Notes under the pieces: generated by a model
What the model was told of the DNA's origin: nothing
The model's input: the letters and a program-made list of their open reading frames with translations, nothing else
The model's database searches: none
Position numbers and translations under genes: made by a program
Shown here: piece after piece, positions 1 to 64,000 of the stretch
Layout: every line of letters starts with the position of its first letter
Numbering within the stretch: position 1 is the first letter of the stretch
NCBI RefSeq assembly: GCF_027921745.1
Contig: NC_079238.1
Span: forward strand, 620,001 to 684,000
Direction: 5' to 3'
Source: Schizosaccharomyces osmophilus
Lineage: Eukaryota > Ascomycota > Schizosaccharomycetes > Schizosaccharomycetales > Schizosaccharomycetaceae
DNA: 64,000 bases

Positions 1-2699
1 TAAGGAAAGTTGACTAAAAAGTTCATGAAAAGAAGACGTGTGCTTTTCATAATTTGTGGGCGGAGTTTCCAACACTCCAGATTTGCATTTGGCACAAATC
101 GATTCTGAAGCACAATCCCTGTGAACAATATGAAGACAACTATAGGTATTGAAGGGTATCTTTAAAACTCCCTCGCAATTGTCACATAGTTGGTCCTCTA
201 TTGGAATAAAGTTCAACTGGCTTTGATTACTAGCTAATTCTTTCTGAAGATGCGTATACTGTCTATCATTTTCTTTGATTCGAGAAGAACAGTGAGTCTC
301 CCATTTCAAAAGAATTCTTTTAACAGTCCCCAAGGTCAAAGCCTGATCTTTCATCAGTATATCTAGCAGATGTTGGATCGGAATTTCAAACTGTATGAAA
401 CTGCTTTCTAGGACCTTGAAAAACAAATCTTCACGCAAATTTGCGACTGACCGTTCTCGTACTAAAAATCTCAATAGCTGAAGTATAGCTTCATCGTCAT
501 ACCTATCAATTAGATGGTCTGCTGTATTCGGGTCTTTTAAAAGTTTCTGAATTATTGTATCATTAGAGCCAGAAATTAGAGACTTTTGGGAGTACAGGAG
601 ATCTAGCGCATTACTCCATCGAACTGACTGCAAAGACAGTATAGACGATTCATAATCCAATAAACTGTTGCAGTCTTTGATTAAAAGGATAGCTTCTGTC
701 TCATTCTTCGAACTCACGTCATCCATTTCTCTTTGTATAAGAGAATGAAGCTTTCTTGTATTCACAAATTTTAAAACCATGGGTTCTATAGTTTGCAACT
801 TTATAGCATCCCATAATCTCATCTGTAAATCCGGATGTTGGACGTATGTAGAGAGGTAAACCGATTTTAAAAACATTATTAAGTTCTTTTCTTTTCTTAA
901 ATTTAGCAAACTGAGTGATACTTTTACCATTTTTTCTGTAAATTTTGAAGGATCCGAATTTATAAACCATGTGCCATAATGATTTGAGATTTCGATTACA
1001 TCTATGTAATCATGGCAATTTTCGAGAAGTTGGAATGCCTTCTCTTTTAGTTCCTTCGCTTGGTAAACCTCAAGACAAACCAGGGGCATGTTCCAAATCT
1101 TACCCAAAGCCTCCATTTGGTCAAAGCATTTATATTTTCGTAAGATGGGAAGTAAAAGCTCTGTAGAGCAACTACCACTTTTCGCATATGTCATCAAAGA
1201 ATCAAATTTTCGAAACTTTATATAAAGAAAGATCAATGTAGATTGCTCGAACGAGTAGGCGTGCCCTTCAGCTGCCAACGCTTCCAAATAACGAAGCAAG
1301 CATCTTAATAGCCGATGCTCTAAATAAGTTTTAATGATTAGTGCTGAATCGGAAAAAGGTATAGCATAAATGAAATAGTCGATGGCCTTCTCAAAATTAC
1401 CACCTTTGAAATACAGGAGTCCTGTACGAAGAGCGCAATCTCGGACGATATCTTCGGTGCATTTTAAATAGTTTGCAAGTAAATAGGACTTTTCAAACTC
1501 TTCTTTTTCGTAGCATTTATAAAGAAGGAAGTCTTGTGGAAGACGAATTAATTGTTGAGGAGGACAATTGTCATAAAAGAAAAAGCAATCATCAGATGTG
1601 TAAAGAATATTGGAGATACTTTTTTCTTCAATTTCAAATTGAAAAAGGATCAATTGACTTTCCAAATCCAAAATGAAGAACCAAAGTGAAGTGTCCTCAG
1701 ATATTATTTCGCTGTGATCTCGAGAAGAAAGCGTTGGAGTCGTAGAAACCAGCAGGCAAACATGGCCAAAACATGTGAAAATTCTTCGTATTGTTCCCTC
1801 CACATGAAAAGTTTTTAGTAAGCTCAATGTTTTCAGTTCGTAAACTGAGATGAACGATAAATTAGCACATAAGAGGGACCTTTGCATATACACTTCAGAA
1901 CATCCGATGGCTAAACCATTGTTTTCTAAAATGTTAACTGACTTGGTAATTATATTGTACACAAATGTTTGTGTGGTAGTAGAAACAGACAGCTTTCTTG
2001 GGGACAGAATAGCAAGGTCGGTTATAGAGTCTCTTTCACGAAAAACCACGTCCTGCTTTGATCCCAAATCGCGAAGAAAATCTCCTTGTAATTGAATTAG
2101 TATTCCATTCGCAAACCCGCAAAACACGGATGAAACGTCGGCTGAAATTGCAATACTAGTTGCAGGAATTAAAGGATTCGGGATACCATACAATCGACGT
2201 TCGTACAAACAAGTAATATCCTTAGATGTCCGCTTGTGGATATTTCTGATAGACCAAAATTGTATTAAAATTGCATTCTGTCTGTCGAGCTAGACTCGCA
2301 TATCAAAATTAGTATATTTATAATTTCGCGAACACAAACACATACACAAACACAACAAAGAGCAGATTGATTATTCGTTAGTTCCAATTGCTGAGTTACA
2401 CCACCTTCGCAAGCAACAAAATCAGCCAGTAATTCAAGCTTATTGTTGAAAACAAGGATATGGCCATCTAATGTCCCAACGCACGATATTTTTGTTCCTT
2501 TGCACGAGCAACTACTCCTGGTTTTCTTTAAAAATTAGTTTTGAAGTTCATGTATCAAATTTTGCGAGAAACTCATACCAATGTGCCTTGAAGTGAAACT
2601 AATCCTGGACATGCTTGCCATTGAAAGAGCGAAAGAGAATCCCACTAAATTATATAAGTAACAAGAGCAGAAGAAATTTATTACCTCCTGAATGTTCAT
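1..2699 (-). CDS. vps11: Vps11/Pep5, HOPS/CORVET tethering core subunit (3' end outside window)
   Basis: Subunit shared by the HOPS and CORVET vacuolar/endosomal tethering complexes. On the minus strand I read four exons. Exon 1 encodes only MNIQE (start at 2699) with a GTAATA donor. Exon 2 begins WDSLSLFQW. Exon 3 encodes part of the N-terminal propeller (VGTLDGHILVF). Exon 4 runs from about 2292 to position 1 without interruption. The last exon carries the alpha-solenoid and, near its end, a RING-H2-like pattern CDNC...CLHIVHRDC...CAKC (about positions 205-70), typical of Vps11. The frame is still open at position 1, so the C-terminus is missing. Vps18 was considered because it also ends in a RING. 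The N-terminal FQW followed by a propeller, and the recalled S. pombe order (pep5 beside rho4), favour Vps11. The 15-nt first exon is the least certain part. Confidence 0.87.
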
Positions 2700-2952
2700 A
2701 TATCTCTGAATGAATTCTTGAGTGTATTGTCAAGAGATTGGGAATAGGTATCATCATGGTAAACGTCTACGTTGAGATGGCATTTCGTGAAACAATGAGA
2801 GAAGCCTTTTACTTTGTATTTAAAAAAAATAAAGAAATGAAATTTTTAAAACACCGTTTAAACAACAAGAGAGGTTGAGTTGAAGCGCACTGACTTTTTG
2901 CTTTTGGCTAAACTATTTCATTACTTTTTATGTTATTGACTAACAACAAGAA

Positions 2953-3024
2953 GCTTACATGGTCCAGTGGTTAAGACTCATCCTTGTGGCGGATGCGACC
3001 CAGGTTCGATTCCTGGTGTGGGCA
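2953..3024 (+). tRNA. tRNA-His (GTG anticodon)
   Basis: A 72-nt cloverleaf can be folded. The acceptor stem GCTTACA pairs with TGTGGGC, including two G-U pairs, and the discriminator is A. The anticodon stem CATCC/GGATG holds the loop TTGTGGC with anticodon GTG. The T-arm contains the B-box GGTTCGATTCC at 3003-3013. A run of five T at 3031-3035 is the likely RNA polymerase III terminator. No intron. As in other eukaryotes the extra 5' G of tRNA-His is not encoded. It stands just upstream of a 5S gene at the edge of the wtf island. Confidence 0.95.
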
Positions 3025-3143
3025 ATTAAATTTTTGCATCGTCTCTCTCTCTCTTTGTAAAGAGGTACGTCGTAGCCAAAGTAGCTCTTAAATTTGTCAA
3101 ATTAAATAATTTTATTTTAAATAAGTGAAAACATACTTTTACT

Positions 3144-3262
3144 GTATACGGCCACACCTAGGCGAAAACACCAGTTCCCGTCCGATCACTGCAGTTAAGC
3201 GTCTGAGGGTCTCGTTAGTACTATGGTTGGAGACAACACGGGAATCCTGGTTGCTGTAGGTT
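3144..3262 (+). rRNA. 5S ribosomal RNA gene, left copy flanking the wtf island
   Basis: A 119-nt match to fission yeast 5S rRNA, with the conserved core GGCGAAAACACCAGTTCCCG and the internal control region (GTTAAGCGTCTGAGGG, then GTACTATGGTTGGAGACAAC). Stem I is GTATACGGC against GCTGTAGGT with one mismatch. A T6 run at 3268-3273 is a good polymerase III terminator. Compared with the S. pombe sequence as I remember it there are several substitutions, in the 5' end and around the CCTGGTTGC segment, so reduced function cannot be excluded. The promoter core looks intact. Single dispersed 5S genes are normal in Schizosaccharomyces. Confidence 0.9.
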
Positions 3263-3589
3263 ATCACTTTTTTATTTTACTTTTTGCTTCTCTTTGTTAC
3301 TCTTTTAAAAATTGAAGCACATGGCTTTCGTGATGATCGACATAGACGTTTGACTTAGTGATACTAGTGATTGCAAGGAAGCAATGGTCATCCATGATTC
3401 AATAATTAATTAAATTCTTTATTAGTTATAAATTAAAAGGTTCTATAAGGATCAGTGATTAAAAGCGTCTGACGAATAAATATAAGAAACAAAATGCAAA
3501 GATGAAACATAAACATAAGCAAAAGCATGCTGGAGAAAAATCGAAAAGACCGGACATTATAAAAAACAATGCTTTACTTTCCGTATAAA
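3263..3589. other. Intergenic, AT-rich
   Basis: About 330 bp between the 5S gene and the 3' end of the wag-like gene. Apart from the 5S T-run at its left edge and an A/T-rich stretch suited to a 3' UTR, I see nothing in it. Confidence 0.6.
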
Positions 3590-4415
3590 TCAATTCCCAC
3601 CGCTTTCAACATCCCTAGACTGACCCGGTTCCTGGCGCAACCCTGGAGATTGCTCAGTATGTTCAGAGGACGGTTGTTCGGCAGTATTATCACTACGATC
3701 GTTGGATTGATTTTCAGACTCTGCCGGCATAGTGCTTAGTGGGATCCAGTTACCATCCGTCGAGTCGTTTCTTTCCGACGACATCCTGAAACCAAGAGCA
3801 GCAATAATCCAAGAAACAATCCAAGCAATCCCAGAAAGCACTAAAGCAATAAAATCCAGCAACACTATAAGTACCCCATTAGTAAACATATCAAATTAAA
3901 ATTCCACCATTCCACTTACGTGAAAAAACAAATAAGAACATATAGAAAGCCACGACGAAAAAAACAACTGCTACAATAGCTTGAAAGTTTACCCCTGCAG
4001 ATCCTGCCATCGATTCCTTTATAAAGGGGACAAGGTATTTGTATGAAAACCAAAAGTCCAATACGATTGGACCAATAAAGCACCAACCAAGCCGAAGAGG
4101 TTCATTCTCCTGTCTTCCTTGTGCTTCAGGAATTCTCGCAATTTCTGCCGGCCAGAAAATCAACCACAATAATGCCGTCAAGACATTTCGTAAAAAAATA
4201 AAGAATCCATTTTCTCCTGCCATGTTGGTAGACGCTTCTTGATGTCTGTTTTCTGAGTACGGAGGTGCATGACCTTTTTCCAAGTCGTCTAGATGAGAAT
4301 TAAAGATTTCATTGTACCGTGGCAGTTCACCGTCAAACGTTGCAAGAGTGCCCAAGCGAGGAACGTCAGCTGAATCAGCATCTTTTAGCTTTTTGTATTT
4401 GTTTTTTTCAGTCAT
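3590..4415 (-). CDS. Wtf-associated (wag-like) multi-pass membrane protein
   Basis: Two exons, 4415-3920 and 3864-3590, separated by a 55-nt intron (GTAAGT donor, TACTAAT branch, TTATAG acceptor); 256 aa. Six codons upstream lies another in-frame Met. I chose the inner one because it gives MTEKNKYKKL, which resembles the MKNKY start of the wtf protein encoded divergently 1 kb away. The N-terminal third is soluble and contains a PPxY motif (APPYSEN). Then come hydrophobic segments (FIFLRNVLTALLWLIFWP, VAVVFFVVAFYMFLFVF, a long one across the splice junction), then a polar Ser/Glu/Gln tail. Position, divergent to a wtf gene and between 5S copies, matches what is known as wtf-associated (wag) genes in S. 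octosporus and relatives. Function unknown. The resemblance to the wtf N-terminus could mean shared ancestry or shared sorting signals. Confidence 0.65.
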
Positions 4416-5467
4416 TTTCTGAAATTCCTTCAAAACCTACTCAAATAGGCAGTAAACACCCAAACTCATGTCAGAACTTTTAAAACAGTAGCACACATCT
4501 GATCCGACTAACAATCTTAATAAAATCTACTTTGTAACAATTCTCAACTACATGAATCGAGTCCACAATGGCAATGACTAGAAGTTTGCAGTGGTGAAGC
4601 TGTCATCCACCCTCTCTGACACACATACCGATAGCTAGTAAGCGTACGCTATTCTATATATATTTACAATGAATGAACAGTCCGAAATCGCTTTTGTTTG
4701 TTTCTATCGTGTAATCAAAATAAATTAAATAAAAAGAAATATGTCACTATAAATGTCGTTCATTATGATTTTCCATATTTACAGCTACACAAGTATTGTA
4801 TGACACTTCTGATGGGTCTTGGGAACATTATAAAACAAGCGTCGAACCTTTCCCTTTCGCTTTCTTGTTAAATGACTGATTGTGTAAATAATCATATTTT
4901 CATTCAATTGGGATTCTGCTTTTATACCAGTGGACCAATTATTCTCAAGTTTAGGATCTAATTAACGAAATGAAAACTGTGAAACCTGTTAAGCCAAAGT
5001 CACAGAACCTTCCAATACAAAGATATGCATTTCTAATCCTGCTATTTATAATTTAAGCAAACAGCATGGTTGTTTTGCCAAATGTTCCTTTGTTTACTTT
5101 TTGTAATAAACGACGATTCTTTTGGATTATACTATTACGACAAATCGCAATAAAAAACCAACGTTGAATAATCGTAACGAGGACTGTGACCAGTCAGTGA
5201 CATAATGTCGCAGCTTTATGAATTGAGACATGCGAAAAGCCATTACCAAGATTTTTTCAAACTCGCATCTTTGGTTTTAAGGGAACACTCGTGTTGCAAA
5301 ACAAATTTTGCTTTTAAGCAAGGTCCAATTCCTTTTTTTGACAGATTTTTGACAGATCCTTGAAAAGTAGAACCAGTTCCTACGGACTTTTCTCGGCGAT
5401 TCAAAAGTTGATTTCGTTTAGAGGGTAACTATCGGTGTTATTTTGGGCTATAATTGCCATTGTAAAT
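4416..5467. promoter_or_regulatory. Shared divergent promoter region of the wag-like and wtf genes
   Basis: A 1.05-kb intergenic stretch with no credible ORF. Both flanking genes must be transcribed out of it. It contains one exact forkhead/FLEX site (5089-5097, listed separately). Nothing else could be assigned. Confidence 0.5.
5089..5097 (-). promoter_or_regulatory. FLEX/forkhead site (GTAAACAAA) between the wag-like and wtf genes
   Basis: TTTGTTTAC on the plus strand is the exact reverse complement of GTAAACAAA. This is the FLEX core bound by the meiotic factor Mei4 and related forkhead proteins (Fkh2, Sep1) in S. pombe. It lies about 370 bp upstream of the wtf start and about 670 bp upstream of the wag-like start. 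Mei4 control of wtf transcription is established in S. pombe; use of this site is inference. Confidence 0.5.
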
Positions 5468-6604
5468 ATGAAAAACAAATATACTCCTATTTCAGATTCT
5501 GATGACTCTTCCAAAACGCTCAATGATGAAAAGGCAGATAGTCAGTCGTCTCCTTCTGATGGTACGCCTCCTCCGTATTCAGGTAAGATTTGTTGAAATA
5601 GAAAGGAAAGGTTTATTCTTTGTGTTCTTGTTTGAACGGCTCATGATGGAAGAATCATGCTTGTTTATTTGATTGTTGGGTTTGAATTCAATCACCTGGT
5701 CGATAACTGTCAGCAAGCGCGACAAACACCTCTATCCTTTCGTAAACCACGAAAAAACAGTTACCAATACATCCATTAGTCTCAAAAAAAAATGTTGATC
5801 TCGAAATGGCTCCTGAAACAGAAGAAAGTTCTAAAAAGAAAAGATATCTGACGCCTCGTGAATTAGCAATTGTTTTTGCTATTTTTATTGTATATAATGT
5901 ATGCTTGATTATTGCGAGGGTCATTCTTCTTGTTTACGAAATTCCGTTTAATCAGCTTGCCGTTTGGGTACTTTTTGGCGTTTGGTGCGCTCTATTTCTG
6001 TCATTGACAATTGGTAAGAAACTAATTTCAGGATTTTTAATGACTCACTAACTATTAGTAATAACTCAAATGCCTAAAGAATGGTTCACGCAAGCTGGAA
6101 GAGCAACCAAAAAGATTCTAAAGAAATTTGGAAGAGCAACCAAAAACGTATTGTCAACTATGTGTATCGCAGCATTATATGTGTGTTTTCTCGATGTCCC
6201 CGGTTTCACCTTGTATTATGCTGCAAAGAAGTTCTCAGGATTTGAAAAGATAAACAACAATTTTTTCTATGCTGTTTGTTTTGTTAACTTTGTCTTGTTT
6301 CTTTATTTGACGAGTATGTCATACACCCGCGAAATATTCTAACTCTTCTAGTGAATGCAAATGCGCGTGAACGACTTAGATTAGTAGTCTTCGATATGGG
6401 AAACGGCATAGGAAGCGGCATAAATGGCTTAGGAAACGGAATAGGAAATGCTGTAGATCATATGTTCGGTATGTACACTTGGTAAATGCTTCCTATCACG
6501 AGGCGTTATTAACCTATTAAAAAGGAACCAATCGAGGAGAGCAAGTATCTCAGAACGAAGGAATCGAACTTCAGCCTCTTGCTGCGCAAAGCGCCGAAGT
6601 TTAA
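5468..6604 (+). CDS. wtf: wtf-family spore-killer/antidote-type membrane protein, appears whole
   Basis: Five exons: 5468-5582, 5780-6013, 6080-6313, 6352-6468, 6525-6604. All introns are phase 1, the family's usual arrangement; 259 aa. The first exon starts MKNKYTPISDSDDS and ends in the PPPYS motif, both family hallmarks. The body has several hydrophobic segments (AIVFAIFIVYNVCLIIARVI, VWVLFGVWCALFLSLTI, FYAVCFVNFVLFLYL). It then has a Gly/Asn-rich loop (MGNGIGSGINGLGNG) and a polar tail ending LQPLAAQSAEV. wtf genes of S. pombe and S. octosporus are meiotic drivers or their antidote/suppressor relatives, and PPxY motifs direct the long form to endosomes and vacuole through Rsp5-type ligases. 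Only the long reading is supported here, so I cannot say whether this copy drives. The acceptor of intron 2 is the least certain boundary. The family is estimated at more than 100 million years old. Confidence 0.85.
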
Positions 6605-7056
6605 GTTTTACCGAGTGCTTTCATTCTTTATATTTCGCTCCTTCTTTGGAAACATCGATGTCAATTGCAGTCTACCAAGTTCCTGCATTCGCTTCCACAA
6701 AAGCTTGGATCAGATGAAACCAGCAGACTTCAATTGCTTTTTTCATTTCTCTTTCATAAATCTTCTTATTCGTTTCACGGCATCGTTCATTTTCTTCATG
6801 AATAGACACCCTTTTTAATGATTATATCATCGTAATTAACTAGTTTTTTACTCGAAACTGTGTCGTGTCTTTCATTAATTGTAAGAACGAAAGTGATTAC
6901 CGCCAGAGGTAAAATTCATTCACAGCATACAAAGCACAAATCATCAGGTTGGAAGCTTCGATTGATGTAGTTTAAAACATTGAATTATCGTTTACTTTGG
7001 GAGTCAAGTCGACGGACCATTATTAAATAGAATAACCTTTACAAAACACAATAAAC
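6605..7056. other. Intergenic between the wtf gene and the 5S-like copy
   Basis: About 450 bp, AT-rich, without an ORF of coding character. I see no LTR remnant or tRNA in it. Confidence 0.6.
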
Positions 7057-7186
7057 GTCTACGGGCACATCTAGGCGAAAACACCAGTTCCCGTCCAATC
7101 ACTGCAGTTAAGTGAAAACGTCTGAGGGTCTCGTTCGTTTCGTACTATGGTTGGAGACAACATGGGAATCCGGGATGCTGTAGGCT
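7057..7186 (+). pseudogene. Variant 5S rRNA copy with two short inserts, probably a pseudogene
   Basis: About 130 nt matching 5S rRNA along its whole length, in the same orientation as the copy at 3144-3262. Two short inserts are present: TGAAAA after GTTAAG, and CGTTTC replacing a single A after CTCGTT. Both fall within or beside the internal control region, so TFIIIA/polymerase III recognition and folding are probably impaired. Elsewhere it is nearer to the S. pombe sequence than the left copy (GTCTACGG start, CATGGGAATCCGGG). A long T-run follows at about 7193. The two inserts are partly complementary (GAAAACG against CGTTTC). It bounds the wtf island on the right. Confidence 0.75.
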
Positions 7187-9295
7187 CCTTTATTTTTTTT
7201 TTTTACTTTATAATAGCAGCTAAAGGGTGCGTTTACGAAATCTATGACCTTGGTAAACTTCTTGCAAACGCTAGTTTGCTCGACTTGGACCAGTACCAGC
7301 TCTGCTTTTGGGATGAGGAAAATCGTATCCTGCTCTTGCATTTCTCATATTTTATGAAATGAATCACTGACATAAGGGAAAAATTATGCATAAAACTTCC
7401 TTTTTCCTTCAAGCATGATCAAAATAAGAAGTGATGTTTAATGATGCATTCGTAGGATTACAAAACTAATAAAAATATCATTAGCCGCGATAGAAAACGT
7501 AGTAGCACTGACCGAAAAGTAAATAGAAAGAAAAAAAAAAAAAATCCCGATATGCAAACTCTTAAACTAAAGGAAGATTGGTAATATGCACTCTATAGGG
7601 ACAATAGTTGGGTGTGAAAAGAGAACCCTCAGGTGAATCAAAATTACCCACTAACCCTTTTTATAAAGACATGAACAAGTACGAAACTTTGATCACTTTG
7701 GATCTCTTGACTTTATAAAAAGACTTAGGATCGGCGATCTCTAGCACACCAAGGTTTCCCAGTTTCTTCCAAACTACGCTTGATTACATGTAAGCCAAGG
7801 ACCAAAGAGTTTCTCCCAACAGAAGTGTAAAGATTTAAGAAAAAAAAGAATTGCATTTACGATTGTTGGAACGTACATTGTGTCAACGAGTCGATTTTTG
7901 ATTCTTTCCTGCATGTATCTCTCTACATGAAGAACACAAGCGGCACGGTCAAAGCACCGACAAAAAAGCCAAAATAATTGCGCAAATATTGATATCAATA
8001 TGTCTCTAAACGTCCATAGAATACAAAAGTCTACAGACCAGAGCTTAATCAGCCAATAGCTATCCCCATACGACAAAACGTCAAGGGACGCTTATTGCTA
8101 CCACAAGATCTAAGTAATAATGAAGCTTGAGTAGGCTGGAAAGCAAAGCGACAAAAGATACTCTTTCTCTGTCAAACCACTCTCACTCAGGTCAAAGAAA
8201 TCCTCCTACAAAAAATACACTGCGATCTGCGCAAGTCACTTTCAAGTCCCACAGATAGTCGTTATACTTTCCTTAAAAAATAGCTCCGCTAGGGAACATT
8301 GACGAAGCAGAAGATCCACATCCACCAACTCGGCAGTACCATTGGTATCCAAGTTTCGTCAATGTCTCTAAAAGGAACGTGTAACACACTATTGTAGACA
8401 TTGAAAGTGGTAAGAAAAATCAGTTTTACTAACAAGTCCTCCAAGGTACAGTGATTCCATGGAGAACATCTGCTGAGGAAAGTGGGAAGACGGAAGAAAG
8501 ATATTAGGATATTTACCTCTTGATCGCTTTTCCTACACAGCGCTGAATATGAAAAGAACACTTGGGTTACACAAAGGTCTGCTAGACCTCCCGTCCAGCA
8601 AATGAAGTTTGGAAGAAGGAGTTCCTTTTTCCATTCCTCAATCCTTTGTATACTAAGAAGACAGTATACTGCAGAAATGAAATCGTAAATATCGTTCAAA
8701 TTTTTCCTCTCTTTCTCTCTCGTACTTTCATGCAAGCCCTAAAGAATCATAAAAACCAACACCTCGTAATTCTTCTTTCAACTGGGATACTGGTTCTTGT
8801 TTACTTTTCACGGCGCGTCGTGCGTAGTTCACGCCTGTTCGCTCACCGACTGGCTTCATAGTACGTCAAGGTAACAGTGTAAACAAAAGACGGATTCTAA
8901 AAAAAGGATGAACAGTAGGTATACGCTACTCCCAAGGATTTAAGGAAGTAAAAGAGACACATTTAGTATGTATAGAAGCTCGTCTTTCTTTTCAAACGTC
9001 CAGAGTAATGTCGTTTGTCAGGTTTTCAATAAATTACTATAGAACTCGGCTAGGAATTTAAAATCATCAAACTCCGAGTTCTGTATTAAAAGCAAAAGCA
9101 TGATTACACTGGTTTTTTTTGGTTTTTTTTTCTTTTTTTTCTTTACTACTCTCTGCAATTCCTTTATTATTACCCTATATATGATGCTTCACTAAGTGTT
9201 TACACTCACGTTGTCATGGCAATTTAACTGCTACGCGACTTATTCAACGAAAAACAAACCAATATTAACAACTTTGCTTTTTCGATACATAAAGA
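7187..9295. other. 2.1-kb gene-poor stretch with unassigned open frames
   Basis: Between the variant 5S and rho4 I recognise no gene. Two minus-strand open frames (8289-8735 and 7774-8076, both hydrophobic and Trp/Phe/Cys-rich) have no recognisable motif and no splice scheme I could make convincing. They may be noise or remains of an old gene. One forkhead-type site GTAAACAAA lies at 8879-8887. Poly-T tracts interrupted by G or C at about 9110-9145 may be nucleosome-depleting promoter sequence. S. pombe, as I recall, has rho4 directly beside pep5, so this stretch is part of the inserted island. Confidence 0.5.
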
Positions 9296-10284
9296 ATGAA
9301 AAGCGGCTCGAAATCAGGTTTGTGTTGGTGAAATGATTCGCCTTTCAGTTGTCTTCGTGTTCCCTTTCTAACGCAGACTCGTTTTAGATAATTCAAAGAA
9401 ACTAGTTGTTGTTGGAGACGGTGGTTGTGGTACGTGGAACTATAGCAAGCATGATGGCCTATTCGAGGGCTTTTTATTGACACCTCAGGAAAAACTTGTT
9501 TGTTGATTGTGTTTTCTACCGGAACATTCCCAGAGGTACGAGAATACACTAGAGGGTTCAAATTCCATTCTACTGAATTCACGTTGTTTCCTTTTCTAAC
9601 CATTGCAAAAGAGGTACATTCCAACTGTGTTTGAAAACTATATCACGCAAATCTCCTACAAGCCCAACGGCAAAATCATTGAGCTCGCTTTATGGGATAC
9701 TGCTGGACAAGAAGAATACGATCGTCTTCGTCCTCTTAGTTACCCCAACAGCAATGTAATTTTGCTCTGTTTCTCAATTGATTGCCCTGCCTCTCTGCAT
9801 AACATTAGTGAAAAGGTAAGTTCGTGAACGGTATGGTATAAGTCAGAAGTTGCTTGCTCAAAATATTGTTTTTCTAGTAGCTATTCTTCATTTCATATCA
9901 TAATGAGTGATTTTCTTGTATTCATCTAGACGCTAACATTCCAATTCATAGTGGTTTCCAGAAGTTCAGCATTTCTGCCCACGGACGCCCACAATGCTAG
10001 TTGGTCTCAAGTCTGATTTAAGACAGGATAGAAATGCTGAAGAGGTTTTACGTACCCAAGGCCTTACGCCTGTAACTTATGAACAGGTAGGTTGAAACTT
10101 ACAAGTCATTCTTTATTTTGCTAACGGTACTTAGGCTCAAAATGTGGCATCAACCATCAGTTCACCTTATGTGGAATGTTCAGCAAAAGAAGCTTCAGGA
10201 GTCAATGATGTGTTCCAACTCGCTGTAAGCTTAACCATGAAAAAAACATTTTCATTTACGAAAAGATCTTGTGTCATTCTTTAA
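9296..10284 (+). CDS. rho4: Rho4 GTPase
   Basis: Rho-family GTPase that in fission yeast controls septum degradation and cell separation. Six exons: 9296-9317, 9388-9429, 9489-9535, 9612-9815, 9952-10086, 10135-10284; 199 aa. P-loop GDGGCGKT (split by intron 2), switch [10 protein letters not shown], switch [20 protein letters not shown], nucleotide-base motifs LKSD and CSAK, and a C-terminal CaaX box CVIL that predicts geranylgeranylation. The wording [10 protein letters not shown] and [12 protein letters not shown] matches Rho4 rather than Rho1, 2, 3 or 5. The first three coding exons are very short (22, 42 and 47 nt). The donor of intron 1 (GTTTGT) and its acceptor (TTTTAG at 9387, not the nearer CAG) were chosen because they give the continuous reading [15 protein letters not shown]. 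Confidence 0.93.
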
Positions 10285-11080
10285 GTATTTCCTCTCTCTC
10301 TCTCTTTCTCTCATTCTCTCTTTCATCTTCTATATTCTGGTTTCATGAATCTTTTTGGCTCCTTCTATTTTCTCTTCTTAATGACCAATATTTTTGTTGA
10401 TTGTTGATTGACTTGAATCAACTATTTCTCCCCTAAAAAAATGCCAGTTGCTTTCCTTTATTTTTCATTTTATATTGTTTGCGTACACATGATGACGAGT
10501 GCAATGGCTTCGTTTTTTCTATGTCGTTTATTTAAATAACAGATATCCATTCTTTTGTTTTTGAACTAGAACAGCATAGTGGTCATAGTTTCATAGCTCT
10601 TCCTAAGACGTATAAGTAATAAGAGCTAGTTTATATAATAAGCTCAGAGAGCCAAGTAAGTTTTAAACCCTCAAACATCAAAGCGTACATAATCTACTGT
10701 TCTGATTTGAGTAACTCCTAAAAATCATTCATAATTGCTTAATCCTCAAGATTTTATGAACGTGCGGTAAGCGTCTGTTATATTGATCTTATGCCAAGGA
10801 AAAACAAGACCCGAAACGAGTAGAAGGCTTCCTAAACATTCGATAAGGTATATAGTAAATAAATGATAAGTAGACTTGGGCCTGACGAAATCCGCAATCC
10901 CGCCTATACCTTTTAGACATAAGACTCTTTCTCAGGCAGCATCTCAGACAGTCGACCTTCGTAACAGTTTTGTATAAATAATTTCTTTTTTTAAACTTAA
11001 GGAAAGATAAATTGCACGTATTTCTTCAATGACCATTTAAATTGAGTTGTTCCTTCTTTCATCAACACTTCGACAAGACT
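10285..11080. other. rho4 3' region and intergenic, with a pyrimidine-rich tract
   Basis: About 800 bp. A CT-rich simple tract at 10291-10324 follows the rho4 stop codon and probably lies in its 3' UTR. I see no further gene. Confidence 0.55.
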
Positions 11081-11314
11081 TCAAGTAGCGTCCGGCATAT
11101 CCGAGTCCTTCTTTTCTAGTACAGAGTCTTGGAATCCTTTCCATAATGAGGCGACGTTCTCAAATTCCTTTCCCACCCCATTAATACCTTCCATATTCTT
11201 ATTCAAAACAGACATCAAATTTACGACTTCATGCATGCTTTTGCCGATTTGTAAACTCAGTAAACGTCGTTTCCTTTCAAAACTTAAGTCATCCATTGAC
11301 TCATTCTGATCCAT
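11081..11314 (-). CDS. dad1: DASH complex subunit Dad1
   Basis: A 77-aa single-exon protein. Dad1 is a small helical subunit of the DASH/Dam1 ring that couples kinetochores to microtubule plus ends. Identification rests on size, the helical central motif (LQIGKSMHEVVNLMSVLNKN, then a segment around residue 60 with Phe-Glu-Asn-Val and Leu-Trp) and position between rho4 and nse2, as in S. pombe. The acidic tail is typical. The start is the first Met of the open frame. Confidence 0.85.
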   Translation of the reverse strand: MDQNESMDDLSFERKRRLLSLQIGKSMHEVVNLMSVLNKNMEGINGVGKEFENVASLWKGFQDSVLEKKDSDMPDAT

Positions 11315-11589
11315 CTTTTGTTTATTTAATCGTCGGATGTATCATATATATGGGAAGTTGAATGAGCATGGTAGATACGGTAATTTCATTTAGTTCAGGA
11401 AACTAAACTGTAATTATTTGAAGCAGAAATTCTTTATTATTAGAATAAACAAAAAAATCACTCATATTCAAATAGACAGCTCCACTTTATATAAAGGTCT
11501 AAAATTTCAAACTATCAACAAGCGTCAATGGAAGATGTTTAAGTAAATAAGACTATAAAAACATACAGAGACAAAGAAAGAAAAAACCA

Positions 11590-12688
11590 CTAGTCCTCTC
11601 TGGCTAATTCCTGAACTCGACGTAACCGCCTTTCAAGAACTGGATCTTCTTTCAGGTCTGATTTCCGCAATTGAGAATTACATCCAACGACTGGACATCG
11701 ACATCCACTTGTTCCAACTAAAGAGTATATGGCAACCTTCTCATAGTAGTGACTACACCTTTTGGAAATAACAGGATGAGCTATCGGTTGTAAAGTCAAC
11801 GGACAGCGGGTTTCAATGGTTGAAGAAGAGATGACAATATCATCATCTTCAGCAATTTGCTGCGTATTTGGTTCAAAGAAGAACCGCATTGGTGGGAATG
11901 CTTTCCCATCAAGATTCTGTTCATGCCAAATGGTCTGTCGGAATTCGATGTAATTACCTTCGTTCCCGTATTTTTCAAAGTCAGATTTAGTTTCATAATT
12001 TTGAAGTAATTGTTTAAACTTTTGGGTATATACATCTAACATGCTGGATGCCTATAGTGATCATTAGCTTCACAAGAAATATACCACCCATGGCTTTTCT
12101 GAATTGGCACGTACCTCCAAGAAATCAAGATTTCTCTTAACGCTAGTATCCAAATCATCAACGGCATTTTTTATTAATCTTAGTCTTTCTTTGGCGTCCA
12201 GTAATTCTTTGATTGATGCATCCAGTGTATCTAAAGACTAGCCATATTAGCTTGATTCGAATAACAATTTAACATTTCAATCAGGAAAGATGTCTCTTTC
12301 ATCACCTTTGGTTTCTCAAGAGACCATAGAAGATACGCAACATAGCTGGTACTTTGAAGCGACATTTGCTTCTAGTGAAATTGAAACGAAAACATCTTTA
12401 ATTTATTTGATAAACAAACGATCCCCGGTTCCATCAGCTTAAAGCTTGTCGCTCAAAGCTGCTAGTTTTGGAACTTCAATGAAACCTGTATCATTTTTAC
12501 ACAATCAAGCCTTAATTCCTTACCTCATTATCATTCAATTCAACAACCAATATAGAAGCACGAATGATCTGTTTAATCGATTCTTCAATAGTCTTCGAAT
12601 GGTATTCATAACTAGCAGATTCATCCAAGCCGGGAGCTAAAACTTGGCGAATCTTACTTACAGAGGTTTTTAGTTGAACGTCTGACAT
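11590..12688 (-). CDS. nse2: Nse2/Mms21-type SUMO E3 ligase of the Smc5-Smc6 complex
   Basis: Four exons: 12688-12524, 12371-12306, 12237-12115, 12051-11590; 271 aa. The C-terminal exon holds an SP-RING (CPLTLQPIAHPV, then KRCSHYY, then CRCPVVGC), the E3 SUMO-ligase module. The first three exons give the helical region that docks on Smc5. Nse2 acts in homologous recombination repair. Intron 1 is long (152 nt). The donor of intron 2 is GTGATG, weak by fission yeast standards; I accepted it because it joins exons in frame (EKPK to SLDTLDASIK). Position between dad1 and taz1 agrees with S. pombe. Confidence 0.9.
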
Positions 12689-13115
12689 AAATCAATTATA
12701 TTGGATCCTTTCGTTTCTCAATGTAGAGAATGCTACTAAGTTCTTAGTGAAGCTGGAAAGACGAATTCCATGATGGTCGGTCATGACAATTTTTCATTAA
12801 GTAAACTCCTTCAAATTTCTATTTATCTATGATAATAGATACACTTAACACCTTTGTTACCATTTTAAATTAATAACTATGCGTAGAATTCAAATACAGA
12901 TATATTCATTTTTCAGAGTAAAGTGATGTTTTTCTTTTCTCCCATTACTTCAATAAATTAAATCATATAGCACATAATTAAAATTGTAATTGCAGAACAA
13001 AGCCTTGGTAAAGGTCTATTTTACCAACAGCAAGAATGTTCTGTAGAAACCAAAATTTCAAGCCGTAACGAATTGGACGTTTACCATTTTTAAAAACGAA
13101 AAAGCAAAGGAAAAA
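12689..13115. other. Intergenic, nse2 promoter and taz1 3' side
   Basis: About 430 bp, AT-rich. I see no RNA gene or ORF in it. Confidence 0.6.
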
Positions 13116-15062
13116 TCACTGCATTGCTGAGGCTTCTTTGCTGTAGGGAATTTTATGAATTTCGCAATATGCCGGTCCGACTGTAACATACTTCCAGTTG
13201 GGTGAATGTTGGTACAGATTTTGAAGCTGATTTTGCTTCATATAACGGGCTTTGATTAGCCTTGCTTTGTCTTTAATATGAGTAGGTGTGAAATGACTTA
13301 AAGGCTTGTTATCAATTCTCTGAATGTAAACAATTTTTGACCAGCTGCAACCGTATTGTTCTATCATATTAAACACTTCACGCTCTTGTTCTTCCGTCCA
13401 CTTCCTGCGGAGCTTATAACCTTCGTATGGAGAATCCTGTCGCCGTGATTCAGAGCGTCCTTCAGCCTTTTCCGTAGACGTTCTCATTACAACTGTCCTA
13501 TTAGAATTAGACTGGTCTTTCAAAGAAGAATTTCGAATTGGCGGAAAATCCTCATCCTCTTCTTCAACACTAGAAACGTCGGATACGGCATTAGGGTTAA
13601 CATTGACTGAGAATCGATTTTGAACTGAAGGAGCTCTTTGCTCATTCGTTGTATTTTTTTCACGCTCCTGTAATGATTTAATTCTCTCTTCAATTAATTT
13701 CAAAAGTGAAGACGCTTGATTATGAACAGAGGTGATGGTTTGCTCAGATAGCGATGCTACAGCGATAGATAACTCTTCGGAAATAGATTGCAATACTTCT
13801 ACTTCAGAAACATTTGTATCATTTATCTTTTTCCTGTTGGTACTTGAAGATTCAATTGTATCCTCGTATACGTTAGACGGTGCTGCCTCTTTTGGTTGCG
13901 TTTCTGAATTTTCATCTACCTGTTCGCCAGCCTGGGATTGAAAGACGGGCAGATTGTCCGCTTCTGTTTCAGAATTGATATGATTCTCCTCGCCAGCATC
14001 TAAGGTATTTTTTTGCAAAGGCTTTTCGGGCTCTTTTCCAGGAGGACTGCTTGACATAGATACTCTTTTTCGTAAACGAGAGAGAAGGTCATAGTTTTCC
14101 GGATAGGCTGTTAATTTCTTCGGTCCGAAAGAAGTGTTGTGTAACCGTCTTACAGATTGGGAGTCAGTAAGAAAATCAAACACAGTGATCACGAATTTCC
14201 GATATGGGTTTATTTCTTTTGGAGGAGAGGATATGCATTTTTCGATAATACCTTTCAAATAATCAAAGATGTTTTGCTTCTTCCAAACAGACCTTCCCAC
14301 ACTGTCTAGGGCAGCCTGGGATTTGTAAGGAAGTAAAGTGAATAAAAACTTCTCGGGATTCTTTTTGTAGGGAAACGTATTAGAAAAACAATAACGTGAC
14401 ACTAGTTCTTCAAACAGTCGCAATGCAGCGGTATAAAATGAGGAATCTTCATCAACCACGAGTAAACTGTCTATGACGATTGCCATCAAAACAAAATGCT
14501 TATTACTTACATCAAAGAGATCAATTGTCCCGGTAAAAAACTGAATCTCACTCAATTGAATTTCCGCCATCTCAAACAACTTCTGGTAAGGCTCGTTTGC
14601 TTGGATATATGAAAGGAAAACTGTTATGTCTAATCCATATGTTGATACTAGGTCATTCGAAAAGTCTCGCACCTTGGTAAGAAACTTATCATCAAATTTT
14701 TCAAAGTAATTTTGTGGCCCATCAATCCGAAAAGTAAACTCTGCGAATACATCGCAGAAAACCTTTGACATTTCATAAGCTAAATTGGCCAACAACGGGC
14801 AATCCTTTGCCATCTTTGAAGCACGCTCAAAGTCCCATTGATAACCAACATTGGCATTTCCCTCTGGCTGCTCCATCATACTTGGATTACTTGATACATT
14901 GGCTTTATCCACCGGGCCTAGCACGTCGGATCCCTCGCCATTCGCGTCCTCTGGAAAATTGGGGTTTTCATTTTTTTCTCCTTTAGAAGCTATGTTCTCT
15001 AATTTCTCACTTTTTTCGGCTTTCTCGTTTGCTTTCCTCGATAAAGGAGACGCTTCTGACAT
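13116..15062 (-). CDS. taz1: Taz1 telomere double-strand DNA-binding protein (TRF family)
   Basis: A 648-aa single-exon protein. The C-terminal Myb/telobox domain starts near residue 552 (RRKWTEEQEREVFNMIEQYG) and ends with IKDKARLIKARY in place of the usual VDLKDKxRN telobox helix. The region around residues 75-330 is helical and fits the TRF homology (dimerisation) domain. A Ser/Glu-rich linker lies between. Taz1 binds telomeric repeats, recruits Rap1, limits telomerase and supports the meiotic bouquet. Length is close to that of S. pombe Taz1 (about 660 aa) and the gene sits beside nse2 as in S. pombe. The upstream region holds two tandem forkhead sites. Confidence 0.92.
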   Translation of the reverse strand: MSEASPLSRKANEKAEKSEKLENIASKGEKNENPNFPEDANGEGSDVLGPVDKANVSSNPSMMEQPEGNANVGYQWDFERASKMAKDCPLLANLAYEMSKVFCDVFAEFTFRIDGPQNYFEKFDDKFLTKVRDFSNDLVSTYGLDITVFLSYIQANEPYQKLFEMAEIQLSEIQFFTGTIDLFDVSNKHFVLMAIVIDSLLVVDEDSSFYTAALRLFEELVSRYCFSNTFPYKKNPEKFLFTLLPYKSQAALDSVGRSVWKKQNIFDYLKGIIEKCISSPPKEINPYRKFVITVFDFLTDSQSVRRLHNTSFGPKKLTAYPENYDLLSRLRKRVSMSSSPPGKEPEKPLQKNTLDAGEENHINSETEADNLPVFQSQAGEQVDENSETQPKEAAPSNVYEDTIESSSTNRKKINDTNVSEVEVLQSISEELSIAVASLSEQTITSVHNQASSLLKLIEERIKSLQEREKNTTNEQRAPSVQNRFSVNVNPNAVSDVSSVEEEDEDFPPIRNSSLKDQSNSNRTVVMRTSTEKAEGRSESRRQDSPYEGYKLRRKWTEEQEREVFNMIEQYGCSWSKIVYIQRIDNKPLSHFTPTHIKDKARLIKARYMKQNQLQNLYQHSPNWKYVTVGPAYCEIHKIPYSKEASAMQ

Positions 15063-15584
15063 TTTTCTTCGTTTTCACCGTTCCAAATCTGTCAAAAAAT
15101 CTTTTTGTATACGTTTTCTCGTTTTAATTGTAAATGAAGAAAAAATCGACTATACAAAACTGTCTAAATGAAATCATCCATCGACTTTTTTCTTGCTCTG
15201 ACATCGAATTTGGTGTTGTAAATCATTGCGTTGCATGTCACCATTTTATTTTACGAAACGAAAAGATATGCAGTGCAGCCCTTGTTTGTTTACATCTTTG
15301 TTTACAGTGATGAAGGAAAAGAAAATATAAGAAATTCTTAAAGTTTCATGTGAATTAATTTCTGATTTTTTCTACTATCAGTATCTTAGTGAGATGCTAG
15401 TTAGTACTCTACTTCATTCCGTTTGGACACTTACGAGTCCTTTGAACAAGTTTTATGAAGTGAAACCAGCTTGTGGCTCAATTCATTGAGGATTTATTAT
15501 ACTGTAGAATTGCGCAAGGAGAGATAAAACAGAAAAATTTGTATTGGGGAGAGTGCACAAAAGGATTCCTCTAGACTAGAAGAT
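15063..15584. other. taz1 upstream region
   Basis: About 520 bp between the taz1 start and the 3' end of the 304-aa gene. It contains the tandem forkhead sites listed separately. Nothing else was seen. Confidence 0.55.
15285..15305 (-). promoter_or_regulatory. Tandem FLEX/forkhead sites upstream of taz1
   Basis: Two exact copies of GTAAACAAA on the minus strand (15285-15293 and 15297-15305), 12 bp centre to centre, about one helical turn. They lie 220-245 bp upstream of the taz1 start and in the direction of its transcription. Such spacing would place two forkhead proteins on the same face of the DNA. Binding by Mei4 (meiosis) or Fkh2/Sep1 (M-G1) is inference. Confidence 0.55.
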
Positions 15585-16547
15585 TTACAACTGTTGTGGC
15601 AGACGAGAAGATTGTACTTGACAGTTTTTGGAGTTATTGTTGACCATTTCTTGATGCTCAGCAAGAGCGTTCATAAAAAGTCTCTTTGCAAACTGAAATT
15701 CATTTCGTAGTGTTTTTAAATGGACCTTCATCTCCGCAATGACTTTTTCATGGTTTGCATTTAGATGCCTTTCATCATTTAACATTCGCTCAAGCTCACG
15801 AATTCGAAGAGTATACTATTGAGATTAGATTAGATAAATAAACAAATTAATTCAAAACATTACCTTTTCCACAGAATGGTCTTCCAAAATGGATTGTGTA
15901 GGCGACACTGAGTTATAATGCAAAATCGACGAATTCTTTTCTCGTGAGGCCACAGGCGTAGATGTTACGCAAAAAGAACTAGAATTAAATAAAGGCTTTG
16001 ACTTTTCGTCTTTCGAATCGAGTATCGAGTTTCCAAACAAATGCAAGCTCGAAAAGGGTCGACGCTGATCACTAGAACCAAGATAACTTGGCTGTATTAA
16101 AGATCGGGGTGTGTAAGATGTAAGATCTTTCTTTCCTTTATCCTTTACTTTTCCCAAACTCGTTCTTTGTTTATCCATGCTCAGGTTGCTCTTGCTCATC
16201 GAAGTATCCTCAGTAGCTGGCATAGAAAAATCTGATTTAAGAAACGTTAAAGAACTCTTATTCACTTTGCTTTGTATATTCAAATCTTTCGGAGAAAGCA
16301 CCGAACGGGTGTTCCGTTTGCTTTTACCAGGTTCCTTTTGTAGATAATTATCGTTCGCACGTAGAATGCTATCTAATTCTTTCATTTTATCCTCCAAAAA
16401 TGTATTATCACGAGGAAGGCTTCTGCTCCTTGGTTTATCCTTCATTTCATCATGACGGCTCAATGCACTTTCCAGATTTTCATCCTTCTTGGATTCATCT
16501 TTGTCTAACTTTTTTTTAGTAGAGTAACTTTTGAAATAGTTTTTCAT
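15585..16547 (-). CDS. Basic, Ser-rich protein with C-terminal coiled coil, unrecognised
   Basis: Two exons, 16547-15864 and 15815-15585, with a 48-nt intron (GTAATG donor, CAATAG acceptor); 304 aa. The first 220 residues are low-complexity, rich in Ser, Lys and Asp, with RSRSLPRDN and SPKDL phosphosite-like motifs. The last 80 residues (YTLRIRELERMLNDE, then VIAEMKVHLKTLRNEF) form an amphipathic helix typical of a short coiled coil. I do not recognise the family. Length, basic disordered region and terminal coiled coil would fit a cytoskeletal or spindle-pole adaptor, but that is a guess. A forkhead site lies 63 bp upstream of the start. Confidence 0.75.
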
Positions 16548-16609
16548 CCTAAATATGTTTGCGCAAGGTAACTACGATGAAGACGACCATTTATAAGTTC
16601 GCCCAACAT

Positions 16610-16618
16610 GTAAACAAA
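16610..16618 (+). promoter_or_regulatory. FLEX/forkhead site upstream of the 304-aa gene
   Basis: Exact GTAAACAAA 63 bp upstream of the start at 16547, in a 191-bp intergenic gap, so this gene is the obvious candidate target. Use in meiosis or M-G1 is inference. Confidence 0.45.
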
Positions 16619-16738
16619 CTAAGAGACTACTGAAAATTAAGGACCTCAACACAGGTTTCGTCTCCCATATTAGAAAATAAATCCATCAAACGAGTTAATA
16701 AATAAAAGCATAAATAATTAACCATTTCCCTTATATTT

Positions 16739-19700
16739 TCAATGATCACCTCCCCTTAAGTAATCAAGTAATTGCCCTTGATACAAGACAGTAGATATAT
16801 TATGGGGTATTGGAACCGACGAATAATGATTCTTTATAGAAGAGGAAGACATAAACATGTACTCTCTCAGTATCTTACGCAGAACTAGAGTCGGTTCGCT
16901 CTGCTTCAGATGAAACAATTGTATATTTGCAACTGGCACAACATAACCACACTTACTATGCCCAAGTAATCCATAGGCTAGGCAAGGATTAATATTCAAA
17001 GCGTTAAAGTTTGGAACCAGGGTAGCTGCTTCTCTCACTATACCTGCAATTTCAATGTTTTCTGGGGTTTGCAGCGAATTGCAGGGGTTGTTGCATGATC
17101 TGAAAAGAATATTGAAAAATGGTTTTATACATGGTTTAAAAATGTCATAAATTAAACAATTGCCGATAACAAACGTCGATTTATCCATGAACTCTTGGGA
17201 GTCTGCCACTTGTTTCCAAGCATTGAGTTCCTCTAACGATAGAACACCAACTTTCATTATACTCAAACACCAAGAAAACGAGCCTATCTTCATAATCTCA
17301 TTGCTGGTTCTCCAGATCTTCTGAAATACGTCCACCATTGAGTCTGTCTCACTCAACAAAAACCATTTAATATGTTCAAGTTCACCATAAGTATCGCTCC
17401 AGTTGCATAGTAGATACTTATTTAGCACGATCGTATAAGTCACATGTAAAGTATAATCATTAAACAGGGCACTGGCAGAATTTGTATTAGCTAATTTATA
17501 ATCCAGTAAAGTGCCGATAGGCTTTTCAACAGCAAAAGGACGGAATTTAGCTTTAAAAGAAGAATTATTCAGCGGTGGAGTACTATATATGTCCAATGCA
17601 ATAGTTGTAGGAGACAAATCCTTCATCGCAAGAGGCTGACCAATAGCGCAAACAGCTGAAGAAGGTATTATTCTTAAAAAAAGTTTATCATTAAGCAAGC
17701 CAGCTTTCTTAGTTTCATTAGAAATAACTTCATTAAACAAAGTAAACAACTGGCATGTTGAAAAGAACGAACGAACGGAATCATCAACGAAGAATAAAAC
17801 TAGAACATTATCATTGGAATAGACATTGGCACATTCTTTAGCCAGATCTGAAATACTTGTGCTTTGTTGTTCATTAAATTGGTCACCAGATTCGGAAAAC
17901 GATTTCAAGCAAGGTGAATCATAATCTATAATCCCATTTTTTTGTAATGTTACAAGATTTCCAAACTCAAGCTTGCCAAAATAACTATTTTCATAAGCGA
18001 AACGAATATCATCAAACAGAGATTTGACTAACGTAATTGATTCCGGCTTTTCCTGGGTAAAAAGCAAAACTCTATAATTTCTTTTTTCATCGAGTGGCTG
18101 AAGGTTTAAAGATAACCAATGTTTAGTAGCATTAAAATCAACCGTTAGCTTTTGATTATTTGATTTCAATATTACACCAGGTTGATTCACATTAATTAAA
18201 TATGTATTAGCCACATCAACGCCTTTGGTGCCATTGCCATTCATTTCAGTTTCCCGAGAAGCGCAAGATCTTAATGAAATACGTCTGCTTAGTCCTGAAA
18301 ATAAGTCTTCGAGAAAACCCTTAGTAGCTTCCTGAATGTAGAGATAATCATGTGAATCATTACAGGAAATATAATCTGAATTTTGGTTTCTCCAAAAAGG
18401 TAATAAATAAAAATAGAACGGCTGGCTCAACATTATCTCTAATAACGCCTCCTCTTTAATCATTTTAAGATGCTTCAAATTGTAATCATCCAACAAAGGT
18501 TCAAAAGAATCGTTTATTTTAGTTACATCTGTGTCGCTATTAAATGAAGAAGGACTTAAAAGCTTCGCGCTTTTTGTCTCGAGCGATGGGAAGGACACCC
18601 TTGTTTGGATAGAAAGTTCCAATCCAGAATTAGGTTGGTGTTTAATTGTCTCCCGTAAATTATCGTATAAGTGTTTTTCTTCCTCGACACTGCTGACCGA
18701 GTTTGTTAATGATCCTAGACTATCAGATCGATGGAGCAAATCAGAAGGACACCAGTACTTTCCACCAATTGAGTACTTTTTTGCAATATTGATTGAAGAG
18801 GAAGAAATTGGAATTGCATTATATTGCGGCGGTACAACTTCGTCATGAAAGTAACTCTCAATGTTTGAGTCATCCATACTAGGAGATTTGAGGGGAGCTT
18901 TTGGGATCGCAAGCTCTGAAGGGCTTTTAGATAAAGTTTTTGTTGCTATGTTGTTTTCTTGAGTAAAAGTCTTGGGTGACAAGGGTAATCGCTGACGGTC
19001 GACTTGTGTTTCTTCCAAAAAGCTTTCCAAACCAACTTGATTTAAACTTTCAGATTTCTGCTCTATTTCTTCCATATTTTGAGGGTATGAGTTTACTTCA
19101 TGGGTAGGTAAATCAAAATAGTCAAAATCAGCTTCGGTGATTCCAGCTTCCTCAATATCTTCCATGAGTAGATCATTTCCTCGATCAACTTCTTCCATAC
19201 CATTTTCTGCTGATGGAAAGGGATCGTTTGTTTCGTGTATGGGTAATTGGGGACTAGAAGGTATAGCCAAAGGATTTGGCAGTTCCGGCTTCAAAGGAGC
19301 ACAGGCTGAAGCAGTATGACCCAAGTTCTCCGAGTTTGAATATACCTTTGTTTTATCCTGATCCATATGAGTGCATTCTTTTGATAGCATATCTTTTGAT
19401 GCATAAAAAGGGAAAGAATATGCCTCAGCGGAAAAGTATTTATCAAAGTCATTTACCAAACGCGTGGAAAATGGGGTTTTTATTAAGAAACAAAGGCATA
19501 ACGGCCATGAAAATGCATAGTCCAAAAAATCGACTTGAATTCCCACCCATTTTGTTATTGAAAGATTTGAAAAGCCATAACGATTTTGTAAGGTTTCGAT
19601 AGTTAATATAGACGAAGGTGCTTGAAAAGAGATCAATTTTGCTTTACATCCAAATGGCAATACAACGACCTCCTTTGATACATAGTCTTCCAGATTTGCT

Positions 19701-20298
19701 ATATTTGATAAACAATATAGTGACAGCCCTGTAGGTCGAAAAGAAAACTCCATAGAGCCATTTGTCAGAAAACCAATATGTAAACCAAGAAGAGGGTATT
19801 CGTAAACATCCAAACCTTCCAGACAAAATGTTGAAGCGGCCCTTATTGGGACTAAAAACTCTTTGAGAGAAAGAAATCCATATTCTTTGCAAAGATGATA
19901 CACGCTTAAACGCCGTAAAGCTTGGACAAAGTTAACCTGTATCAAATACGTTATCGAAATGGTTTTATGCTGAAAGAATGAACGACCAAGGCTTCCAGAA
20001 TCATTCAAAACGAGCATAGAAGGTCGAGGCTCAGGTAAAAGCGGGATGGAATCAAATGCATATAAATATAATGAGCCATCTAGAACGCAACAAATTTGAC
20101 TTTTGTTCTTTAATGAGGTCTCGAAATCGTAAAGGTCCTGTAAGGCAGTTTCATTTCCAGAGTTTTGTATTTCATATTTAGCATAAAAGATGGTTTCTGG
20201 GCAAGGCTAGATGGTTATAGTTAGAATCAATGAAAAGTTTACTTGAATGAACATACAATTGAGGAAAAATTTAATAATTGAACCTCATCCTGCTGCAT
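16739..20298 (-). CDS. med13: Mediator kinase-module subunit Med13 (Srb9)
   Basis: Two exons, 20298-20257 (14 codons, MQQDEVQLLNFSSI) and 20206-16739; 1169 aa. Med13 links the Cdk8-cyclin C-Med12 module to core Mediator and represses transcription. Family signatures are the N-terminal segment with FSWPLCLCFLI, and near the C-terminus the TLHVTYTIVLNKYLLCNWSD and GELEHIKWFLL region, typical of the Med13 C-terminal PIWI-like module. The centre is a long acidic/Ser-rich linker. The 5' exon is joined by a 48-nt intron (GTATGT donor, TCTAACTATAAC branch area, CATCTAG acceptor). Its partner Med12 is encoded 24 kb away in this window. Confidence 0.88.
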
Positions 20299-20779
20299 TC
20301 CTGGTTAAATGGTAAACCTATGAAAGGCGAAGTTTAATATGGGTGGTAGATCACAAGATTTTGTTGAATTGGAAATGAAGAAATATAGATTGAAAAGGAA
20401 AAAAAATAGAAAATAGGTATTACTCAAAGAACTAGAAATATACCATCAAATGTTTCCAAAAAATGAGGACTTGAAGGGTTAACCCAACTGGCTATTTTGC
20501 TATTAAACGTTTACGAAAAGAAATAGACTAAGATTCATACACATCAGAACTATCTTTCATCCTAAAACTCTTATATTTTCTCAAACCTTCCATTAAATAG
20601 ACCGAATAAAGTACATACTCTAATAAGTAACCCAAAATATAAACCCATAAAAATATAATGTTTCCTTTGAAAAAAGAATAAACAATCTTGAACTGAGAAA
20701 GCCAGTATGAAAGAAACCCGTTACTGAAGAGCCACAGCCAACAGAGGTCGTTCAATAGGTGATGCTCTAACTCGACGAG
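20299..20779. other. Intergenic with one doubtful small membrane-protein frame
   Basis: A 75-codon minus-strand frame at 20528-20755 would encode two hydrophobic segments (WLWLFSNGFLSYWL and IIFLWVYILGYLLEYVLY) and a polar tail ending SSDVYES. It lies in the same frame as the preceding gene's end and may be only AT-rich chance. I give it no gene status. The rest is the med13 promoter. Confidence 0.35.
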
Positions 20780-21411
20780 TTATTTCTTCTCGTGTTGCTT
20801 ATCATCGCTTTGCTGGTCAGAAGCATCATCTTCGTGCTCGCCTACTATTGAATCTGAGTCGGCAGACAAAGAAGCTTCTTCATCTTCACTACTGTCTTCA
20901 TCGGATTCTGAATCGTAAGCGCGCTCATCAAACCTATTTTGAGCAAATCCTAGCTGGCCGGCAAATTTGGATAAATCCTGCAAAAGCTAAATTATAAAGT
21001 TAGCTATTTGGCTTCAGTTTTTTCAGAATCACGTACATTAGAATCAGAATCATTGTCTGCCTTGGAGGATTTCTTATTCTTATCCTGTTTAGGATCAATC
21101 TCTTCATCACTTCCAACGTCTTTAATTAATTCCAAATCTTCCTTGGAACCTCCTAAATCCATTATGTCCTTGAGCAAAGTTTCATTTTCCTTCTTGGCTT
21201 TCTTGGTTTGTTGCTTCTCACCATTTTTCTGATCCTTCTTGTTCTCTTTATTATCAGAGGGAGATTGCTCTTTTCCCTCTTTTCCTTCTTTCCTTTTTTT
21301 TGATGGATTGCTTGTATCCTTTTTCGAAGGCTTATTGTTTTTGGAAGAAGATTGAGATTTAGCTTCCTTATTAATTGATGATTTGATATCCGAGAATAAA
21401 GACAAATCCAT
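20780..21411 (-). CDS. Short Lys/Glu-rich nucleolar-type protein resembling the N-terminus of Noc1/Mak21
   Basis: Two exons: 21411 to about 21037, ending at DSDSN before GTACGT, and about 20977 to 20780, starting DLSKFAGQLGF. The branch GCTAAC and acceptor TTTGCAG support the intron; about 190 aa. It is extremely rich in Lys, Glu, Ser and Asp, with a KKRKEGKEGKE nuclear/nucleolar signal. Two short motifs (LKDIMDLGGSKEDLELI and LSKFAGQLGF) recall the segment before the folded part of Noc1/Mak21/CEBPZ ribosome-biogenesis factors. The CBF domain that should follow is absent, and there is no room for it before med13. So it is either a stand-alone acidic/basic nucleolar protein or a Noc1 N-terminal duplicate. 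The name is left empty. Confidence 0.7.
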
Positions 21412-21667
21412 TTTTCAATAAGTAAATAGTAGAACACGATTCCTTGGCGTCTTTGTAAACTCCCAAGATCCAAATGTAAAACAATGAGTCAAGCTTAATT
21501 TTTTTTTCTTCGCTACAGCAACAAAAAAATCAAGAAAAGAAACAACTAAACTTGAAAAGTCTTCTATAAAAGAAATTACGAAAATAAAGCAGGCGACAAT
21601 ACACAGGTGTTGGTGGTAATTTCAAGGACACCTTCGTGGTTTCAAATTACTTACTCTAACATAGAAA

Positions 21668-22572
21668 ATGAGCTCTTTGACGAAAATAAGTTCCTTTTAT
21701 CGCTCTATATTCAAAAACTTCCCTTTAATCACATTTGAGAGTCCTTATCCAGCAGTAAATGAGGAATTGAAAACGAAACCGGTTTTGTATGTTAGCAATT
21801 GGAATGGCGATCCAACCTCAGAGTCAATGGATTTAGAATCTTTGCAATGGCAAACATGGGTCAAGCTTTATGACCCAGAAATCATTCTACTCAACGTTTC
21901 AAATCATGCTTCACCTGACCAAAATACGCCTTTCCTAGAAATAGTTTTTCACAAAGTCGTCTTGAAAAATGGTTTATTATTACATCTAGTAAATGACGAG
22001 CAAATGTTGCAAATTATAGCACCTTGGATGAGTCTTCTGACTGGCCCCATCCACGTTGCTTTGAACTATAGCATGTATCTTGATGAGGCCAATTTCCGTG
22101 AATTACAAAACCATTGGTTTACAAAGGCAACTTGGCCTTTGAGCTTAATAAGGACAATAGCCCAGCCTCTTGAAAAGAAAAAACAGCTTCGTATTTTGAC
22201 TGAGGAAAAAAATCTGGATGCAGACACGGTAAGTACTTTATTATTTGAACTTTTGTTCTCTTCTTTTTTTCAGTAGTTTTAGTTTTCGGCGCTAACTTGA
22301 TATTGATGTAGATTTTTGAAGATGCAGCCAGAGCCTTTTCATCTCTTTCAGATTTGTTAAGCAATGGGGCCTATTTTTTTAACGGAGATGCTCCTTCCAT
22401 TTTAGACATTTCTCTGTTTAGCTATGCAGAAATGATCCTTCACCTCCCATTGAAGAATGATCAATTACGCCTCTCTTTAACGTCTAATAAAAATCTCTTA
22501 GATCTAGCCAACCGTGTACGTGCTTTGGCTGGCTATAGCTCTTACGGTTCCGTTTTACTTGATGATGAATGA
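21668..22572 (+). CDS. Metaxin/Sam37-type mitochondrial outer membrane import protein
   Basis: Two exons, 21668-22228 and 22312-22572; 273 aa. The intron has GTAAGT, CTAAC and GATGTAG signals. The fold is GST-like: an N-terminal region with ESPYPAVNEELKTKPVLYV and a C-terminal helical part with GAYFFNGDAPSILDISLFSY, the pattern used by metaxins for their GST-C domain (a short-lived substrate-free GST relative). Metaxins belong to the SAM complex that inserts beta-barrel proteins. Position next to the queuosine salvage gene agrees with S. pombe SPAC589.04 as I recall it. It could be the Mtx1/Sam37 or the Mtx2/Sam35 type; I cannot decide. Confidence 0.75.
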
Positions 22573-22685
22573 TGTTACAAATAGGGACTGATTCTGGTTG
22601 ATATTGGTATTTGCACTACGATCTCGTGTACAGTTGTATTAAACCTTTTATTCCCTAAATTCTAAGAAGAACTCCTATAAAAAAA

Positions 22686-23944
22686 TCAATAATATATACT
22701 TCGTACTCGGATTGAAGGGACAGAGCTTAGCACTCTTCCTTGATGAGGGGAATATCCTGTAGCTTGCCATTCTTTTGCCAGATCCCATAGGAAAAAATCA
22801 ATCATAATTGCATTCAAATTTTGTCGATTTGCTGCTTGACGAACCAATTCAACTGCCCATATACTGCATCCACGCATTTCTATTTCCATCGGGTCATTAT
22901 GAGCAATCAGTAGACTTTTCCGCAATCGATCTTCAAATTCAGCAGAATAATCCAAGCATCCGAGCTGCCAAAGGATTTGTGGAACCCGATAATCAGCAAA
23001 CATAGTAATGCTATCTATATCGTCAAATCTTCCGTAGCTTTTTCCATGAAAACATGCCCATGTTTCAGCTACCAGTATTTGTGCGCGCTTCAATATGTAG
23101 CACTCACGACCTTTGTAAAGTGAAATGTCTCGAAAATCGGGAAAATTCTTCAAAAGAAGTCCAAGCAACTTTTGAGCACTGTGATCGCATTTGTCCAGCA
23201 AGTGAACAAATCGTCCCTGATAATGTTTTAGCAATGCTTTACCACTTGCCCGCATAATTCGTATGCGCTCAGCTAACAAGGGAACTGGCTCTTTTGTGTC
23301 GCTAGCAAAAATGGAAGCAATTAAGTCATCAGGACAACGAGCTTCATCTGCATAAAATGTTGGATTAGTTATTGGGATATCGTTGTCTAGGGCTTTATTG
23401 ACGGCAGCACAAAGACTCCAATATCCTGTGTACAGGTTTCCTTTATAGCGTACACCGAATCGAGCAGGATGATTGCCTGAATCTCTGGTATCTGCATCAG
23501 ACCAAAACGAGAAGTTTAAAATATCAATCAAGAAGATCCTAAAATCATTTCCGTTAGCATACTGTGCTTCAATCTAATTTTGGTAAACAGCATCAAGGTG
23601 AAACGGAAAAAGGCCAAAAGAAACTTACCAGTCCAACGTATGTGCGTCTTGGGATTTAGGGTGTAATTCATGGTCTTGCCAATTTGCAAACTTTGGCCCT
23701 AAATTGTCCAACTGGTGTTCAATCCAGGAAGCAACACGATAACATCCTTCTGCGTTTACTTGGACATCCTTTGAATTCTATATAAAATGCATGAGAATCA
23801 TTCTCATAATCCCTAACAAAGCTTTCTTACCGAAGCAATAAACTTGGAATCCTCCAACACTCGAGACATAGCAGTAAATCCTGACTCTGAATTCTGAAGG
23901 GTCGAATGAACCAATGCCTGGATGACAGTGACAATGGTCGGCAT
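22686..23944 (-). CDS. qng1: Queuosine 5'-phosphate N-glycosylase Qng1 (DUF2419)
   Basis: Three exons: 23944-23831, 23777-23629, 23538-22686; 371 aa. Qng1 releases queuine from queuosine 5'-phosphate so that eukaryotes can salvage this tRNA base. Family features: DILNFSFWSD followed by GNLYTGYWSLCAAVNKAL and the ITNPTFYADE segment in the middle, then AETWACFHGKSYGRFDDIDSI with DYRVPQILW, and near the C-terminus ARQAANRQN-like EMRGCSIWAVELVRQAANRQ. The DIDSITMFADYRVPQ region carries the acidic pocket known from Qng1 structures. Its 3' end faces the metaxin gene 113 bp away. Confidence 0.9.
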
Positions 23945-24305
23945 CGCGAAAACGCATGAGTCGTAGCAGATGTACTTAAATAAAATTGAAATAACACAAC
24001 TCTTTTTACGGATTCATATTTACGCCTTTTACTCTTTTTGTAACAACGATTATTTACGATATGTACTATGAACAAGAATGTTCTTATTGTAGCTACATTT
24101 TGCCAAAAAATTCTTTTGAAAGAAACAAAGCGTAGGTAGGCTCATCTGAAAATACTTGCTCAACAGACTGGACCACCTGATGCAGTGAAAGCAAGTAAAT
24201 ATATTAGATAGTGAACACCATAGGAAAAAAATACAAAATAAAACAAAAATTAAATGAATTCATTTCTTAAAGAATCGGCGAATGTTCAGCATGCAATGAC
24301 TGTAT
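23945..24305. other. Intergenic (qng1 upstream)
   Basis: About 360 bp, AT-rich, no gene seen. Confidence 0.6.
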
Positions 24306-24980
24306 TTAGGCGGTTTTTTCTTCATCATTCAATTCAGTGATGGTGGGACCATCCGAGACAGCAGCAGCGGGTGTGCTGGAAGAAGCAGCCGGAGCGGCAG
24401 GAGCAGACTTGTTGGCGTTACTGAACGGACCACCACCAGCAGCAAAAGGACGAGCCAAACTACCTTCGGCTGCCTTGCCAAGAATGTAAATAGAAGTCAA
24501 TTGGTTTGTGAACAAGCTAATCAAAGGGAGGATGGATTGAAGTACCAAAGGTTGAGCATAGCCCATGTATAAGTGCATAAAGGCCATCATAGCTACACCA
24601 ATCATAGAGCTCTTCTTAGCCTTCTGAAGTTGCTCAGTGTCATAATCCTTGACAGTGGTACTGACATGTTTTCCAGCCGATTGTCCAGAGAAAGGAGCAG
24701 CAGGTTCTTCATAGATCAGGGGTGTACGATCATTGTTGGAGCTTATGCGAGTTTGAATAATGGTATAAATGCCAAAAATAATAGCATTGGAGACCACATA
24801 AGCAGCACGAGCATAGTAAACAATTTGAGGATCTTCAAAGTCCAATCGTTTAGAGTATTGCATAACACCTAAAGCGGCGACAAGATTTAAAACCTAGCAT
24901 AGAATGGTTAGTATCAATTACAACACAGAAACGATCTTCCGTCTTCACCGACGATTGCTTTTGCATACCTGAGCATTCAT
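24306..24980 (-). CDS. pho88: Pho88/Snd3 ER membrane protein
   Basis: Two exons, 24980-24969 (MNAQ only) and 24893-24306; 199 aa. Snd3/Pho88 works in the SRP-independent (SND) targeting route to the ER and was first found through phosphate-transporter maturation. Features: N-terminal VLNLVAALGVMQYSKRLDFEDP, a membrane segment ARAAYVVSNAIIFGIYTII, then a second membrane segment SMIGVAMMAFMHLYMGYAQP, a hydrophobic stretch LVLQSILPLISLFTNQL and an Ala/Pro-rich cytosolic tail. The 4-codon first exon is typical of the fission yeast orthologue. Donor GTATGC, branch ACTAAC, acceptor GCTAG. Confidence 0.9.
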
Positions 24981-25823
24981 TTTTTATTTCAAATAAAGTG
25001 AATTTAATGTACTTTTCTATAATTCTAGGATTTTTATCAGATCCAATTCTATGAAGGTAATGGCGGAGGGCAAGTTTTATACAGAGTTTTATTGATAATC
25101 ATACTCATGTGCAGATAATCAGAGAATTTAACGAAATGAAAGACAGTGGCGCTATCACTATAGATACTCTTACAACGAGGTTTGTAATAAACAATAGGTT
25201 GGAAAGAAAAGTGTAGAACATCGAATACAAAAGAAGAAATAATTTAAGAGGATTCTAGTCATAAAGTGGTTATCGAGAAGCAATCGCTGAAACGTAAAAA
25301 GTGGATTTATGGCGATTCATCATACGTGTTGGCCTGTAAGCTAGGAATCATCTCCATTGAATCGGGCTACTTGACTCGTTTAAAGGAGTTGGAAGGAATG
25401 GAACATTGATGGTTGACAAAAACAAGCAATCCGAAAGGTTGGCGTTGCGCAAAATGTTGTTTACATTGCGTCCTGCCTCGCCATAATATTCAGTGATGAT
25501 GATCCTTGTGGGAAAGAGTGCTAGGTATCGTGTGGTAGACTTGCAAAAGATGAAGGTAGCTTAATTTACATTCATTCACATTCAGATTATCAACGAGTAG
25601 TAAAAGTACAAATGTAGTATAATTTTCAAATCATTAAAAGTTGTGGATCCATGAAGCAACAAAGCATTATGAGTTTTAAACTGAATGAGAGACCATCATA
25701 AAATTAACAGACGAAAGAAAAAGAGTAGAAAACAAAAAACTATCTGCTTTTTATGTGTCATAAAATAACACAACGACGACGAGGGGCCTAACCATTTACG
25801 TTGCAGACAGGCCAATTCTTGAA
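24981..25823. other. Intergenic, 0.84 kb
   Basis: Upstream of pho88 and downstream of atg18. No ORF or RNA gene could be supported; the longest frames are short and AT-driven. Confidence 0.55.
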
Positions 25824-27148
25824 TCAATTAGTACTCGCATCAAAAACAGTAAAGCAGTTTAGAACGTACGAAAAATGATTTATAAGGGAACATTCTCCAC
25901 CCGTAGAAGTATTGATTCGAAAAGTATACAAATTTCCATCAAACGTAGCAACATTTATGTTGGAATTCTCGCCGCTAAACGCTACTGTTGAGGACACCTT
26001 GTCACCAGGTATATGAGCAAATGCAAAATCACGCTCTGGGTCTAGCATGCCCGAAACAGATTGTGGTAAATAACCTCCAACGGTCCCCACAATACTTCGC
26101 GAAGACCTTCGGAACAAACTAAATCCAAGTTAGCAAAGGAGAAACTTCCCAAGGTATAAATGAATGTCCAACGTACCTCTCTCTTCGTGGCTGAGTGGTG
26201 GACGAAGGAACTGGCTGAGGTTTCGATGGCAAACTGTAGCTGCTAAGTCTATATATATGAACGGTCTGGGTACTGGAAGAAACGGCTAAAAGGGTGGAAT
26301 CAGGGTGAAAAGCAATGGAGTAAACTTGAGCTGGCAAAGACCCTCTCCGAAACTGATAAAGGCGTTCCCCGGAAGGAATGGAGTACACCCGGATAATTCT
26401 ACCATTTTCGGATGCCGTAGCCAACATGGTACCATCTGCGTTGAATTCTAAAATCGAAAGGGGATCTTTATGAGCTTGAATAACTGTAATTTCTTTACAA
26501 TGGACTGCATCCCAAACGATGACACGCCCGGAAACAGTTAAACTGGAAAGAGCTGCCGAAGAAGTCTCAAGTTCAGGTCGAGTATTTTTGGTTTCAGTGT
26601 CGGGATAAGCGAGATAGCAATTGGCAGAGTTTGGTGACAGTGCACATACAGAAAAAAGATTCCCGCATGTTTCAATTGTATGCAATAGTAACATGTTACT
26701 GATATCGTACACGTAGATCTGTTCTTCCAGTACCGCAAGCAACCGTTTTCGATTCAATTTCACCGACAACAGCGGTGTCGGAAATGTCAATTCACATATC
26801 GTGGTACCTTTCTTTGTGTTGACCAGCTTTAATTTCCGATTATTTCCATCCTCCTTCTCAACAAGTGCTACGAGCGACGTACTAAACAACATTTCGACAA
26901 TTGACGTCGCGCCCTGTACTACAACCATTACGGTCAGAGCAAATTATAAAAACAAGTGCTCTCATTTCCTAGCTCACGTACATTTAAAGAAACATTTCCC
27001 GAATGGGTCACAATTATAGATTTTGTATCCATCATAGGTTCCTACCGATAATAAACTAAAACGTCAGCAACAACCCTTGGTGTGCACTTGCATACTTGGA
27101 GTCCTGATTAAAGCCGCAAAATAAAAGATGCGACTTGTTTGATGCCAT
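25824..27148 (-). CDS. atg18: Atg18-family PROPPIN (WIPI) phosphoinositide-binding beta-propeller
   Basis: Four exons: 27148-27096, 27055-26982, 26918-26177, 26118-25824; 387 aa. The PI3P/PI(3,5)P2-binding motif FRRGS is present in YQFRRGSLPAQVYS. The preceding blade has WDAVHCKEITVIQAHKDPLS and the N-terminal blade has FNQDSNLLSVGTYDGYKIYN, both close to Atg18/WIPI. It functions in autophagosome formation and vacuole/endosome membrane control with Atg2. Intron 3 uses GTACGT and GCTAAC. The exon 2-3 junction gives FFKLQGATSIVEMLFSTS, which matches the family well. The S. pombe orthologue is atg18a (SPAC589.07c). Confidence 0.9.
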
Positions 27149-27704
27149 TTTAAAGAAAGCAATCGGAAAGATGTTTTTCGTTGTTCTTGCTTTACACAGG
27201 ACAAGTTAGGTCACCGGCATCGTTCTCTATAAAACCGCGGAAAGGTTGACTTCCCGCGGTAACCGAAACCGATTGTCTTACAGTGATTTTCATTTTAAAA
27301 CGATGTAAACAAAAGACAGCTTTGGGAATGAATGGCCCATTCTCTTCATTTGGATGGTAATATATTGTAAAAGTAGAAGAAAATAAAAAAAAACTTGAAC
27401 GAAATCCCAAGATTAAAAGTTTTATGAACAAACTGCGATGCTTCCATTGCTGTCGATGGGTTTGTATCAAAAAGGCACTAAAAACAGAGAAATTGAAGGG
27501 TAAAAAGTAAGAGATTTTAATTTGTTGAAGTAGAAATAGAACCATAGAATGAAGAGCTCATGGCATGTTATAATGTTTATAACCAAGAACAAAAGATATG
27601 ATGATTGAGGATTGCTTGCATACTGTTGACCTGCTCCAATAATGCTGTCATCCCTTTACAAATAATACTGCGAAAAATAAATAAAGTTAAAGCTCTTTTG
27701 GAAT
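27149..27704. promoter_or_regulatory. atg18 upstream region with a FLEX site (27305-27313)
   Basis: About 560 bp between dam1 and atg18. An exact GTAAACAAA at 27305-27313 lies 157 bp upstream of the atg18 start. A 117-codon minus frame (27192-27545) overlaps it, but is hydrophobic, without motif, and would fill the atg18 promoter; I treat it as noise. Confidence 0.45.
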
Positions 27705-28175
27705 TCAACGAGGTACGGGGAATGAATCTGGGCGTTCAATAAAAGAGGTATCGTTGGTAGTAAACGTTTCATCAAGTGCTGAAGTATTCATTTCTTGTGC
27801 GTATCTATTACCATTATTAGAAGAAGATGCAAAATTGCGCTGAGATTGCCTCGATTGAACTTCCATTTTCAACTGATCCTTGATTTTCTGCAAGGAAGCA
27901 CTTTCAGCTAGAGGTGCATTTTCATAGTCAACACAAAAAGCATTAATTTGTAATCCGTATAAGAAAGAAGCAAAAGATTCATTAAAAGAGTCTAAATTTT
28001 GCTTAGTCACTGACAGTTGATTCATACGTTTACGAAATTCATTAACGCCATCATCTAAAGCAGCCAAGGAATTTGCAAACGTCTGGAGATTCGGTGGAAT
28101 CGCATCTGGATCCTTGTTTTCCTCTATATTATTATCATTTTTTGGATTTAAAGTCTCTTTTTCGTAGTTGTCCAT
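27705..28175 (-). CDS. dam1: DASH/Dam1 complex subunit Dam1
   Basis: A 156-aa single-exon protein, the length of S. pombe Dam1 as I recall it. The conserved segment [20 protein letters not shown] followed by [22 protein letters not shown] is the Dam1 family core. The C-terminus is Ser/Asn-rich with likely phosphosites. Dam1 is the DASH ring subunit targeted by Aurora B and contacts the Ndc80 complex in yeasts. The start codon CAT on the plus strand (28173-28175) overlaps the ATG of the neighbouring divergent gene by two bases. The next in-frame Met would remove part of the conserved core, so the upstream start is preferred. Confidence 0.9.
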
Positions 28176-29358
28176 GTTTTCTTCTCGTTTGTGGTCGAAA
28201 GGAAACTACTCGACGGCGGCTTCAGCCGTTGCTGCTGGTACCTTTTTTTTTCGTCGCTCACAGTCTTCCACTGAACAAGAAGATATACGAAACTCGTTAC
28301 ATTATGCCACATGCTCTCCGTTGAAATCTATGATTAAGAAAACATGGCCCTCTATCCAGGAAAATAGTACCTACCGAAATTCTTTCATTCATTTTGCTAA
28401 ATGTGATTCTCCAGATGCTATTCTTATACGGTTTCTAAAATCTTGCCGTATGGATCCAGATCAGGCTAGTCTGAAGCTACTTAACACTTTGAAATGGCGC
28501 ATCGAATCTAACGTCGATAAAGTAGTAGAACACGGTGAGTTGTTTGCTAAAGAGAATAATGACGAACAATTTATAAGACAGCTTCGTACCGGAAAAGTCA
28601 CTATGCTTGGCAGAGATCTTAAGGACCGCCCGATCTGTTACATACGTGCGCATTTACATCAACCATCAAAGGAGACGCAAAAGTCATTGCGAGAAATGAC
28701 AATTTGGGCTATGGAAACCATTCGTCTCTTTTTGCATTCGCAACCTACCTTACAAGCATCGATAGATGATCCTCAGAATGTTAACGTTTTGTTCGACTTG
28801 AGTAAGTTCTCCCTAAGCAACATGGATTATTCATTTGTGAAATACTTGTCCTCTTGTCTGGAATTATACTATCCTGAATCCCTGGGTGTTTGTATTTTGC
28901 ATAAATCCCCATGGATTTTCCGAAGTATATGGAACATTATAAAAGGGTGGATTAAGCCGGAAATCACAGAAAAAATTGTTTTTACTCAAAATTCAAAGGA
29001 TCTGGAAAAGCATATTGGTCGCGAGGTGATTCCTGCTAGTCTGGGAGGAGATAATCAGCATACGTATGAATATATTGAACCAAAGGAAAATGAGAATCAA
29101 CGTGTTGTTGAGGACAGCTACGAAAAAGAAATTGCACTTGGCCGCTATTTTGCTTATTATAATGAATGGGAGCAACATGCTCTACACTGGGCCCAAACAA
29201 CAAATGAAGATGCACTGAATGAAAGACTGCGTACAAATTGCGACATTGCAGGCACAAATTTTTCGAAAGAGTATTGGCGTGTTGATAAATATCTTCGTGC
29301 AAGAACTGTATATGATCGTTTGGGATTGCTAACCAACAAATCAGGACAGACTGTCTAA
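28174..29358 (+). CDS. CRAL-TRIO (Sec14-type) lipid-transfer protein
   Basis: Single exon, 394 aa from ATG 28174; the next in-frame Met is at 28330. A CRAL-TRIO-N helical region ([20 protein letters not shown], ending LKWRIES) is followed by the lipid-binding domain ([55 protein letters not shown], then PEITEKIVF and a [17 protein letters not shown] floor motif). Such proteins exchange phosphatidylinositol and other lipids between membranes. If translation begins at 28174 the first 50 residues ([21 protein letters not shown]) look like a mitochondrial targeting presequence: basic, Ser/Ala-rich, no acidic residue. It is the position-equivalent of S. pombe SPAC589.09. The choice of start is discussed in the findings. 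Confidence 0.85.
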
Positions 29359-29820
29359 ATTCAGCTATTCTACCGTCTACGTTTGTTTGTTTTTGTTTTT
29401 GGGGAATTCGTTTTATATATATTAGTTGAAAGGGATTTATCATGTCAAGTTACGTTCCTATCAGAAAAGTTTACTTTTCCGTTTCATCCTTCCTCCAAAA
29501 GTCATTAGCTTTACGGATCTATTTATTTGCTATGGCACGGTCACTACTTAATTTACTATTCAGCATAAATAACCCTGCCGGGTATATAGTTTGTTTTGAC
29601 AATTTTGTTTGTACGTTTAAAAAAAGGAAAGAAAAAACGGTGATTGTAAACAAGAGATGTCATATTAATTCATTCACACCCGTGTTCAGTTTTTAGTTAG
29701 TTAATATAACAAAACCAAAATTTCTACAGGCAAAGCTACAACCTTTGCGGACTACAATTTGAGTAATACGATTCACGAATCAAAAATAAAAACCTCAAGA
29801 ACCAAAATTTATTGACTAAT
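29359..29820. other. Convergent 3' intergenic region
   Basis: About 460 bp between the stop of the CRAL-TRIO gene and the stop of the ubiquitin fusion gene. T- and A-rich sequence suitable for 3' processing; no gene seen. Confidence 0.6.
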
Positions 29821-30300
<480 letters not shown>

Positions 30301-30337
30301 CTATGTTGGAAATATTTGTTTGGTAAATTTCGAAAAA

Positions 30338-30345
30338 TGTGACTG
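30338..30345 (-). promoter_or_regulatory. HomolD box of the ubiquitin-eS31 gene
   Basis: CAGTCACA on the minus strand, an exact match to the HomolD element that replaces TATA in fission yeast ribosomal-protein promoters. It is 62 bp upstream of the ubi5 start and correctly oriented. No HomolE partner (ACCCTACCCT) was seen in the intergenic gap. Confidence 0.75.
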
Positions 30346-30571
30346 CTTAAACACAACTAAGAAATTTCGGTTCGCTAAGCTTATTAACTTTATATTGAAA
30401 ATGAATAATACAAGAAATTACGAATCGTTCATTTTGACATTGCTGCTTGAGGTTTTCTAACAGCTGAACATTAATGGTTAAAAAAGAAAATTATTTGTTG
30501 TATGGGAAATCATAATAAGAAAGGAAAGGAGCAAAAATCTCAGGCAATGATACGTCTCGTTTTACAAAAAG

Positions 30572-31341
30572 ATGATTAGAAAAGGATTCGTTTGGTATTC
30601 TTTTCAGAGAGGGTCACTGTTCCATACGTGCTCTCATTTAAATTTCTCAAAAAAGCAAAGTCGCCAAGAAGTTTTATTCACCAAAGAACAAATGAACGAG
30701 CTGGGGTCCTTTCTTGAGCAAAATTGGAAGCCGACAAAAGGTAAGTGAGTGTTTGTATCAAGAACAGGCTGCTCAGTCTTATAATATTTTCCTTTCAAAT
30801 CATCTCGCTGTTGTTCAATGACGACGAGGTGGTGCTGTACAACTCAGTAAACATACCTTTCTTTGTGTATACAATGCTGATATCGAGTCCAATGGGTTCC
30901 TGATGAAACAAACGCTAACGAGAATTTATAGACCAAGTGGAAATCAAGTTTGCTCGTAGCAGTGGCCCTGGTGGACAAAACGTAAACAAACTCAATACCA
31001 AAGTTATGGTCTCATTGCCTTTGGAGAATTTGCGTTCTAGTGTCCCATCATTTCTACTCAAACACATTTACTCATGCCAAGAGCTTCGAAGATTTCGTGT
31101 GAACAATCACCTACAGATTCAATCTCAGACAACACGAACACAAGCCAAAAATATTGAAGATGCACTAACTCGGCTTGCAAATTTGCTTCAAGATGTAGCA
31201 AGGTCGCTTTATGCCGCTCCTCCATCGCCTGAAAAGATAAAACGGGTCTCGGCCCTCAAAGAAAATGCAAATAGTAAACGCCTTGACGAGAAAAAGATGA
31301 AGAGTTATAAGAAATCTTCCCGTCGAGTTTCTATAGACTAA
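30572..31341 (+). CDS. mug82: Mitochondrial GGQ release-factor-like protein (ICT1/Pth4/Rso55 type)
   Basis: Two exons, 30572-30740 and 30932-31341, with a 191-nt intron (GTAAGT, GCTAACG, TTTATAG); 192 aa. The catalytic motif SSGPGGQNVNK places GGQ at about residues 70-72, as in stop-codon-independent peptidyl-tRNA hydrolases of the ICT1/C12orf65 family. The C-terminal tail is Lys/Arg-rich (KMKSYKKSSRRV), which in this family inserts in the mRNA channel of stalled mitoribosomes. The N-terminal MIRKGFVWYSFQRGSLFHTC is basic and fits a mitochondrial presequence. The recalled S. pombe equivalent SPAC589.11 is called mug82 (named for meiotic upregulation). The predicted start is the first Met in the frame. 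Confidence 0.83.
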
Positions 31342-31652
31342 CGCTTCCTCCTTTCACTTCTCCGTTCTCATTTCATACTCCGTTTTCTCGACCCATATAA
31401 TACATAATAAATAGAATAGAATAGAATAAAATAAGAGAATGACAGAGAACCATTCTCTTCTTTTTTGTTTTTGCACTGCGTGTTTTATGTTTGTTTGTTG
31501 GCATTCAGTAATATATTACATAATATTATATTAGACTTGTTTTGTTGTATACGCCGGTATGAACAATGCGCTTTCCTGCGTACTAAAGTAAACGTTTATT
31601 AACTTTCACTCTTCAAATACCACTACCATTTCTTCTTCAACTCTGCTGGGGA
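31342..31652. other. Intergenic between the GGQ gene and cwh43
   Basis: About 310 bp containing short A/T-rich simple repeats (tandem GAATA-like units at about 31410-31435). No gene. Confidence 0.55.
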
Positions 31653-34600
31653 ATGGCGAAAACAGCAAGCTCTTTGGCATTCTCTGCCCAGTATGTTGCT
31701 ATCATACATAGTGTTTTTTCGTTAGCAGCATTTGTCATTCCGCTGGGTCTAACTTTGTATTATCATTATCATGAGGTGAGTTTCTTCAAAAAGATCTGTT
31801 TTGGTTGCCTACCTAGCTTCCTAATTTTTTCTCTAACCGCGAATGTTTGTTGAATGTGTATTCATTCGTGCAATACATAATGATGCTCCAAAAGACTGGA
31901 TTTGGTTTTACTTGTTTATCACTTGGTTGCATTCTTTATATTGCTTCGATAAACAGACAAAACAGCTTTTTCCACAACGTTTCTACTTTGATTTGATGTA
32001 GGAAGGCTAACACTTTTTAGGTAGTTAAAAACGAATTTTTCTCGTATCCAGATGAATGGTTTCCCTCTGTTTCAGCGACCATCGGCGACTGGTATCCCGA
32101 ACGCGCTGCTTTTCAATATTTGATCGCTCTCACAGCAACTCCTCGTCTACTTGCCCTCCTACTGTGGTTATCTGTGACTGGTTCAAAAAAACCTTCTGCT
32201 GTGATTACTACTTTTATTGGTGTGCTTCGAACTGCACTTTGCGGTGGATGGGTCTATGTCACTTCTACAGATGACCATAATATGCACGATGTTTTCATGA
32301 TTAGTTACTTGCTTACGAATATTCCTTGGTTCATTCTGACCTCAAAGTACTCTCCTCCCAATGCCAATGCTTACCGTGTTCGAAAATGCGGCTCTTTCTT
32401 ATTCGTCGGTACCATTTTCCCACTTATTTATTGGTATATTCAGCATAAATTCAAACGAATTCCCGGCGCCTATACAATCTACGCATTTCTCGAATGGTCC
32501 CTTATCTTCTGGGATGTTTTATTCGATTCTGCTCTTTACTTTGACTTTCAGCCTCTGCGTCTCAACTTTCATGTTGCTGATAACTCCATTAAGTCTATAT
32601 CTTCAGATATTGTCCCCAAATCCCAAGGGGAGGACAATCAATACACATATGCTAAGGCTGCTTCTTCAAGTCTGAAGAAAACAGGTGAAGATAAGTCTGT
32701 TTGCTCCAAGACACATATCCTCTCGAGTTTTATCCAATTCTCTTCCGAAACTTATCTCGCGTATATCTTTTGGAGCGTATTAACTTCTATGGGCCTTTTA
32801 ATTTGGTATTTTCCGCTCTGGCATATGGGTATTTCTGGATATGAAGCTTCTATTTTAGTTGAGTTATCTCCTTTTCTATTGGCAATTCCATTTGTTAAGA
32901 AACTCACGTTTGGCGCTCCTTTGGTTCCTTTGTCACTGACTCTGGTAGGTGTTGCCGCCTATTTAGTGACCGACCCTGTATACAGACTTTTTACTGTCGC
33001 ATTCGCCGTTTTCAATGGCTGTCTAGGATGGTCTTCGCTTTTGTCAAGCAGCAAACATTCTCCAGTTTTATTGGAAAGACGAATTACTACTTTTTTGCTT
33101 GGTTTAATTGCATCTTCTGTCGCTAAATATTCATTTTTCTCGAACAACCCAATTTGGCCCATTCTTAACGAAAGCAATGGAGGAAGGCAACCAGTTGCCC
33201 TAGTTTTTGGAGTTTTGGCAACTCTTGGCTTCGCCCTATGCTCTTCAGGTTCTAAAAACTCTCAAACCTCTTCTCCAGAAAACGGTAAGAACCCATCGTT
33301 TGCTTCTATATTTGGTTTAGGTTCTACTCTCTTCGCTTTGCACACACTGCTCTGTGACTCCACTATCCTTATTTCCTGGTCTTGGGATGGATATCCCATC
33401 AAAGGGCCCCAAGCTTATCCTCACGGTGCCGTATCCATCATCGTTGCTTTATTAGCTATCGTTGTGGCTCCTCGTTTGTATAGATCATTCTCGTTTATGC
33501 TTTTTGGGTTTGTGGCTTCCTGTGCTGGATCGTATGTTTTTTACTTGAAACATGGTTGGCAAAGCTACCTTGGTGGTTTAGTGCTTTCTTCCTACGTGTT
33601 GATTTCCGCTTTTCCTTCATTCCGGTTTGCAGTATCATCCAGTCCAGCTAAAATCTTTGGTGGTGGCTTCTTGGTATATAGCCTGTATTCTTTTGCACAT
33701 GTTTGGGTAGTAGCATACGAATTCGTTCCTGGTGGATTCATGCTTCGCGAAAAGACCTCGTATTTACTAATTGCTCTTGCGGTCGGACTTTTCTGCCAAT
33801 TATTAGGCTACAGCAGCTTCAGCTCGAAGAAACATCCCGCCGGGATCAACGCAAATGCTGAAGAGACGCATGCTATCAAGCGTGGGTTTAAGAAATCCAT
33901 TGTGTTAGCAGCATGCTTAGGGTTTATGGCAATAAAGTATGCTATCATGTACAAACCACCTTATGATTACACTCCTTACCATCCCGATGAAAAGGTATTT
34001 ACCGCCGGTATTTGGACCATTCATTTTGGATTAGATGATTATATGTGGGCAGCTGAACACCGTATCCGGGATGTTGTTCGCGACATCGAGCTGGATGTTT
34101 TTGGGCTTCTCGAATCCGATACTCAACGTTTAATTATGGGATTCCGTGATTTAACACAACTTTTGTCTCACGATCTGGGCATGTATTCTGACTATGGTCC
34201 AGGACCCGACAAGCATACGTGGGGTGCAGCGTTGTTTTCCAAATTCCCTATCGTCAACTCGACGCACCATTTGCTCCCATCTCCCTATGGTGAGCTTGCT
34301 CCTGCTATCCACGCAACTTTGGATGTTTATGGAGAACTGATTGATGTAATTGTTTCGCACAATGGGCAGTACGAAAACGCGTTAGACCGTCAATTACAAA
34401 GCACAGAGCTGTCAAGGATTATGAAAGAAAGCACCAGACCTTTAGTGTTCTTGGGTTATGTAGTTTCTAATGCGGGAGAAGAGCCTCATACCATCTTGAC
34501 TCGTAATAACGGAATGCTTGACATTGAGCCAGCTGATTTTGATCGTTGGTGTCAATATATTTTATACAGAGGTGTCAAACGCATTGGATACGCTCGACTT

Positions 34601-34798
34601 CATCGTTCGACAGTTACAGATACCGAATTGCAAACTGGAAAATTCCAAGTTACATCAAATTTAGGTGCGAATATTCGCATTGCCTCTGAAAATATTCCTG
34701 AAACGCACCGTTATCCTACCAAATTTGAAGGCACAGGAGTAAATGGACATTACTACGATAACAACCAAGTTATTCATGAACCATGGTATTACGACTAA
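31653..34798 (+). CDS. cwh43: Cwh43, GPI-anchor ceramide remodelling protein
   Basis: Two exons, 31653-31775 and 32021-34798, with a 245-nt intron (GTGAGT donor, GGCTAAC branch, TTTTTAG acceptor); 966 aa. The N-terminal part is a PGAP2/Frag1-like multi-span domain, and many more transmembrane segments follow. The C-terminal 270 residues form an exonuclease/endonuclease/phosphatase-like lumenal domain (GIWTIHFGLDDYM, ELDVFGLLESDTQRLIMG, DLGMYSDYGPGPDKHTWG, LFSKFPIV, VSHNGQ). Cwh43 exchanges diacylglycerol for ceramide on GPI proteins in the ER/Golgi. Length is about that of the S. pombe protein as I recall it. The intron is much longer than the local norm. Confidence 0.92.
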
Positions 34799-35111
34799 CC
34801 TCACGAAAAGAACGCTTCCATTTTCAGGTTAAATGGCTTTATATGGCCACGAGTGACCATTATCTTTCGTTAAGGCTTTAAAAAAAAGCGCGTTTGACGA
34901 ATTTGAAAATAATGAGTTTTATCCACATTGGATACATTATCTGACTAGTATCTGCATTATAGATCGCACTGTATGAATTAATCGGTACTTCCTTTAATAA
35001 ACGATTATAATATTAATAGAAGGTAGGATAGGAAATGAAACTGTAAACTATATAGAAGCCATATCAAAGGTAAGTACGAGAAAACGAGTCTTCCTTCCAC
35101 CGTACTAGAAA
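34799..35111. other. Convergent 3' intergenic region
   Basis: About 310 bp between the cwh43 and mis14 stop codons; nothing recognisable. Confidence 0.6.
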
Positions 35112-35997
35112 CTATATGGCTTTTTCCAACTGGGCAGTCACCTTTGGAATACTTTTCTTCAAAAAAGCAATTTTAGCTATAGTTTGTTCATACCTATCAA
35201 TGTCAATAGGCGGTCCATCATTTTGCAGTGCATCACTTGCAGGATGTTCATCCTCAGCTGCCGGATTATTTTTAAACTTTTCCAGTGCAGCTAACTGCTC
35301 ATTTAAAGATTTTGAAAATGCTGATTCATACTGAACAGGTACGTATTTCCTGTATTTGGCGACTCGGACTTGGGCATCTTCCACATCATTAAATAATTGT
35401 TGAACCCGTGAACGAAGAGCAAGATCAAAAGGTTCGATTTGATCCGAGCTTTGGGGATCTTGAAGTGCTGACTTTGCATCAAATCCATTAATTGTGATAT
35501 TATCTTGGACGGTCGTGAACGTGGATTCAATCAGCTGTGGCAGGACGTTAATTTTCATTCTTTTATGATAAGGGAAAGTTTACAATATCCAAGTTGGTCG
35601 ACTTACTTACTTCGTTGAGCATTTCTTTCACCCGAACTCTAAGGTGATCTTCTTTTCCCTTTCCAGTCTCTCGGGATGCTTGTTCAGGCAAATGAATTTC
35701 AAGACTTTTTTGTATAGCATGGCGAAAAACAGACTTTACATAGCTGTAATCCTGGATACTAAAAGATTAGAATAGAACCAGTAAAATTAAAAGCCAAAAA
35801 AAAAAAGGCATCAGACAAGCTAGCAAAATTTCTCAATGAAAGATTGAATTTAAAAAGATAAAAGATACAGTCAAACAGACTACGATAATTTGCTTCAAAA
35901 AAAAAAAAAAAGACAGAACATGGAATTGCTGATCTGAAGATTCATACCTATCAAGCATCACTTTGGGTAATGAAGAATCATCATTATTTGATTCCAT
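35112..35997 (-). CDS. mis14: Mis14 (Nsl1), kinetochore MIND complex subunit
   Basis: Three exons: 35997-35948, 35758-35611, 35534-35112; 206 aa, close to the S. pombe protein. The first intron is 189 nt with long A and T runs. Exon 2 encodes SVFRHAIQKSLEIHLPEQ and EDHLRVRVKEMLNE. Exon 3 continues LIESTFTTVQDNITINGFDA. The C-terminal half is helical (RVAKYRKYVPVQYESAF, then a final helix VTAQLEKAI). Mis14 belongs to the Mis12 (MIND) complex joining inner and outer kinetochore. I placed the exon 3 acceptor at CCACAG rather than at the AAAG nearer to the donor, because only this keeps the frame. Order mis14-AMMECR1-gst3-slx4 follows S. pombe SPAC688. Confidence 0.85.
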
Positions 35998-36149
35998 TGC
36001 CAAAAAATAAAACAACAACTCAAACAAATATGCAATTCATAAAAAATAAACAATCTGTGCGTTTAGTCAAGGTTGCCTAAAGAGAAGCACAAACTCGAGA
36101 CTTAGCGAGAGATTAAGTGCTTTAAGCTCTAAAGGGAGCGAAACAAAAA

Positions 36150-36790
36150 TCAGATTTTGTTGGCAAATTTGAAATATTCTTCATAAGAGCATCCAATTTG
36201 AGTAGATTGATATCGAGTAGCTTGAACATTTAAATTTCGAAGATTGCCGTAAAAGCCAGATTTACGAATCAAACTCATCAATGTCTCTTTTGGGGTCCAG
36301 CCTTGCTCCGCGGCAACAGAAGGTAAATAGGTAGCTGAGTACCTAATTTTATCTACATAAAAATTAACGGACAAGCCATGAATACCGACAATCCAATCCA
36401 GAGGATCCTCAATCGGCTCAAAGTTCACTAGGAGGTCAATCCCACATTCCAGAAAAGGTAATTCAGCCACGGTGATAGGATGAAAGCGGTCATCAGAGAA
36501 AGCCCTAAAGAACGTCTGGTTAGAAACTTGTTCATTCCTTACGCTTGCGATGTAAACGATGCTTACGCTTGCTGGCTGAAATATCTGAGATTAACATTCA
36601 AAGGACGGGGTTGAAAAGTACCAATGCATCCGCGTAATTGCTTATGATAACGATCTCTGAAAGAGAACTTTACAAAAAGAGGTACCTCGTCAGTCCATGA
36701 TTTCCAGTCCCAATAGTTGCGAAGTCTTCTATGCTCTAAACTAGCGGAAATCACTTCAAAACAAAAATAGCAATAATCCTTTTCTTCCAT
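36150..36790 (-). CDS. AMMECR1-domain protein
   Basis: Two exons, 36790-36567 and 36504-36150 (donor GTAAGC, branch TCTAACC, acceptor CTTTAG); 192 aa. The family's motif LRGCIGTF is present in HKQLRGCIGTFQPRPL, followed by FSDDRFHPI, LPFLECGIDLLV, DWIVGIHGL, YLPSVAAEQGW and the final KSGFYG. AMMECR1 proteins are widespread, with a possible catalytic cysteine/histidine pocket, but no reaction is established. The protein has a Cys-rich start (MEEKDYCYFCFEV). Confidence 0.9.
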
Positions 36791-37482
36791 TACTTATTAG
36801 TATTATGATTGAAAACCAAAACGAAGGAAAACTTTTCTCCAAGCAAAATTCGTAACTATGCTCTAAGTGATGTCAAAGTGTTTGGCAGATGAATGAAGAC
36901 AAGTATTTCAATAAAAAAAAGTCAGAGAAAATGACACTGAAAGTAGCTTCTATATTTAATAAAATGGATTCAATCAATCAAAGGAGTTGCAAGACCAGTA
37001 ATAAAAGTATCAACACTAGAAAGAAATTGGATCAATTGCTAAACAACTCAATGCCTGAGAGGGAATAATTTGTAATTAATCATCTATACTATTAGATAAT
37101 GCTTATTCTTCTTCCACAAAAAACCTACTGTATACATATCTGCTTCGATATGTGAGAAGAAAATAATTTCAGTCTGTATGCAATACACAAATTCATACTT
37201 TATTCCTTTGGTATATAAATTTATAATAAATAACTAAATGAATCAACGTACAAAAAATTTTTATATCAAAAAGTAAACAAAATCATGTAGGTGAGAATCC
37301 AGAGTATCGCAGACAAACATGTCAATGCTACATATCTTTTCACTCATCCTTTCTTTCTTGATTTTTTTTTTTCTTTATCTTTATAATGAAGCTTTAAAAT
37401 ATTCAAAATCATCAACCTGGTAAAACATTTGCAAAAAAAATAAGGATGCTAAACGTAAAGTGAAAAAGTATTGGCTAGGTAA
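36791..37482. other. Intergenic, 0.69 kb
   Basis: AT-rich region between the AMMECR1 gene promoter and the gst3 3' end. One GTAAACAAA site at 37273-37281 (plus strand), far from any start codon. No gene seen. Confidence 0.55.
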
Positions 37483-38217
37483 TCAAGCTGAAATGGAAAA
37501 GGATGAGATTTCTGGTTCGTCTTCCTCCTTACTAAACTTCGTTTCGTTGAAAAGTCGAAAATACTTGTCATTTGACTTTTCTGATGCCGCTATAAAAGCT
37601 GGACGACTGCTGATACCTTTCAGCCAACGCTTGATATTTGGATATGGTCTCGTGTTCAAAATTGTCGGCTGAAGACAAAGAAGAGGATAACTCATTTGTA
37701 CGTCGGCCGCAGTAAAGTAATCGCCGGCGAAATACTTGCTAGTGGTAAGGTGATCATCAATATGGTCAAGGTTAAGGTATAATTCTTTTAGATAATAGTG
37801 ATCGTTTATCGTATTGGTTATTTTTCGAACCAAAAAGCGGCTAACAAAAGGCGACATATCGACAGCTTTGTTATTAACAAACAGACCGACAACGAGCATC
37901 ATTAAAGAGCCTTCAGAATAATGCGTCCAAAAATCGTACTTTTCTAATTGAGGCAAATCGTTTTCGGAGGGTTTCAACTCTCTCCCATACTTTCGAACTA
38001 AATGTTCAACGACAGCACCACTTTCGATATAGGATTTTCCATCATCGACAAGCACAGGACTTTTTCCTATAGGAGATAAATTATAGAATTCAGGAGGAGA
38101 GCGGCCTTCCACACGATCGTAACGCTTCAGCTCGTATGGAACTTTCAACTCCTCCAGCATCCAAATAATTCTCGAAGAACGTGAGTCCGACAAATGATGA
38201 AGAACAATCATTTTCAA
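37483..38217 (-). CDS. gst3: Glutathione S-transferase Gst3-type
   Basis: A 244-aa single exon. The N-terminal thioredoxin fold has the active-site loop HLSDSRSSRIIWMLEELKV, the cis-Pro segment GKSPVLVDDGKSYIESGAVV and the C-terminal all-helical domain with YFTAADVQMSYPLL, the N-capping/hydrophobic-staple motif of GST-C. The second in-frame Met (MIVLHHL) two codons on is an equally good start. Position in the SPAC688 order suggests S. pombe gst3, which acts with other GSTs in oxidative-stress and xenobiotic detoxification. The C-terminus carries an extra acidic tail after about residue 220. A palindromic CRE site lies 121 bp upstream. Confidence 0.88.
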   Translation of the reverse strand: MKMIVLHHLSDSRSSRIIWMLEELKVPYELKRYDRVEGRSPPEFYNLSPIGKSPVLVDDGKSYIESGAVVEHLVRKYGRELKPSENDLPQLEKYDFWTHYSEGSLMMLVVGLFVNNKAVDMSPFVSRFLVRKITNTINDHYYLKELYLNLDHIDDHLTTSKYFAGDYFTAADVQMSYPLLCLQPTILNTRPYPNIKRWLKGISSRPAFIAASEKSNDKYFRLFNETKFSKEEDEPEISSFSISA

Positions 38218-38706
38218 ACAAAACTAATGTTATAAGTTATTCGTTAAAATGGTAAAATGGTAAGTAAAACGTAAAGGATAAAGAATAAATGGGAAGATGC
38301 CAATTTGTAATGGGCGAACACTGAATCAGTAGGTGCTTGACGTCAAATCGATCCTATAATGAAATTCAGTGTATTGCAAACACATACTGGGAAGGATTTA
38401 TAGCTGTTTATTTAACTTTGCTTTTTGTATTGGAAATACTCTGAGTATATGAGAAGGCATTGATGTCGAGACAACCATTGGAGTCCTTGATTAGCACCTT
38501 GCATACTTCAAGAAGCATTCCGCAAGATGTAGCAAACTCATAGAATAGATATTTCAATAACAAATAAACTGTTGCATGTTTGCGTATAGCTTGCTGAAAC
38601 CAGTCTCATTGAGTGAAACGACTACTTTGTAGGAAAGAAGCCCAAAGCATATTGCAACCTGTAGTAGAACACGAAAAAAAAAGCCTACAATTGTACTTCA
38701 CTAACT
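38218..38706. other. gst3 upstream intergenic region
   Basis: About 490 bp between gst3 and slx4. It contains the CRE site listed below; no gene. Confidence 0.6.
38338..38345. promoter_or_regulatory. Palindromic CRE site (TGACGTCA) upstream of gst3
   Basis: TTGACGTCAA is a full palindromic CRE, the binding site of Atf1/Pcr1-type bZIP factors, 121 bp upstream of the gst3 start. In fission yeast the Sty1-Atf1 pathway turns on many stress genes, including antioxidant ones, so control of gst3 is plausible. That it works here is inference. Confidence 0.55.
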
Positions 38707-39913
38707 TTATCGACAGTTTGAATGCCAGCTCCCTTGTACAAGAACGCCATATGTATCACACCAAGAAAGAATGATGGCCGAAGACAGGTCTAAACCAGAA
38801 TTACGAAGCCACAAAGTAAATTCTTCCAAACCCAATGGCTCATAGTGCAGCATCTTTAACCAGATTGTTTTATCTTTTGAATCACGAACTGCTTTAGAAA
38901 TTGCACGATGAGATTCAGTGACTATATCATCAAAAGTAGTAGCAACAGAAGGATCAGAAGTATTTTCTTTCTCGTTGGATCCACCTTTAGTAAGTTCTTG
39001 TTTTTTTAAATTCTCACAAGCAGCATCACAAGCTTTTAGAGTATTTACCAACGCTCGCTTGCTCTTGGATGGTTTAAATCCATAACATTCTACCATCCGA
39101 CAAAGTTCCTGTATTGACATATCTTTGTATTTATGTTCATTCGTATCATTACGTTGATCATGCCGCTCTTGATCTTGATCTTGAATGGGAGTAATATTTT
39201 GAATTGGTCCTTCATTTTGCGGCATGTTATTGAAGCCGTATGAAACGCTTCTAGGGGGTTCCCTTTTCTGTATTTCTTCGCTCATCCAATTTATACTAGT
39301 ATTCCTATTTTCTTTTTCTGTTTCAAGGTCATGACTTTGGTTGAAAGAATCTAATGTGAAAACACCATCACCTTTCGTAGCAACAAATTTCCCGTCACTG
39401 AACGAGCCTTCCCTGTACTCCAAGTCCCCTACAAATGCATGTTTTGAGAAAGAATGATGCTCTGTAGGGAAGGCATCATCTTCGCTTGCTAAATTAATAA
39501 CAGGCTCAGAGAAAGGAGAAAGACTAGCTGTAGCATCTCGTATTTGCTCAAAACCATATATTGGAGGATCTTCATAGTCAAAATCTCCTTTCCCTAAAGT
39601 ACTCTCATCTATTGCTTCCTCAGGTTCTGGGATTTCTGACTGAAAGCAGGAGCTGAAACATGAAGATTCTGAGAGGAAAGAATTTCGATTACTTAAAACA
39701 TTTTCCGCTACATTTTCATCTGCGTCTGTATCGATAAACTCGCGCTTTCTTTTCCTAATGATATTCTCATGCAGTAGTTCGGGGGTCCCTTCTTCTGACT
39801 CTACAACCACAAAGGATGTTTTCTTAAATCATTAGTAAGAATTTTTTTTTTTTTCAACTTACATGTGGACTTTCTGGAGAGGACTGTATTTCAATAGGAA
39901 AATCCTGAGACAT
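38707..39913 (-). CDS. slx4: Slx4, scaffold subunit of the Slx1-Slx4 structure-specific endonuclease
   Basis: Two exons, 39913-39863 (MSQDFPIEIQSSPESPH) and 39822-38707; 388 aa. The C-terminal conserved domain that binds Slx1 is present: DKTIWLKMLHYEPLGLEEFT, then FTLWLRNSGLDL and ILSWCDTYGVLVQ. Just before it lies a SAP-like DNA-binding segment (MSIQELCRMVECYGFKPSKS). The N-terminal half is disordered and acidic. Slx1-Slx4 cuts branched DNA, and in fission yeast maintains rDNA together with Rqh1. The acceptor TTTAAG directly before KTSFVVVESEEG keeps the reading frame; a later TTGTAG does not. Confidence 0.88.
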
Positions 39914-40871
39914 CAGACACAAAAAAGTATTTTTCTTCGTACTCTTTTGTGGTTCCTATAAACAGAAATAATTCATGGGGAAATTACTATGGTAATGGTT
40001 GCTGAAATGAAAAAGCGTGATCACTAAAAATAAACAGATTTCATATAGTCTTTGTGTTGCACAATTTAAAGAGGACTTCGAGATAGAAATAACAGTGAAA
40101 CACTAATTCCTTGATTTCATTTTTAAATATGCTGGAAAAACGAGCCACCACTGAAATTTAAAGATGACTTTGGACGTTATTGTATTTCAGCATTACTATT
40201 GTTTGCACGCTCAAAGATTTGGAACCCCCTTTACAGCTGCAGCCTTCTATTCATATTGGTATTATGCCGTGAGATGTTTAGCTATATAAGCCCTTTAATT
40301 GACACTTTCATTGCTCTCAAGTTGGGTTATAGAGTAGTGGAAACATACAAGTCAACGATTACAAGTTTGGTACAATTGCTAAAATTAGCATAGCTATAAA
40401 CTTTATAACTGGAGTTAGTTAACTATGGAAATCAGGTACAATCCATACATAACTACCATATACTTTCACATACTTTAAGCAAGTCTGAGAGTTGGCAAGT
40501 TTCCTCTGGAACAGCGCAATGCTTGACGATAAATAATTGACAACATAGTAGGAATTTTTAAGTTCTTTTTAATAACTGTTAATTGTATCCATGCTCATGT
40601 ACGCTCATCTGAACTTACTTTAAATAGCAGATTCACTATCAAAATTTAACTTGTATGGATAGTGCCAAAAGTGATGGATAGGGTTAGTTTTAACTCTATA
40701 TTATACTCGTACAAGAAATAGCCAGAGTACAAATCAGTTCGCTTAAGCGTCCTTTCACAGCACAATTGTCCTTATTATAAACACTTCGTTTAAACATAAT
40801 TATAATAAATAAAATAGAAATGACAAGAAATAAAAAAGTAAATGTCGGCAAAAGCTTTCAAAAGAGGCAAG
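39914..40871. other. Intergenic, 0.96 kb
   Basis: slx4 upstream region and 3' side of the 928-aa gene. Short open frames (for example 40199-40393) show no coding character. No RNA gene found. Confidence 0.55.
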
Positions 40872-43658
40872 TTAAGACTTAAATCCAATTTTCTTGGCGA
40901 AAAGCTTCTTTTTGCCTTTTATGTCTTTTGAATCTCTTGAATCTTTCAATGTGTTGTCTGTGTCAATCTTTCCCTTTTTCTTAAAAATTTGTAGGAAATC
41001 GTTAGCAGCGGATTTGGACTTCCTTCTAGCTTCCGCTGCAATATTATGCTTGATGGATCCCGACGACTTGGCCGGACTAGCAGCACGAGCAGGGTACTTT
41101 TTATTGTAATCCATCTGAACAGGTTTGGAAAACGTTTTTGAGGAAGTTACATCCTCCTTATTCCCTTGAGAAGATGCAATCCAACTATCTAAACCTGAAT
41201 CGTAGTTTCGTAACTCCTCGATCTTGCGATTAAAAAAGTTACATCTATGGTCTGTAGATCCTAAACTATTCACTTCCTTAATTGAAATTAAAGGACTTTT
41301 TACAAAAGCTTCAAGGGAAGCGAAGTAAAGAAGACTTTTGTCGTGTGTAACTTTTCCAGAATTTTTTTCACTTTCAGGCTTCTTCAACTGAGGTGTTTTC
41401 GATATCTGGTCCGTCTTGTTCCTTGGATTAACAGCGGGGGTACTTTCAGGTGGTTTAACGGACTCTTTCTCATTCGTTTTAGCAGGAATTGATGGTAATG
41501 AACCTCTCGTCAAAGCTGCTGCTTCTAATTCTTCTGTATTTATGGAAGTCCGTCGGCTACCTTCAGAGACGTTAGGCAAAGACAAGGTGTCACCTTTATC
41601 GTTATTTTTATCAGCGATTAAATTGGAAGAATCAGGAACGGCACTTCCAGCATCAACTTCCTTTATGGTTGGTAAATGATCATGGAATGAAGTTGTACTT
41701 TCGGTAGCCCTTACACCTTGAGAATCGTCTTGCAAACCCTCAGACCAAAATGGATCATTAGCGTTTAATTTAGAAACATTACGATCGGTCTCATCAGACA
41801 AATAGTTATATAAGTTTTCCAAACTCTCGTTGTTTTCGTTTGATTCATTATCAGGTAACTTGGATGCTTTTGAGTTTATTGACATAGTCTCAGAAAGGGA
41901 ACCAGTATTAAATACAGAGGCTTTTTTCTCTGTTAAGGGTAGATTACCATTTTCATGAATTTTTAGATCTGAGACAGTCTTCTCGGCGTTTGATTTAAAA
42001 ACGTTAGAATTACTCTCAGTTTTGCCAACCAGCGTGTACAAAGGATGATTTAGAGGAGGATCAACTGCATCATCTTTAGTAAACACTGAGCTATTATCGT
42101 CTGAACTCTCTAAAATTCTGGAATGGGTAGACATTACTTCTTCGCCAGAAGAAGCTGCCGCATCATGCGAACTATTCTCATAATCTGAAGTTGAAGCTGC
42201 GTCGCTCTCAAAACGACGATCCTCTCCATATTTATGAGGAGAGTATAGAAATGGAGATTCAGGATAATGTGTTCCATTATCCTGGTCTTTTGAAGCATCA
42301 TCGTTTTCAGATGATGGAGCAGATATGATTTCTGCATTGGAACCCACGGAAGTCTCAGCAACTTCATTGAAAGCCATAGAGCTTTGTTCGGGAGACTCAA
42401 CTAATGGAACATTCAGATCATCTTCCTTTTGAAAAAACTTATCCTCAAAAGTCTTGGGTACTGGACTTTCCAATACGGGGTTTGAAGTCTCAATCGTCGG
42501 TTTTTCTAAGTTCTCAAGTCCAGAGTCGTTGTCGAGCTCCTTATTATTTCGATTTTCTTCAACCTTCATTGCAGGCAAAGCAAAAGAATCATCACTCTCT
42601 GATTGTATATATTGAGGGGTTTCGCTTTCGGGGTGATGCAAAGCTAAAGAAGGTGTATCATCAGAACTTTCAGAATCCTTGGAAACATCTTCACCTCCCT
42701 TTTCAGCAATTGTTGACTTAGATTCGGAATACTTCATTTGCTCAATGGGTTGTTTCTGATTAATGCTTCGAGCAGAGTAAGGATTTTCAAAGTATGATTC
42801 TGCTTGGGAAGAGTTGGTGGTATCTAAGGGTCGCTCAAAATATTGTTCATGATGAACAGTTTCATCCTGCACAGGTTTGTAAGTAGTATTTTCCGTAGGT
42901 GGATGGAAAAATGATGAAGAAAGTTTTTTTTCGGTACCTTGAGAAATAGAAGGCGAAAGTTTGTCTGTTTGATCTCCTTCAAATGCATCGTTGGTAGCAT
43001 CTTTACTTTTATCACCAAATGGCCCATTTTGGTTTTGGGAAGACATATGTGATGTGGCTGATGCTGCGTCGTTTAATGCGGTAAATGGACCAGCCGCTGC
43101 TTCTCTTCCGAACATTCTGTTTTCAGCTAAGGGTGAAGCAGACTGTTTTACGTTTGCAGACATGTACGTTGCTGTATAATCGGCAGGCTTAGAATCTGGG
43201 TTCTTTCCTAGTCGCTGCAACAACAATCTACGTTTTTCAGCCCACACCTTTGCACTTTCATCAGCTGTGACATGTTTTGTAGCAAGAGTTTCTTGGCTAC
43301 CAGATGCTTCTTTGCGATATATAAAAGTTGAGGATTCGTCAAATCCGTAATCGTCGTCAGACGTATCATCACCAGAGTCATCATCCTCTTCTTCCTCTTC
43401 ATCTTCCTCCGAAACCTCTGAAATCTGATCCTCAAGCTCGTGTTTAGTCCCCTCCTTAGATTTCAGATTTGCGAGTGAATCGGCACTCGTGGGATTGCTC
43501 TCATTCTCTTCTGGATCTGATTCTTCGCTACTCCATTCATTTCCTTCATAACTAGGAACATTGGATATCCACCTACCGGAGATATGGCGACGTAGCCCTC
43601 CATTTCCGGTGTTTGCAGTTTCCTTTTTTTTAACTTCCTCCATTGAATTACGGGTCAT
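40872..43658 (-). CDS. Large disordered acidic protein, unrecognised
   Basis: A single 928-codon exon. It is mostly low-complexity, rich in Ser, Glu, Asp, Asn and Thr. Ordered-looking pieces are an N-terminal motif GRWISNVPSYEGNEWSSEE, an acidic block near residues 80-105, an Arg-rich helix VWAEKRRLLLQRLGKNPDSK near residue 135, and near the C-terminus FFNRKIEELRNYDSGLDSWI followed by a basic tail (KSKSAANDFLQIFKKK, then GKKKLFAKKIGFKS). I do not recognise the family with confidence. The two conserved-looking ends separated by disorder resemble fungal cortical or cell-cycle adaptors. It is the positional equivalent of S. pombe SPAC688.07c. Many S/T-P sites suggest phosphoregulation. Confidence 0.8.
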   Translation of the reverse strand: MTRNSMEEVKKKETANTGNGGLRRHISGRWISNVPSYEGNEWSSEESDPEENESNPTSADSLANLKSKEGTKHELEDQISEVSEEDEEEEEDDDSGDDTSDDDYGFDESSTFIYRKEASGSQETLATKHVTADESAKVWAEKRRLLLQRLGKNPDSKPADYTATYMSANVKQSASPLAENRMFGREAAAGPFTALNDAASATSHMSSQNQNGPFGDKSKDATNDAFEGDQTDKLSPSISQGTEKKLSSSFFHPPTENTTYKPVQDETVHHEQYFERPLDTTNSSQAESYFENPYSARSINQKQPIEQMKYSESKSTIAEKGGEDVSKDSESSDDTPSLALHHPESETPQYIQSESDDSFALPAMKVEENRNNKELDNDSGLENLEKPTIETSNPVLESPVPKTFEDKFFQKEDDLNVPLVESPEQSSMAFNEVAETSVGSNAEIISAPSSENDDASKDQDNGTHYPESPFLYSPHKYGEDRRFESDAASTSDYENSSHDAAASSGEEVMSTHSRILESSDDNSSVFTKDDAVDPPLNHPLYTLVGKTESNSNVFKSNAEKTVSDLKIHENGNLPLTEKKASVFNTGSLSETMSINSKASKLPDNESNENNESLENLYNYLSDETDRNVSKLNANDPFWSEGLQDDSQGVRATESTTSFHDHLPTIKEVDAGSAVPDSSNLIADKNNDKGDTLSLPNVSEGSRRTSINTEELEAAALTRGSLPSIPAKTNEKESVKPPESTPAVNPRNKTDQISKTPQLKKPESEKNSGKVTHDKSLLYFASLEAFVKSPLISIKEVNSLGSTDHRCNFFNRKIEELRNYDSGLDSWIASSQGNKEDVTSSKTFSKPVQMDYNKKYPARAASPAKSSGSIKHNIAAEARRKSKSAANDFLQIFKKKGKIDTDNTLKDSRDSKDIKGKKKLFAKKIGFKS

Positions 43659-44297
43659 TGATTTATTTCAACATCGACTTCTACAAATATTTTACGATGC
43701 TAAAAGCTCTTATTTTCCTAGGTGTTGAACATAAAGGTATTGAATGGTAGAGTTTGAGTTAGCTTGGCGTGAAGATATGACTTCGCTATAACCCCCAACA
43801 TTGACTTGCCAAAGACTCCAAAGGAAGAAATTCGGATTGTAAAAAAACGATAGCTATTTTGTAAGGAATACTTACTACTTAAAATCAGCGCAACCCAGGT
43901 TAGTTTTTCGGTTTGCGACGAAGACAAGCATATTCGCACTACCAATTTGCTCTGCCTATATTGTACACCCACCTGATGGTCATTTATTGCAGTTAGATTT
44001 TTTGTTTTCTATTGATAATCGCTCGCATCAAATGCCCAAAATTGATTTTACAATCGTTAATGTATACCTTTTTCCTCATTAAACAACTTTGGGGTTTTCG
44101 AATTTTGCATCTGCAGTGAATTTTTAGAACAGTTTTGTTTGACTATTTGTATATACAAACATTTTAAAGTCAATATCTACTGACCATTTCACAGAAGCCC
44201 AATTAGGATTTGGGTTTCATAATTCACTACCGAGAAATTAAGTATTCCACTTCTTTTGTTCTAGCTATATGTGAAATCTTGAGGAATTTTACCCTGT
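43659..44297. other. Divergent promoter region of the 928-aa gene and med12
   Basis: About 640 bp with a T-rich centre. A minus-strand 84-codon frame (43718-43972) is probably chance. No recognised site. Confidence 0.55.
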
Positions 44298-47200
44298 ATG
44301 AGTCACAAAGAACATATTAGCGCCTCGGACGAAAGCAATTCTGCATCAACAGCTATTAGTGAGTTGGATGTTCGTTCTAATCCCGAATCGTTGTTAGATT
44401 ACCTAGCCAACAGAGAGGAAATACCAGATAAACGACTTTATGATGAAAAGACCGATGCTCAATCTTTTTCGTCAGTTGAAGCTATATCCAAAGGACATGT
44501 GTATACTACCTATGTAGAAAACGAACGAGGTTCTGCTGCTCTTTCAGTAAAGAATCACTTAAAAAATCCAGTTGCATTTCAAAATCTTCACAGGTTTTCT
44601 AAAACTTTACTTTCCTCTCAAGCCAGCATTCCAATAAATATACCTTTTGCACGTTGTGACCCGCCTCCTAGAGTTCGATTATCGGAGACTAGAAAAACAG
44701 CGTGGCTTCAGGACCTGGCGAACGATAATATTTGTTTAAGTGAACTTTCTAAAAAGATTCCTCACGGTGTTTGGGGAAAAGATATAATTCAACTTGTTCT
44801 CGATTTTCGGGTACCTTTACCTAGAGCTATTTGGTTTATACGATGTGCCGGAACTAATGAGATTCGATCTTTTTTTAAAAAATATCCCAATAGTGCTTCA
44901 AAGGATTGGGTCCTTTTATGGACGGACGTAATTGGTGATTTTTTATTAAACTTTTTTACAAATCACTTAGGAGACGACGTTCAAGCATTTTCTAGTAATT
45001 TTATCTACGTTAATAGATTATTTGGAAGATTGTTGATTGAAAAGTTAATCATCCCCTCGTTCTTTATTTCAAAGGTGATTTCCTTAATACCTAATCTTCC
45101 GATGCATGTCTATCCATTAATTATAACTTTCCTTGATTACTTTTCTGTTACTATCTTTCGAGACACGTCAATCATAAAAAACTGCGTCGCAGGACTGTTG
45201 CCTTTCTTGCTAATTATGTACGAATCACCTTCCATTGACTTAGAACTGAAAAGAAGCGTGTTGAACAAAGCTGCTGACTTCTTATATCGCCTTGCATCTG
45301 TGAATTGGGCTGGATTTTTCTTTTTTGAAGAGTGGGAAGTACTGTACCCTATTTTATCTATTATTTGGAAACCAAATAAATCCCATAACTCTTTGCTTTC
45401 AATCTTGAATGATTTGAACATCCGAGCTATTTGCTTGGTGGATGCATCAGCTTCACCGATTCGGTTCATGCGGACGTTAAGTAGTTTCAAACCTTTTCTC
45501 AGTGCACATTCGTTTGCAAAAAAACTGCTGCATTATTCTTTTACCGAGATTATAGCATTCTTTTTCCGATGGAGTATATACTCGAAAAGTCAAATTCCAG
45601 AACATCGGTTTTGTATCTTTCTATCAATTTTACAGTTTTATAATGTGACCCCTAATTTGGCGACTAATCTGGTTTTAAACAGTTTGTTCCAAATTTCTTC
45701 AGTATCGAATGAAGAAAGTTTTATGGTTGCCCAGTTGCTAAACTGCCTATCTTTAAATGGATATTTTATGTTTTCCGGGTATATTGCTAGGCTTGCTGCC
45801 ATGGGTTACCTTCGAGAATCAATGTTAATGGCGGATTCCATGGATGTGCAACGCCAGATTATACTTCATCTTCCTTTGTTTCAAATCTCTCAGCAAGTAA
45901 GAAGCAAGCTTAATTATATACTGGCAAGAGGAAGCTATATAATTGACTATGATCAATGTTGTTCTTATATTGAGCAGTTTAGAAAGAGTCCTTCAAGTTT
46001 TGCATTTAAGAAAGGTGAGAGTTTTTCCATAATCGTTTACACACTATTACAAACTTTTTCCGTATGTGAAAATTCTATCTACATCAACTTTATGGTATTA
46101 TTTTATATATATCATTACTGCATGTTGAAAGAATTCTTCGATTGTGTCATTTACACCCTTAGCAAGCCTCATATCCGTTATTCGGTGCTCCTACTATTTG
46201 TTAAGGCTTTCCCAAACATTGTCATGGATAAACAAGTTATAGATCATATTCGTTTGTCAAAACCTGAAAGTTTGATAGAAGGTTATTTGCTTCACGAGAT
46301 TAAACACCTTTATCAGTTGGACTTCGATTTTTCTTTAAAGACGCCTGAGGATGAATCATTGTGTAGAGAGATGCAAGATTTATTGGGGAGTGATTCTTTC
46401 AGCACTGGTCCTTTTGGTGAGGATTTTAAGCCATACAAAGCTTTGAATAGCTTGTTTGAAGATTTTTTTAAAGCAGATGACGATGATTCAAATTTTGCTC
46501 TGACAAATTCTTTGATAATTATGAAAAAACATCTTGCTCTGACTGAAAACTACAGCTGCTTCACAAGCTATATTGCAGACAGAATAACAGTAGAACAAGC
46601 TAATTACTCAGTATTCATTACCAAATTGTTAGAGCTTTATGGAAACAATGTTTTCACAATCGGAGACTTATGGACAATTACAAATCGGCTATCAGAAACC
46701 TATGAAGAAGGCATGAAAGGGCATATCGTGGATATTTTCATGAGCGCCATCTTCGTTGATGAGCGGAACTTAAAAATGGTTCATTTGTTTAATTGTTTAT
46801 TATGGGATGCCAGAAAACTAAGCATTGGGCTTGAATTTCTAAAATTTTTGATACAGCATTGCAGCAAAAGTGAGCTGAATCTTAAGTGTATTTGGAATAT
46901 TCTAAGGAGTTTAGATTTCCACGAGATCATTTGGGTGGTGCCTGAGAAAGAGCTTTTGAGGAGAATAATGGAGAAATATTTGTCTTTTCCGTTTCATGGC
47001 ATGATAAATGAAAATTTAATAAAGCAGATACTTGAATTAGATGAGTTTGTTGCGCAAATGTATGCAGCTTGGTTGACTACACTTACAAGGGAAGAATTGG
47101 GTGATGTTTCTGAAGATGTGATGGAAAACATATTGATGGCAGGATTCATTGAAAAGGGATTCCACTCGTGGTATGTAATATGTTTGGGCCTTCCTAATAC

Positions 47201-47766
47201 ATTAAAAATTTTTCAAAGAGTTTTACTTTACTCAGTGAATAGGAATTTGGGTTTACCATCCCACTTCCTCTCGTTTCTATCTACAATTACTGAGCATATT
47301 GTACATAAGAGACCGGATGAAGTGTTCATAATAAAGTTTAAGGAAAGCTTGCAAAATCTTTTTCATATCCTAAAGGAGCAAGTATTGGGTGCTGAAGATG
47401 AGAATGATTCACTTACAGCTAGGTAAGTAATTTTACAGAAGTGTGAAACGATTACTAACTGTTTACAGGCTCAGATGTTTTTCCCAGCTAGTCCTTCAAT
47501 TTCATAATTACCTGGATAGAGACGAATCTGTGGAATCTTTACGTACGTTATCAACGAAAAATTATGTATATAAAAACCAATCTCTTTTTGACTTAATGGC
47601 ATTCATTATCGACAATGTCAAATCCCAGCCACTTTACGAGGATGAAACTTCCATTTGCTTCAATGCTTGGACAACTATTGAGTGTGGGTCTTTCAGTTCG
47701 AACCTACCAGAGGCTTTAAAGGAATTTAATCCGCGAAAAGCTGGTCTCGAAATCTCAATATGGTGA
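44298..47766 (+). CDS. med12: Mediator kinase-module subunit Med12 (Srb8)
   Basis: Two exons, 44298-47422 and 47469-47766 (donor GTAAGT, branch TACTAAC, acceptor TTTACAG); 1140 aa. The Med12 N-terminal motif is clear: RCDPPPRVRLSETRKTAWLQ, then DLANDNICLSELSKKIPHG and VPLPRAIWFIRCAGTNEI, the segment that activates Cdk8 and binds the module. The remainder is alpha-helical without motif, normal for the family. Med12 with Cdk8, cyclin C and Med13 forms the dissociable Mediator kinase module. The S. pombe orthologue is srb8 (SPAC688.08). Confidence 0.93.
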
Positions 47767-50374
47767 CATTGAACGTAAGCGGATATTACAAATGTAATCA
47801 CAAAATGCTTTGCTGCCTCGTGGTGTTGGGATTTTCGATAAGACAATGTTCATGTATTTATTCTGGCGGCCTTTTGGGTGTCCATTTTTATTTTTTCATT
47901 TTATTTTTGCATGTGTGATAAATAAGTTTAATGGTTTTTTCTAATACTAGCAGTAAATGCTGATATCTGATTGCAAATGTATCGAATGTCAAGCAATAAA
48001 AATTGGCTAATTTGATCCAAAAAATTAAGTATAACAGAAAAGAAATCATATTTTGATTAAGTCAAGCCAAATCTTGTATTAGCCAAAGCAAAATATTCCT
48101 ACGCTTTTTCAATACAGAAATGCAGAAGTAACAAGTTTATATGATATAATGATATTTTGATACGTTACTTGGTATTTGTTGTTATTATTTATGCACTGTC
48201 GAGGTTATATTACAATTTTGATAGAAAAAGGACCTTCATGTTTAGGAATCCTTTGTACTGTGACACTATTTGTTCTGGAAATTCTGGCTGCATTCTCTGA
48301 AGAAGTATATCTGCGTACTATTTTTTCCTTCTTCATACAGAACAGTTAAATGAGCAATTTATACGAGAAAACAAGACATAGAAAACCATTAATTTTTGTT
48401 ATTAATGTTTGTATAATGTTATAGAGCATTTGTTTTAAATTGTCTCTAGCGAAAGCTCTTTTGGTAGAAAAGAAATGCAAAACAAACCAGTGATACACCT
48501 GTAGCTTATAAGATCCACAATCACACCAAGTATAGTAGCTATATTGTTGAGTAAGTGCTAGCAGGGAATGGAGTGACGTTTTCGTACTTGGTGTAGTTTA
48601 TATGAACTTTCGTGTTGTATGCTAAAGACAAATTAAATAGTAATTTATTTGGGATCGAAATAATACGCTCCTTGGGTAGCAACTGGACGATTGAACGACT
48701 TGTTTCAACTGTTCAAATAACTCGATCGGATGGGAACTCTTTAAAAATATTCTTCTTAAGGTTGACCATTTCAAGTCTTTTAAAAAAGACGATGATTCTA
48801 TTCCAAATGCACTTTATTTCTTTTGGCTACTTTTTGTTAAATTAAATTCACCATTTTGGTTTCATGCAAAATTTACAAAAGGCAAAGCGCACCAAGATTT
48901 TATGTTTAGTAGTCTCATCGACGTATTTATTTAATTGATTGCTGATATAATAGAAATCAGTGCATCAAAACAAAAGCATTCGTTAGTGCCGGGCATGACA
49001 ATCCAAAAGTCCCTGCATCGTGAAGTGTAAAGATACCTTGAAAGGTTTCAGTTGACAATGGGTTTCTTCTTGTTCGTTTGGTATTTACTGACAGTGGATA
49101 ATACGAAATAAATAAAGAAACCATTTTAAAGGAGAAATCGTCGGCGCATGCATCGTTGAAATTTAAATCCCCCATCTGTTACGTTGCATATACGACTTTT
49201 CTTTTATTTATTATTACACTCGTTAAAGAAATGTTTGTCCCTTCTTCTCAAGCATGAAGCATAATTAGTGTTTCTTGATATCAAGCCAAGTGTGTTAGAG
49301 CAAGAATGACAAATATTTGTTCAAAGAAACAGGCCAACACCGCTGCTCTTGGTACGAAGAAAGAAGCAATCGAGCGAAAAAAAATACTTTCCTTTAAATC
49401 GTTGTTTTCAATTCACTAGTTTATGCTTACTACTGTTCGACCTCTTCTTGCAATGTCTATTGTATGAGACTCTTTTGTTTGGTTACTTTACTTCTATCTT
49501 GGTGGATGCATGTTCTTTGAGTCAGTCTCTAAAATTTGCTATAATGTTTATCATTTATAAAAATGAAGCCGACGAATGTTCTATAATGATTGAATCCATG
49601 GAATGGCGTTGACCTTAGAGGTTGTTCCTGTCACTGTGCCGTGACACTACAGTATGTAAAGGTTCTTGGGCTTTCCTTTTTTTTGTATATTGTCAAACAT
49701 GGAGAATGTTCGAAAGCTGAGAACCGGAATCTGACATTCATGAATGCTGTTGGGCTTGAGGACATGGGAATAGCTATCACCTACGATTATTTCTGAGAGC
49801 TTTCTCTATTTTTAAATAAAATAGTGTCATGGAATTATAATAATAAAAATATTCTAAGGGCATTAGCTCTATGCCCTGCGAATATTTATCTGCAATTAAG
49901 ATTCGTTTTCGAGAATGCGCAAATGAGAGACTGTATTTATAGTTTATGAAGTAAAAGAATGGAAATCATATATGAACGCTACAAACTTCCAGTTGAACCA
50001 ACGAAACTATATTCTGCAAAAGAAAACTATACATACCTTCATTTGTGCAAATCCAAAAAAGGAACGTAAATTCAGTTCTTATAAACAAGCCACTTATCAA
50101 TACTTCGCAATTGATCTTATTGGAATACTATTTCAGTTCTTGTCATACTTTTTCAGCTCTTGTCATTGAAACGCCATTTTCACTTATTGTCATTCGAGAG
50201 TTTAGTACAATTTAAGACAGCTTCAATGCTTCTTACTTGATAAATATAACAGTATTTTATAAGAACAGTATAACTCCCATGAAATGAACCCCATTCGTTT
50301 TTACTTGAAAATTCAAAGAGCTCACCGATGAGCGGGAATACGCTGCCAAGAGCCAAAAATTAGAATCTTTGACA
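47767..50374. other. 2.6-kb gene-free gap between med12 and the carrier gene
   Basis: No ORF in this stretch has recognisable motifs, splice partners or sustained coding character. The longer frames (48612-48845, 49349-49612, 49590-49796 plus; 48957-49175 minus) are under 90 codons. It contains the inverted repeat listed below. I could find no tRNA, 5S, LTR or snoRNA signature. This is the longest unexplained gap in the window and longer than I would expect for this compact gene order; an unannotated non-coding RNA or old insertion remnant is possible. Confidence 0.5.
48523..48594. repeat. 10-bp inverted repeat with 52-bp spacer
   Basis: ACACCAAGTA at 48523-48532 and TACTTGGTGT at 48585-48594 are perfect reverse complements. 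The pair could form a hairpin in RNA or mark ends of a small element. A perfect 10-bp arm pair can occur by chance in a search of this size, so weight is low. Confidence 0.35.
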
Positions 50375-51472
50375 ATGTCTCAAAATTCAGAGGCAACATC
50401 CTCCGGAAGAAACGTCTCTAATAATAATAATCAAAATAAAAGTAAAAAAGATGAGATTCGACGCGTTCCTTCGCCATCGTCGCATTTTATTGCTGGAGGG
50501 TAAGCTACATTGCCAAATACAGAAGCAAGTTCATGCGAATGCTAATAAAAGAACAGAGTTGCAGGGATGCTTGGAGCAATTGCTACAGCTCCTTTAGATG
50601 TTGTCAAAACGAGGCTTCAGTCAGACTTCTACAAGGATCGAGTCCTGAAACAATCTGGGCCAAAACATGGACCTCGAGCTATTTACAGGCAATTTGTAGA
50701 TACTTGCTTAATTTTAAATAATGTCCGATTACAAGAGGGTGCACGGGCTTTATTTCGAGGGCTTGGACCCAATTTGGTAGGAACGATTCCAGCTCGATCC
50801 ATCAATTTTTTTTCTTACGGCAACGGAAAACGGATTATTGCTGATCATTTCAATGATGGCAAGGAATCATCTCAAGTCCATTTAGTTTCTGCTGCCATAG
50901 CAGGGGTCATCACCTCTGCTGCTACCAATCCAATATGGCTAGTGAAAACCAGATTACAGTTGGATAAACGAAGCGGACAAACAGCCCGCTATAAATCGTC
51001 ATTGGATTGTATAATAAAAACGGTTAAAGTGGAAGGAATCGCAGGTCTATATAAAGGTTTATCAGCGAGCTTACTAGGAGTTGGTGAGAGTACGTTGCAG
51101 TGGGTTGTTTACGAAAAATTCAAGCACACTGTTGCTCTTCGACAACATCAAAGACGAGAGCTTGGCTATAAAGATACTTTATATGATAAATTTTTGGATT
51201 GGTCCGGTAAACTGGGAGGTGCGGGACTTGCTAAGTTCATTGCTGCTGCCATTGCTTATCCACATGAAGTTGTTCGTACACGGTTAAGGCAAAGTCCTTC
51301 AACAAATGGGGTACTAAAGTACAATGGTTTGTTGCAATGCTTTCAGCTAGTTTGGAAAGAACAGGGTGTTGCAGGCCTATATGGCGGGTTAACAGCTCAC
51401 TTACTTCGAGTTGTCCCTAATGCCTGTATACTTTTTGGAAGTTATGAGGTTATCATGCAGTTTATTGGCTAA
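50375..51472 (+). CDS. Mitochondrial pyrimidine-nucleotide carrier (Rim2 type)
   Basis: Two exons, 50375-50499 and 50557-51472 (donor GTAAGC, branch GCTAAT, acceptor GAACAG); 346 aa. Three mitochondrial-carrier repeats carry the signatures PLDVVKTRLQ, PIWLVKTRLQ and PHEVVRTRLRQ, each at the start of an odd-numbered helix. The N-terminus is Asn/Lys-rich (NNNNQNKSKKD) before HFIAGGVAGMLGAIA. Similarity pattern and position fit the pyrimidine nucleotide exchanger Rim2 (S. pombe SPAC688.09), which imports nucleoside triphosphates for mitochondrial DNA and RNA synthesis. Substrate is inferred from the family, not from residues I can prove. Confidence 0.88.
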
Positions 51473-52080
51473 AAAGTAATTTTTATGTTGATGCGATGGT
51501 TTGGATTTGCATCATTATTTAGAGATTTCTTTCAGCAGTCCATTGTCTTCTGAAATAGTTTTAATAGAATCGAAAACAGGGAGAATTAATTGTTTTGCTC
51601 TCTATCGCATTTGCTCCTGCTAAACGATCTACAATACATACATGCATTCAATTTTGGTTGCTTTAATTGAACAGAAATAATTAATTGGTCTGATCCGGCT
51701 GGTGCTTGGGTTTATAATCTTTCTTTCTTTCTCTTTGATTTTTTGGAACAATAAAATAAAAATTTATTTGATTTTGCAACTTTTCGATGAATGATACTTC
51801 GCGCTTGAAATAGCATTATCAATCGCAATCCGATTACAATTAAATTCTCGAAAAAGTGCAGAGTTCATTGTCTGTTTATAAAGCAACAGTCATGCTGGAC
51901 TCCCATCTCATAGAGTGCTAACAGACAAAAAAATGAGGGGGTTATTCATTCTACAATTGTTAAAGTTCGCAACATGTGCCATTTTCAAGTTACTGAATCT
52001 GATTAACAAAAGATTGCTATGTAGATAAAGATGAAATTTAAGGTATAATTATATTGGTTCATGTAAATTCGTTATACAGA
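51473..52080. other. Convergent 3' intergenic region
   Basis: About 600 bp between the carrier and reductase stop codons, AT-rich; nothing else seen. Confidence 0.6.
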
Positions 52081-53103
52081 TTATTCGGTTCCACTAAATT
52101 GCTTGGCACGTTCCCAAAGCTTCAAAGCAGTATCGACGTAGGTTTGCTCATCGCTGTAGTATTGCAAACCGAGGGACTTGGAAAAAGAGTTGTCTATGTT
52201 GAAGAACTTTTCATTAAAAGGGACATCAGAAGGCTCGGAAATAACATCCTTCTTCTCGGGAAGTTTTTCGCGAAGAATCTTACTAATGTTGTTGGTAGAG
52301 AATGGACCTTGAGTAACGAGCATACGGCCATTGCTCAACTTGGGGCTTTCAAGAGCCAAAACGTGAGCGTCGGCAATGTCACGAACATCGACTTGCCAGC
52401 GCTGTATATTGGGTTGCACTTTAGAGCCATTGACGAGCTTCCACAAAACTTGATTGGAAGTATTCAAGGAGTCCATACTGTTCATGGGGTGAATGGGAGG
52501 ACCAAAGACGTAGGGAGGGTTGACAGTGCTAATGTCGAAGTGCAATTGCTTTTCCTTGACAAAATCACGAGCTGCCTTTTCAGCTAACTTTTTGGAAGCA
52601 GAGTAAGCGAAATTTCCATTTTTGGTCTGGAGAGCATCTTCATAGCTAAGAGGATTCCAGTCCTTCTCAGAATAGGAGTAGCCGGTGTTGGGATCAGCGG
52701 TGGGATTATTGACAGCAGCGAAGGAAGAAGTAATAACTACACGCTTCACCTTGGGTTCGGTCACGGCGGCCTCCAAGGCACTGAGTGTGCCTTTCACGGC
52801 GGGGTCCAAGAGTTGAGTTTTATTGTCAGTAACGTTATCAGTGAAGAAAGGGGAAGCAACATGACAAACATAATCACAACCCTTGACAGAATCCTGGAAC
52901 GCGTTGGGCTCAACGATGTCTTTGACGATCACAAATTCGATCTTGTCCTTGAGCTCGGGGTTCAAACGGACAAGCTCCTTTGCCTTCTCCATACTACGGA
53001 CGGTACCACGCACACGGTAACCCTTATTGAGCAATGCGACAGCGACATGGGCTCCAATGAAGCCAGTAACACCGGTGACTAAAACAAGTTGTTGGTTCGA
53101 CAT
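52081..53103 (-). CDS. NADPH-dependent extended-SDR reductase (methylglyoxal/cinnamoyl-CoA reductase-like)
   Basis: A 340-aa single exon starting at MSNQQLV; an upstream Met eight codons earlier (53127) gives a less typical N-terminus. The Rossmann motif VTGVTGFIGAHV binds the dinucleotide, and RGTVRSMEKAKEL with Arg after the second strand favours NADPH. The catalytic Tyr-x-x-x-Lys is in FAYSASKKLAEKAA and the Ser in VITSSFAAV. PPYVFGPPIHPMNSMDSLN is typical of the Gre2/flavonol reductase group. It closely resembles, as I remember it, the S. pombe SPAC513.07 protein. In S. pombe rim2-like SPAC688.09 and rev3 are neighbours, so this gene is out of that context here. Codon use and A/T content look local, with no sign of recent foreign origin. 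Confidence 0.87.
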   Translation of the reverse strand: MSNQQLVLVTGVTGFIGAHVAVALLNKGYRVRGTVRSMEKAKELVRLNPELKDKIEFVIVKDIVEPNAFQDSVKGCDYVCHVASPFFTDNVTDNKTQLLDPAVKGTLSALEAAVTEPKVKRVVITSSFAAVNNPTADPNTGYSYSEKDWNPLSYEDALQTKNGNFAYSASKKLAEKAARDFVKEKQLHFDISTVNPPYVFGPPIHPMNSMDSLNTSNQVLWKLVNGSKVQPNIQRWQVDVRDIADAHVLALESPKLSNGRMLVTQGPFSTNNISKILREKLPEKKDVISEPSDVPFNEKFFNIDNSFSKSLGLQYYSDEQTYVDTALKLWERAKQFSGTE

Positions 53104-54489
53104 ACTTTCAAAAAATCTTTTTAGCACAATATTATGATTTTCAAAAAATAAACAAAAGCAATTAAATTAAAATAACTTTTTTGTTGTTTTATCCAACTCA
53201 AAACGATAAGTGTTGCACAGGTTTTACAGCTCAATTACGATACATATATACTAATGGTATGCGAAAGTCAATGATGCATGCTATTTGTATTAGTCATCTG
53301 TCGAGATCTGTGCTTGCCAGTGGAGCCTCCAATATTATTCTAAATTATTCTTAAATGATAATACTAATTAGTATATCAACGTAAACAAAAATACAATTGA
53401 TTATTCTCATCAGAATATTATTTTACAACAATGAGTTCTTTTACATGTCACTTGAGGATTATTTTATAAACACCAGCTATTCCCAGGCAACCTCTTCAGT
53501 TAGGAAGAATTTGCTGACAGAGCTTATACGCTTGTTTGATACCAACTTCATTAGTAGTGCCAGGCTGTTCCTATACACATATTCCACCAGAATTTTAATA
53601 ATTAATTGAAAGCCACTTATATTTATCGTCAAAAGCAATCACCGTTGTGTTTCACTTTGTCATATTTTACAGTGTTTCGCCGTGACAAAAATAGTATAAC
53701 TATAAAGAAACCGATATTACAGTTAGTAAACAAACGTGAAAAACCCAATTATATAACTAATGCGAAATCTTAGAAATATCTTTTAAGACGTATAAATGTT
53801 TTGTAAATATATACATAACATTAGTAAATTAACAAAAGTGTACAAATGTATGAGTATGTCTACAAAAGCCCATTCTAATGCTTCAATGCTACGTCGAAGA
53901 CAGGGAATGGTAGTTGTTTATATTAATAAAGTAAATGCTTGAGGAAAACTTGAATAACCACTAAAGTTATATATCTAAACAAGGCTTTCTTCGAGAGATA
54001 TTTGGGGGTATAGATAGTTTCGTTCTTGTCGAGCTATTTCCTAAAAGCTTTCCGAGGCGATGTGGGATTCGAAGTTTTTTCTTTTTTGAAAAATAATTTT
54101 TGAATTTAAGCAATAATCACAATTGTTCTTGCAATGGTCGCTTTCACCAATAGAGTGATTTGTTTCACTTTAGTAAGATATCCTAGTTTCCAACCATCAT
54201 AAATACTGCTTTTACCAACTTCTCTTACTGCACCAGTGATTCCGGGTTTTATTTAATTTTACGTTTATACAAGAAGACAAGAGATGTTTGGAATATATTC
54301 ATAGAGCTTAAATCAATGCAATTGAAATCTTATGAAAGTACGCCTTGATTTCAATTTAGAGAGCTTTATTCATCAATTTTATTATTCATAGGTGTTATAC
54401 AAAGCTTGGCTAAATCCCGGCCGCTTTTCGAATAACTTATTTATCGTTTCAAAGGATCGTTCAAATTTGCTAATGTGTAATCACCTCCT
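53104..54489. promoter_or_regulatory. 1.4-kb region upstream of the reductase and rev3 with two FLEX sites
   Basis: Two exact GTAAACAAA sites (53381-53389 and 53726-53734, plus strand) lie in the gap between the divergent reductase and rev3. The first is 278 bp upstream of the reductase start. A 70-codon plus frame at 53397-53609 is not convincing. I see no other feature; this gap is longer than usual here. Confidence 0.45.
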
Positions 54490-57400
54490 ATGAATTTCTC
54501 GCTGGAGTCTATAGATTGGGAATTAGAACCTTATGATCCTTCTTATGATCGGTTGGTTGACGATTTGGATAATGATGAAGACCGTCTTCCTCTCTTCCCA
54601 GTCATTCGAATCTTTGGAATCAACGATAATTCAGAAACAGTTTGTTGCTTTCTCCACAATGTATTTCCTTATCTTTATGTCGAATATTCTGACTTTTCTA
54701 ATGAAATTGAAGAGCAGGGAAGCATAACTACTTTCCTCAATATCATGCATCTTGCTATTCATCATGCTCTTGCCTTAGCTGCTAGAACCCAACCAGAGAA
54801 TTACAGACCTTCTGTACAAAGCGTTCAACTTATAAAGGCAATTCCCTTTTACGGGTACAATGTCGGTTATCGACGGTTTTTAAAAATCGCTCTCTACAGC
54901 CCCAAAAACAGGGATAGGCTGGTGGATTTGTTTCGTCAAGGAGCAATTCTAAATAAAGTAATTCAAGTTTATGAATCCCACCTATCTTATCTCTTGCAGT
55001 TTATGGTTGACTATAATCTTCATGGTTGTGCTCCGATTCACTGTGAAAATGAACATTTGCAAGCGTCAAAAGAGCGAAAGTCGTACTGTGAGATAGAGTT
55101 TCATATGGATCCTCAAGTAATTCTGAACTCCAGCAAGCTGGTAGAGCGTAACCTTCACTCTTCTATATTTGAGTCTTCATTCGGCCATGATTCTTTGCTA
55201 ATTAGTAGTCTTTCCGAGATCTGGAAATCGGAGGCGAAAAGACGCAATATAATCAGTACAGATGAAACTATTAGTTTATCAGAATTGCAACAGAGCCAAT
55301 TGTCTTTGAAGTCCACTGGTGATAATATCACCAGATGCTCTCCTCATTGGAAAAATGAAGACCAGCTAAAAAAGGAATTTATAAAGCTATTAGATGAGGC
55401 TAACAAGAGGTCGTCTCAAATGGAACCGTTAAACATGTCTGACCCATGGCCTGATATTCCCACTGGTTTTGTTGCCCTGCATTCGATAAACCCTACGTAT
55501 TCCTCACAAAGTTTAGCTTCAATTTCTCAGTTATCAAGTGAAGACCGTCAAGTGTCGTCTAATATACAAGCGTCACCAGAGAAGATGAAAACAGACATTG
55601 TAGAAGTTGAGAATTCGTTCGAACAATTAGATTCTGAGTTAGAGAATATCATGGGAAACTCCGTCTTCGAATCATTCCCATTTGTACAGCCTAATTCGAA
55701 TGTGGGAGCTGTTTCGAACCCCTCAACTCCACCGTTATCTGAATCCCCATTAGATTCCCCCAAGTCAAGCCCTCCTTCATTGAACGAATCATTTCGAGTT
55801 GTCAGCTCCCCTTTGAATTCGCCAAATTCGAATTTACGATTAAAAGGAGGAGGTAATATCAGAAAACGTCCAGTCGAGCTTGTAAACTCATCCGATGAGT
55901 CCTTTCCTAGTTTACGTCCTCTTCCTTCTAGCAATCCTGAGACTGGGTGCGTCCGTTTTCAAAAATACAGAAAACCACGAGCTAACTTCGAAGATTTCAC
56001 TAGATGGACGCAATTACCAAAGGAATATCGCTTACCTTATAGACCCCGCAAAGAAGAACATGTTTTTGCTAAAAAACCACCATCTCGTCAACTCTTGATG
56101 GATACTATATCCTCTGTTAATATACCGACGATACTGTACCCCTATATACATTACAGTCTGACAAAGGACATTCCTTCTGGCTATCAGGAATATTTAGGAA
56201 ATGTGTATTATCCTCGAGGCATTACAGCAAAATACCTTCAAGAATTTCACTGTGATGGCCGTGTAGAAGAAAACATGACGAGTACATCGCTTAAATTACC
56301 ACCTGTCAGAACGTCTACCACATGGGAATATGTTATTCCTCCTCCTACTCTCTCTGAATTGAATAGCTGGTCAAAGAATAAGAAAGCTAATACTAATAAT
56401 AATAATACTTACAGAACTCCTTCTGCTAGCCAGCAAAAGGTTTTTAACAAGGATCCCTATGCTTCGATACGTATATTATCTCTTGAGTTATTTTGTAATA
56501 GCAAAAGTGGTTTACTTCCTGATCCTTCCAAAGATCCAATAGAAGGTTGTTTTTGGGCGTATCAAGAAAATGCTAATATTCGTTCCATTGAAAAATACGG
56601 ATTTATTGTAAATTCCCCGAACGTAGAAAGCACTGCTTTTGAAAAATCTTTCCCAGGTGCTACAGTTTTATTGGTTTTTTCAGAAATTGAACTATTGAAC
56701 GAAATTATCTCTTTGACGCGTCAATTAGATCCCACTATACTATGCGGTTATGAGGTACACAGTAGCTCATGGGGATATCTTATTGAAAGAGCGGCGTATA
56801 AATTCAATTATGACCTTCCAGAGCAGCTTTCACGGTTGGCTGATACAACGAAAGGAGCATTTGCAAAAAAAAATGATGCTTGGAGTTATTCTACCACCTC
56901 ATCAATCAAAATTGTTGGACGGCACATGCTAAACATTTGGCGAATAATCAGAGGAGAGATTAGTCTTCTAAACTATTCACTAGAAAACGTGGTGGCTCAC
57001 CTGTTTGGCATCCAAACGCCTTTTTACAGACAAGCAGATTTGGTAGAACTTTGGAACACGCCTGCTTATCATGACAAACATATTCTTTTTCAATATATGT
57101 TAAAAAGAACAAAATTTTCTTTGGAAATACTATCCTCAAGATCGATTATCACGAAAATCCGAGAGCAAGCTCGAGTCGTAGGTATAGATTTTATGTCTGT
57201 TATATCCAGAGGTTCACAATTTAAAGTTGAAGCAATCATGTTTCGTATTGCCAAATCCGAAAACTACTTACTTGTTTCACCAAGTGCTAAGCAAGTAGCT
57301 GAACAAAATGCGTTGGAAGCGTTGCCGTTAGTTATGGAACCTCGATCCAATATGTATCATAATCCAGTGTTGGTATTGGATTTTCAGTCCTTGTATCCTT

Positions 57401-58968
57401 CTATCATTATAGCATATAATCTGTGCTATTCTACTTGTTTAGGGCCTGTACGATCCGTTAACGGGAAATTTAAACTTGGGTTTATGCCTTATTCTGTTGA
57501 TCCTCGCGTAATGGACATTCTTAAAGACAATGTATATATTTCGCCAAATGGATACGCATACGTGAACAAAGAAGTTAGGAAATCTTTGATAGCCAAGATG
57601 CTCGAGGAACTTATTGAGACCAGGGCAATGATAAAAAAGGGAATGAAAGATTGTGATTCACCATATGTGTACCAGATTTTAGATAGTCGGCAATTGGCAC
57701 TGAAGCTGATTGCAAATGTGACATATGGTTACACGTCTGCTTCCTTCTCGGGTCGAATGCCTTGCTCAGAAATTGCTGACACAATTGTTGAAACAGGACG
57801 AGAACTTCTTGGAAACGCGCTATCTTACATTAATAATCATAAAAAATTTGATGCGAAGGTTGTATATGGTGACACTGATAGTTTGTTTGTCGAATTACCA
57901 GGAAAAACTAAAGAGCAAGCATTTGAGATTGGGCATTTGCTTGCATCAGAAATTACCTCAATGTTTCCTTCACCGATTCGTTTAAAATTTGAAAAGGTAT
58001 ACTTACCATGTTTTTTACTAGCAAAGAAGAGATACGTGGGCTACAAGTATGAAAAAGCGAATGAGGCTGTCCCTTCATTTGATGCTAAAGGGATTGAAAC
58101 AGTGAGACGGGATGGAACACCCATACAGCAAAAAGTTCTTCGCAGTTGCATAGAAAAGTTATTCCAGTCCAAAGATTTGTCTCAAGTGAAAAAGGGGTTT
58201 CAAGAGTTTTGTTCCAAAATTATGTCCGAAGAAATCCCAGCTATGGATTTTTGTTATAATAAGGAAGTGCGTATGGACAAATACAAAGAACTAAGTACGG
58301 CCCCTCCTGGGGCTACTATGGCAAGACGTTTAATGACTAAAGATCCTAGGTCTGAACCTCAATATGGTGAACGTGTTCCTTACTTGGTCCTAGCGGGGGC
58401 ACCAGGAACCACTCTGGCAAATCGTTCTGTCTCTCCAGAGGAATATCTTTCGGATAGTTTTTCACAATTAGATATTGATTATTATATTAGGCACAATTTA
58501 ATTCCGCCGTTGGATAGGTTTTTGAATCTACTTGGCACTAGTGCTGAATCTTGGTACAATGAAATGCCAAAACGACTTCATAAATTGATACGAGCAGGAG
58601 CTTTGGGTGACGGCTCTAAAGTCCACAAAAAGACACTAGATAAGTTTTTGACAGAAAGGCTTTGTTCCTCTTGCCTCCGGAACATGGTAAGCAACCAAAA
58701 TTCTTCCGAAAATAAATATCTCTGTGATGATTGTCTGAAGAATGTACCAGCAGCTACGACTAGAGTTATTCAACAGAGCAAAGACGTTGCTATTAGATTA
58801 GCAAGGTTAGAAGATATATGCCGGGGATGCAGTGCCATTTCTTCTTCTGATCCTGTTCTATGCCGGTCAAAGTCTTGTAAAATATATTACGACAGAGCTA
58901 AGACATATAGCAAGGCGAAAGCTCAGGCAGAACTATACGAGAGAACATTACTTTCCTTAGATTGGTAA
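54490..58968 (+). CDS. rev3: Rev3, catalytic subunit of DNA polymerase zeta
   Basis: A 1492-aa single exon. Family B polymerase motifs: motif A DFQSLYPSIII at about residue 964, motif B LKLIANVTYGYTSASF, and motif C YGDTDSL at about residue 1126. An N-terminal domain (SLESIDWELEPYDPS, then PVIRIFGINDN) is shared with Pol delta/zeta, and a long disordered region separates it from the exonuclease-like domain. The C-terminus holds the CysA zinc motif (CSSC...CDDC) and the CysB iron-sulphur motif (CRGC...CRSKSC), the latter binding the Pol31/Pol32-type subunits. The exonuclease-like domain lacks the usual proofreading signature, as known for Rev3. It performs error-prone translesion synthesis. 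Length is close to the S. pombe protein. Confidence 0.97.
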   Translation: MNFSLESIDWELEPYDPSYDRLVDDLDNDEDRLPLFPVIRIFGINDNSETVCCFLHNVFPYLYVEYSDFSNEIEEQGSITTFLNIMHLAIHHALALAARTQPENYRPSVQSVQLIKAIPFYGYNVGYRRFLKIALYSPKNRDRLVDLFRQGAILNKVIQVYESHLSYLLQFMVDYNLHGCAPIHCENEHLQASKERKSYCEIEFHMDPQVILNSSKLVERNLHSSIFESSFGHDSLLISSLSEIWKSEAKRRNIISTDETISLSELQQSQLSLKSTGDNITRCSPHWKNEDQLKKEFIKLLDEANKRSSQMEPLNMSDPWPDIPTGFVALHSINPTYSSQSLASISQLSSEDRQVSSNIQASPEKMKTDIVEVENSFEQLDSELENIMGNSVFESFPFVQPNSNVGAVSNPSTPPLSESPLDSPKSSPPSLNESFRVVSSPLNSPNSNLRLKGGGNIRKRPVELVNSSDESFPSLRPLPSSNPETGCVRFQKYRKPRANFEDFTRWTQLPKEYRLPYRPRKEEHVFAKKPPSRQLLMDTISSVNIPTILYPYIHYSLTKDIPSGYQEYLGNVYYPRGITAKYLQEFHCDGRVEENMTSTSLKLPPVRTSTTWEYVIPPPTLSELNSWSKNKKANTNNNNTYRTPSASQQKVFNKDPYASIRILSLELFCNSKSGLLPDPSKDPIEGCFWAYQENANIRSIEKYGFIVNSPNVESTAFEKSFPGATVLLVFSEIELLNEIISLTRQLDPTILCGYEVHSSSWGYLIERAAYKFNYDLPEQLSRLADTTKGAFAKKNDAWSYSTTSSIKIVGRHMLNIWRIIRGEISLLNYSLENVVAHLFGIQTPFYRQADLVELWNTPAYHDKHILFQYMLKRTKFSLEILSSRSIITKIREQARVVGIDFMSVISRGSQFKVEAIMFRIAKSENYLLVSPSAKQVAEQNALEALPLVMEPRSNMYHNPVLVLDFQSLYPSIIIAYNLCYSTCLGPVRSVNGKFKLGFMPYSVDPRVMDILKDNVYISPNGYAYVNKEVRKSLIAKMLEELIETRAMIKKGMKDCDSPYVYQILDSRQLALKLIANVTYGYTSASFSGRMPCSEIADTIVETGRELLGNALSYINNHKKFDAKVVYGDTDSLFVELPGKTKEQAFEIGHLLASEITSMFPSPIRLKFEKVYLPCFLLAKKRYVGYKYEKANEAVPSFDAKGIETVRRDGTPIQQKVLRSCIEKLFQSKDLSQVKKGFQEFCSKIMSEEIPAMDFCYNKEVRMDKYKELSTAPPGATMARRLMTKDPRSEPQYGERVPYLVLAGAPGTTLANRSVSPEEYLSDSFSQLDIDYYIRHNLIPPLDRFLNLLGTSAESWYNEMPKRLHKLIRAGALGDGSKVHKKTLDKFLTERLCSSCLRNMVSNQNSSENKYLCDDCLKNVPAATTRVIQQSKDVAIRLARLEDICRGCSAISSSDPVLCRSKSCKIYYDRAKTYSKAKAQAELYERTLLSLDW

Positions 58969-59406
58969 GTTATGAGAGGTACATTTTGCATGAATCCTAA
59001 TTATTTATTTATTCTATTTGCTACCGAGGAAAGCTAGACACTACAAGTAAATGATGGAAAGTTGATTACAATATCACAATCATTGTTGGTAAATAGACAT
59101 ATATACCTCTCATCATACGAAAGTACATACAATTAAATGTACAGTTTATCTTCTATAATAATTATTGTACTAGAATCATTATTCCAATATCTCATTGCAT
59201 CTTTTTACTGACTCATATCGTAGCTCGTTCGACTTCCTAATTCAGTCACTTCTGTCATGATGTACCGAGATGGTTCCTTTAACAACCACCTTCTTTTTCC
59301 GACAAAGGCAATTGGCTAATTTTGAATAAGTATAGAAAGATTTTGATCTTTTAGAATATTTTTTGGAGGAGACAATTGGTTAGGTACCATTGGGAAGTGT
59401 TCCAAT
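58969..59406. other. Intergenic between rev3 and end4
   Basis: About 440 bp holding the rev3 3' region and the end4 promoter; no recognised element. Confidence 0.6.
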
Positions 59407-62400
59407 ATGAGCTCCTTTCGTTTACAAGCAGACCATATGCAATCAGACGCATCTTTGGTCACAAGCGTGCGAAAAGCAACAAGCGTTGATGAAACAGCTC
59501 CAAAAAGAAAGCATGTGCGTAGTTGCATCGTTTTTACGTGGGATCACCGCACCGCCAAACCATTTTGGATTGCCGTAAAAGTACAGCCATTGTTCGCGAG
59601 CGAAATACAAACTTTTAAGGCTTTGATTACTGTGCATCGAGTACTACAGGAAGGCCACAGATCTGCGTTAAAGGATTCGCAACCAGAAAGAGGATGGCTT
59701 AAAACATGTGCTCGTCAATTCCCTGGAGGAGAAGGCATGAAAGGGTATAGTGGCTTGATTCGAGATTACGTTGACTACTTGTTGGACAAGCTTGCTTTTC
59801 ACAATCAGCATCCTGAATTCAATGGAACTTTTGAGTATAAGGAATACATTAGTCTTCGACAAGTTGATGATCCCAATGAAGGTTATGAAACAGTTTACGA
59901 TATGATGAATCTCCAAGATCATATTGACGATTTTCAAAAACAAATCTTTTCTTCCTTTAAGCGTTCGAGTAAGAATGAATGCCGGATTTCTGCTTTGGTT
60001 CCCTTAGTTCAGGAATCTTACGGCATTTACCGTTTTTTAATTAGTATGCTGCGTGCATTATACAAGACGATTGATGCTGCTGATACGTTGGAACCTTTGA
60101 AACAAAGGTATAAATCTCAACACCATCGTCTTCGTCAATTCTACGCAGATTGCTCCAACCTTCGTTACCTTACTAGTTTGATTTCTGTTCCTCGTCTTCC
60201 TCATGAACCTCCAGAGTTGGAGGGTGACAATCTTCCAGAGTTACCAAAGCGTCCTGCTTCCGTAGCTCCACAACCGACTGGTACATCCTCCATTGGCCCC
60301 CAGCAAACTGGCGGTTCTTCCCCAGTAGAAATGAGCTTTCCCTCAGCCAGCGATATAGAACCTGTCCCTAGTTATAATGAACCTGAGTCCATTCAAGACT
60401 TCTGGTCCGAACCAGCGTATGACCAACAGATTGCCGCACAGCAACATTCTCTCGCTGCCCAACAATCCGCTGAAATGGAACGTCAACGTCTTGCTGCCCA
60501 ACAGCATCAGCAAGCCATGGAGGCTATTCAAAAAGCTCAGATGGATCAGCAACGAGTTGCTCAAGAACAAATGCTTCAGCAACAGATGCAAATGCAAAGT
60601 CAAGGGCAACTTGCGGGTATGGAACAGCAAGTCGCAGCCACTAGAGCTCAGTTGGAGCAAAGTAATATGCTTCTTCATCAGTATGATGCTAGAGTAAGAG
60701 CATTAGAAAACGAGTTAAACCAGTCTGGTCTTAATATACAGGATCAAATACATCAAAATGACGATTTAATTGATTCTTTGAGAAGTCAAATCAACACCTG
60801 GAAGAGCAAATATGAGGCACTAGCTAAGCTTTACACACAGCTGCGTCAAGAACATTTGGATCTGCTAACTAAATACAAACAGCTTCAGCTTAAAGCAAAT
60901 TCTGCACAAGAAGCCATTGAGAAGAAAGAACGAATGGAACGTGAGATTAAGAGTAAGAATCTCGAACTTGCTGATATGATCCTCGAACGTGATCGTGCTC
61001 GCCATGAATTGGATACGATGCACCGTTCTCAGCGTGATAAACAAATGACCAATGAGCGTGAACTACGCTTGCTACAAGATAAAGCAAGAAATCTCGAGAA
61101 CAACAAGTCATCGGAACTATCGAATTTATTAAGCCGGTATAATATTGAAGTTGCTCAGTTGGAAGAAAGTCTCCGTGTAAAAGATCAGGAGTTGGAAGGT
61201 TTCCGTCGAGAATTAAACAATTCTGAAGCTCAATATCGCAAACTTTTACAAGAAAAAGAAGAGGAAGTGGAAATTCAAAAGGCTGCCGTTGATGAATCTC
61301 TCTTGCAGTTAAAGAACCTCCAACTGGATCGCAGCGATGTTGACCAAGCTATGGACTCACAGATTGATGATTTGTTAAAGTCACAACTGGAAAAATTGAG
61401 CGGCATAGTTGACTCTGTGCTCTTCACTGGTATTCAGCGTTTGGATGCTAGTTTGCATGAATTGGATTCTCCTATGCATGCAGGAAATCAATATGCAACA
61501 CCGGAATTTGTCCTTTCCATTATTGAAAATGCAGGTAACCGTTGTACGGATTTTGCAACTGCATTCAACAATTATTTTGCGGATGGACCAAACGCTGATC
61601 ATTCTGAAGTTATAAACAGTGTCAATTTCTTCTCAACAGCCATGTCAGAGGTATCTAATAACTGTAAGGGTTTGAGTCGTTCTACTGGTGATGATCAAGG
61701 ATCTGATCAATTGGCATCACAGACACGGAAAATGATTGAATTAGCGAAACGCTTCTTGTCAAGCTTATTTTCTCAGTCTACTGTAAAGATGGATGTTGAT
61801 CAAAAAACGGATATGGTCATTAACGAAAATGTAGAAATACAGCAACGTTTGCAGCAGCTATCTCAGTATTCTGAAAAGTTCTTAAATAAGGAATCCGAAA
61901 GCGCGGTTGGCCTATTAAGTGCAGGTGGTGACAATATTGAGGAATTAGTAGACAAACAGTTGGCCGAGACAGCTAATGCTATTCAGAATGCTATTCTCAA
62001 ATTGCAAGGACTGGCTGCTCAACCAAAGAATATTAACTTGTCTCCTTCTGAATTGCAAGTGCATGATTCCTTATTGGCTGCTTCCATCGCTATAACTGAA
62101 GCGATTGCTAGGTTGATCAAAGCTGCCACTGCATCTCAAGCGGAAATTGTTGCCCAAGGTAAAGGATCTAGCTCTAGAGGAGCATTTTATAAAAAACACA
62201 ATCGTTGGACAGAAGGACTTATCTCTGCTGCTAAAGCTGTTGCTCGTGCTACTGTCACTTTGATAGAGACTGCCGATGGTGTTATCAACGGTAAAGCTAG
62301 TTTCGAGCATTTAATTGTGGCATCGAATGGTGTAGCAGCAGCTACAGCTCAGTTGGTTGCTGCTTCACGAGTCAAGGCGAACTTTGCATCCAAAACACAG

Positions 62401-62649
62401 GATCATTTAGAAGAAGCGGCTAAGGCCGTTACAGATGCATGTAAGGCTTTAGTAAGACAAGTCGAGACCATGGCATTGCGTTCGAAGGAAATGGAGCACG
62501 AGGATTTCTCTAGTCTCGGTGTTCACGATTATCGCCGTCAAGAGATGGAGCAGCAAGTGCAAATCCTGAAAATAGAAAATGAGCTGGTTGGAGCTCGTCG
62601 CCGTCTTTTCGATATGAGAAAAACTTCGTACCATGTCTCTGAGGAGTAA
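59407..62649 (+). CDS. end4: End4/Sla2 (Hip1R) endocytic actin adaptor
   Basis: A 1080-aa single exon. Domains in order: ANTH domain (about 20-290; KPFWIAVKVQPLFASEIQTF, then PGGEGMKGYSGLIRDYVDYL), a Pro/Ser linker, a Gln-rich stretch (about 340-410), a long coiled coil (to about 640) that dimerises and binds clathrin light chain, and a C-terminal I/LWEQ/THATCH actin-binding module (about 850-1060; RWTEGLISAAKAVARATVTL, then IVASNGVAAATAQLVAASRV). It ties PI(4,5)P2 membranes to F-actin in endocytosis. S. pombe end4 is SPAC688.11, in the same place. Confidence 0.95.
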   Translation: MSSFRLQADHMQSDASLVTSVRKATSVDETAPKRKHVRSCIVFTWDHRTAKPFWIAVKVQPLFASEIQTFKALITVHRVLQEGHRSALKDSQPERGWLKTCARQFPGGEGMKGYSGLIRDYVDYLLDKLAFHNQHPEFNGTFEYKEYISLRQVDDPNEGYETVYDMMNLQDHIDDFQKQIFSSFKRSSKNECRISALVPLVQESYGIYRFLISMLRALYKTIDAADTLEPLKQRYKSQHHRLRQFYADCSNLRYLTSLISVPRLPHEPPELEGDNLPELPKRPASVAPQPTGTSSIGPQQTGGSSPVEMSFPSASDIEPVPSYNEPESIQDFWSEPAYDQQIAAQQHSLAAQQSAEMERQRLAAQQHQQAMEAIQKAQMDQQRVAQEQMLQQQMQMQSQGQLAGMEQQVAATRAQLEQSNMLLHQYDARVRALENELNQSGLNIQDQIHQNDDLIDSLRSQINTWKSKYEALAKLYTQLRQEHLDLLTKYKQLQLKANSAQEAIEKKERMEREIKSKNLELADMILERDRARHELDTMHRSQRDKQMTNERELRLLQDKARNLENNKSSELSNLLSRYNIEVAQLEESLRVKDQELEGFRRELNNSEAQYRKLLQEKEEEVEIQKAAVDESLLQLKNLQLDRSDVDQAMDSQIDDLLKSQLEKLSGIVDSVLFTGIQRLDASLHELDSPMHAGNQYATPEFVLSIIENAGNRCTDFATAFNNYFADGPNADHSEVINSVNFFSTAMSEVSNNCKGLSRSTGDDQGSDQLASQTRKMIELAKRFLSSLFSQSTVKMDVDQKTDMVINENVEIQQRLQQLSQYSEKFLNKESESAVGLLSAGGDNIEELVDKQLAETANAIQNAILKLQGLAAQPKNINLSPSELQVHDSLLAASIAITEAIARLIKAATASQAEIVAQGKGSSSRGAFYKKHNRWTEGLISAAKAVARATVTLIETADGVINGKASFEHLIVASNGVAAATAQLVAASRVKANFASKTQDHLEEAAKAVTDACKALVRQVETMALRSKEMEHEDFSSLGVHDYRRQEMEQQVQILKIENELVGARRRLFDMRKTSYHVSEE

Positions 62650-62871
62650 CTTATTCATTCTTTTTACGTGTAGTTATGACAGAAAAAATTATTTTTTTCG
62701 TATACATATCTTGATTAGATAACTTTAAGCAGACGTGTTGTATTTTTTATTTTAGTTATTATGTAAATATAAATGTTAAATCAATTACTTTGATAGAACT
62801 TTGCTTTCAAACGTCGAGGCCCAAAAAATATTAAATGAGACTATACTAGGAAATCTGATTGATGCGAATTC

Positions 62872-63354
62872 TCACATTTGTTTCTTTCTTTTCTTTAAAT
62901 CCGTTGGTTTTTTCTTCTCTTCGTGCTTGCCCTGTGCCTTTTGTGCTTTTAATTTCTCCTTTTGTTTAGCTAAACGATTGTCGTCGTCCTTGTTTTTGCA
63001 TGCTTGTTCAAATAGCTTCCAGGTGAAAATTAGTAGTAAGCTTGTTATAGCAAATATAGCCAAGTCAAACGTGAGTAGGGTCAATTGAGAAAGGACGAAA
63101 GTAATAAACATTTTGATAACTATTTCTTTCGGGTTTACATCACAAGGAATCTCTCTATTGATCGAGAAGGGAGACCATTTTACACGTCCTGGAGGACCCA
63201 TTGAAATATGATATTTCGCTTTTTCTCCTTCTTTTGTTTGATAAACATGAAGCAGATTAATCAAACTACCAACGACGATAATTATGAGCCCGATGAGGTC
63301 TTTTCGAGGATCTGAAAGTGTGGCAGTAAAAGAAGCTGGCTGATAATCTTCCAT
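62872..63354 (-). CDS. Small ER-type membrane protein with Lys-rich tail, unrecognised
   Basis: A 160-aa single exon. Two hydrophobic segments: LIGLIIIVVGSLINLL near residue 22, and a longer region MFITFVLSQLTLLTFDLAIF through AITSLLLIFTWKLF around 85-117, which could be one or two helices. Between them is a soluble loop with KYHISMGPPGRVKWSPFSI. The C-terminal 45 residues are strongly basic (KQKEKLKAQKAQGKHEEKKK, ending KKRKKQM). The gene sits between end4 and scn1 like S. pombe SPAC688.12c. The basic tail could be an ER-retention or ribosome-contact signal. Function not recognised. Confidence 0.75.
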   Translation of the reverse strand: MEDYQPASFTATLSDPRKDLIGLIIIVVGSLINLLHVYQTKEGEKAKYHISMGPPGRVKWSPFSINREIPCDVNPKEIVIKMFITFVLSQLTLLTFDLAIFAITSLLLIFTWKLFEQACKNKDDDNRLAKQKEKLKAQKAQGKHEEKKKPTDLKKRKKQM

Positions 63355-63663
63355 AACTATTTGTGTTCAAAAAACTTTGTTTTCCTTTTAATTTCCCAAA
63401 AATTTCAAAAAATTCCCTATGACAAGGCAGAATGATGTTGTTGAGTTTTCTACTAAGTTCGACTGACGAAAGATTTACTTATACAAAATCACATAGCCTT
63501 TATACGACTTTAGCCAATTTTTTTTTTTTTTATTCTACAGTTGTTGAAAAGGAGAAGAAAAATAAAAAGAACTATAGTTTAAAAATTTCGAAGAGATTCA
63601 TTCAATTTTTGTTGAAAACATATTTCAATTTACGAAAAAAGTCATTTGGGTTTACTTTCTGAA
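63355..63663. other. Divergent promoter region upstream of scn1
   Basis: About 310 bp with a T12 run at about 63518-63530. Nothing else assigned. Confidence 0.55.
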
Positions 63664-64000
63664 ATGAACTTGAACACGATTCTTGACGCTCATTGCCATC
63701 CAACGGATACTCCAGGAGACCTTCATATCATCCCAGAATTGTCCTTGGGGAAAATAATCATAATGGGCACACGTCCTATGGATCAAGGATATGTTTCAGA
63801 AATAGCAGAAAAGTATCCTGAGAAGGTAATTCCAAGCTTTGGTATCCACCCTTGGTTTTCGTATTTGATATATGACCCTAATGAGTTAACTCAGTCCGAC
63901 GAATCGACCATCAAAGCTGAACATTATAAAAAGATCCTTTCACCGGAACCACCCGGTGACTTTATTCGAGAGTTACCTCAACCTATATCCATTACAACTC
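63664..64000 (+). CDS. scn1: TatD-family metal-dependent hydrolase Scn1 (5' part only)
   Basis: The first 112 codons, open to the window end. Metal-binding DAHCHPTDTP at residue 8 and a second conserved segment PSFGIHPWFSYL (about 60) are TatD/amidohydrolase features. TatD proteins are DNases/phosphodiesterases of the metallo-dependent hydrolase superfamily. S. pombe scn1 (SPAC688.13) is the expected gene in this order. The first ATG of the open frame is at 63664. Confidence 0.85.
   Translation, partial: MNLNTILDAHCHPTDTPGDLHIIPELSLGKIIIMGTRPMDQGYVSEIAEKYPEKVIPSFGIHPWFSYLIYDPNELTQSDESTIKAEHYKKILSPEPPGDFIRELPQPISITT

What the first reader, a model, noticed from the sequence alone, without database searches (positions are those of the whole stretch)
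3144..7186. 5S-flanked divergent wag-like/wtf cassette inserted between vps11 and rho4
A 4-kb unit runs 5S, wag-like gene (minus), wtf gene (plus), 5S-like copy, in an interval that in S. pombe, as I recall it, has no such genes. The two 5S copies are direct repeats, so recombination between dispersed 5S genes could move, duplicate or delete the unit. Association of wtf genes with 5S rDNA and with wag genes is known for the S. octosporus group; that this locus is such a unit is read directly from the sequence.
Basis: partly seen in the sequence, partly recalled or inferred. Interest (0 to 1): 0.8.

Follow-up and report, generated by a model that had tools for sequence, protein, structure and literature searches.

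The report
5S-flanked wtf spore-killer gene unit
A fission-yeast chromosome carries a probably intact selfish spore-killer gene and a companion membrane-protein gene between two copies of a ribosomal RNA gene; this arrangement is already published as a type, and the mildly new point is that the companion protein's front end resembles the spore killer's antidote tail.

Summary
Two direct 5S copies (3144-3262, 7057-7186) enclose a divergent pair: a predicted two-exon membrane-protein gene (minus, 4415-3590) and a predicted five-exon wtf gene (plus, 5468-6604). The wtf gene looks like an intact poison/antidote gene: open frame, four phase-1 introns, one PPPY motif in the antidote tail, an in-frame exon-2 ATG (5806), Gly/Asn/Ile repeats in exon 4. 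It lacks a confident FLEX motif. Its tail matches the (recalled) S. pombe Wtf4 tail (0 of 20,000 shuffles as good), but Pfam WTF is far below cutoff. This is the 5S-wag-wtf-5S unit of De Carvalho et al. 2022, who also proposed 5S-mediated spread; the kind is known. Insertion at this site could not be tested: no other Schizosaccharomyces genome is held. The 5S copies differ at 9 of 119 positions plus two insertions, so the pair is not fresh. Most novel lead: the Wag tail resembles the S. pombe Wtf antidote tail (12, or with the first 50 residues 1, of 20,000 shuffles as good), while the rest of Wag shows no similarity to Wtf. Wag may be an antidote-like relative; unproven.

The parts
2953..3024 (+). 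tRNA-His (anticodon GTG), just outside the unit
   Evidence: ARAGORN; Rfam
3144..3262 (+). 5S rRNA gene, left copy, followed by a T tract
   Evidence: Rfam 92.7 bits; T tract read
3590..3864 (-). wag-like gene, predicted exon 2 (last membrane segment, Ser/Gln/Glu-rich C-tail, stop)
   Evidence: splice sites and frame
3865..3919 (-). wag-like gene, predicted intron, 55 nt, GTAAGT...TACTAAT...TAG
3920..4415 (-). wag-like gene, predicted exon 1: N-terminal tail with PY motif LPRY (aa 31-34) and near-motif APPY, then membrane segments
4416..5467 (.). shared intergenic region between the divergent genes; FLEX-like site GTAAACAAAGG at 5087-5097 (minus, 2 mismatches, not significant alone)
5468..5582 (+). 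wtf exon 1: antidote-specific tail, one PY motif (PPPY, aa 34-37)
5583..5779 (+). wtf intron 1 (197 nt), expected site of the poison promoter; best FLEX-like site 5658-5668 (minus) has 2 mismatches
5780..6013 (+). wtf exon 2; in-frame ATG at 5806 would start the 219-aa poison
6059..6313 (+). wtf exon 3; 18-bp exact repeat at 33-bp spacing (6096-6113, 6129-6146)
6352..6468 (+). wtf exon 4; Gly/Asn/Ile repeats (GNGIGSGINGLGNGIGN), about 6399-6455
   Evidence: repeat coordinates read by eye
6525..6604 (+). wtf exon 5 and stop
7057..7186 (+). 5S-like copy, right, with 6-nt and 5-nt insertions, followed by a T tract; possibly a pseudogene
   Evidence: Rfam 61.7 bits; alignment; T tract read

Best explanation
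The locus is a 5S-wag-wtf-5S unit of the Schizosaccharomyces octosporus group carrying a probably intact single-gene killer meiotic driver. In meiosis the wtf gene would make two proteins. [quoted passage not shown] A short transcript starting in intron 1 gives a 219-aa poison (ATG at 5806) that lacks this tail. Poison reaching all spores kills those that did not inherit the gene. The flanking direct 5S copies are the likely route by which such units are copied into, or deleted from, 5S sites. Shown here: anatomy, open reading frame and splice sites (predicted, no RNA), PY motif, alternate start, direct 5S repeats. Inferred from published relatives: two transcripts, trafficking, killing and 5S-mediated movement.
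For: Five exons of 115/234/255/117/80 nt with GT..AG introns, all phase 1 by the exon lengths, no internal stop. Single PPPY in the tail, as published for the intact antidotes of S. octosporus, S. osmophilus and S. cryophilus (PMC10721834, passage). In-frame ATG near the start of exon 2, as in most intact wtf genes of these species. The tail aligns with the recalled S. pombe Wtf4 tail at score 82, reached by 0 of 20,000 shuffles; that recalled tail itself hits Pfam WTF at 96.6 bits. Gly/Asn/Ile repeats in exon 4 resemble the published IGNXXXG repeat. Gene order and divergent wag-wtf orientation match the published unit. 5S-mediated duplication, and a wtf31 presence/absence difference between two S. 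osmophilus strains, are published.
Against: Pfam WTF scores the whole protein at only 7.7 bits (cutoff 25, E 3.8), below three unrelated membrane families, none of which reaches its cutoff either (best XK-related, E 0.01); the tail alone gives no Pfam match. PMC9562144 reports 16% identity for the best S. pombe-S. octosporus pair, so a miss is not decisive. No FLEX match with 0 or 1 mismatch in intron 1; of 28 intact S. octosporus genes without a confident one, 14 still have short transcripts. Codon use does not separate coding from antisense frames in this window, so gives no independent support. The right 5S has two insertions. No RNA data and no second Schizosaccharomyces genome. The confidence below is for the unit type and a gene coding for both poison and antidote; that it really kills spores is less sure (see the first rival).
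Confidence: 0.85

Rival explanations
1. The wtf gene is antidote-only or dead as a killer: the frame is intact but the poison transcript is not made, because intron 1 lacks a FLEX (Mei4) site, or the poison is inactive, so the locus acts only as a suppressor or not at all.
For: No FLEX match with 0 or 1 mismatch in intron 1. S. osmophilus wtf19 poison did not inhibit S. cerevisiae growth although it was cloned as a putative poison (1 of 5 tested).
Against: The exon-2 ATG is intact, and 14 of 28 intact S. octosporus genes without a confident FLEX still have short transcripts.
Confidence: 0.25
2. The unit is an old resident of this locus (present in the group's common ancestor and lost elsewhere), and the two 5S copies are old neighbours, not the mark of a lineage-specific insertion.
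For: The copies differ at 9 of 119 aligned positions plus 6- and 5-nt insertions. PMC9562144 says losses of 5S-associated wtf genes likely also contribute and reports 26 wtf loci in synteny between S. octosporus and S. osmophilus.
Against: 31, 12 and 2 wtf loci are published as species-specific in S. octosporus, S. osmophilus and S. cryophilus, and 5 of 6 and 11 of 12 wtf-less syntenic sites hold a 5S. None of this concerns this locus in particular.
Confidence: 0.35
3. The wag-like gene is an unrelated membrane-protein gene that travels with wtf, and its PY motif and tail resemblance to Wtf are convergent.
For: No similarity between Wag and Wtf bodies (4293 of 5000 block shuffles score as high). 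No Pfam WTF match for Wag or its tail; the best Pfam matches are other families below their cutoffs (DUF4870, 18.1 bits, E 0.0028; tail DUF5663, E 0.058). The published PSI-BLAST-based work called wag an uncharacterized family. Wag's tail is not close to the neighbouring Wtf tail (score 37, 442 of 20,000 shuffles). With PY sites masked only KNKY stays aligned (score 27). A [LP]PxY motif arises in 2.6% of shuffled Wag tails.
Against: The alignment with the recalled Wtf4 tail covers KNKY, LPxYN and PPYSEN in order; 12 of 20,000 (97-residue tail) or 1 of 20,000 (first 50 residues) shuffles reach it, and 0 of 2486 background windows do. The window Wtf tail, a likely true member, also fails Pfam, so that test is weak.
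Confidence: 0.6

Closest known systems
5S rDNA-wag-wtf(-5S) units of S. octosporus, S. osmophilus and S. cryophilus (De Carvalho et al. 2022, PMC9562144)
   Same: Order, divergent wag/wtf orientation, tandem 5S flanks, five-exon wtf with exon-2 start, Gly/Asn/Ile exon-4 repeats; single PY motif as in PMC10721834
   Different: Right 5S copy carries two insertions; an exon-3 repeat with 33-bp spacing, a feature PMC11892871 says is not broadly conserved in the family; no confident FLEX. Whether this exact locus is in their tables could not be checked (no look-ups of supplements allowed)
S. pombe wtf drivers (wtf4, cw9)
   Same: Antidote tail starting MKNKY (recalled) with a PPYS-type PY motif, several membrane segments, alternate poison start, 33-bp exon-3 repeat spacing
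   Different: Five rather than six exons, one PY motif rather than two or three, 5S rather than Tf LTR flanks, no confident intron-1 FLEX, low sequence identity
S. osmophilus wtf31 presence/absence locus (PMC10085805)
   Same: wtf gene flanked by tandem 5S genes, which the authors invoke to explain its presence or absence between strains
   Different: There two strains were compared; here only one sequence is available

Membership tests
wtf gene family (octosporus-group type) | Five-exon gene with intact frame | tested here: met
   Exons 115/234/255/117/80 nt, introns all phase 1, no internal stop; criterion. Predicted, no RNA data
wtf gene family (octosporus-group type) | In-frame alternate ATG near start of exon 2 (poison start) | tested here: met
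   ATG at 5806, 26 nt into exon 2; criterion
wtf gene family (octosporus-group type) | Single conserved PY motif in the antidote tail | tested here: met
   One [LP]PxY, PPPY at aa 34; criterion
wtf gene family (octosporus-group type) | FLEX motif in intron 1 (present in only part of the family) | tested here: not met
   Best site has 2 mismatches. Not obligatory: 20 of 48 S. octosporus, 1 of 2 S. cryophilus and 0 of 31 S. osmophilus intact genes have a confident one
wtf gene family (octosporus-group type) | 7-aa repeat in exon 4 | tested here: inconclusive
   GNGIGSGINGLGNGIGN resembles the published IGNXXXG repeat but is short and imperfect
wtf gene family (octosporus-group type) | Sequence homology to known Wtf | tested here: inconclusive
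   Tail versus recalled Wtf4 tail: 0 of 20,000 shuffles as good. Pfam WTF below cutoff (7.7 of 25 bits), tail alone no match. Published non-pombe Wtf sequences not available here
wtf gene family (octosporus-group type) | Poison/antidote activity and drive | not testable with these tools
   Needs expression and crosses
wag gene family | Lies between a wtf gene and its upstream 5S, divergent from wtf | tested here: met
   Minus strand 4415-3590, between 5S 3144-3262 and wtf 5468-6604; criterion
wag gene family | Sequence similarity to published wag genes | not testable with these tools
   No wag sequence in the sections and passages read; no look-ups of supplements allowed
5S-mediated mobile unit | Single 5S and no wtf at the syntenic site of a relative | not testable with these tools
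   No genome held. Wag exon 1 in viral and prokaryote contigs, and the unit's DNA in plasmids, gave no usable match

The most novel reading that the evidence does not exclude
Wag is a hidden Wtf relative, or carries a captured Wtf antidote tail: a PY-tailed membrane protein that keeps the two-site S. pombe-type tail (KNKY, LPxYN, PPYSEN in order; the second site degenerate, APPY) but has no intron after the tail, hence no wtf-style poison promoter. The 5S-wag-wtf-5S unit would then be two divergent members of one selfish family, a killer beside a dedicated PY-tailed antidote-like or trafficking partner.
Probability: 0.35. Interest if true: 0.6.

Novelty: new member of a known kind. Interest (0 to 1): 0.3.

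Why it matters
It is a clean example of a published arrangement by which spore-killer genes are thought to spread on dispersed 5S genes, so its own weight is modest. If the Wag tail resemblance is real, wag genes stop being passengers of unknown role and become candidates for a second antidote or trafficking component of these drivers, which laboratory yeast could test directly.

Tried and rejected
Searches for relatives: Pfam for both proteins gave only matches below cutoff. PDB, Wtf only: 0 matches at E up to 1; Wag was not searched there. Wag exon 1 (not Wtf) was searched in viral contigs (10 pattern matches, none a relative) and prokaryote genome contigs (78 pattern matches, 1 called a relative). 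That one hit (L001, a Bacteroidetes MAG, 32% identity over query residues 118-173, a hydrophobic stretch) I judged a chance match without further test. The unit's DNA had no near match in plasmids.

A decayed gene between the right 5S and rho4 was considered: one minus frame of 149 codons (8289-8738) is open, which 13 of 1000 Markov simulations reach, but its codon score is negative. Pfam finds nothing in two ORF pieces or in parts of the three minus frames (plus frames not searched), and candidate introns gave no obvious intact gene by eye. Left open as chance or relic.

Wag body versus Wtf body: no similarity. AlphaFold model of Wag exon 1 alone: mean pLDDT 62, pTM 0.31, judged too poor for a fold search.

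Species assignment: not achieved. 'Octosporus group' is inferred from the wag gene and the 5S link, which the papers report for those species and not for S. pombe; no call names the source.

Papers opened without use: PMC3491379 and PMC4097366 (one passage search each, only gene lists). One search was a listing only.

[quoted passage not shown] pombe Wtf4 protein; a yeast spore-killer family protein, identity checked only by its Pfam WTF match. Typed from reading the window: a Dad1-like ORF with two residues misread. Exons of wtf and wag were joined in scripts (wtf again in 48), and the joined proteins or pieces of them typed into; ORF pieces of the 7200-9050 region were typed into. Masked and shuffled copies of the tails and of the Wag body were used as controls. 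The structure job used one uninterrupted window stretch, including nine residues read from the intron. Fetched from unnamed sources: none; L001 came from a named MAG record and was not used. Calls answered with an error: 3 (no genome held; I then relied on papers for cross-species statements), 30 (term too short; replaced), 66 (term too short; not repeated, that paper, PMC13160552, was seen only in a listing).
Full report
What is there. Rfam, at its gathering scores, finds two 5S genes in the window, both on the plus strand, 3144-3262 and 7057-7186, and one tRNA, a tRNA-His at 2953-3024. The two 5S copies agree at 110 of 119 aligned positions; the right one has 6-nt and 5-nt insertions. The 150 nt before the genes, and the 150 nt starting 20 nt after them (past the T tract), are unrelated (307 and 250 of 500 shuffles as good). 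So the repeat is the 5S gene body and little more. Between them, on the minus strand, lies a predicted two-exon gene (4415-3920, 3864-3590; 256 aa) and, on the plus strand, a predicted five-exon gene (5468-6604; 266 aa), divergent across about 1.05 kb.

The wtf gene. I placed the exon boundaries by hand from splice consensus and frame, then checked them in a script: all four introns are GT..AG and phase 1, with no internal stop. The first exon encodes a tail with one PY motif (PPPY), and an in-frame ATG lies 26 nt into exon 2. The tail matches the S. pombe Wtf4 tail better than any of 20,000 shuffles (score 82). The Wtf4 tail was recalled, not fetched, but it hits Pfam WTF at 96.6 bits. Pfam WTF scores the whole window protein at 7.7 bits, below its cutoff of 25 and below three other membrane families that also miss their cutoffs; the window tail alone gives no Pfam match. 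PMC9562144 (section 6, part 1 of 2) gives 16% identity for the best pair between S. pombe and S. octosporus Wtf, so this miss is not decisive. Hydropathy gives about four membrane segments; PMC11892871 (passage) gives four to eight for functional Wtf proteins. Exon 3 has an 18-bp exact repeat at 33-bp spacing (22 of 33 positions identical across the two units). PMC11892871 (passages) says exon-3 repeats are not broadly conserved in the family; its wtf4 has two repeats and a 66-bp deletion removes them, so a 33-bp unit by my arithmetic. Exon 4 has Gly/Asn/Ile repeats like the published IGNXXXG unit. Intron 1 has no FLEX motif at 0 or 1 mismatch; the best site has 2. In the whole window FLEX-like sites at up to 2 mismatches number 68 against a shuffle mean of 38.5 (0 of 100 shuffles reach 68), but with so many such sites a single 2-mismatch site means little.

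The wag-like gene. It sits where PMC9562144 places wag (between wtf and the upstream 5S, divergent), but no wag sequence was available to compare. It has a canonical PY motif LPRY at aa 31 and a near-motif APPY further on. A PY motif arises in 2.6% of shuffled Wag tails, so the motif alone is weak evidence. Aligned with the recalled S. pombe Wtf4 tail it scores 57 over KNKY, LPxYN and PPYSEN in order; 12 of 20,000 shuffles reach this with the 97-residue tail and 1 of 20,000 with its first 50 residues. Of 2486 sliding windows (65 residues, 5-residue steps) from the other stop-to-stop frames of 100 or more residues in the window, none reaches 57; the best score 43 against the 50-residue tail and 52 against the 97-residue tail. 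Against the neighbouring Wtf tail the score is only 37 (442 of 20,000 shuffles as good). With PY sites masked only KNKY stays aligned (score 27). The bodies show nothing (4293 of 5000 block shuffles as good). Pfam WTF does not match Wag; its best Pfam matches are other families below their cutoffs (DUF4870, 18.1 of 25 bits; for the tail DUF5663, 14.4 of 23.7 bits). I made the comparison after noticing the resemblance, so these figures are not corrected for choice. PMC10721834 and PMC11892871 do not mention wag (0 occurrences in the main texts). A search asking for two of Schizosaccharomyces, wtf-associated gene and wag gene found one paper, PMC9562144. In the sections and passages I read I saw no statement of a Wag-Wtf tail relation; most of the papers' text was not read.

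Surroundings. To the left is a Pep5/Vps11-like gene, to the right a Ras/Rho-type GTPase gene, then Dad1-like and Nse2-like genes and a gene with a weak Myb-like match (18.0 bits, cutoff 24.4). I recall this order as S. pombe SPAC16A10.03c, rho4, dad1, nse2, taz1. Only the description of SPAC16A10.03c as Pep5/vps11 like was confirmed in a paper (PMC5741268, passages). That S. pombe has no wtf here is recall.

How it works. [quoted passage not shown] Of five genes tested in S. cerevisiae (two S. octosporus, two S. osmophilus, one S. cryophilus) four poisons inhibited growth and were partly neutralized by their own antidotes; S. osmophilus wtf19 was not toxic (PMC9562144, section 11). Applied here this is inference.

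Movement. PMC9562144 proposes gene conversion or circle integration at resident 5S genes and reports a 5S at 5 of 6 and 11 of 12 wtf-less syntenic sites (section 10). PMC10085805 attributes a wtf31 presence/absence difference between two S. osmophilus strains to flanking tandem 5S genes (passages). For this locus neither an empty site nor a donor could be examined. The longest exact run shared by the two copies is 26 bp (counted by eye), which argues against a very recent event.

What I read. PMC9562144: outline and abstract, passages, sections 5, 7-11, 16, 28, 32, 38 and part 1 of section 6. PMC10721834, PMC11892871, PMC10085805, PMC5741268: passages only. Other papers named in listings were not opened, except the two noted under tried and rejected.

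Verdict. If the source is one of the three catalogued species, the locus is probably in the published tables, which I could not open. The Wag tail resemblance is the one lead worth following.

Noticed in passing
15283-15305 (-): An exact FLEX (GTAAACAAACA) at 15283-15293 and a one-mismatch FLEX at 15295-15305, upstream of the minus-strand gene at 13116-15074, which has a weak Myb-like match below Pfam's cutoff and may be a taz1 orthologue (recall); suggests Mei4 control.
   Followed up: no
window, whole: FLEX-like sites with up to 2 mismatches number 68 against 38.5 expected from dinucleotide shuffles (0 of 100 shuffles reach 68).
   Followed up: no
8289-8738 (-): A 149-codon open frame between the right 5S and rho4 with no Pfam match and negative codon score; chance or relic.
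   Followed up: partly
3144-3262 and 7057-7186: Each 5S copy has one non-standard pair in the terminal stem (position 3 in the left, position 9 in the right), so it is not obvious which copy, if either, is fully functional.
   Followed up: partly
3920-4415 (-), wag-like protein residue 65: An in-frame Met directly after the PY-bearing tail and before the first membrane segment, which could give a tail-less isoform if an internal start were used.
   Followed up: no
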